Assembly (NCBI GenBank): GCA_903859055.1
Contig: CAIOLC010000257.1
Span: 1-40,695 of the forward strand
DNA from: an uncultured Chlorobiaceae bacterium
GTDB lineage: Bacteria; Bacteroidota; Chlorobiia; Chlorobiales; Chlorobiaceae
DNA: 40,695 nt
Direction of reading: 5' to 3'
The notes below the pieces were generated by a model that had not been told where the DNA came from, searched no databases, and saw only the letters and a program-made list of their open reading frames with translations. Below are positions 1-40,695 of the stretch, in pieces (the first letter of the stretch is position 1; each line of letters opens with the position of its first letter). Both the position numbers and the translations under genes were made by a program.

Positions 1-123
1 AAATATATTTCATTTTTATGTCCCGATTAATCTCTCCGAATAACCGCTTTTTTGTGGTAACGGAAATCTATATGCCATAAAATTGATAGCTGGGCTTAAT
101 TGATATATTTCTATTTAACATTT

Positions 124-732
124 TTAAATCGGGAATTGCTGGGTGTCTACCGAGATAACTGGGTCCCCGGCATCCTGATAAATGGCAACTGCTTCGGAAA
201 TGTGATGGAACTGCGCGTTTCGATCTTCATGCTTTCCACCTTCGCGAGTTTTTCGTGTTGATTGAAGGCTATAGTCCAACCGGTAGAGTAAATTATTCAC
301 TGTCCTCGGGCTCACCTTGTGACCTTGACGATTGAGTTCTTCTGCCAGTTTGGAAGTACTTTTGCATGTCCATCGCAATGAGGACATGGGATCCCCTCGG
401 GTTGTCGGTTCAACCAAGACGTTCAGATCGCTCAATAAGCTCTCATCAATATCCGTTAACTTTTTTCGTCCACCACCAACAGCACGGACTCTGCGATCTT
501 TTCGTTTGTGTTTATCAGCAAAGACTTTATCAGTGTCTGTTGCTTTAAGGGCTAATTCTTTAAATCCTGCGTAAATTGTGGTTCGAGACATTCCTGTCGC
601 TTTAGCAACAGTGGTCACTCCGCCTTTTCCCAAGCTTTGTGCTTCCACCGCAGACCATATCCGCAGCGTTGATTCATCAAGTCGCCCATAGAGCGCTTGG
701 TATTTTACCTTTACCATTGCAATGTTATCCAT
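124..732 (-). pseudogene. ISAzo13-like transposase, N-terminal fragment (truncated after ...VISVDT)
   Basis: Translation MDNIAMVKVKYQALYGRLDESTLRIWSAVEA...GGGRKK...RGDPMSSLRWTCKSTSKLAEEL...PVISVDT resembles the ISAzo13 transposase N-terminal half; the expected continuation after VISVDT is missing. Confidence 0.75.
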
Positions 733-886
733 GACATCATAATAGTAAAAAATCCGCTTATCTGTACAGGTTATTTATGCGAGCGTCCTAAAGGTAAGAA
801 AGGGGCAGCGCCTTTCCGCTGCATGAACAGGTCAGGTTACCAACTTAAACTCAGCCACTTTTTGTCCACCGGCTGGGGTCCACTTC

Positions 887-1042
887 ACCACGAGAAAAGG
901 ACTGAAAGTTCAAGCAGAACTGGATGATTCAATATATTCACCAGGCATCAAAGTGAGTGACGCTGAATTTGAAAAAATCCACATTATACGAAATGAATTT
1001 CATGGGGAATGGAACTACAAAATTGAGCCAAATTCTGGATAA
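887..1042 (+). pseudogene. ISAzo13-like transposase, C-terminal fragment on the opposite strand
   Basis: Hand translation TTRKGLKVQAELDDSIYSPGIKVSDAEFEKIHIIRNEFHGEWNYKIEPNSG* matches the ISAzo13-type C-terminus (GLKV.AELD...YP.GIKVSD...FHGEWNY.I); stop at 1040-1042. Confidence 0.7.
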
Positions 1043-1129
1043 ATTTGTTATAGTTATTTTTTAAGAGCTACATAACCGAAAAGGGATTGTTGAACGTTCG
1101 TTTTATCAGCGCCGATATGCTGGATGCAA

Positions 1130-1516
1130 AAGCCAAAGTGCTCTACGAAGAAATCTACTGTGCACGAGGAAATGATGGGTTAGTACATAAAGGAAAACAA
1201 GACTTACACCAAGAGCGATCGTACCTCTTGCCACCGTTTTCTTGCCAACCAATTTCGTCTGTTTTTACATTCCGCAGCGTATGTGTTACTACACAGTTTG
1301 CGTTCAAACGTGTTACCGGGAACCAGTCTGGCCACCGCCACTTTTGAGACCATACGACTAAAACTCTTCAAAATAGGTGCCAGAATTATAGAGCGCAAAA
1401 CCAGGATCAGCGTCTATTTACCGACGGCATACCCGTATCAGGGAATCCTCTCAAAATGCTTGGCAATCTTTGAGCATCTGCGTGCCCAGCCATCACCACC
1501 ACCTCTCCCACGGTAA
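1130..1516 (+). pseudogene. IS1380-family transposase, frameshifted C-terminal remnant
   Basis: LYEEIYCARGNDG, then in another frame DRTSCHRFLANQFRLFLHSAAYVLLHSLRSN...TFETIRLKLFKIGARIIERKTRISVYLPTAYPYQ, which is typical of IS1380 C-termini. Confidence 0.75.
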
Positions 1517-1754
1517 CAATATCGAACAAGGGTGTGCATGAAAATTGGTTAACAAAAAACAGCGTGATATATTGGCTACAAGGGTGAGGTACGCGAAAAT
1601 GAGGATGTTGAGGGCTTTTTCACAATATTTCAGGTGCACTGTTTGTCTGGAATGACCCATTTAAACTCAACTTCTTTCCTGCCATGACCCTGAGCTGCGA
1701 AATTATCCGTTGAGTGCCTTCTCTTTTACTGCAAAAAGCACGCTTCGCAGGGGC

Positions 1755-3701
1755 TCATGAATTATTCAGGCTAAGAAAGTCGCTGACACACCCCTCCGGT
1801 TCATACTCCGGAATCAATTTCTTCAGCATCAATTTGATCCCCTCAACATCGTTCTGTCTGATTGCTGAGTTCATGCCTTCAAGCTCAGCCTCAAGTTGAC
1901 ACCAAGGGATGAGATACTCATTCGCCTTAAAAATACGAGGATTTGATGTGGGTTCAGGATTATTGCCGATAAGCAGCTCTTCGTAAAGTTTTTCGCCTGG
2001 CCTCAGACCTGTTACCTTGATTTCAATATCACGCACGGCAAGACCCGATAGTTCAACCATACGCAGGGCAAGATCAATTATTTTTACTGGCTCTCCCATA
2101 TCAAGCAGATAAACGTCACCACCTGATGCCATAGCTCCTGCCTGTATCACAAGCTGGGCGGCTTCGGGAATGGTCATGAAGTAACGGGTTATCTCCATGT
2201 CGGTGATCGTTATGGGGCCTCCCTCCTTGATCTGGCGCCGAAAAAGCGGCACAACTGAACCACTTGAGCCAAGAACATTGCCAAAGCGTACCATCGAAAA
2301 ACAGGTGGATACTGCAGGTTCCGCAGCAAAGGCCTGAAACACCATTTCACAAAGGCGCTTACTGGCACCCATAATATTGGTTGGACGCACCGCTTTATCG
2401 GTACTGACAAGAACAACACTTGACACACCATACCTGACGGCAGCCTTGGCAATACCAAGAGTACCAAAAACGTTGTTACGTACCCCTTCAGCAGGGTTAT
2501 GCTCAACCATGGGAACATGCTTGTATGCTGCGGCATGATATATCACCGAAGGTTTGAAAACCTGAATAATGGCACCAATGCGGGCATCATCAGTGACATC
2601 ACCGAGGAGTGGCACAAGATCCGTTAGAGAACCAAGTCTACTATTGCGATGCTCAAGATCGCTGTGGATAGAATAAAGATTGTGCTCGGCATTATCCAGC
2701 AAAAGAAGCTTTGACGGATTGGCTGCAAGTAACTGTCGGCACAGTTCGCTTCCGATGCTACCGCCAGCACCGGTTACCATCACGACCCTGCCAGCAATTG
2801 TTTTTTGAACAAGCAGTTGATCCACAGCGACAGGATCACGCCCAAGCAAATCCTCAATCTCTATCTCTTTAATATCCGAAATCGTAACCTTGCCATCCGC
2901 AAGTTCATCAACAGCAGGAAGCATCTGTATATGTACAGGATAGTTTCTGAACTTATCAACAATTTCATTGCGCCGTGTACGGGTTGCTGATGGAATGGCA
3001 AAAAGAATATTGGTAATCCCCTGTTCTTCTATCAGCTTTTTTGCCTGCATGACACTATAGACCTTCATACCATTAATAGTACGACCGTGCAGCTCAACGT
3101 CATCATCAATAAAGCCCTCAAGAGTAAACTTTGCACTGCGATGAATGGCATTAACAATTTCTACTCCGGCCAATCCTGCGCCATAAATAAGTAACTTTGC
3201 CGATGTAATGCCGGTCTTAAAGTGCATTGCTTTACCTGTCACCCGGAAACGAACAATTGCCCGACTTGACCCCGTAATAACCAAAAAAATCATTGGCTGC
3301 ATGACACCAATTGAAAAAGATACTCCCGGGAGCTTCAATAAAATAATTGCACATAAAAATAGCACACCATAAACGGCGACAGCCTTGACCACCGTTATAA
3401 ATGAGGCAAAACCGCTATGACGAGAAATCGCTTGATATATCCCGGCAAAAGCAAATATAGGCAACATCAATATTGGGGACATCAGATAAACAATCCACTG
3501 CTCACCTGTCGGCCACAGGATACTTTCAAAACGGAGAAAAAATGCTGTCCAGAGTGAAAGTAACAAAGACAAAATATCAAATAGCAACGCAAGAAGGCGC
3601 CTTACAGTGCAAGGAAGCATAAAGACTTTCTGCTCAATGGTCGAAAATAAATTCTTTACCGCATCAGAAAAAGAATAATTGGCTATAGAAGAAAAAGACA
3701 T
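1755..3701 (-). CDS. Polysaccharide biosynthesis protein, CapD/WbpM-type nucleoside-diphosphate-sugar 4,6-dehydratase (membrane N-terminus)
   Basis: Multiple N-terminal TM segments, a CoA-binding-like Rossmann segment (GAGLAGVEIV) and an SDR Rossmann motif VTGAGGSIGSELCRQ with CapD-type sequence AAAYKHVPMVEHNP. Start placed at MSFSSIANYS to avoid overlap with the upstream ORF. Confidence 0.9.
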   Translation of the reverse strand: MSFSSIANYSFSDAVKNLFSTIEQKVFMLPCTVRRLLALLFDILSLLLSLWTAFFLRFESILWPTGEQWIVYLMSPILMLPIFAFAGIYQAISRHSGFASFITVVKAVAVYGVLFLCAIILLKLPGVSFSIGVMQPMIFLVITGSSRAIVRFRVTGKAMHFKTGITSAKLLIYGAGLAGVEIVNAIHRSAKFTLEGFIDDDVELHGRTINGMKVYSVMQAKKLIEEQGITNILFAIPSATRTRRNEIVDKFRNYPVHIQMLPAVDELADGKVTISDIKEIEIEDLLGRDPVAVDQLLVQKTIAGRVVMVTGAGGSIGSELCRQLLAANPSKLLLLDNAEHNLYSIHSDLEHRNSRLGSLTDLVPLLGDVTDDARIGAIIQVFKPSVIYHAAAYKHVPMVEHNPAEGVRNNVFGTLGIAKAAVRYGVSSVVLVSTDKAVRPTNIMGASKRLCEMVFQAFAAEPAVSTCFSMVRFGNVLGSSGSVVPLFRRQIKEGGPITITDMEITRYFMTIPEAAQLVIQAGAMASGGDVYLLDMGEPVKIIDLALRMVELSGLAVRDIEIKVTGLRPGEKLYEELLIGNNPEPTSNPRIFKANEYLIPWCQLEAELEGMNSAIRQNDVEGIKLMLKKLIPEYEPEGCVSDFLSLNNS

Positions 3702-3705
3702 TGGA

Positions 3706-5223
3706 CTATTTTTTCTGATACTGTGTAAAGTGCCATCCAACAGACGCACCTGCGACATTTGCCCTGAAATCCCCGTTACATGCTTGCATCCTGCCAACTG
3801 TCACCATTGCTGACACGAACGGGCTAATATCATATCCAATTCCGGCATTGCCCTGCCATACCAATCCTGAACCCATAGCCAAACCACCACCACCTGCTGC
3901 ACCCACAAGTGCTTCGACATTACCATAGAGTTGTTTGAATACAATAATTCGAACACCACTCCCTACAAGCCCCGCCATATAGGCACCAGCATTACCTCTA
4001 TAGGCTGCAAGTCCCTGACCCGTAGCGTACCAGTCAGGATTTATGAAATAATCCATTTGTATACCAAGATTATCAACCTGCTGATTGACATGATGAGTTC
4101 GCCATTTGTCCGATGCCTGAAAATATCTTTGAGTAACTGCACGCACACGCATACATACCGGGTTGTAAACACCGTTTAACCCGGTAAAATCATCAACACC
4201 AGGCTGGTAACCGACCTTTAAAGAGACGCTGTTTGCGGCAAAACTGCCTGTGTCTGAAAGAATATGCGCAGCAGATACTTCGGCAAAAAACATGTTTGAA
4301 ACATACCACTGAAAACCGCTCGATAGATCAAAAAGCAGACCACCACCAGAATCAACCCCGCCGCCTCCACCTGCACCTGTTGAAATATCTGTATTGACAA
4401 AAAGCTTTTCTGAAAGTGGTATTCGATATCCCGTGCCAGCAAGAATCTGCATATACCCGGCGCTTTGTCCACCTGCAGCTCCTTCAGTTTCCAGCTTCGC
4501 ATACCAGTTTTTATTCAATTGGGTACACCATTCGACCCCAAACAGGGTAACGTCATGTTGGCGGCTTCCTGCGTCATTCAATGAAGCAGTGGGAAAATGA
4601 AGGTAACGGGAAAGCAAAGCCAATGAATGCTTTTTGGGTAATAATGCAAAATTGTGAGAATCAGATAATGAAATCCTTGTTTTGCTCCATCCATTTTCAG
4701 TTAAAGAGGTAAAGGGTACACTGTAGGAGAGAAATGGCTGAGCCGAATGTATGGCACCACCTTCTGGAAAGTCAACATAACTCAGCCCTGCACCAAATCT
4801 TCCCAAGGAAGCTGTTTGATACGACATACCTGCAAAAGTGTGAAGCATGAGGCCGCCTCCACTGAGAAGGTATCCCCCGCGACCACCTCCAGCACCAATA
4901 AAAATTCCTGTATCTAAAGAGAGCCTGTCGCTCAGCGGATACCAAACATCTCCATTCAAACCCAAGGTTATAAACCCACCCCGTTTACCTGTAACAGCCA
5001 TCCAGGAACCAAAGCCAGCACTGAAATTTTTAGTAAATCTGTGCGAAACCCCAAGCTCTGCCATCCCCGTACGCTCATTTCCAGGCAATCTCCACTCTTC
5101 GAAAAACATCTTTATCGTACCATTTGGCAAAGGTGTTGCTGCATACCCTGCATTACAGACCGTCAAAAACAGTAAAACAAAAGCAGCCTTACAACCAAAC
5201 CAGGTGTATTTATTGAATGTCAC
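3706..5223 (-). CDS. Predicted exported beta-barrel-like protein with three internal repeats, in the EPS operon
   Basis: N-terminal signal peptide (AAFVLLFLTVCNAGYAA). Glycine/aromatic alternating segments and three Gly-rich motifs: GAGGGRGGYLLSGGGL, GAGGGGGVDSGGGL, GAAGGGGLAMGSGL. Confidence 0.75.
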   Translation of the reverse strand: MTFNKYTWFGCKAAFVLLFLTVCNAGYAATPLPNGTIKMFFEEWRLPGNERTGMAELGVSHRFTKNFSAGFGSWMAVTGKRGGFITLGLNGDVWYPLSDRLSLDTGIFIGAGGGRGGYLLSGGGLMLHTFAGMSYQTASLGRFGAGLSYVDFPEGGAIHSAQPFLSYSVPFTSLTENGWSKTRISLSDSHNFALLPKKHSLALLSRYLHFPTASLNDAGSRQHDVTLFGVEWCTQLNKNWYAKLETEGAAGGQSAGYMQILAGTGYRIPLSEKLFVNTDISTGAGGGGGVDSGGGLLFDLSSGFQWYVSNMFFAEVSAAHILSDTGSFAANSVSLKVGYQPGVDDFTGLNGVYNPVCMRVRAVTQRYFQASDKWRTHHVNQQVDNLGIQMDYFINPDWYATGQGLAAYRGNAGAYMAGLVGSGVRIIVFKQLYGNVEALVGAAGGGGLAMGSGLVWQGNAGIGYDISPFVSAMVTVGRMQACNGDFRANVAGASVGWHFTQYQKK

Positions 5224-5244
5224 AAAAAGATATTATGCACCATC

Positions 5245-6435
5245 TTATTTCCATCGAAGATACTCTCGCAAGAGCTTGAGTTGCGCCCCGCTCTCTTCGT
5301 CTTTCTTTGCATTCTGAAGAGCTTCGACAATGAATGCCCATAATAAAGCAAGAAATCCGGCACTGACGACAGAAAGAAGCACAATCATGCTTCGTTGAGG
5401 TTTTGACTTCTTTTCAGGCACAAGAGCTTTATCAAGCACTTGAATAACGGAACTCTGTTTCGCCTCATCAATCTTGGCAATTTCAAACTGTTTGGCAAGC
5501 AACTCATACACAGTTTCAGCATACTTGAGGTCGCGAACTCTCCTCATGTATTCAAGACCTGCTTCTGGAACCTTACCAGAAGAAACTGTACCTGTCTCTA
5601 CCTTGGCTAACTGGGTGTGAAGCCCGGCAAGCATCTGCTGAGACCGAATGTAATCCGGATTATCATTCGTCGCAAAAGTACGCTGGGCACCAAGCTCGAC
5701 CTCTTTCATGGCAATCTGGCCTTTAAGCTGTGCAGCAGTACCAATAACCAATTTAGCTTGGGCATCAAGCTGAATAATGCCAGTTTTCTCCTGAAGCTGC
5801 TTCAAGGAGATTTCTGCATCACTGAGAGACTGTTTGGCTATCAAAAGCTGCTTTTCAAAAAAAAGACGTCGCTGGGATGCCTCAGTTACAGCAAAAACCT
5901 GAGTCATTTGCTGTAACTCATCAACATAGCCGTTAGCCACTATTGCCGCTCGTTTTGGATCGCTATCTTCAAAAAAAAGAGCAATAATGCCGTCTTTACC
6001 AACCTTTACTGTCGTGGCATTTGTAAGTGCCAAACGCGTCTCCCCCAACGTTCTTTTCTGATAGACCGAATGTAACTTAAAGCGATTAATTAAGTTATCC
6101 TGCAATGTCCGACTTTTGAGCATTGCAACGTAGGTGTCGTTAGGATTTTTAATCCCCCCTGATATCCCTGATATCCCTGCCATACCACTGAGAGCACCGA
6201 GCTGGCTGAGCATTGCAGACGCACTCGACTGCTGCTGGGGAGGCAGCATTTGCGTATCTGCCGTGTAGACGTTTGGAAGAAACAAGCTGATAAGGGCTGC
6301 CAAAAGACCCACAAAAACAGGAACACCAAGAATAACTTTCTTATGCTTTGCAAGTGTTATAACAAGGTCTAAAAGACTTATCTCATCATCAACAGTATCG
6401 TCATGATTTGACTGCGGTATTGAGGAATCTGCCAT
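5245..6435 (-). CDS. Chain-length determinant (Wzz-family) polysaccharide co-polymerase
   Basis: Start DDEISLLDLVITLAKHKKVILGVPVFVGLLAALISLFLPNVYTA..., central coiled coil, and C-terminal PEKKSKPQRSMIVLLSVVSAGFLALLWAF TM: canonical Wzz topology. Confidence 0.92.
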   Translation of the reverse strand: MADSSIPQSNHDDTVDDEISLLDLVITLAKHKKVILGVPVFVGLLAALISLFLPNVYTADTQMLPPQQQSSASAMLSQLGALSGMAGISGISGGIKNPNDTYVAMLKSRTLQDNLINRFKLHSVYQKRTLGETRLALTNATTVKVGKDGIIALFFEDSDPKRAAIVANGYVDELQQMTQVFAVTEASQRRLFFEKQLLIAKQSLSDAEISLKQLQEKTGIIQLDAQAKLVIGTAAQLKGQIAMKEVELGAQRTFATNDNPDYIRSQQMLAGLHTQLAKVETGTVSSGKVPEAGLEYMRRVRDLKYAETVYELLAKQFEIAKIDEAKQSSVIQVLDKALVPEKKSKPQRSMIVLLSVVSAGFLALLWAFIVEALQNAKKDEESGAQLKLLREYLRWK

Positions 6436-6491
6436 TATAGTAGTATCGCCGGTAAGAAAGTTACAGCACTAATCAACAAATTATTATGTAC

Positions 6492-8441
6492 TTAAAGCGT
6501 CTTAAGCGTAGCAAGACCGGCAGCGCCAAGACCAAACTGATAGAGTATACTGGTAAAATCTTTAAGATTTTGCACCAAACCAGCACCTCTCTGAATTTTT
6601 TCCGGAACCACAATGGCATCACCCGGATTGATAGCACCGTTATACCCGCCTTGACGATTGCTTCTCGCTGTTCCATCGGCACATATACGATACATCTCTG
6701 ATTTATCTCCTGTACTGCTCACCCCCCCTGCTAATTGGACATAGTCAGTCGCATAACGACCAGGCTGATACATAAATGAATTTTGCTGATAAACCGCGCC
6801 TATAACATTAACCGTTGACGGCTTTTCAGGGATATACACAACATCACCATTCTGAAGAGGGAAATCAGGAAGATCGCCGATGTTTGCATTGAAATCTTTC
6901 AGATTCAAAATAATCCTCCCCTCTGACTTCACCATTCGCAATCTCTTGACCAGATTTCGCTGCGAGTCAAGTTCGGCTGCGATAACGGCACCCTGGGAAG
7001 GATCACTCGATCCACTGATTCGCTGTTTGGCATTCGCATCAATATCCTTCTCATATCTGTCAACCGACTCATCGATCTTCTGCTGCTGTTCACGCCTGAC
7101 ACTCTCCCGATTAAGTCTGGTACCAAAGACGTAGGCTTTATCCGTAACACCACCAATGCGGGCAACAAACGCCCTCAATGTCTCACCTTTTACCAGTTCA
7201 AAAACACCACTCTCCTTTACCTCACCATCAACGCGAACAAATTCCCGCTCCACTTTCACTTCAAGTGGAGCAGCACCCGGCGCAACAACACGGATAATAT
7301 CTGTAGGATTGACATGAATATCTTCAAGTTTTTTTTCAATCGTGCTCAAATCTGACTTGAGTTCTACTACTGTCTGGTAGTGGTTATCAACACTCTTTTC
7401 GATAATAACATTTTGCACTCCGCTCAGCGCCTCAAAACCTCCAGCCCACTCCACAATTTCTGCCAGAGTATTATTCTGTTTCAGCTCATAAATTGCTGAA
7501 TTTTTAACATCACCAAAGAGCGCAACAAGAGGACCCACAGGTTGGATATGAATGACATCACCATCTTTAAGAGGCAGATCTGATGATTTATCTCCATGAA
7601 GCAGAATATCATAAAGATCGAAGGTAACTGGTTGTTCTCCTCCGCGATTCAGTTTGATGTTACGCATACTGCCAGTTACCGATGGCCCGCCGGAGGCAAA
7701 CAGAGCGTTAAGCAGTGTACTCATGGAACCGAGAGTATAGGCACCTGGCCGCAACGCATGACCAACAACATAGATTTGTACGCTACGGGTCTGGAGAACG
7801 CTTGCACTCAATTCGAAGTTTTTGAATATTCTGCCAACCGCTTTTTTCAGGTAGCCCTGAAGATCGCGATATTTAACACCAGCCACATTTATTGACCCAA
7901 CACGAGGCAGATAAATATCCCCATTACGACTGACAATGGCATTAACATCAATGCTTACCATCCCCCAGCCGCGAATCTGTAAAACATCACCGGAGCCAAT
8001 CACATAATCAGGATTAACCTGTACCGCATTGAGTGGCGAAAATGTACTGGGTACATTTCGAAACAGCTCACGCCCAAAAACATCAAGCTTTCTGCCCGTA
8101 GCACTCTCGACAAACGACTGAAAACTGCTTTTGACAGGAGTAATCTTACCCTGTGCAATCTGAGATTGATCTTCTGTCCGAAGAGCAGAATCACGAAGAG
8201 CAAGCTCTTTTGCATCAGATGCTGAAGTGGTGATAGAAGGTGCAGCTCCCACCCCTGCCACGGGTGTTGAGGAGGTCGGAAATGTTCCCATTGCAGCATC
8301 TGTACCAGAATCGGCACCAGACCCCGCACTGGAGGTTGCTGAACTACCGAAACCAGAAGAGGCACTTTCAGCAGGTAAACCACGTTGTGGCAGAAATAAC
8401 AAAAAAAGTACTGCAAGAAATAAACGGCTATAACGCATCAA
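6492..8441 (-). CDS. Polysaccharide export outer membrane protein (Wza-like, Poly_export + SLBB domains)
   Basis: YVIGSGDVLQIRGWGMVSIDVNAIVSRNGDIYLPRVGSINVAG...; repeated SLBB-like segments (VVGHALRPGAYTL, ALFGDVKNSAIYEL, VDGEVKESGVFEL, VIGAVYQQNSFMYQPG); signal peptide. Confidence 0.92.
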   Translation of the reverse strand: MMRYSRLFLAVLFLLFLPQRGLPAESASSGFGSSATSSAGSGADSGTDAAMGTFPTSSTPVAGVGAAPSITTSASDAKELALRDSALRTEDQSQIAQGKITPVKSSFQSFVESATGRKLDVFGRELFRNVPSTFSPLNAVQVNPDYVIGSGDVLQIRGWGMVSIDVNAIVSRNGDIYLPRVGSINVAGVKYRDLQGYLKKAVGRIFKNFELSASVLQTRSVQIYVVGHALRPGAYTLGSMSTLLNALFASGGPSVTGSMRNIKLNRGGEQPVTFDLYDILLHGDKSSDLPLKDGDVIHIQPVGPLVALFGDVKNSAIYELKQNNTLAEIVEWAGGFEALSGVQNVIIEKSVDNHYQTVVELKSDLSTIEKKLEDIHVNPTDIIRVVAPGAAPLEVKVEREFVRVDGEVKESGVFELVKGETLRAFVARIGGVTDKAYVFGTRLNRESVRREQQQKIDESVDRYEKDIDANAKQRISGSSDPSQGAVIAAELDSQRNLVKRLRMVKSEGRIILNLKDFNANIGDLPDFPLQNGDVVYIPEKPSTVNVIGAVYQQNSFMYQPGRYATDYVQLAGGVSSTGDKSEMYRICADGTARSNRQGGYNGAINPGDAIVVPEKIQRGAGLVQNLKDFTSILYQFGLGAAGLATLKTL

Positions 8442-8744
8442 AAACCATCCGAAAATTTAACATTGAACAAAAATAAAAGCTCCGCCACTCTCAGTCACAA
8501 CTGATATACTACTCATCAAATGAAAGCTAAAAATCAGACTTTTTAGCAATATTGGTTTAATCTGGAGAACATAAGAGACTCTTTCAACAAGCAAAAATGA
8601 ATTCGACAAGCTGAAAAAGGGTGATTTTTAGATAAACTACCAAGATCCGTCTCCATGTAAATCATTACAGAAAAAGGAATAATGCGACTATTCCCGCAAT
8701 ATAAGAATAATTACCCAATTCTACCATCAGGCAACTGTACTCAG

Positions 8745-10571
8745 TCACTGGCACTCGCTCTCGAAACGCTCAATAACACGAAGAAATTGATGGCCATAAC
8801 GCTCAAGCTTGACCTCACCCACCCCCGAGACGGCGAGCATTGCTTCAGCCGTACGCGGCAAAAGTGCAGCCATATCCCGTAGCGTTCTGTCTGAAAAAAC
8901 AACGTAAGGTGGCACTCCCTGCTCATCGGCAATTTGCTTGCGCAAGAGCCTGAGCAGTTCAAAAAGCTCCTGATTATAGGGTAAACCAGAAAGATCGGAC
9001 TTTTCACGCAAAGCTTTTAACTGCTTTTTTTCAAAAACACGAACAGTCTCAATGCGCTCTTCGCCTCTCAACAGAGAAATTGCTTTTGGCAGCAAAAAAA
9101 GCGTCGGATAGAGCCCTTCGGATTTATCAATAACCTTTTGAGCAAGGAGTTCATCGACAAGTTGGCGCCAGTATTTTTTGTCGTACTCTTTTCCTACTCC
9201 GTATGTTTTAAGACGATCATGACCAAAATCGCGAATCTTCTTGTTGGTGCTTCCCGTCACAATATCGACAATATGCATTGCCCCGAAACGCTCTTCGGTT
9301 CGAACGATTGCCGATAAAAGCATTTGTGCCTCGCGGGTACAATCGACCACTTCACGACTGCCGAGACAGATATCGCAGGAGTTGCAATTTTCGTGCGGGT
9401 AGCTCTCTCCAAAATATTCAAGAAGTGCCCGGCGCCTGCAAACCGAAGTAGAGGCAAAAGCGATCACTTTTGAAAGTGCCCCAAGAGCTTTGGCACGCTC
9501 GACCTCATCAACCATTGCATCAATAAAAAATCGCACCTTGGGAATGTCGCCCTGCGCGAAAAGTAGGGTACATTGTGCAGGTTCACCATCACGACCGGCT
9601 CTTCCCGTCTCCTGATAGTAGTTCTCAATACTTTTCGGCAGATCGGCATGAATAACAAACCGGATGTTTGACTTGTCTATCCCCATACCGAACGCTATGG
9701 TGGCCACAATAACCTCTGCCTCGTCAAAAATAAAGGCCTCCTGATGACGTTTTCGCTCAGCATCACGAAGCCCAGCGTGATACGGAAGAGCACGAAAGCC
9801 TTTTGCCTGTAACATCGCTGAGGTCTCATTGACACTTTTACGGCTGGTACGGTAAATGATACCTGACTTTCCTTTGTTTTTTTTTATCAATGCTACAAGC
9901 TGCGCATCGGGGTTGTCCTTAAACTGAATATCATAATAGAGGTTGGGACGATCAAATGATGCACGGACAAGAAGAGGGGTTCGCAAGGCAAGTCTTTCAA
10001 GAATATCCTGTTGCACCCGGTTGGTCGCAGTAGCCGTAAAAGCTGCAACCGGAAGGTCAGGAAACATGGTTACAAGTCCGGAGAGAGAGAGATAGTCCGG
10101 CCGGAAATCGTGACCCCATTCTGAAATACAGTGAGCCTCATCAATGACTGCCATACTGATCTGCACTCTGCCAAGCAGCTCCCTGAAGGGTTCAAGACAA
10201 AAGCGCTCGGGAGCAACATAGAGCAGATCAAGAGCGTTTGCAAGAAGATCACGCACCACGTCATTCCATTCATCCGGAGTGAGTGAGCTGTTGAGAAAAG
10301 CCGCCCGAATACCGTTCGCTCTGGCGCCATCCACCTGATCTTTCATGAGAGCAATAAGGGGGCTGATAACCATACAGGTTCCAGGCAGCAATACGGCCGG
10401 TAGTTGATAACAGAGTGATTTTCCTCCACCTGTGGGCATAACCGCCAGCACATCTCTCTTTTCGAGAAGTGCGCGAACAACCCGCTCCTGATTGGGGCGG
10501 AAATCACGAAAACCGAATACTCTGCGAAGAGTATCAAAGATCACGGCATCTGACACGGGGATGTTACTCAT
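8745..10571 (-). CDS. recQ: ATP-dependent DNA helicase RecQ
   Basis: GFRDFRPNQERVVRALLEKRDVLAVMPTGGGKSLCYQLPA, DEAHCISEWGHDFRPDY, QETGRAGRDGEPA, Zn-binding CRRRALLEYFGE..CNSCDIC and HRDC region. Confidence 0.96.
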   Translation of the reverse strand: MSNIPVSDAVIFDTLRRVFGFRDFRPNQERVVRALLEKRDVLAVMPTGGGKSLCYQLPAVLLPGTCMVISPLIALMKDQVDGARANGIRAAFLNSSLTPDEWNDVVRDLLANALDLLYVAPERFCLEPFRELLGRVQISMAVIDEAHCISEWGHDFRPDYLSLSGLVTMFPDLPVAAFTATATNRVQQDILERLALRTPLLVRASFDRPNLYYDIQFKDNPDAQLVALIKKNKGKSGIIYRTSRKSVNETSAMLQAKGFRALPYHAGLRDAERKRHQEAFIFDEAEVIVATIAFGMGIDKSNIRFVIHADLPKSIENYYQETGRAGRDGEPAQCTLLFAQGDIPKVRFFIDAMVDEVERAKALGALSKVIAFASTSVCRRRALLEYFGESYPHENCNSCDICLGSREVVDCTREAQMLLSAIVRTEERFGAMHIVDIVTGSTNKKIRDFGHDRLKTYGVGKEYDKKYWRQLVDELLAQKVIDKSEGLYPTLFLLPKAISLLRGEERIETVRVFEKKQLKALREKSDLSGLPYNQELFELLRLLRKQIADEQGVPPYVVFSDRTLRDMAALLPRTAEAMLAVSGVGEVKLERYGHQFLRVIERFESECQ

Positions 10572-10595
10572 ACAAAAAGTTTCAGGATTCGTTGT

Positions 10596-11537
10596 TTACT
10601 CATCTGATGAGCGAGAACGACGAGTAGAACGAATCACCTCCGAAGCTTTATGGAGTGACTGGCGAGACTCTTCAACATCAGGACGGCTATCGGCAAATTT
10701 TACAAGATCAGCCTGCTTCAGCAGATTCATGATACTTTCAAAACCGGCAACTCCAAGCTTTTTAAGATCGCGCTCAATCTCCTGCGTCACCGCCTCAAGG
10801 GCACTGATCCGATAGTGCGTTTCAAGAAAAGAGCGCATGATATTGCTCAGCTCTTCGTAACATTCATGCGGAGGCATTCCGGATGAAAGGCTTGTGCCGA
10901 GTTTGCGAAGCTTCCGCTGGGCTACTTGACCGGAGTCAACATGTTCGGCACTGTTGCGCACCGTACGCTTGAGAAAGAAAATCAGAAGCAGGGCAAGAAT
11001 GCCCACTCCAAACACTCCAAGGAGAGCAGGCAAAAGCAAAAGATAAGGTATCGACGGACTCAGCGGTGGTTTGATGGGTCTGAGGTCGCGCATAGAGGCA
11101 TCAGTGAGCTCCCGGACGTACACTGAGGCTGATGGCCTGAAAGTCAACCTCTCTGCAAGTCGTCCCTCAGCGTCATAAAACAGCACGGTAAAGAATGGCA
11201 GAGTTTGCTTCCCTGCTCCAAAATGAACAAGTTCCAGCTCAAAAGTATCCTGCGTGATACCTGAAAGTAATTTTGGTGAGAGACGTTTGCTGCTGACCAG
11301 CTCGAACGGCTGCAGTGCAACGGCATTTATCCCTTCAAGAGAGACAACCTCTCCCGACGAATGTTTAACACTGATCAAGCAGTCAATACGGTCGCCGACA
11401 AGAACAGTGTCAGGAGTCACCGTCACAACTGGCAGCACCCTTCCCTCAGCCTGAAAAGTGGTTGGCAGTACGGCGAGCACCAGCAAAAAAAGAGGCCGCA
11501 AAAGAGAGCTGGACTTTTTTTTACTCCTTGCGTTCAC
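10596..11537 (-). CDS. BatD/DUF4381-like membrane protein, part of MoxR-DUF58 operon
   Basis: Signal peptide, Ig-like VTVTPDTVLVGDRIDCLISV segment, TM helix (YLLLLPALLGVFGVGILALLLIFF) and a cytoplasmic C-terminal helical domain; 3' of the DUF58 gene with overlap. Confidence 0.65.
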   Translation of the reverse strand: MNARSKKKSSSLLRPLFLLVLAVLPTTFQAEGRVLPVVTVTPDTVLVGDRIDCLISVKHSSGEVVSLEGINAVALQPFELVSSKRLSPKLLSGITQDTFELELVHFGAGKQTLPFFTVLFYDAEGRLAERLTFRPSASVYVRELTDASMRDLRPIKPPLSPSIPYLLLLPALLGVFGVGILALLLIFFLKRTVRNSAEHVDSGQVAQRKLRKLGTSLSSGMPPHECYEELSNIMRSFLETHYRISALEAVTQEIERDLKKLGVAGFESIMNLLKQADLVKFADSRPDVEESRQSLHKASEVIRSTRRSRSSDE

Positions 11538-12429
11538 GGTACCGGAAAAATGAGTTCAGATCACCAATGAAAGAGCGATCGGTATCAAGAAAAATGGAAT
11601 CAATCCGCATTCGCCTGAGTCGCTGACGAAGTTCATCGTGCAACCGCAACTGCTCCTCACGATATCGACCTGTAACCCGACGGCTGGCTGCGTCAACAGT
11701 AAGTCGCAACCCTGTTTCAGGATCCTCAAGATCCAGCAATCCACTGAGAGGAAGTGCCTTGTCCAGAGGATCGCTGATGTGTACCAAAATAAAGTCATGG
11801 CGATTGTTCAGCAACTTCATCCCTTTTTCATAGTCACTGTCAACAAGATCAGTCAAAAGAAAAATAATCTCCTGCCGCTTGCGGGTATAGCGGATAAAAG
11901 AGAGTGCTGCATTGATATTGGTGGTGCGACTCTGCACCTCAAGGCTTAAAAGTTTTTCCAGAATCATAAGCAGATGATGACGACCTTTGCGGGGAGGAAT
12001 ATAGCTTTCAATCTGATCGGTAAACACCAGAAGCCCCACTTTATCATTATTCTGAAGAGCACTAAAACCGAGCACAGCACTCACTTCAAGAACCAGCTCC
12101 CGTTTGCTCCGAACCTGACTGCCAAAAAGCATTGATGCTGACGCGTCAACCACAAGCAAAAGACTCCTTTCACGCTCTTCGGTAAAAAGTTTGACATACA
12201 GCTCATTTTTACGGGCAGAGGTGTTCCAGTCGATAGCACGAACATCATCACCATACTGATATTCACGAACATTGCTGAACTCAATCCCTTTCCCCTTGAA
12301 CGAAGAGTGGTATTCACCGCTGAACAGCTCGCTGGCCATGCGCTTCGAGCGAATTTCAACGCGCCTTATAATTTGCTGAAGCTCCTTCAGACTTTTTTGA
12401 TTTTTTTCCAATGGCGTATCAAGACTCAT
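11521..12429 (-). CDS. DUF58 domain-containing protein (vWA-like)
   Basis: FKGKGIEFSNVREYQYGDDVRAIDWNTSARKNELYVKLFTEERERSLLLVVDASASM is the DUF58 signature. Confidence 0.93.
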   Translation of the reverse strand: MSLDTPLEKNQKSLKELQQIIRRVEIRSKRMASELFSGEYHSSFKGKGIEFSNVREYQYGDDVRAIDWNTSARKNELYVKLFTEERERSLLLVVDASASMLFGSQVRSKRELVLEVSAVLGFSALQNNDKVGLLVFTDQIESYIPPRKGRHHLLMILEKLLSLEVQSRTTNINAALSFIRYTRKRQEIIFLLTDLVDSDYEKGMKLLNNRHDFILVHISDPLDKALPLSGLLDLEDPETGLRLTVDAASRRVTGRYREEQLRLHDELRQRLRRMRIDSIFLDTDRSFIGDLNSFFRYRERKE

Positions 12430-12444
12430 TGTCTGCCCTCAAAA

Positions 12445-13443
12445 TCATGGAACCTGCACATGCTGCAAAATCTGCCTTATCATGTCGTCAGGCTTAATAT
12501 TGTCTGCCTCGGCCTCGTATCCTGGTCGTATTCGGTGCCTGAGAGTATCGTAGACAATAGCCTTGACATCCTCCGGAGTTACATAAGGCCGATGCTGCAG
12601 GAAGGCATGTGCTTTGGCAGCGAGAAGAAGAAAAATAGAGGCTCTTGGCGAAGCTCCGTATTCAATCATGGCTTCCAGCTCTGCCATACCGTACAGACCA
12701 GGATTTCTGGTAGCTACAACGAGATCAATGATATAGTGCTGTACTCTGGGATCAACATAAATTCTGTCGATAAGGGCGCGTGCCCGAAAAATATCATCAG
12801 CTTGTACAACAGCCTGGATCGGTGCCTTGATGGATGTCGTGGCGGATCGGAGCATTATCTCCAGCTCTTCATCGTAAGAGGGATAATCGACAATCACCTT
12901 CATCATAAAGCGGTCAACCTGTGCTTCTGGAAGCAGGTAAGTACCTTCATGCTCTACAGGATTCTGGGTAGCCAGCACCATAAAAGGTTCCTGGAGAGGG
13001 AAGGTCTGATGACCAATGGTAACCTGGCGCTCCTGCATTGCTTCCAGCAGTGCTGACTGTACCTTTGCCGGAGAGCGATTGATTTCATCAGCAAGAATCA
13101 CATTGGCAAAGACTGGCCCCTTGCGGGGATAGAACTCCATATCCTTGGGATTGTAGATCATGGTGCCAATAAGGTCGGCTGGAAGCATGTCGGGGGTAAA
13201 CTGGATCCGCTGAAATTTCAGATTCATGACAGAGGCAACCGTACTGATAATAAGGGTTTTAGCCAATCCGGGAACCCCCTCAAGCAAAATGTGGCCATTC
13301 ACCAGCATGGCAATAAAAACGCGACGGATCACCTCAAGCTGACCAACAACCCGCTGGGCGAGAAGCACCTCGGCCTGTTCAAGAAATCGGGAGGCATCAA
13401 TGATCTCTGCTCCCAGCTCTTCCAGCTCTACAGCATGTTGCAT
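12445..13443 (-). CDS. MoxR-family AAA+ ATPase
   Basis: GHILLEGVPGLAKTLIISTVA, FTPDMLPADLIGT, ADEINRSPAKVQSALLEAMQERQVTIG, ATQNPVEHEGTYLLPEAQVDRFMMK. Confidence 0.96.
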   Translation of the reverse strand: MQHAVELEELGAEIIDASRFLEQAEVLLAQRVVGQLEVIRRVFIAMLVNGHILLEGVPGLAKTLIISTVASVMNLKFQRIQFTPDMLPADLIGTMIYNPKDMEFYPRKGPVFANVILADEINRSPAKVQSALLEAMQERQVTIGHQTFPLQEPFMVLATQNPVEHEGTYLLPEAQVDRFMMKVIVDYPSYDEELEIMLRSATTSIKAPIQAVVQADDIFRARALIDRIYVDPRVQHYIIDLVVATRNPGLYGMAELEAMIEYGASPRASIFLLLAAKAHAFLQHRPYVTPEDVKAIVYDTLRHRIRPGYEAEADNIKPDDMIRQILQHVQVP

Positions 13444-13554
13444 ACGATTCTTCTCCTCATTTTCAAGGGACTATTCCATACCCTTCCATTATTGCGCGTC
13501 TACAGTACCGATCTTGCACAGGTTAGACGTTATGAACTTTCGATTGATTGTCCA

Positions 13555-13782
13555 CTAAAAGTTTTTATAGAGACCATTAAAACCCATCCCCAGTAATGCC
13601 ACACCAAGAATCACCGCTGACCAGGTGTAGATATCAGGGATAAAGAGAAAACTGTTGAGCATCCCAAAATTGGGAGTAAGCAACATCATAAGATTTGCGC
13701 CCATGAGCACCAAAAGGAGGTGGAAAATGCTTACCTTAGCGCGTGATTTGTTCTTGCCGGCAGATTTTTCAACGTTACTCAT
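13555..13782 (-). CDS. Small two-TM membrane protein of unknown function
   Basis: 75 aa, two hydrophobic helices (FHLLLVLMGANLMMLL; YTWSAVILGVALLGMGFNGLY); located upstream of the MoxR operon on the same strand. Confidence 0.6.
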   Translation of the reverse strand: MSNVEKSAGKNKSRAKVSIFHLLLVLMGANLMMLLTPNFGMLNSFLFIPDIYTWSAVILGVALLGMGFNGLYKNF

Positions 13783-13815
13783 TGAACATATTTTTTTCTG
13801 AAAGAGTGTTGTACC

Positions 13816-14871
13816 ATGAATATTTTAGGAATAGAAACCAGTTGCGACGAAACCTCAAGCGCCATACTGCGCAACGGAACTGTCTGCTCCAACGTCATCA
13901 GTTCGCAGCTCTGCCACACCTCTTTTGGCGGAGTTGTACCGGAACTGGCCTCAAGAGAACATGAACGTTTGATCGTCTCAATTACAGATGCCGCTCTAAC
14001 GAAAGCCAATATAACAAAAAATGAACTTGATGTCATAGCCGCAACCGCTGGTCCCGGATTGATCGGAGCCGTCATGGTCGGTCTCTCTTTTGCTCAAGGG
14101 CTTGCTTACGCTCTCGACATACCGTTTGTCCCTGTCAACCATGTTGAAGCGCACATCTTCTCTCCATTTATCAGCGAAGATGCCAGCCGCTCAGTCCCTG
14201 AAGGGGCTTTTGTGTCACTGACCGTCTCTGGTGGTCACACACTTCTCTCAATTGTTGAGCCCGATCTCTCCTACACTGTGGTCGGAAGAACACTCGACGA
14301 TGCCGCAGGTGAGGCCTTCGACAAAACGGGAAAAATGCTCGGACTGCCCTACCCCGCAGGTCCGATTATTGACAAACTGGCTGAAACGGGAGACCCCTCT
14401 TTTCATCTTTTCCCCAGGGCGCTAACATCACAATCCCAAAGCAGTAAAAGCTGGGAGGGCAATTTTGATTTCAGCTTTTCGGGCATGAAAACCGCTGTGC
14501 TCACCTGGCTGCAAAAACAGGAGGCAGCTTTTATTGAACTTCATAAAGCCGACATCGCTGCATCAATTCAGGCGGCGATAGTGAGTGTCCTGGTTGAAAA
14601 AAGCATTGCCGCAGCACGAAGCCGGTGTATCCGTGCCATCTCCGTTGCTGGAGGCGTAAGTGCAAACTCTGGATTAAGAAATTCGATGCAGAGAGCCTGC
14701 AACAAAGAGGGAGTAAAACTCTACCTTCCTGAAATGCGCTATGCAACTGACAACGCGGCAATGATTGCCACACTTGCCAATCTGAAACTCTCTCGCGGCA
14801 TGAGGGCCAAACGCCTCTACAATGTAGCCCCTTACGCAAGCTTTACAAAAGCAGCAAAGAGGCATCATTGA
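13816..14871 (+). CDS. tsaD: tRNA N6-adenosine threonylcarbamoyltransferase TsaD
   Basis: [61 protein letters not shown]. Confidence 0.97.
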
Positions 14872-14927
14872 AATAGTTCAATAAATACATTACATTCCTT
14901 TTCACTATAAAAAAACCAAACGCCGCT

Positions 14928-15281
14928 ATGTATACTACTCTTTTGACCCTGTTTCTTTTCTCTCCGCCAGCAGGGGGACAGACGCCAAACCCCCTGATCC
15001 AGATTGTTCCGTTAGTCCTTATTTTTATTGTCTTTTACTTCTTCATGATCCGCCCTCAGCAGAAAAAGCAGAAGGATAGAGAAAAGGTGCTTGACAGCCT
15101 GAAAAGAGGCGACAAGGTTGTCACCATAGGCGGTGTTCATGGTACTGTTGCAGGAATTGATACTGAAAAAAAGACGGTTCTGGTTCAGGTAAGCGAGACC
15201 ACAAAAATCAAGTTCGATCGCACTGCTATTGCCAATATCGACAAACAGGATGCGGGCGATAAACTTACGACCAAAGAGTGA
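14928..15281 (+). CDS. yajC: Preprotein translocase subunit YajC
   Basis: [49 protein letters not shown]. Confidence 0.95.
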
Positions 15282-15289
15282 CACGTATA

Positions 15290-16414
15290 ATGCAGCCAAC
15301 ATACGCAAAACTGGTATTGGAGAATGGCTCTGTCTACAGGGGTACGGCTTTCGGCCATATCGGCGAAGCAACTGGAGAGGTGGTTTTTAACACTTCACTT
15401 ACCGGCTACCAGGAGATTCTGACCGACCCGTCCTATTCGGGGCAGATGGTGATGATGACCTATCCCCTGATAGGAAACTATGGCATCAATCCCTCCGATA
15501 ACGAGTCAAAGAAAATATGGGCGACCGCCTTTATTGTTCACGAAGTATCGCGAATCCACAGTAACTTCGAAGCATCACAGAGCATTGACTCCCGTCTCAA
15601 GGAAGATGGAGTTATGGGCCTGGCTGGTATTGACACACGAAGACTTGTCCGGGAAATTCGGGAAAAAGGGGCTATGAGGGGCATTATTTCCGTGCAAGAT
15701 GAGAGCGATGAGTTGCTGAGACAAAGAGCCCTGCAAAGTCCTGAAATGGCTGGCCGCGACTTGGCAAGAACCGTTACCACCACTCATAATTATACTCTTG
15801 AAAGAGAGAATAATCGATACCATGTTGTTGCAATTGATTTCGGCATAAAAAGCAATATTCTCCGCATGCTGCATCAGGCCGGGTGTAAGGTCACTGTCGT
15901 CAATGCCGGCACAACTGCTGAAGAGCTGCTTGCACTCCACCCTGATGGGGTTTTTCTCTCAAATGGACCAGGAGATCCCTCTGCCGTCGGTTACGCCATC
16001 AACACAATCAAACAACTTGTTGATTATAGTCAAACCACCAGACCGTTGCCAATCTTTGGAATATGCCTTGGGCACCAATTGCTCTCACTGGCTTGTGGTG
16101 CTGAGACCTTCAAACTGAAATTCGGCCATCATGGTGGCAATCACCCTGTCAAAAATCTCTTGACCAGTCAGATAGAGATCACCTCTCAAAACCATGGATT
16201 TGCTGTTACCATGGATTCCCTGCCAGAGGTTCTTGAAATGACCCACCTGAACCTGTATGACAATACCGTTGAAGGAGTAAAGCATAAAAAGCTTCCCTGT
16301 TTTTCGGTACAATACCATCCCGAAGCAGCACCGGGACCGCACGATTCGCACTACCTCTTTGATGAGTTCACCTCGCTTATGGATTCAACACAAACCACTT
16401 TTCTGAAGAGATGA
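15290..16414 (+). CDS. carA: Carbamoyl-phosphate synthase small subunit
   Basis: [17 protein letters not shown]...[24 protein letters not shown]; glutaminase motif [12 protein letters not shown] and [15 protein letters not shown]. Start chosen at MQPTYAK. Confidence 0.96.
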
Positions 16415-17550
16415 AAAAAAGATTATTTACACCAGGCCCAACCCCGGTTCCCGAAAATGTCATGCTCCGCATGGCAGCTCCAATTATCCATCACAGGAAC
16501 CCCGAGTTTATGGAGATATTGACCAGGGTTCACGAAGATCTCAAATACCTGTTCAGAACAACCCAACCAGTCGTTGTTCTCAGTTGCTCTGGAACCGGCG
16601 GAATGGAGGCAACCATCTCCACTCTTTTTCAACAGGGCGACAAGGTTATTACCGTTAATGCCGGCAAGTTTGGTGAGCGGTGGGGCGAGCTGGTTCGCGT
16701 TTTTACCGGCAACTGTGTGGAGGAGAAGGTGGCCTGGGGTTCGGCGCTTCAGCCTGAACGACTGGCTGAACTTCTTGAAGAAAATCCTGATGCAAAAGGA
16801 GTCTGCCTTACCCATTCCGAAACATCCACCGGTACCGCCACCGATATCAAGAGTCTCAGCGCACTTATTCGCGAAAAATCTGATGCGTTGATCCTGGTTG
16901 ATGGAATCACGGCTGTTGGCGCACACGAATTTCTTTTCGATGAATGGGGAGTCGATATCTGTATCACCGGCTCCCAGAAGGGGCTCATGATGCCTCCGGG
17001 ACTGGCACTTGTTGCTATCTCTGCGCGCGCACAGGATGTCATTAAAGGGAAAAGTGGCACACCACAGTACTACCTGAGCCTGAAAAAAGCTCTCAAAGCT
17101 CATGCTGGTGATGATACTCCATTCACTCCGGCAGTCACCCTGGTCATCGGCCTCGATGAGGCGTTACAGATGATCAAGGCTGAAGGTATTGAAAATATCT
17201 GGGCTCGCCATGAACGGCTTGCCAATGCGTGCCGCCAGGGATGTAACGCCCTTGGCATGAAGCTCTTCAGTAACTCGCCATCGTTTGCGGTCACTCCGGT
17301 GTGGCTTCCTGAGGGGGTAAAATGGTCAGCCTTCAACAAGGCACTGAAAAAAAGCAATGGCATTACGGTTGCTGCTGGTCAGGATGAGTATAAAGAGAGA
17401 ATTTTCCGTATCTCCCACCTTGGATTTTATGATGAACTCGACATGCTGACGGTTATAGGCGGCATTGAACGGGCATTGAAAGAGATTGACTTTGCCTTTG
17501 AAATCGGCGCTGGTGTCAGCGCTGTCCAAAAAGCATTCCTCGGCAACTGA
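16411..17550 (+). CDS. Class V PLP-dependent aminotransferase (alanine/serine-glyoxylate type)
   Basis: [35 protein letters not shown]-Lys region [18 protein letters not shown]. Confidence 0.9.
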
Positions 17551-17572
17551 AGCCTGCCGGATAACTGAAACT

Positions 17573-18217
17573 ATGATGTTCCTGTATACCCTCCTGCTTG
17601 CTGTTACGTTTCTGACATCAATGCAGGAGAGATTCAGAGAGTACCGTATGCAACTGAATGCATACGCACTGTATGAACGTCACGCATACCCCGAAGCAGA
17701 ACAGGCCTACGAAGAGCTTCACACACCTGTTCATAGTCAAAAAGAGATAAACAGAACAACCTTTAATCTCGCCTGCACCCTTTACATGCAAGGGAAATTT
17801 CAGGAAGCTGCCGATCTCTTTGCCCAAAGCGCTAAAACCGGAAGCAAGTATTCTGAAATCCGGCAAAGCGCGATTTATAATGAAGGAGATGCGCTTGCCA
17901 TGAAAGCGATCGGAAGCAATGGGAAGGCCCAGAAAACCCTTTTCTTCCGTCAATCTCTTAACCGGTTCAAGACCGTATTATTAACAGATCCCGGTGATGG
18001 TGAGGCAAAAATCAACTATGAAATTGTACGTCGTTTTCTCAAAGAACAAGAGACACCTGAACAGAACACTGCTCCTCCACCCTCACCAGGCTTGAAGAAC
18101 AATGTGGCAAATCGACTCCTCGATAATGCGCAACAGGATGAATCTTCAATCATGCGAAGAGCTCCGCGAACAGCTCCATCGGCAGCGCATGGCTCCAAAA
18201 ACAATAAGGACTGGTAG
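17573..18217 (+). CDS. BatC-like TPR protein
   Basis: N-terminal hydrophobic segment followed by TPR units (YEEL..., FNLACTLYMQGKFQEAADLFAQSAKT, AIYNEGDALA...). Start at MMFLYTLLLA after the upstream stop. Confidence 0.65.
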   Translation: MMFLYTLLLAVTFLTSMQERFREYRMQLNAYALYERHAYPEAEQAYEELHTPVHSQKEINRTTFNLACTLYMQGKFQEAADLFAQSAKTGSKYSEIRQSAIYNEGDALAMKAIGSNGKAQKTLFFRQSLNRFKTVLLTDPGDGEAKINYEIVRRFLKEQETPEQNTAPPPSPGLKNNVANRLLDNAQQDESSIMRRAPRTAPSAAHGSKNNKDW

Positions 18218-18223
18218 TGCAAA

Positions 18224-19651
18224 ATGGCTGACGGCCTCTTGAAAAAAAAAGTTCTTCTCGTTTTTCTCCCTTCAGAAAGTGGGGTTGACGGAGCACGGTC
18301 ACTCTACACCGACAAGAAGCGTAACCCTTTATTTACATGGGTAGACCTGTCGTTGCGAGCCATTATCAAACAAAGCCAGTTCGCCATTCCACCGCTCTCT
18401 CTCATGATTCTCAGCTCTGTCGAGGTAAAGGGAGTTGAACAGGCTCTCTGCGACATGCGGTTTGAGGAGTTTCCCTGGCATATAAAGTGGGATCTTGTCG
18501 GGATCAGCGTGCAGACCGGAATGGCTAAAAAAGCTTATGAACTTGCCGACAAGCTTCGTGCTGCAGGAATACGGGTCGTGCTTGGGGGCGCCCATGTCAC
18601 CCTTTTCCCGGAATCCTGTCGTCCCCATGCCGATATTCTTGTGGAAGGAGAGGCTGATGACCTTTGGAAAGAGTTACTCACTGACCTTGCAACTGGCTCT
18701 CTCAGGCCACTCTATCGTTCCGATAGCTTCCCTGATCTCGGAATCCCGAGAGCAGTTAGCAAACGGACGCTCATCAAAAACCGCTATTTTACGACCAACC
18801 TGATCCAGACCGGAAGAGGCTGCCAGTACAGTTGTGACTTTTGCAATGTCCATCTTCTCAATGGCCATGCTTTGCGTAAAAGATCGGTTGCAGAGGTAGT
18901 CAATGAAGTTGCAAGGTTTCAGCAACACGATCAAAGAATCTTTTTTTTTGTTGATGACTCAATTAATGCCGATCCCGCATACGCACTGGAACTGTTTCGA
19001 AAGCTTGTGCCACTGAGAATACGCTGGTTTGGACAAGCAACGACAACTCTTGGCCAGCAGCATGAGCTTCTGAAAACTTTTGCCGATTCAGGGTGCCAGG
19101 CACTCCTTGTCGGTATTGAAAGCATCGAGCCAGCCAGTCGAAGTGCGCACAAAAAAAACCAGAATCGGGCTGGCGAACTGGTCAAAGCTGTTTGCTCTAT
19201 ACGGGAGGCCGGAATTAGTCTCTATGGCAGTTTTATCTACGGCCTTGATGGCGATACGCTTGATACTCCGGCAGCAATTCTTGATTTTGTCAACGAAACA
19301 AAACTTGACGTTCCTGGCATCAATATTCTGAGACCCACGCCAGGCACCCAGGTTTTTGAACGACTCAAAGAGGAGGGACGACTCCTCTTTGACCCTCACG
19401 ACATCACAGCATACCGATACTCCTTCGGCCAGGAGATGCTTTACAAACCAAAACAGATTCCTGTCGAAGCCTTTATTGAGAGCTACTCAGCACTGACCAG
19501 CCAGCTTTTCAATGTCAAAAATGCCCTGCTTAGAGGCTTATGCGCTCCGAGATCGAAGAGTGCTGTCATGCTTTTCAATCTTTTCTATGCACACCTTTAT
19601 ACTCTTTCACGTCATGACCTGAAGCTTCAGTATGAAAAAATCATCAGGTAA
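18224..19651 (+). CDS. B12-binding-domain radical SAM protein (BchE-like superfamily)
   Basis: N-terminal cobalamin-binding-like region (LVGISVQTGMAKKAYELADKLRAAGIRVVLGGAHVTLFPE) and the [4Fe-4S] SAM motif GRGCQYSCDFCNVH (CxxxCxxC). Confidence 0.88.
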   Translation: MADGLLKKKVLLVFLPSESGVDGARSLYTDKKRNPLFTWVDLSLRAIIKQSQFAIPPLSLMILSSVEVKGVEQALCDMRFEEFPWHIKWDLVGISVQTGMAKKAYELADKLRAAGIRVVLGGAHVTLFPESCRPHADILVEGEADDLWKELLTDLATGSLRPLYRSDSFPDLGIPRAVSKRTLIKNRYFTTNLIQTGRGCQYSCDFCNVHLLNGHALRKRSVAEVVNEVARFQQHDQRIFFFVDDSINADPAYALELFRKLVPLRIRWFGQATTTLGQQHELLKTFADSGCQALLVGIESIEPASRSAHKKNQNRAGELVKAVCSIREAGISLYGSFIYGLDGDTLDTPAAILDFVNETKLDVPGINILRPTPGTQVFERLKEEGRLLFDPHDITAYRYSFGQEMLYKPKQIPVEAFIESYSALTSQLFNVKNALLRGLCAPRSKSAVMLFNLFYAHLYTLSRHDLKLQYEKIIR

Positions 19652-19833
19652 AAAATCATTTTGTCATACGCTGATTAATTTTTAAACTGTTCGTTAATCA
19701 ACTACCCCGCAGCAGAGCTGCGGGGTATGAAGTCATGTTTAAGAATACTTTCACGAAGCACAGCTTCGAGGAATATATCCTATAGCGATTTAATGCATCT
19801 CCCCGGCACCAACAAACTAAACCCCTATCAAGA

Positions 19834-20262
19834 ATGAACATGAAGCTTTTCATCCCTCTTCTGGCAGTCGCGCTGTCATTGCTGAGTGCTTGCGGCCTTG
19901 AAAAACCACCGGCCTCGCTGAAATTTCCTGAAGAGAAAAAAGAGGCTGCGCCACCCCCTGTGACTGCCCCGTCAACGGCCAAAAGCGATGCGCCTGTTGA
20001 TCCAAAACTGGCTGCTGGTAAAACCGCTTATGACACAAACTGTGCCGCCTGTCACGATGCAGGAATGATGGGTGCCCCGAAGCCAGGCGACAAGGCTGCA
20101 TGGAGCCCTCGTATCGCTCAGGGAATTGAAGTCATGACAAAAAAATCGATTGAAGGCTTTCAGGGTAAAGCTGGAGCCATGCCGGCAAAAGGTGGAAATG
20201 CAAGCTTGACCGATGACGAGGTTGCAAATGCTGTCGCATACATGGCAGACAAGTCCAAATAA
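19834..20262 (+). CDS. Lipoprotein-type c-type cytochrome, c555-like
   Basis: Lipobox-like LLSACG, Pro/Ala-rich linker, haem motif CAACH, C-terminal AMPAKGGNASLTDDEVANAVAYMADKSK. Confidence 0.88.
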   Translation: MNMKLFIPLLAVALSLLSACGLEKPPASLKFPEEKKEAAPPPVTAPSTAKSDAPVDPKLAAGKTAYDTNCAACHDAGMMGAPKPGDKAAWSPRIAQGIEVMTKKSIEGFQGKAGAMPAKGGNASLTDDEVANAVAYMADKSK

Positions 20263-20284
20263 AAGGAGTGGATTTTTTTTTCTC

Positions 20285-20318
20285 AGCAGTACCTGAACTC
20301 AGCAGGTACTGCTTTTTT
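20285..20318 (+). terminator. Rho-independent terminator after the first cytochrome gene
   Basis: agcagtacctg (20285-20295) / caggtactgct (20303-20313) stem followed by a T-run. Confidence 0.85.
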
Positions 20319-20359
20319 CCATCAATCCTTTGCCAGGCTCAAAATAAGTATGCCGATAT

Positions 20360-20388
20360 TTGGATTGCTTAAATTAAAATTGTATTAA
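20360..20388 (+). promoter_or_regulatory. Candidate sigma70-type promoter for the second cytochrome gene
   Basis: TTGGAT-17 bp-TATTAA about 84 bp upstream of the ATG; visual match only. Confidence 0.35.
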
Positions 20389-20471
20389 TATGCTTGTATT
20401 GTGTCGCTAAAAGCATAAGCACAATAACATCAACCCCATCATACAAAAAAATTAAAAGAGGAGACCCTTCT

Positions 20472-20807
20472 ATGTCACGTTTTCTTTCAGCAGCACTTTG
20501 TGCGCTTTTTGTCTGTTCAGTTTCATCAACTGCATTTGCTGCAGGTGATGCGGCTAAAGGTCAGGCCGTTTACGATGGCACTTGCACTACCTGCCACAAA
20601 GCAGGAGTGGGTGGAGCTCCGAAATTAGGTGACAAGGCCGCCTGGAAAGACCGTATTGCAAAGGGTGAAGCTGTGCTTGTCAGCAACGCACTCAAGGGAT
20701 TCAAAGGAAAAGCCGCAATGCCAATGCCTGCAAAGGGCGGCAAAGCTACTCTCAGCGATGCAGAGGTGACCAATGCTGTAGCCTACATGGTGAAGCAGAG
20801 CAAATAA
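20472..20807 (+). CDS. Soluble periplasmic cytochrome c555-like protein
   Basis: Signal peptide (FLSAALCALFVCSVSSTAFAA), CTTCH haem motif, MPMPAKGGKATLSDAEVTNAVAYMVKQSK as in Chlorobium cytochrome c555. Confidence 0.92.
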   Translation: MSRFLSAALCALFVCSVSSTAFAAGDAAKGQAVYDGTCTTCHKAGVGGAPKLGDKAAWKDRIAKGEAVLVSNALKGFKGKAAMPMPAKGGKATLSDAEVTNAVAYMVKQSK

Positions 20808-20826
20808 GCTTGCTTCCTTTTTTTCG

Positions 20827-20855
20827 AAGGCGGGGTTATCCCCCCGCCTTTTTTA
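20827..20855 (+). terminator. Rho-independent terminator after cytochrome c555
   Basis: aaggcgggg / ccccgcctt perfect 9-bp stem, 6-nt loop, T-run. Confidence 0.9.
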
Positions 20856-20978
20856 TCTCCTCTCTGCTCTCCGGAAAAAGTATAATCTCCCTGCAATCGG
20901 AAATTTCCACTCTCTTGACTACCTTGCCTCATAGAGAGGACTTCTCGAACATTCCCAGTCTCAAAAATTCTAGCGACC

Positions 20979-21779
20979 ATGAACCATCTTCACCTCGGCT
21001 TTATTGGAACAGGAAGAATAGCTCGAGCCATTATCGCTGGCCTCAGCAGCAGAAAAGATACGGTGATCGCCGGTTTTGACAGAGACGCTGCAACGCTTGA
21101 CTCTCTTGCAACCGACTACCCGGTTCAGCCGATGCCCTCAATTGCCGAAATTGCAAAAAACGCAGAGGTGATCATCCTTGCCGTCAAGCCCTGGCAAATT
21201 GCCGGGGTGCTCGAAGAGCTGAAACCTTTACTCACCGAAACCCACCTGCTGATCAGCGTAGCGGCAGGCATATCATCGGAATTTATCAGAAACAATGCTG
21301 TCAAATCGTTGAAGGTCATACGGGTCATGCCCAATACACCCGCCTTTGTCGGGGAAGGAATGACGGCTCTCTGCAAAGGTCAAATGGCCTCCGATCAAGA
21401 TCTCTCTCTGGCTTGTGAACTTTTTAGTGCAATTGGTCAGGTGGCAATTCTTGATGAATCGCAAATGGATGCAGCCACGGCGGTTTCAGGAAGCGGACCG
21501 GCATATATGTTCCACATCCTTGACTCTCTCGCCAATGGCGGGGTACAGTGTGGACTCTCCTATGAGCAGGCTCTGCTGCTTGCAGCACAAACAATGAGGG
21601 GCGCAGCAAAAATGGTACTCTCGGGCAATAAACATCCTGATGAACTGAAACGGGATGTCACCACGCCAGGGGGAACGACTGAGGCTGGGCTGAAAATAAT
21701 GGATGAACAAAACATCCGGCAGATTTTGTCAGACACCGTGGTTGCTGCAGCAGCCCGTTCCCGTGAACTTATGAAATAA
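20979..21779 (+). CDS. proC: Pyrroline-5-carboxylate reductase
   Basis: LGFIGTGRIARAIIAGL; AVSGSGPAYMFHILDSLANGGVQCGL; DVTTPGGTTEAGL. Confidence 0.95.
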   Translation: MNHLHLGFIGTGRIARAIIAGLSSRKDTVIAGFDRDAATLDSLATDYPVQPMPSIAEIAKNAEVIILAVKPWQIAGVLEELKPLLTETHLLISVAAGISSEFIRNNAVKSLKVIRVMPNTPAFVGEGMTALCKGQMASDQDLSLACELFSAIGQVAILDESQMDAATAVSGSGPAYMFHILDSLANGGVQCGLSYEQALLLAAQTMRGAAKMVLSGNKHPDELKRDVTTPGGTTEAGLKIMDEQNIRQILSDTVVAAAARSRELMK

Positions 21780-21784
21780 AGGCT

Positions 21785-23104
21785 ATGAAGAGAAAAACGG
21801 CTTATTTCCGATTCTGTGCTCTGCTCCTGCTTGTAACACTCTATACTTCAGCGATAACAGCAAGAGCCGAAACCCCGGACAGCACTCCTTTCATCACCAC
21901 ATTAATCAACAAGAGACATCCCTTTGTGGGGGAGGAGATCCTCCTGACCTACACGCTCAATTTCAAAGATGTTGCACCAAAAATATCCAATGAAGTAATG
22001 CCTTTACTCCAGGGAGTATGGGCGAAAGAGAGCCCACCGGAGCGCTTTATAAAAAGTAGTCCAACCAAAGTGCAAGGAGAAACCTTCAGGAGTGCCGTGG
22101 TCAAACAGTTCAGACTTGTACCTCTCCAGAGCGGTCAGATCCCTCTATCAGGATACAGAATGCAATGTATTCAGCAAAAAAACCAAATGGAAGCAAGCGC
22201 AAAAGAGGTGAAAGAGAGTGTGATCAGCATCGCCGCTCCACCCCTTACACTCTCTGCTCGGCCTCTCCCTGAGCCAATACCGGAAAACTTCTCCGGAGCT
22301 GTCGGTACCTTCGCGTTCGACCTTGTTGCTGACAAACAAAAAATAGGAGCTGGAGAGCCGTTATCCCTGAAAATAGTCATAACAGGGACGGGCAGTTTGA
22401 ACACCCTTCAGCTCCCTGCTCTCAATCTGCCAGAAAGCTTTCGGCATAACCCGCCCGAAAGGAGCGGCTCTTTCAACCAGAATTCCGGAGTAACCTCTGG
22501 CACTCTCACGTCAACCACTCTCACCTGGCCTCAATCAGTCGGTGATTTCATGATACCTGCAATTCGCTTTGCGGTATTCAACCCCGAAACTGAACAATTT
22601 CAGACACTTCTCTCAAAACCACTCACCATCACTGTCGAAGGAGGTCTCTTCAAAAAAATTGCTGATCAACAAACACTTCCCATTTTCGGAGAGCAAAAAA
22701 ACACCCTCTTTCCAGAACGAATGATGACTGTTCTTATCATAGTACTGCTCCTGCTGACCATTGCCGCCACTCTCCTGATTCGATCAAAGAAGCAGAAAAT
22801 AACCACCAGGAGACAACATGATACGGCTTCAGAGCATCCGCAGAAGAGCGCAAGATCGGCTTACGAAATAAAACAAAAACTTTTCACGACACTTGATGGG
22901 GCTGGAATAAAAAAACCTGGTGCCTTAACACGAAAAGAGCTGGAGAACGAATTACAGCGAATCAATATTAACGAAGAGATTCGTCAGGAAATACCTGCCG
23001 TACTTGACTCGCTCGACAAGAATCTGTACACCCCCTCAGCACGGCTCCATGAGTCGATGATCAAAAGAGTCAATGCCCTGATTGCTGCGTTGAACAAGAG
23101 CTGA
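21785..23104 (+). CDS. BatD-like protein (oxygen tolerance family)
   Basis: Signal peptide, FITTLINKRHPFVGEEILLTYTLNF, GTFAFDLVADKQKIGAGEPLSLKIVITGTGSLNTLQLPAL, C-terminal TM: BatD-type architecture. Confidence 0.8.
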   Translation: MKRKTAYFRFCALLLLVTLYTSAITARAETPDSTPFITTLINKRHPFVGEEILLTYTLNFKDVAPKISNEVMPLLQGVWAKESPPERFIKSSPTKVQGETFRSAVVKQFRLVPLQSGQIPLSGYRMQCIQQKNQMEASAKEVKESVISIAAPPLTLSARPLPEPIPENFSGAVGTFAFDLVADKQKIGAGEPLSLKIVITGTGSLNTLQLPALNLPESFRHNPPERSGSFNQNSGVTSGTLTSTTLTWPQSVGDFMIPAIRFAVFNPETEQFQTLLSKPLTITVEGGLFKKIADQQTLPIFGEQKNTLFPERMMTVLIIVLLLLTIAATLLIRSKKQKITTRRQHDTASEHPQKSARSAYEIKQKLFTTLDGAGIKKPGALTRKELENELQRININEEIRQEIPAVLDSLDKNLYTPSARLHESMIKRVNALIAALNKS

Positions 23105-23915
23105 AGAGTGGTACAGCTATTTCCGGGTAATCTGTAATAATACCATCCGCACCCGTCTGTTGCATCAAAAGCATCTCTTCAGGACGATTTACCGTCCAGG
23201 GGATCGTTTTGATACCCTGGAGATGAAGAAAATCAAACAACTCACGTTCAACAAGAGAAGAGTGTGGATTAAGATACTGTGGCACAAACCCGAGGTTTGA
23301 GAGAAAGGGCAGCATCTTTGCCCGATCATCAAGTAAAAGTCCATAACAGAGATGCGGAGAGATCTTCCATGCCTCTCGAACGACCCGCCAGTCGAAAGAC
23401 TGTATCCTGACCCGAGAGGCAAGAGCTGCTGCCACAACAAGCTGAACAACAAGCGCAGCATACCGGTCAGGAGAGGGGTGCAACAAGCCATCCTGAACTG
23501 GCCATGACTTTATTTCAAGATTATAGACCATATTGCCATGCAAGCCCGCCTGTGCCATAAAAGTATCAACCCCATTGAAAACAGTCGCGAGGAGTGGCTT
23601 GCTGGCTACAATCCTCGACTGCAGCGGAAAGGAGGGATGAGGACGACCGCAATCAAAGCGCAGAATATCGGCATAAGGCATCTCATAGAGTGGAAAACGC
23701 CTCTCATCGACACGCAACGGCTCTCCTTCGGGATCTGAGCAGAGTGGGCCCGAAAGCCAAGGGTCATGAGAAACAACAATCTCATGATCTTTGGAAACAA
23801 CAAGATCAAGTTCAAGAACCCTCACACCAAGTGTCGCTGCATGGCAGAATGCCTGCAAAGTATTTTCAGGAAAAAATGCCCTGGCTCCACGATGTGCCTG
23901 TATTTCAAAAGCCAT
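23070..23915 (-). CDS. Glycerophosphodiester phosphodiesterase family protein
   Basis: IQAHRGARAFFPENTLQAFCHAATLGVRVLELDLVVSKDHEIVVSHD; C-terminal GADGIITDYPE. Start placed at MAFEIQ. Confidence 0.93.
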   Translation of the reverse strand: MAFEIQAHRGARAFFPENTLQAFCHAATLGVRVLELDLVVSKDHEIVVSHDPWLSGPLCSDPEGEPLRVDERRFPLYEMPYADILRFDCGRPHPSFPLQSRIVASKPLLATVFNGVDTFMAQAGLHGNMVYNLEIKSWPVQDGLLHPSPDRYAALVVQLVVAAALASRVRIQSFDWRVVREAWKISPHLCYGLLLDDRAKMLPFLSNLGFVPQYLNPHSSLVERELFDFLHLQGIKTIPWTVNRPEEMLLMQQTGADGIITDYPEIAVPLFSSCSTQQSGH

Positions 23916-24037
23916 TGTTTCTTTCCGCTGCTTACCGGCCAAATTGGAAGGCTGCACAGGCCGAGAGCCTCTGCATAACGATAATGAACTGGAGATCCTC
24001 TGGTTCGAAAACCGCTCCAATTTTTAGCAGAATCTTC

Positions 24038-24352
24038 TTATGGATTTTGTTTGTGCTTACCATTAGAAGCTCTTGGTGACTTTGAAAAGGGCCTTTTTTT
24101 CGGTTTCCTCTTCTGCGGCTTGTTTCCATCTGCACTTTTTGAAACAGAATTGGTCACTCCACCACTAGCGCTGAAATAGTCAGATGGACTTTTGGATCTG
24201 ATTTTGTTATATCGGTTTTTGCGATACTTCTTTTCAAGGTCAGCATAAGGGCTGGGCGGGTCTGGAGAGGTATTGTAATTATTAAAATTCGGCTCGTCAA
24301 TCACCTCATCAACATCATCCAAAACCACGTCGGGATGAACTTTCTTAAGCAA
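24038..24352 (-). CDS. Hypothetical protein, acidic N-terminus and highly basic low-complexity C-terminus
   Basis: 104-aa ORF, MLKKVHPDVVLDDVDEVIDE...KPQKRKPKKRPFSKSPRASNGKHKQNP; no recognised family. Confidence 0.45.
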   Translation of the reverse strand: MLKKVHPDVVLDDVDEVIDEPNFNNYNTSPDPPSPYADLEKKYRKNRYNKIRSKSPSDYFSASGGVTNSVSKSADGNKPQKRKPKKRPFSKSPRASNGKHKQNP

Positions 24353-24565
24353 GTTATTTCAATTTATGTTCAACAAATCAAGAGTACTATTACTCGGGAT
24401 TATTTCTGAAGGGAACACAATTTACAATTTTAGAATCAAAATCCAAGCGACAGTGTGCCCTCAAACGCCTTTTTAATACTGCGACAATAAGTTTTTCGAT
24501 TGTTTATTGGCGGTTTAATAGTAACTTCTGGATTGTTTCACCCAAAATAATAATCGGAGATCGAA

Positions 24566-24736
24566 ATGGATATTCGCAGATGGATTCTTGCATTTATTCT
24601 TCCCCCCGCAGCAGTGACAAACAAGGAGGCTGGAACAATCATGTTAACCGCCATTCTTACCCTCTTTGGCTGGGTTCCAGGCGTAACCTTTGCCCTGTTT
24701 TTGATGCTTCAGGAAAAACGCAATATGGCCGCCTGA
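24566..24736 (+). CDS. YqaE/Pmp3 (UPF0057) small membrane protein
   Basis: Hand translation MDIRRWILAFILPPAAVTNKEAGTIMLTAILTLFGWVPGVTFALFLMLQEKRNMAA*; FILPP...TLFGWVPG matches the Pmp3 pattern. Absent from the supplied ORF track in this frame because it is under 60 aa. Confidence 0.8.
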   Translation: MDIRRWILAFILPPAAVTNKEAGTIMLTAILTLFGWVPGVTFALFLMLQEKRNMAA

Positions 24737-24745
24737 GACAACATC

Positions 24746-25207
24746 ATGAAGCTTCTGGTTGCGACTGATTTTTCGGAACTTGCTGAAAAAATCTTTACTG
24801 AGGCAGAAAAACTTGCCAAAAACCTTTCGGCAAAAGTTTTTCTGCTTCACGTCATTCCTCCTCAGTCACCGATTATTGATCCGCTGCCCGATGCAGAGAG
24901 AGTCATCCTGCATGATGAATTACTGAATTACGCGGCGTATCATCTCTCAGATTCTCCGGAATTGATAAAGATGAGGGATATCGCTGTAAGGTTTCAGGAA
25001 AAGGGGATTGATACCACTGTTATTATTACACAAAACAACGAGGTCGAAGCTATTCTGAACGAAAGCGAAAAACATGGCGCTGACATGATCATGCTCGGAT
25101 CGCATGGGCACGGCGCGCTGTTTCACCTGCTCATCGGCAGCGTCTCAGAAGGGGTGATTCGGCAGGCGACCTGTCCTGTCATTATCGTACCTTCAAGAAA
25201 ACGCTGA
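24746..25207 (+). CDS. Universal stress protein (UspA family)
   Basis: MKLLVATDFSELAEKIFTEAEKLA...; HGADMIMLGSHGHGALFHLLIGSVSEGVIRQATCPVIIVP (ATP-binding G2xG9GS/T motif). Confidence 0.95.
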   Translation: MKLLVATDFSELAEKIFTEAEKLAKNLSAKVFLLHVIPPQSPIIDPLPDAERVILHDELLNYAAYHLSDSPELIKMRDIAVRFQEKGIDTTVIITQNNEVEAILNESEKHGADMIMLGSHGHGALFHLLIGSVSEGVIRQATCPVIIVPSRKR

Positions 25208-25226
25208 CGAGAAAAAACAAGCCGTG

Positions 25227-26909
25227 TCAGGGAAGCCGGTTCAGAGCGCTGAGGATTGCCTTGATTGATGCAAGACTGATATTTGAATCAATACCGGCAC
25301 CGAATGATATCCGTCCATCAGCGCAGCCAATCTTGATGTAAGCCACAGCAAGCGCCCCAGCACTCTTGCCAATAGCATGCTCAGCATACTCATCAATACT
25401 GAAATCAAGCCCGCTTTCCCGCACAAATCCTTTGACAAACGCATCAAGCGGCCCATTTCCCTGTGCTTCAAAACTGAACTCCCGCTCCCGCCCCTGTACA
25501 ATACAACTGATGATCGTAGCCTCTTCATCATTACGTTCAAGATCCGCATCGTCCCATTTGATATTGCACTTTTTGAGCGTCATCGGCTCCTTCAGCTTTA
25601 CATACTCTGTATGAAACAGACCATGGATCTGATCTGGAGACAACTCAATACCGGTTGTGTCGGCAACGGCCTGAACAGCCTCAGCAAAATCAGGCTGCAT
25701 CCACTTTGGAATCTGGATACCGTAATCCTTTTCAAGTACATAGGCAACACCACCCTTGCCAGACTGGCTGTTGATACGCACAATGGCCTCATAATTGCAA
25801 CCAACATCCTCTGGATCAATGGGAAGATAAGGAACCGCCCACAACCCGCCCTGTGAGGATGGTTGTGCCTTCATCCCTTTACTGATGGCATCCTGATGCG
25901 ACCCTGAAAAAGCGGTATAGACCAGCTCTCCCGAATAGGGGTGACGAGGATGAATATCCATACGGGTAGAGCTGCGGTAAACCTCACGGATACGGGGTAA
26001 ATCTGAAAAATCAAGCTCGGGATCAACTCCCTGGGTAAAAAGATTCAGTGCCATGGTGACAATATCCATATTCCCGCACCGCTCCCCATTACCAAACAGA
26101 GCCCCCTCTACCCGATCAGCTCCAGCCATCAAAGCCAACTCGGCAGTTGCAACAGCGGTACCCCGATCATTATGGGCGTGAACACTGATCAGCACTGCCT
26201 CCCGATTCTTGATGTTGCGGCAGAACCACTCAATCCGGTCCGCATAAATATTCGGCTGCGACATCTCAACGGTTGAGGGCAGATTCAGTATAATTTTATC
26301 ATCTGCCGAAGCGCCCCAGGCATCCATCACCGCATGACAGACCTCCAGCGCATAATCAAGTTCCGTGCCGGTAAAACTTTCAGGGCTATACTCATAACGA
26401 ATACCAGCACAACCCGATTCATCTCTGAGACGGCGAACCAGCTCAGTCCCTTGCACGGCTATGAACTTGATCTCCTCCCTGTTCTTGCGGAACACAACAT
26501 CACGCTGCAACGTTGACGTGGAGTTATAAAGGTGCACAATTGCATGTTTCGAGCCTGATATGGAGTCAAATGTCTTACGAATGAGGTGTTCACGCGCCTG
26601 AGTCAGTACCTGGATGGTCACATCGTCAGGAACAAGATTCCCCTCAATCAGCCTGCGAACAAACGCATATTCCGTAGCTGATGCCGACGGAAACCCCACC
26701 TCAATCTCTTTGAAACCAATAGAAACAAGAAGCTGGAACATGGCAACCTTCTCATCCACACTCATCGGTATCGGAAGCGCCTGATTGCCATCACGAAGAT
26801 CGACACTGCACCACATCGGTGCTTTGGTGATACTCTTGTCGGGCCAGCTCCTTCCAGAAAGGGGAACCAGTGGATATGCAGCATATTTTTTGTAGTTTTT
26901 CATGGTCAT
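25227..26909 (-). CDS. leuA: 2-isopropylmalate synthase
   Basis: PMWCSVDLRDGNQALPIPMSVDEKVAMFQLLVSIGFKEIEVGFPSAS; HAHNDRGTAVATAELALMAGADRVEGALFGNGERCGN: LeuA of the type with C-terminal regulatory domain. Confidence 0.95.
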   Translation of the reverse strand: MTMKNYKKYAAYPLVPLSGRSWPDKSITKAPMWCSVDLRDGNQALPIPMSVDEKVAMFQLLVSIGFKEIEVGFPSASATEYAFVRRLIEGNLVPDDVTIQVLTQAREHLIRKTFDSISGSKHAIVHLYNSTSTLQRDVVFRKNREEIKFIAVQGTELVRRLRDESGCAGIRYEYSPESFTGTELDYALEVCHAVMDAWGASADDKIILNLPSTVEMSQPNIYADRIEWFCRNIKNREAVLISVHAHNDRGTAVATAELALMAGADRVEGALFGNGERCGNMDIVTMALNLFTQGVDPELDFSDLPRIREVYRSSTRMDIHPRHPYSGELVYTAFSGSHQDAISKGMKAQPSSQGGLWAVPYLPIDPEDVGCNYEAIVRINSQSGKGGVAYVLEKDYGIQIPKWMQPDFAEAVQAVADTTGIELSPDQIHGLFHTEYVKLKEPMTLKKCNIKWDDADLERNDEEATIISCIVQGREREFSFEAQGNGPLDAFVKGFVRESGLDFSIDEYAEHAIGKSAGALAVAYIKIGCADGRISFGAGIDSNISLASIKAILSALNRLP

Positions 26910-26932
26910 CGCTCCTTGTGCTCCAGTAAATT

Positions 26933-26967
26933 AAAAAAGCCACCGACCCTGGAAGGACTGGTGGCTT
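26933..26967 (-). terminator. Terminator-type hairpin between tRNA-Asn and leuA
   Basis: On the minus strand AAGCCACC...GGTGGCTT with G-T/G-C inner pairs followed by TTTTTT. Confidence 0.8.
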
Positions 26968-27002
26968 AACAAAAGATGAATCGCAATCCTCTCTTTTTTT
27001 TG

Positions 27003-27074
27003 CTCCGCGGGCAGGACTCGAACCTGCAACCCTGCGATTAACAGTCGCATGCTCTACCATTGAGCTACCACGGA
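27003..27074 (-). tRNA. tRNA-Asn (anticodon GTT)
   Basis: Minus strand TCCGTGGTAGCTCAATGGTAGAGCATGCGACTGTTAATCGCAGGGTTGCAGGTTCGAGTCCTGCCCGCGGAG; complete cloverleaf, anticodon loop CTGTTAA. Confidence 0.96.
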
Positions 27075-27228
27075 ATCTGCGTCGGCTAATATACACCGGT
27101 TTTTTTTAAATACAAATCACAAAAAAGGTTTTTTACCCATCCTGCAGATCGCTGATTAATTGACAACTTTCATTTTCCATAATAATTTTTGTACATTGGT
27201 TCTCTTTTATCGAAAAGATAGAATTTCA

Positions 27229-27777
27229 ATGAGTAAAGAGAAACCGCTGGTAGAGATTCGGACAGTCGCCCTTGTGGAGGGTATTAACGAATTTGATTAT
27301 ACCGGAAACATCATTGATTATGATGGCCGGCAATTAGCTGATGCCGGTTTTGACGGAGAGATAACGGTTCACGTTGACGCAAAAAAAAGTGATGAAGAGA
27401 TAAGCATAACCATCAGCACGTCGGCAATGGGGACGTTTTCCTGTGACCGTTGCATGGTGCCAATCTCAAAAATGCTGCACGGTTCTCTTGAGCTTTTTTA
27501 TACGTTCAATACTTCTCTTGCTGAAAAAGAGAATGAGATTGGCGAATACCGTCAGATAGCGACAAATACCGAATACATTGATATCACCGATGATGTATGC
27601 GATGCGTTGTTTTTGTCGCTGCCAGTCAAAGTTATTTGTACAGATAACCCCGACTGCAAGTTGTACGACAGCAATGCAGTCACTGAAGAGAAGCTGGATG
27701 GTGGCGATACCTTGCCCGGCAAGATGAGTACGTGGCGGGAGTCACTTGAAAAGCTGAAAAGCAATATTGTTAACTGA
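27229..27777 (+). CDS. DUF177 / YceD family protein
   Basis: Located immediately 5' of rpmF; FSCDRCMVPISKMLHGSLELFYTF and DCKLYDSNAV are typical of the YceD/DUF177 family. Confidence 0.88.
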   Translation: MSKEKPLVEIRTVALVEGINEFDYTGNIIDYDGRQLADAGFDGEITVHVDAKKSDEEISITISTSAMGTFSCDRCMVPISKMLHGSLELFYTFNTSLAEKENEIGEYRQIATNTEYIDITDDVCDALFLSLPVKVICTDNPDCKLYDSNAVTEEKLDGGDTLPGKMSTWRESLEKLKSNIVN

Positions 27778-27798
27778 TCATAAATAATAAGAAGCACC

Positions 27799-27990
27799 AT
27801 GGCCAACCCTAAAGCCAAAATGTCAAAGTCCCGGAGGGATAAAAGACGAGCCCAGTTCAATGCACGCACCAAACCGGCAACAACGGTCAACTGCCCGAAC
27901 TGTGGCGAGCCAACCCTTCCACACCGCGCATGTCGCCATTGTGGCCACTACCGTGGCAGATGCGTCGTCAATAAACTGGCAAAGAGCTGA
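27799..27990 (+). CDS. rpmF: 50S ribosomal protein L32
   Basis: [20 protein letters not shown]...[23 protein letters not shown]. Confidence 0.97.
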
Positions 27991-28019
27991 TCAACCAATA
28001 GCAAGACAAAAAACCCATC

Positions 28020-29045
28020 ATGTTGACCATTGTTGTTGACGCCATGGGCGGTGACCACGCTCCCGCCTGTGTGATAGAGGGAACTGTTCAGGCTTTGCAG
28101 GAGAGCGGTAACCGGTTTGAAATCATTCTTGTCGGTCAGTCTGATAAAGTTGAGCCGCTTCTTGCCGGATATGATCTCACTGCGCTGAACATGAGATTTC
28201 TTCATGCGCCGGAAGTGATCACCATGGAAGACATTCCGGCCACTGCTGTCAAGACAAAGCAGAATTCATCACTTGTCAAGGGCTTGCAACTCTGCAAGAC
28301 AAAGCAGGCGGATGCGTTTGTCAGCGCGGGCAATACCGGTGCGCAGATGGCAGCCTCGCTCTTTGTGCTTGGCAGGCTTCCCGGTGTGCTTCGGCCCACG
28401 ATATACGCCTACTTTCCGCGTCTGACAGAAGGGTTAACCAACATTGTCGATGTGGGGGCAAATGTAGACTGCAAACCTGAAAACCTTGTGCAGTTTGCTG
28501 AAATGCTGACCATTTATCAACGATATGGCGCTGGAATAGAGAGACCGCTTACCGGCCTGTTGAACATTGGTGGGGAGGAAGGAAAGGGGTCAGAGGTACT
28601 CAAACAGACATACCGACTCCTGAAAGAGGCGGCCAGCAAGGGAACGATAACTTTTCTGGGAAATATAGAGGGACACGATATCCTGAAAGGAGAGGCCACC
28701 ATTGTTGTTTGCGACGGAGTTGTCGGCAACACCATCCTGAAATTTGGTGAAAGTATTCCTGAATTCCTTGGCACCTTGTTCAAGCACTCACTTGAAGTGC
28801 TGCTACTTTCCGGCCAGATCAACAAGGAGAGTGCTGCATTGATTACCGGTATGTTCAAGAGCATGTTTGAACCCTTTGATGTCGAACAATTTGGTGGTGT
28901 ACCCTTTCTTGGTGTTGACGGCATCTCGATTGTCGGCCACGGACGCTCCTCCTCAAGAGCCATAAAAAACATGATCTACATGGCCGAACACATGATCGAA
29001 AAAAGAGTCAACGAGCATATTGCTGAAGTTCTGTCCGAACAATAG
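28020..29045 (+). CDS. plsX: Phosphate acyltransferase PlsX
   Basis: [24 protein letters not shown]...; [39 protein letters not shown]. Confidence 0.96.
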
Positions 29046-29063
29046 AAAAACTGCATTGAACGC

Positions 29064-30053
29064 ATGAAAGCTGCAATTACGGCCACAGCCAAATATTTAC
29101 CTCCCGATATTCTGAGTAATCGCGATCTTGAGCTGATGCTTGAGACCAACGACGAGTGGATTCGTTCAAGGACTGGCATCAGTGAGCGCAGGATACTCAA
29201 GGATCCAGCAAAAGCAACATCATACATGTGCGGTGAGGTTGGACGGCTACTGCTTGAAAAAAGGCAGATTGCTGCAGATGACATTGAGCTGATCATTATT
29301 GCCACCATGACGCCGGACATGCTTTTTCCATCGACAGCCTGTCTGGTACAGAGCATCATTGGCGCAAGGAACGCCTGGGCTTTCGACCTTAATGCTGCCT
29401 GCTCAGGATTTCTCTATGCGCTGAACGTCGCTTCGCGCTTTATCGAAAGCGGAGCACACAAAAAAGTGATGGTCATTGGTGCCGATATGATGTCATCAAT
29501 TATTGATTATACCGATCGCTCCACAGCAATTCTTTTTGGAGATGGCGCTGGCGGTGTTATCCTCGAACCAGCAAAAGAGGAGGGTTTCGGCATTCTTGAC
29601 ACTCGCATGTACTCTGATGGAGCAAGCGGCAAAGATCGCCTGCTGATGACTGGCGGTGGCAGTCTGCATCCGGCAACTCATGAGACGATCGATAAAAAAA
29701 TGCACTATATCTATCAGGATGGACGACAGGTTTTCAAGTCTGCGGTTGTTGCCATGGCTGATGTTGCTGGCGAAATCATGAGTCGTAATAACCTCTCTGC
29801 CAACGACGTTGACTATCTGGTGCCACACCAGGCCAATCAACGAATCATTAACGCCACTGCGGAGCGAATGGGAGTTGACGACGAAAAGGTGGTTTCAAAC
29901 GTTGCCCGTTACGGCAACACCACAGCAGGAACCATCCCAATCTGTCTGGCTGAACTTGATGAAGAGCAGAAGCTGCACACAGGTTCCAATTTGGTTCTGG
30001 TTAGTTTTGGTGCCGGCTATACATGGGGCGGCATCTACCTAAAATGGCAATAA
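29064..30053 (+). CDS. fabH: 3-oxoacyl-[ACP] synthase III
   Basis: [69 protein letters not shown]. Confidence 0.97.
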
Positions 30054-30060
30054 GGAGATC

Positions 30061-30975
30061 ATGAAAGCTTTCGTTTTTCCGGGACAGGGCTCCCAATACT
30101 GCGGCATGGGCAAGGATATCTTTGACAATTTTGCAACTGCACGTTTGATGATGGAGAGGGCGAATGAGCTGCTCGGCTATTCGATAACCGATATCATGTT
30201 TTCAGGCAGTGAGGAGGAGTTGCGCCAGACAAAATATACCCAGCCAGCTATTTTTCTTCACAGCATCGCTGTTGCAACACTGATCGGACAGAATGATGTC
30301 GAAATGACAGCAGGTCACAGCCTCGGGGAGTATACCGCGCTCTGCTTTGCTGGATCCATCAGCTTTGATGATGCCATGCGCATTGTGGCAAAGCGTGGTG
30401 AGCTGATGCAGCATGCCGGTCAACAAAACCCTGGTACTATGGCTGCCATCATCGGCATGCCCGACAGCGCGCTTGAAGGACTTCTTGAGGAGGCTGGATT
30501 AGAGGGTATTGTTCAGGCTGCCAATTTCAATTCGCCCGGACAGATTGTTCTCTCCGGTGATATTGCCGCTATAATAAAAGCGGTAGCACTTGCCCCCTCC
30601 AAAGGGGCTCGCATGGCAAAAGAGCTGGTGGTTTCCGGGGCATTTCACTCCCCTCTCATGAAACCTGCCGAAACAGAGCTTGCCGCCGCTCTTGATGGTA
30701 TTGAGATAAAAAATGCCTCGATACCGGTCTGCATGAATGCTGTAGCCCGTCCGATAACTGACGCAGCAGAGATCCACCAGAATCTTATTCTGCAACTGAC
30801 CAGCTCTGTGCTCTGGTCGCAGTCAATCGAGGCAATGGTGCAAAACGGCATGACAGAGTTTATAGAGGTCGGCCCGCAGAAGGTGTTGCAGGGTCTGATC
30901 AAACGAATTGACAAAAGTGTAACGATCAGTGGCATCGACACTGCTGCGGATATTCAGGCTCTCAAAGCCTTGTAA
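30061..30975 (+). CDS. fabD: Malonyl CoA-ACP transacylase
   Basis: [50 protein letters not shown]. Confidence 0.96.
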
Positions 30976-31056
30976 GGGCGACCTATCGGTAGCTCTGCTC
31001 ATTGCACAGAAAATTTATTGGCACCCTTGAATAATAAACATCAACCGACTGAAACT

Positions 31057-31794
31057 ATGTTTGAAGGAAAAATCGCTGTTGTCACTGGATCAGCCAGAGG
31101 AATCGGACAGGCTATTGCGTATAACCTTGCCGCCAGAGGTGCCGATATTGTGCTGTGCGACATTAAGGCTGAATGGCTTTCAGAAAGTGCCGAAGGGGTA
31201 AAAAAACTTGGCAGAAAGGCTTACTGTTTTGAACTCGATGTCACCAACGCCACTGCCGTACAGAATGCCTTTAACGACATTGCTGCTGAGACCGGAAGAA
31301 TCGATATCCTCGTTAACAATGCAGGCATTACCAAGGACGGCCTGCTGATGAGAATGAGTGAAGAGGATTGGGATGCCGTACTTACTGTCAATCTGAAAGG
31401 TACCTTTGCCTGCACCAAGGCGGTCAGCCGCATCATGATGAAGCAGCGCTCGGGATCGATCATCAACATCGCTTCGGTCGTCGGACTGATGGGCAATGCC
31501 GGACAGGCCAACTATGCCGCATCGAAAGGTGGAGTTATTGCCTTCACAAAATCCATTGCCAAAGAGTTTGCATCCCGCAACATCAGGGCAAACGCCGTTG
31601 CACCGGGATTCATTTCATCGAAAATGACCGATGCTCTCTCCGATGAAGTTCGCCAGAAAATGCTTGAGGCTATCCCTCTCGCCAGCTTTGGCACTCCTGA
31701 GGATGTAGCCAACGCAGTGGCATTCCTGGCCAGTGACCAGTCCTCATATATTACCGGACAGGTCATCAGCGTCAACGGCGGTATGGTTATGTGA
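31057..31794 (+). CDS. fabG: 3-oxoacyl-[ACP] reductase
   Basis: [66 protein letters not shown]. Start at MFEGK. Confidence 0.95.
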
Positions 31795-31883
31795 TTTGGG
31801 CAAGCATCTTTTCTTTGTATATTGGCAGACTTTTTTAAAATTTTTCATTCTAACAACCCAACGTTTAATCAGGAGAACACACC

Positions 31884-32123
31884 ATGACTCAAGCAGAAAT
31901 CAAAGATAAAGTATACGACATTATCGTCAGCAAGATGGGCGTCAACAAAGATCAGATCAAATCGGACTCAAAATTTTCTGATGATCTTGGGGCAGATTCA
32001 CTTGATACCGTTGAGTTGATCATGGAGCTTGAGAGCGAGTTCGGTGTACAGATTCCTGATGAGGATGCAGAGAAGATCGGCACCGTGCAACAGGCTATTG
32101 ATTACATCGTCAACAAAAAGTAA
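31884..32123 (+). CDS. acpP: Acyl carrier protein
   Basis: [36 protein letters not shown]. Confidence 0.97.
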
Positions 32124-32173
32124 ACTGGCGTTACCGGAAAACATGCAAACGGCAAACAGATAAATCAGAAGCT

Positions 32174-33427
32174 ATGGCTCAGGATCGCAAGAGAATTGTC
32201 ATTACCGGAATAGGAGTTTTGACTCCTGTAGGTCTTTCCAAAGAGGAGTTCTGGAACTCCCTCTCTCAAGGAAGAAGCGGTGCGGCACCAATTACCTATT
32301 TCGATACCACCGATTTTGCGACAACCTTTGCCTGCGAGCTGAAAGGATTTTCGGCAACAGACCATATCGACAAAAAATCTGCTGACAGGATGGATCCATA
32401 CTGTCAGTATGCCGTTATCGCTGCCGGGCAGGCACTGACCGATTCAGGGCTTGACCTGAAGGCAATTGATCCGCTCAGAATCGGCGTGGTGCACGGCTCT
32501 GGCATTGGCGGGATGACCACCTACGAGCAGCAGTTCGAGACCTTTCTTTCACGAGGAGCAAGACGCATCAGCCCCTTCTTTATTCCCATGCTGATCCCCG
32601 ATATTGCAGCAGGGCAGATCTCAATCCGTTACGGTCTCATGGGGCCAAACTATGCAACCGCTTCTGCCTGTGCAACATCGCTTCACGCCATTATTGACTC
32701 GTACCTGCTGATTCAGGCTGGAATGGCCGATTATATGGTTTGTGGCGGTTCAGAGGCACCAATCACGAGGATGAGCGTTGGCGGCTTCAACGCAGCCAGA
32801 GCTCTTTCAACCGCAAACGACCGGCCACAGCAGGCATCTCGACCTTATGACCGCGACCGTGACGGCTTTGTCATGGGAGAGGGGGGAGGGTCGCTGATTC
32901 TTGAATCTCTGGATTCTGCAAAAGCACGCGGGGCAAAAATTTACGGTGAAATCGTTGGTGTCGGGGCAACAGCCGATGCTTACCACCTGACCGCCCCGCA
33001 CCCCGAAGGAATTGGTGCGGTCAATGCCATGAGAACGGCCATAACGATGGCGGGCATTACCCCCGAACAGATCGACTACATTAACACCCACGGCACCTCT
33101 ACTCCACTCGGAGACCTTGCAGAGATTGCCGCCATCAAGAGACTTTTTGGTGAACACGCCTACAAGTTGAGTATCAGCGCAACCAAATCGATGACCGGCC
33201 ACCTTTTGGGCGCTGCCGGAGTTGTCGAGTCAATTGCCTGCCTCCTTGCCTTGCAGCACCAGACGGTTCCACCGACGATCAACCTCGACAATCTTGACCC
33301 GATGGTTGACCTGGATGTTACGCCGAACACTCCGAAAAAACGCACTATAGAGTACGCTCTCAATAATGGCTTCGGCTTTGGCGGGCACAACGGCTCTATT
33401 ATTTTCAGGAACGGATCTTCGCTCTGA
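32174..33427 (+). CDS. fabF: 3-oxoacyl-[ACP] synthase II
   Basis: [71 protein letters not shown]. Confidence 0.97.
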
Positions 33428-33437
33428 GGAGCTGAAA

Positions 33438-34277
33438 TTGCCAGCTTTGGAGAAATTGTGGGAAAGGCTGGTGGCTTTTGGGGGGTTTGGGGAGGCTGAG
33501 GATATAGAGAATAGGAATTATAGGACTAATACGACTGATGGGGCTGGGCAGACCACGGGGTGTGAGCTTTCAGAGGAGAGTATTGAGTATTTGAGGGGGA
33601 TTTTGGGAGAGGAGGCTGGATCCATGATGCTTTACCAGACAGCTTTGACTCACCGATCTTTTGTGCATAGACCTGCTACTGCAGAACCTGTAGAATCAAA
33701 CCAGCGTCTTGAGTTTCTTGGCGATTCGGTGCTTGGGCTGTTGATCTCTGACTACCTTTTCAGACTCTTTCCCGAAAGCGCTGAAGGTGAGCTTTCGAGT
33801 ACCCGCGCAAAAATTGTCAACAGTCGCTCCCTTGCCGCATTTGCCCGCACGATTGCGCTTGGCGACCATATCCGCCTTGGAGAAACGACCGATCACCAGA
33901 ACATCAGGAGTAGTGAGTCGGCCCTGGCTGATGCCTTTGAGTCGCTCATTGGCGCTATCTATCTCGACAAAGGGCTGCAGAAGGCCTATGATTTTGTGAT
34001 TCGCCATATCATTGAGCATGTCAACTTCAACACCATCGTTGCCGCCGAGCACAACTACAAAAGCCGCCTCATTGAGTACACCCAGTCGCACCATCTGCCA
34101 GCACCCGTCTACACGGTGCTTGCCGAAGCCGGTGCTGAACATGCAAAATCCTTTACCGTCACCGTAACCTGCAATGAAGCACTCCTTGGAACAGGAACTG
34201 CACGACGCAAAAAGGATGCCGAGCAACTGGCGGCCAGGGAGGCTATGGAGATACTTGACAGAGAAATTTCAGCTTAA
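33438..34277 (+). CDS. rnc: Ribonuclease III (proposed TTG start)
   Basis: YQTALTHRSF, QRLEFLGDSVLGLLISDYLF, ESALADAFESLIGAIYLDKGL, C-terminal dsRBD. GAGGAG about 4-5 nt before an in-frame TTG at 33438; the ORF is open further upstream, overlapping fabF. Confidence 0.9.
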   Translation: MPALEKLWERLVAFGGFGEAEDIENRNYRTNTTDGAGQTTGCELSEESIEYLRGILGEEAGSMMLYQTALTHRSFVHRPATAEPVESNQRLEFLGDSVLGLLISDYLFRLFPESAEGELSSTRAKIVNSRSLAAFARTIALGDHIRLGETTDHQNIRSSESALADAFESLIGAIYLDKGLQKAYDFVIRHIIEHVNFNTIVAAEHNYKSRLIEYTQSHHLPAPVYTVLAEAGAEHAKSFTVTVTCNEALLGTGTARRKKDAEQLAAREAMEILDREISA

Positions 34278-34610
34278 ATCTGATACACCTCCCAATAAGT
34301 GTCAAAACCCTGAGCATTCTTACTATTTTCTCGGCATCCTGGTTTTGAACGTCTGGTGTACATTGAATCGCCCTCTTGGTGTAACCCTTCAAGGGTCGAC
34401 TCAATGACTCTATCACATGCTTCAATTTTTTTGAAATCTCCACAGAGGTTTAACAATGAACCCCGCAGGCAAACATAATACCGTGAAACGACCCCGTTTT
34501 TCATCCATTATTTCCGTGGACGCTGCACATTCATGGCTTATAATGCTCTTGAGATTCCTCGCAATCCCAAGCAAAACAAAGATCATTGCGACCATTTCTA
34601 TGAAAGTCAA
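34274..34610 (-). pseudogene. Possible decayed coding sequence (two overlapping frames, uncertain IS110-like)
   Basis: Frame 1 MTFIEMVAMIFVLLGIARNLKSIISHE...; frame 2 ...KKIEACDRVIESTLEGLHQE..., loosely like the IEACDxxIE segment of IS110-type transposases. Weak. Confidence 0.2.
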
Positions 34611-34859
34611 TCTCCTGGTTTGATAATGTACTTTCTTGATTCCCTCTCTTCAGATAGAGAATTCCCTATTACTTTTTGCAAACATAACATCGTACATTGT
34701 TTGGACATTATCGCCCTCTTTCCAAGCGCGTTCTTTTTGCCATTGATGATGAAATGATTTTGATGGTTACTGCGCTTGATTGCCGCAGAAATCCTGACTC
34801 AATAAAGACAAAATTGCGCGGATGACGATTATCAAAAAAAGTGAAAATCACCACAACCT

Positions 34860-35288
34860 ATGATTATCAAGCAACTCTCGGTGTTTCTCGAAAACAGGAC
34901 TGGACGGCTGACGGAACTGACCGCTATTCTTGCCGCCAACGACATCAATATCTCGGCATTCAGTATTGCCGATACTGCCGACTACGGTATTCTGCGCATG
35001 ATTGTCGGACGGCCGGATGCGGCGGCAGAGATACTGCGCAAGGCGGGATTTGCCGTCAAAATTACTGATGTGGTCGGTATGATTATCCCCCACAGACCCG
35101 GCGGGCTGCACAAGGCGCTGCAGCTTATTTCCGACAATAACGTAGCCATTGACTACATGTACGCTTTCGCCTCTGGAGACTGTAAGGCCACCGTGGTTAT
35201 AAGAGCGGAATCGTTGCAGAAACTCATTGATGTCCTACAGGAGCACAAGATGGAACTGCTGCAGGAGGGGGATGTCTATCAGGTGTAA
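34860..35288 (+). CDS. Tandem ACT-domain protein
   Basis: IKQLSVFLENRTGRLTELTAILAANDINISAFSIADTADYGILRMIV and second ACT half GGLHKALQLISDNNVAIDYMYAF. Confidence 0.9.
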   Translation: MIIKQLSVFLENRTGRLTELTAILAANDINISAFSIADTADYGILRMIVGRPDAAAEILRKAGFAVKITDVVGMIIPHRPGGLHKALQLISDNNVAIDYMYAFASGDCKATVVIRAESLQKLIDVLQEHKMELLQEGDVYQV

Positions 35289-35377
35289 CCAATTACCAAT
35301 ATGTTGCTCCTACGGAGGCTTGTACTCCATTGCCCTGAAGGAGCCTTATGCTGTTAGTGATAACAACAAATACAATC

Positions 35378-36571
35378 ATGCCAAGATTTTCTAAAGCAGT
35401 TTCATCACTCCGCTCTTCCGAAATCAGGGATCTCATGACCCTGGCCTCAAGACCGGACATCATCTCCTTTGCGGGTGGAATGCCCGGCAACGATCTCTTT
35501 CCCGTTCAGGCGATTGAGGATCTTTTCAAAGCGCTCGACATCAAAAAAAAGCGCATTGCATTTCAGTACGGCCCGACACCCGGCCTTCCCTCACTGCTTG
35601 AGTCACTGAGCGGCTTCCTCGAAAAAAAGGGGTTGCCGGTACACACGAACCGACTGCTCATCACCACCGGCTCACAACAGGGGCTCAATCTGCTTGGCAA
35701 AGCCTTTATTGATCCTCACGACCCTGTCCTTGTCGAAAATCCCTGCTTTATCGGAGCCCTCTCGGCTTTCCGCTCCTACGACGCTGAACTGAGAGGTGTC
35801 CCCGTTGACCGCGACGGTATTGTCATGGAGGCGCTGCAACAAGAAATCGACAAAAAAGAGAAGCCGAAATTTCTCTACATCACACCCTATTTCCACAACC
35901 CGGCAGGGCTGCTCTACAGTTCTGAACGCAAAGAGCAACTTATAACCGCGCTTCAGGGGCGCGATATCCCGCTGATTGAGGATGATGCCTACGGCGACCT
36001 CTACTTTTTCGAAGAGGATCGGGAACAACTCAAGCCCATAAAGGCGATCAATCCTGAAGGAATTGAGATTTGCTATACCGGTTCATTCTCCAAAATTCTT
36101 GGCCCCGGCCTGCGACTGGGCTGGATGCTGGTGCCTGAAGAGATCTACCAAAAATGCGAACTGATCAAGCAATCCGCCGACGCCTGTTCGCCGAGCTTTA
36201 CCCAGGTACTGGCTGATGAGTTTATCCGCTCCGGCCAGATTTACAGCTATATCGCCACTGTTCGGCAGGAGTACAAAAGAAGGGCAAACGCCATGGTTTC
36301 TGCTCTCAAGGAACACCTGCCAAACTACGTCCAGTGGAACGAACCACGAGGGGGCTTTTACCTCTGGCTCACTCTGCCGGAAGAGACCGATGCTACGAAA
36401 ATTGTGCAACTTGCCATCGAGGGCGGCGCGGTGTTTGTGATTGGGAAGACGTTCGATCCGGCAGGAACGCACAACAATTCACTCCGCCTCTCCTATTGCA
36501 ACAACACCCTGGAGCAGATCGCCGAGGGAATTCCGATTGTGGCACGAGCCATACGGCAGGTGTGCGGGTGA
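35378..36571 (+). CDS. PLP-dependent class I/II aminotransferase (LysN/2-aminoadipate-like)
   Basis: MTLASRPDIISFAGGMPGNDLFP; LLITTGSQQGLNLLGKAFIDP; YTGSFSKILGPGLRLGWM. Confidence 0.92.
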   Translation: MPRFSKAVSSLRSSEIRDLMTLASRPDIISFAGGMPGNDLFPVQAIEDLFKALDIKKKRIAFQYGPTPGLPSLLESLSGFLEKKGLPVHTNRLLITTGSQQGLNLLGKAFIDPHDPVLVENPCFIGALSAFRSYDAELRGVPVDRDGIVMEALQQEIDKKEKPKFLYITPYFHNPAGLLYSSERKEQLITALQGRDIPLIEDDAYGDLYFFEEDREQLKPIKAINPEGIEICYTGSFSKILGPGLRLGWMLVPEEIYQKCELIKQSADACSPSFTQVLADEFIRSGQIYSYIATVRQEYKRRANAMVSALKEHLPNYVQWNEPRGGFYLWLTLPEETDATKIVQLAIEGGAVFVIGKTFDPAGTHNNSLRLSYCNNTLEQIAEGIPIVARAIRQVCG

Positions 36572-36631
36572 AAAAGCAACAATCAGCCAGCCCCCCTTCA
36601 CCGGCAAAACTTGAACAAAAACAGCAGCCCC

Positions 36632-38833
36632 ATGGCATCAAGCACGCATCAGGATCTCGCAGGATTTATCTGGAACATCGCCAACAAGCTCCGGGGCCCA
36701 TACCGTCCGCCGCAGTACCGACACGTCATGCTGCCCATGACCATCCTCCGCCGTCTTGATCTGGTGCTTGAACCAACCAAAGAGCCGGTGCTTGCCGAAC
36801 TGAAACGGCTGCAAGCCAAAGGGATAACCGGCCCGGCGTTCGAAGCCGCCCTCTCAAGAGTTGCCAACGGCGGCAACCGCAAACAGGCGCTCTACAACAC
36901 CAGCCCCTTCACCTTCCAGAAACTGCTTGGGGATGCTCCCAATATTGCCGACAACCTCATCTCCTATATCAGAGGCTTTTCACCCCGTGTTCGCGACATC
37001 TTCGAAAAATTCGAGTTTGAAAAGGAGATTGAAAAACTTGACGACAGCAACCGACTCTTCCTCATTGTCAAAGAGTTCTGCAGCTCAGAAATCGATCTCT
37101 CCCCGGCCAAACTCTCGAACCTCCAGATGGGCTACCTCTTTGAGGAGCTGGTCAGGAAATTCAACGAACAGGCCAATGAGGAGGCCGGAGACCACTTCAC
37201 CCCTCGCGAAGTTATCCGGCTCATGGTTGAACTGATGTTCGTCTACGAAGATGAGCTCTTCAAGGCTGGAAAATACAGCTCCATCTACGACCCGACAGCC
37301 GGAACCGGTGGTATGCTCTCCGTTGCCGAAGAGTACATCAAACGCAAAAACCGGGACGCCAACATTGAACTCTTCGGGCAGGAGTACAACCCGGAATCCT
37401 ACGCTATCTGCTGTTCCGACCTGCTCATCAAGGACGAGGAGATCAGCAACCTTGTCTATGGCGATACCCTCGGCATCAAGGATGCAAAAAGCCGCGCCTA
37501 CAACTTTTTACCGCAGGATGGCCACCCCGACAAACAGTTTCACTTCATGCTCTCCAACCCCCCTTTCGGTGTGGAGTGGAAACCTGAAAAAAGTTTTGTG
37601 GATGATGAAGCAGCCCAGGGGTTCAGCGGACGATTCGGAGCGGGGGTGCCGCGCATCAACGACGGCTCGCTGCTCTTTTTGCAACACATGATCTCCAAAT
37701 TCCACCCCTCACCCTCCAGCGGAGGCGACGGATCGCGCATCGCCATTGTCTTCAACGGCTCCCCCCTCTTCACCGGCGACGCAGGAAGCGGCGAGAGCAA
37801 CATCCGGCGCTGGATCATCGAAAACGACTGGCTCGATGCCGTCATTGCCCTCCCCGACCAGATGTTCTACAACACCGGCATCTACACCTACATCTGGATT
37901 GTCACCAACAAAAAGCCAAAAGAGCGAAAAGGGTATGTGCAGCTCATCGACGGAACCCGCCTCTTCCGCAAGATGAAAAAGAGCATGGGCAACAAGCGCA
38001 ACGAGCTCTCCGACGAGCATATCAGCGAACTGGTTCGTCTCTACGGCAACTTCCGCCAGAACACCCAGTGCACAACAGGGACCAACGGCAGTGAAGAGAA
38101 GCCCATAACCTCAAAAATATTCCGAAACTTCGACTTCGGCTACCTCAAAATGACCATTGAGCGCCCCCTCCGCCTCAACTTTCAGGCAAGCCAGGAACGC
38201 ATTGAACGCCTTACAAACGAAACCGCATTCCAGAACCTGATACTGAGTAAAAAGAGGTCGATTGATGCACAGGCAGAGGATTTCCGAAGCGGCAAAGCCA
38301 TGCAAGAGGCTCTGCTTGAAGCCCTGCGCGGCATGGAGAGTGACACACTCTACCGCAACCGCCCTGCCTTTCTGAAAGCGCTTGATGCAGCACTGAAAAG
38401 CGCCGATATAAAAATTGATGCCCCGCTGAAAAAGGCAATCCTCAGCACACTCAGCCAGCGCGATGAAAAAGCGGAGATCTGCCGCGACAGCAAAGGCAAC
38501 CCGGAACCCGATCCCGAACTGCGCGACACTGAACTGCTCCCGCTTCCTGACGACACTTTCCTTCCCCTGCCAATCGGCTACGAAAAAGATGCCGATAACA
38601 GCAAGCTCCTCAAACTGGTGCAGAGCCACTGCGAAGCGTATCTCCAGAGAGAGGTTCTGCCACACGTCAGCGATACCTGGATAGACCACACCAAAACAAA
38701 GGTCGGCTACGAAATTCCCCTCAACCGCCACTTTTACGTCTACAAACCACCGCGCCCGCTCGAAGAGATTGAGAGCGACATCAAAGCGCTCGAAACCAGC
38801 ATCCTCAACCTGCTCAGGGAGGTTGTTGAATGA
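36632..38833 (+). CDS. hsdM: Type I restriction-modification DNA methyltransferase subunit HsdM
   Basis: FIWNIANKLRGPYRPPQYRHVMLPMTILRRLD; GDHFTPREVIRLMVEL; DPTAGTGGML (motif I); FMLSNPPFGVEW (NPPF motif IV). Confidence 0.96.
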   Translation: MASSTHQDLAGFIWNIANKLRGPYRPPQYRHVMLPMTILRRLDLVLEPTKEPVLAELKRLQAKGITGPAFEAALSRVANGGNRKQALYNTSPFTFQKLLGDAPNIADNLISYIRGFSPRVRDIFEKFEFEKEIEKLDDSNRLFLIVKEFCSSEIDLSPAKLSNLQMGYLFEELVRKFNEQANEEAGDHFTPREVIRLMVELMFVYEDELFKAGKYSSIYDPTAGTGGMLSVAEEYIKRKNRDANIELFGQEYNPESYAICCSDLLIKDEEISNLVYGDTLGIKDAKSRAYNFLPQDGHPDKQFHFMLSNPPFGVEWKPEKSFVDDEAAQGFSGRFGAGVPRINDGSLLFLQHMISKFHPSPSSGGDGSRIAIVFNGSPLFTGDAGSGESNIRRWIIENDWLDAVIALPDQMFYNTGIYTYIWIVTNKKPKERKGYVQLIDGTRLFRKMKKSMGNKRNELSDEHISELVRLYGNFRQNTQCTTGTNGSEEKPITSKIFRNFDFGYLKMTIERPLRLNFQASQERIERLTNETAFQNLILSKKRSIDAQAEDFRSGKAMQEALLEALRGMESDTLYRNRPAFLKALDAALKSADIKIDAPLKKAILSTLSQRDEKAEICRDSKGNPEPDPELRDTELLPLPDDTFLPLPIGYEKDADNSKLLKLVQSHCEAYLQREVLPHVSDTWIDHTKTKVGYEIPLNRHFYVYKPPRPLEEIESDIKALETSILNLLREVVE

Positions 38834-40137
38834 GCCACTATCAGAGATATCCGGCTTACAGGGATTCCTGTGTGGAGTGGATCGGGGAGATACCGGGGCA
38901 TTGGGAGGTGAAGCAAACAAGACATATTTTCAAAATCTTTAGTGGTTCCACACCAAAAAGCGGCGAAGAGCTCTACTGGGATGGCGATATAACATGGTTT
39001 ACTCCTGATGATTTAGGCAATAACCAGCAAAAAAACATATCGGAGAGCCGAAGAAAAATAACTGAAGAGGGATATAAAAGTTGTGGAACCTCTCTTGCGA
39101 AAAAGAACAGCATTGTTTTTTCAACTCGCGCACCCATCGGACATATTGCACTTTCAACAGTACCGGCCTGTTGCAATCAAGGATGCAGAATTCTTGAACC
39201 TGAAAACGGGAATACTGACTATTGGTACTACACTCTGGCGTCAGCAAAACCAATCCTGCAAAGCTTGGGACAAGGAAGCACATTTATGGAGCTTCCTCGC
39301 CAAAGCCTTGCCAGTTTTAACTTACCGTTTCCCCCGCATGAAGAACAGCAAGCCATTGCAAGCTTCCTTGACCGGAAAACAGCAGAAATAGACGAACTGA
39401 TTACAAGAAAAAAGGAGCTGCTCAAAAAACTCGACGAAAAACGCACTGCACTCATCACCCGGGCCGTCACCAAAGGACTTGCCCCTTCAGCGCCGATGAA
39501 AGAGTCTGGTGTAGAGTGGCTTAGAGAGATTCCGAAACATTGGGAGGTGAAACAAACAAGACTTATTTTCAAAATATTCAGCGGTTCTACACCGAGAAGC
39601 GGCGAAGAACTCTTCTGGGATGGTGATATAGTCTGGTTTACTCCTGAAGATTTAGGCAATAACCAGCCAAAAAACATATCTGAAAGCCGAAGAAAAATAA
39701 CTGAAGAGGGATATAATAGCTGCGGCACCTCTCTTGCAAAATCAAACAGTGTTGTTCTTTCAACTCGCGCTCCCATCGGGCATTTTGCAATTTCAACAGT
39801 ACCAGCATGCTGCAATCAAGGATGCAGAATTCTTGAACCTGAAAACGGTATTCCAGAATATTGGTACTACACCCTGTTATCAGCAAAACCAATATTACAA
39901 TGCTTGGGACAAGGCAGCACTTTCATGGAGCTTCCCCGCCAAAGCCTTGCGGGTTTTAAATTACCAGTTCCCCCACTCGAAGAACAGCAAGCCATCGCGG
40001 AACACATAGAGAAAAAAACAGCAACAATAGATCGTCAGAAAGCACAAGTCACTGAAGCAATCGAACGGCTAAAGGAGTACAGAAGTGCGCTCATTACCGA
40101 CACCGTAACCGGTAAAATGAATGTTCAATTGCTATAA
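38830..40137 (+). CDS. hsdS: Type I restriction-modification specificity subunit HsdS with near-identical duplicated TRDs
   Basis: ATGA overlap with hsdM. Two TRDs each VEW..EIP.HWEVKQTR.IFKIFSGSTP.SGEEL.WDGDI.WFTP.DLGNN...PPxEEQQAIA, and conserved helices (FLDRKTAEIDELITRKKELLKKLDEKRTALITRAVTKG). Confidence 0.95.
   Translation: MSHYQRYPAYRDSCVEWIGEIPGHWEVKQTRHIFKIFSGSTPKSGEELYWDGDITWFTPDDLGNNQQKNISESRRKITEEGYKSCGTSLAKKNSIVFSTRAPIGHIALSTVPACCNQGCRILEPENGNTDYWYYTLASAKPILQSLGQGSTFMELPRQSLASFNLPFPPHEEQQAIASFLDRKTAEIDELITRKKELLKKLDEKRTALITRAVTKGLAPSAPMKESGVEWLREIPKHWEVKQTRLIFKIFSGSTPRSGEELFWDGDIVWFTPEDLGNNQPKNISESRRKITEEGYNSCGTSLAKSNSVVLSTRAPIGHFAISTVPACCNQGCRILEPENGIPEYWYYTLLSAKPILQCLGQGSTFMELPRQSLAGFKLPVPPLEEQQAIAEHIEKKTATIDRQKAQVTEAIERLKEYRSALITDTVTGKMNVQLL
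38872..39360 (+). repeat. Direct repeat copy 1: hsdS TRD1
   Basis: 163-codon unit VEWIGEIPGHW...EEQQAIA, in-frame duplicate of 39511-39999 at an offset of 639 bp. Confidence 0.95.
39511..39999 (+). repeat. Direct repeat copy 2: hsdS TRD2
   Basis: 163-codon unit VEWLREIPKHW...EEQQAIA; 24 residue differences from copy 1 by hand alignment. Confidence 0.95.
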
Positions 40138-40457
40138 CATGGTTGGGTGAGAAACCTTCGGTCAAACAGGCGCACGTCATTGTAACGATTCTTGGCGTGA
40201 CAGAGACCGCCACAGCCCTGCCCGCTTGTGGCTGGTTTAGCCAATCACATACATCCTGACATTAAATAAAAAAATTGTAAAATCCCTTCACAAAAGGTAA
40301 ATTCCGGTTGCTTTTTTTGGTAAAACGAATCTACAGCCACAAAATGTGGTCTTGTAGGCTATTGCTACTGTAGCAGAAAAACCTGACGTGTTTTTCTCCC
40401 TTGCCTTGATAACAGTACAATCATACAGATTACTTCAAATCCACAAACACATCAGCC

Positions 40458-40661
40458 ATGCAAGAGACGTCTCTTGAAACCACTATACAAAGATACCAGG
40501 AGCTGCTAAACAACAAAGATGTTAGGCAAATTGCGAGTTGGGTTGAGTCAAACAACTCTCAACCAACAGATGAGAGGGCACTTGTTGAAAGAGCTAAACT
40601 AAACGCTGAAAAGTTTTTTAAAAAAATTGATTCGGCCATGCAGCTCAACCTTCCACAATAA
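40458..40661 (+). CDS. Small hypothetical protein downstream of hsdS
   Basis: 67-aa ORF MQETSLETTIQRYQELLNNKDVRQIASWVESNN...; soluble helical composition; no family recognised. Confidence 0.4.
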   Translation: MQETSLETTIQRYQELLNNKDVRQIASWVESNNSQPTDERALVERAKLNAEKFFKKIDSAMQLNLPQ

Positions 40662-40695
40662 CGATAATGCCGTATGACATATCCTGAAGGTTGCG

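What the first reader, a model, noticed from the sequence alone, without database searches (positions are those of the whole stretch)
38830..40137. HsdS with two near-identical TRDs: predicted palindromic type I recognition site
Seen directly: the two target-recognition domains of this single HsdS (38872-39360 and 39511-39999) align over 163 residues without gaps and with only 24 differences, many conservative. Established: in type I systems each TRD reads one half of a bipartite target, usually two different half-sites, and engineered or truncated half-HsdS dimers give symmetric targets. Inference: this natural full-length HsdS should specify the same half-site twice in inverted orientation, giving an interrupted palindrome with m6A at equivalent positions on both strands.
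Basis: partly seen in the sequence, partly recalled or inferred. Interest (0 to 1): 0.75.

Follow-up and report, generated by a model that had tools for sequence, protein, structure and literature searches.

The report
Type I specificity subunit with matching TRDs
A green-sulfur-bacterial DNA-methylating defence enzyme carries two near-copies of the same DNA-reading domain, so it probably marks a mirror-symmetric site; this is a sound prediction, but the same arrangement is already proven in other bacteria.

Summary
Observation confirmed: window 38830-40137 (+) is a 435-aa HsdS whose two TRDs align without gaps over 163 residues with 24 differences. HsdM lies directly upstream; an HsdR 93% identical to that of a syntenic relative sits on another contig, cut off at its end. 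A gapped palindromic m6A site is a reasonable inference: all 13 positions aligned with DNA-contacting residues of S.PacII are the same in both TRDs, though this is only suggestive (P about 0.12). [quoted passage not shown] BstXI and H. pylori JHP1422 are further cases. What I add is the origin. In sister genomes at the same locus this TRD is paired with other TRDs, in position 1 (G083, G028, G027) or position 2 (G078). Window TRD2 is 98.7% nt identical to G078's TRD2, while TRD1 and TRD2 differ at dS about 0.55: probably TRD exchange, not recent duplication. Two of 89 comparable HsdS are like this. New member of a known kind.

The parts
36611..38833 (+). hsdM (740 aa from TTG 36611, 733 aa from ATG 36632): HsdM_N + N6_Mtase m6A methyltransferase subunit; its stop overlaps the hsdS start
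   Evidence: Pfam PF12161 2.9e-23 and PF02384 2.1e-54; 99.6% aa identical to the HsdM of G084 at the same locus
38830..40137 (+). hsdS (435 aa), full-length specificity subunit with two TRDs of one homology group
   Evidence: Pfam PF01420 twice; AF2 pLDDT 89.4; Foldseek best match 1YF2, E 3e-40
38872..39360 (+). TRD1 (type A); no mismatch to G083 TRD1 over 38976-39164
39361..39510 (+). central conserved helical region (coiled-coil ruler) shared with alleles that carry other TRDs
   Evidence: helix 170-215 in the model
39511..39999 (+). TRD2 (type A'), 98.7% nt identical to G078 TRD2 (459 nt compared); near-identity tract about 39524-39978
40000..40137 (+). distal conserved helical region (second helix of the antiparallel coiled coil)
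   Evidence: helix 383-426 in the model
40458..40661 (+). 67-aa ORF, followed by the start of a 172-aa ORF at 40674; the segment 40216-40695 is 98.75% identical to the segment between hsdS and hsdR in G083

Best explanation
This is the specificity subunit of an ordinary type I restriction-modification system (HsdM2-HsdS methyltransferase plus HsdR) that carries two TRDs of one homology group. The antiparallel coiled coil inverts the second TRD, so the two domains should read the same 3-4 bp half-site on opposite strands. The M2S enzyme would then put m6A at equivalent positions of a gapped palindrome (half-site, a spacer of about 5-8 bp, inverted half-site), and HsdR would cut unmodified DNA. 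The double-TRD gene most likely arose when the locus, which swaps TRDs freely among sister lineages, combined an A-type TRD in position 1 with an A'-type TRD in position 2. Shown: intact ORFs, TRD similarity, TRD exchange at the locus, presence of hsdM, and of most of a cognate hsdR on another contig. Inferred: activity, identity of the two half-sites, spacer length, and direction of the exchange.
For: TRDs 85% identical, gapless. Codon-position pattern 15/10/47 and dN/dS about 0.12 show that both TRD lineages were under purifying selection. All 13 positions aligned with base- or backbone-contacting residues of S.PacII are identical in both TRDs; within 3 residues of the base-contact positions there is one difference in 33 (P 0.02). 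Complete HsdS fold. Precedents: Btr188II, BstXI CCAN6TGG, JHP1422 TRD2+TRD3 giving AAGN5CTT, and equal specificity of one TRD group in both positions in H. pylori. Origin: window TRD2 and G078 TRD2 form a clade with 100% support, with dS 0.02 against 0.18 for HsdM (third positions p 2e-4). G083, G028 and G027 hold the same TRD in position 1 with other partners. HsdR: C232:19815-21935, 93% identical to the HsdR of the syntenic locus in G028, truncated by the contig end.
Against: No methylome exists for this genome. Homologous TRDs with only a few residue differences can read different bases (PMC3983042), and here there are 24. The contact mapping rests on a remote profile alignment to PacII, and identity at the 13 positions has P about 0.12 under random placement. 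hsdR is not on this contig. The half-site itself is unknown: the closest solved relative, S.MjaXI, has no known site.
Confidence: 0.75

Rival explanations
1. The two TRDs have drifted to slightly different half-sites, so the full site is a near-palindrome (for example one base or one degeneracy different between the halves).
For: 24 differences, some of them non-conservative (G/K at residue 23, Q/P 67, K/N 83, K/S 92, NTD/IPE 128-130, S/G 162, N/K 164); H. pylori TRD groups a and d change one base with few residue changes.
Against: No difference falls on a position aligned with a DNA-contacting residue of S.PacII; dN/dS about 0.12; Btr188II tolerates two 'imperfect' copies and still methylates a perfect palindrome.
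Confidence: 0.2
2. Assembly artefact: the gene is a chimera of two co-occurring alleles (A-X and X-A') joined through the conserved central region in a fragmented assembly.
For: The genome has 306 contigs and hsdS lies 558 bp from a contig end; the presumed parental alleles exist in sister genomes.
Against: The G078-like tract covers only TRD2 and ends on both sides (mismatches at 39523 and before, 39979 and after), so two wrong joins within about 500 bp would be needed. The central region differs from both G083 and G078 at the same dozen or so sites between 39375 and 39523, and the downstream 480 bp follow G083 at 98.75%, not G078.
Confidence: 0.06
3. Recent duplication of one TRD inside this gene.
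For: The two copies are adjacent, alike and in register.
Against: TRD1-TRD2 dS about 0.55, as large as between TRDs of different genomes, while TRD2-G078 dS is 0.02 and TRD1-G083 dS 0.11. An ancient duplication whose copies later spread separately is not excluded, because the position-2 copies form one clade.
Confidence: 0.05
4. The pair hsdM-hsdS is the modification half of a type II system with a palindromic site, as in BstXI, and not of a type I system.
For: BstXI has an S subunit with two similar TRDs; no restriction gene on this contig after hsdS.
Against: Syntenic loci in G083, G028, G048 and G075 carry a large HsdR-like ORF downstream (G028's has HSDR_N, SWI2_SNF2 and T1R_D3 domains), and the window's genome has that HsdR at 93% identity. 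Sister alleles with two different TRDs use nearly the same HsdM.
Confidence: 0.03

Closest known systems
Btr188II / Btr189I / Btr192III of Bibersteinia trehalosi (PMC4996451)
   Same: Natural type I system; full-length HsdS with two imperfect copies of one TRD; a sister strain carries an unrelated hsdS at the same locus
   Different: Site known by SMRT and cloning (m6ACGN6CGT); different bacterial group; here the site is unknown and the TRD exchange itself can be traced
M.BstXI S subunit (review PMC3874165)
   Same: Two similar, non-identical TRDs in one S chain; symmetric CCAN6TGG
   Different: Part of a type II system, whereas here the locus belongs to a type I system with HsdR
H. pylori JHP1422 (Hpy99XV; PMC3936762)
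   Same: Two identical TRDs in one HsdS give the palindrome AAGN5CTT
   Different: That HsdS has three TRDs and two specificities
Domain movement (DoMo) of type I TRDs in H. pylori (PMC3983042)
   Same: The same TRD group occupies position 1 in some alleles and position 2 in others
   Different: Here the groups are seen across sister genomes, and both positions are filled by the same group in one gene
NgoAV, EcoDXXI and EcoR124I half-HsdS, AhdI (PMC3874165)
   Same: Symmetric specificity from two equal half-subunits
   Different: Those are dimers of single-TRD proteins; this one is a single chain
S.MjaXI, PDB 1YF2
   Same: Closest solved HsdS (33% identity over 435 columns)
   Different: Its two TRDs are different; its recognition site is given as unknown (PMC3874165)

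Membership tests
Type I HsdS specificity subunit | Two Methylase_S domains in tandem joined by conserved helical regions | tested here: met
   PF01420 twice; helices 170-215 and 383-426 in a pLDDT 89 model; Foldseek matches 1YF2, 5YBB, PacII, EcoR124I
Type I HsdS specificity subunit | Cognate HsdM next to it | tested here: met
   HsdM_N + N6_Mtase at 36611-38833, overlapping start/stop
Type I restriction-modification system | HsdR with translocase | tested here: inconclusive
   Not on this contig; a 93% match covering residues 296-1002 of the syntenic G028 HsdR ends at a contig border of C232 in the same genome; the N-terminal nuclease part was not recovered
Homo-TRD HsdS (Btr188II kind) | Both TRDs belong to one homology group | tested here: met
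   85% identity against at most 39% in all but one other of 89 comparable HsdS
Homo-TRD HsdS (Btr188II kind) | Methylates a gapped palindrome | not testable with these tools
   No methylome for this genome
Half-HsdS homodimer (NgoAV, AhdI) | S protein with a single TRD | tested here: not met
   One intact 435-aa ORF with two TRDs
Phase-variable hsdS (SpnIII-like) locus | Silent hsdS cassettes with matching TRDs or inverted repeats in the same genome | tested here: not met
   Only one further weak match (27% identity) to this HsdS in the genome; within 34000-40695 no long inverted repeat (longest 19 nt). The genome is 94.75% complete and the contig ends 558 bp after hsdS
MADS defence system MAD2/MAD5 | NCBIfam equivalog cut-offs (720 and 400 bits) | tested here: not met
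   42.7 and 18.8 bits

The most novel reading that the evidence does not exclude
Symmetric type I specificity is a recurring, selectively maintained state in this genus, reached independently at different loci (this gene by TRD exchange, and the G052 gene with an unrelated TRD pair), and not a passing recombination by-product.
Probability: 0.15. Interest if true: 0.45.

Novelty: new member of a known kind. Interest (0 to 1): 0.3.

Why it matters
It is a clean natural test of the rule that a TRD reads the same half-site in either position: the same TRD group exists alone in position 1 (G083, G028, G027), alone in position 2 (G078) and in both (window). Comparing the methylomes of those alleles would give the half-site and show which of the 24 differences matter. 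It also shows how symmetric type I enzymes can arise, by meeting of two diverged copies of a TRD group rather than by fresh duplication.

Tried and rejected
Recent tandem duplication: rejected by dS and the TRD tree. Orphan methyltransferase without HsdR: judged unlikely, since syntenic relatives and the genome itself have the HsdR. Phase-variable shufflon: no silent cassettes found. MADS membership: far below cut-offs. Predicting the half-site from solved relatives: S.MjaXI has no known site, and the other solved HsdS are too distant (EcoKI 14%, PacII 18%, EcoR124I 22% identity in the fold search). The dN/dS of 0.12 between the TRDs was at first read as selection within this gene; because the TRDs had mostly separate histories, it reflects selection in the separate lineages. 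Two early family searches failed on a wrong third ORF frame and were rerun.

Full report
Observation. The ORF 38830-40137 (+) encodes 435 aa. Its two TRDs, 38872-39360 and 39511-39999, align over 163 residues without gaps and with 24 differences; the DNA differs at 72 of 489 sites, 47 of them third codon positions, dN 0.077, dS 0.617. The similarity is not chance (score 755 against a shuffle maximum of 60) and is unusual for HsdS. Among 101 non-redundant HsdS from a survey of the phylum (with a few from other phyla), 89 had halves that could be compared; 87 of these lie at or below 39% identity, and two stand apart, this one (76% over the whole half) and one in genome G052 (84%).

What it is. 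Pfam finds Methylase_S twice in this protein, and HsdM_N plus N6_Mtase in the ORF directly upstream. An AlphaFold model made from 16 relatives has mean pLDDT 89 and pTM 0.77, with the two long helices that form the coiled-coil ruler; Foldseek puts 1YF2 (S.MjaXI) first, then EcoKI, Thermoanaerobacter HsdS, PacII and EcoR124I. It is an ordinary type I specificity subunit in fold and setting.

The rest of the system. The contig ends 558 bp after hsdS. At the same locus in sister genomes G083, G028, G048 and G075, hsdM-hsdS are followed, directly or after a variable set of genes, by a gene starting MNLLQLIDLVASGED or similar and an ORF of about 1000 aa. In G028 these two carry SLFN_AlbA_2 and HSDR_N, SWI2_SNF2 and T1R_D3 domains respectively. 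The window's own genome holds an HsdR 93% identical to G028's from residue 296 on, running into the end of contig C232. The 480 bp at the end of the window are 98.75% identical to the segment between hsdS and hsdR in G083. The simplest reading is an assembly gap between C257 and C232 and a complete M-S-(x)-R system; the join itself is not shown.

Origin of the twin TRDs. Around the same hsdM, sister genomes carry different TRD pairs. Naming this TRD A, they are: G083 A-X1, G028 A-X2, G027 A-B (cut by the contig end), G078 X3-A', G084 X4-B, G077 X5-B, G048 X4-B, G075 B-X6. At another locus, with a different HsdM, G066 has A-X7 (the grouping of X and B TRDs was made by eye from the sequences). 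So both A and B occur in either position. A TRD with 85% or more identity to the TRD1 core occurs in only seven places in 86 genomes of the family, two of them in this gene; the next match is at 42%. Window TRD1 is closest to G083 TRD1 (96% nt, no mismatch over 38976-39164) and window TRD2 to G078 TRD2 (98.7% nt), with 100% support for the latter pair. TRD2 and G078 TRD2 differ at dS 0.02, while the HsdM genes of these two genomes differ at dS 0.18 (third positions, p 2e-4); TRD1 against G083 (dS 0.11 against 0.18) does not differ from the HsdM background; TRD1 against TRD2 is dS 0.55. TRD2 was thus recently exchanged between the window and G078 lineages (direction unknown), and the two TRDs of this gene are old, separate copies. 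The near-identity to G078 stops at both edges of TRD2, as expected of TRD replacement and not of a single wrong assembly join.

Do the two TRDs read the same half-site? In S.PacII, residues R75, R76, H94 (TRD1) and K209, A272, Q291, R329, N331 (TRD2) contact bases, and others contact the backbone (PMC9613975). Mapped through the profile alignment, they fall on 13 positions of the window TRDs (TRD1 numbering: residues 37, 38, 87, 100-103, 105, 117, 118, 150, 152, 154), and all are identical in TRD1 and TRD2. Under random placement of 24 differences this has P 0.12; within 3 residues of the base-contact positions there is one difference in 33 (P 0.02). This supports equal specificity without proving it. 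H. pylori TRD groups warn that a few changes can alter one base (PMC3983042).

What is known. The review PMC3874165 lists BstXI as an S subunit with two similar TRDs and CCAN6TGG. [quoted passage not shown] H. pylori JHP1422, with two identical TRDs, methylates AAGN5CTT, and the authors treat homologous TRDs giving palindromes as commonly accepted (PMC3936762). TRD movement between positions is established (PMC3983042). The present gene is therefore a new member of a known kind; the additions here are its traceable assembly by TRD exchange and a second, independent case in the same genus.

Verdict. Observation confirmed; inference likely (0.75) but untested; interest 0.3.

Noticed in passing
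L075 (G052:C10), HsdS starting at L075:1492: A second homo-TRD HsdS in the same genus with an unrelated TRD: 18 differences in 170 aligned residues, 90% nt identity between the two copies, beside a different HsdM. Its origin was not traced.
   Followed up: partly
L091, L092, L093, L095 downstream of hsdS: Between hsdS and hsdR the sister loci carry variable genes, among them a short protein starting MKTIKIFLASSNELKHDREQFE (no Pfam match in the G028 copy), NB-ARC/TPR proteins and a ParA-like fusion: a possible cargo site for further defence genes inside a type I operon.
   Followed up: no
G064:C46:48113-48616 and 54274-55011; G073:C111:8048-8218: Fragments of the same hsdM at 95-97% identity, in G064 two pieces about 6 kb apart: the locus looks interrupted or decayed in these genomes.
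   Followed up: no
window 38869-38871, 39481-39483 and 39523-39525: The window HsdS has private residues at otherwise conserved framework positions (G14C, D218A, G232R).
   Followed up: no
window 28020-34277: Fatty-acid synthesis cluster by sequence (plsX-, fabH-, fabD-, fabG-, fabF-like ORFs) followed by an rnc-like ORF, upstream of the restriction locus.
   Followed up: no
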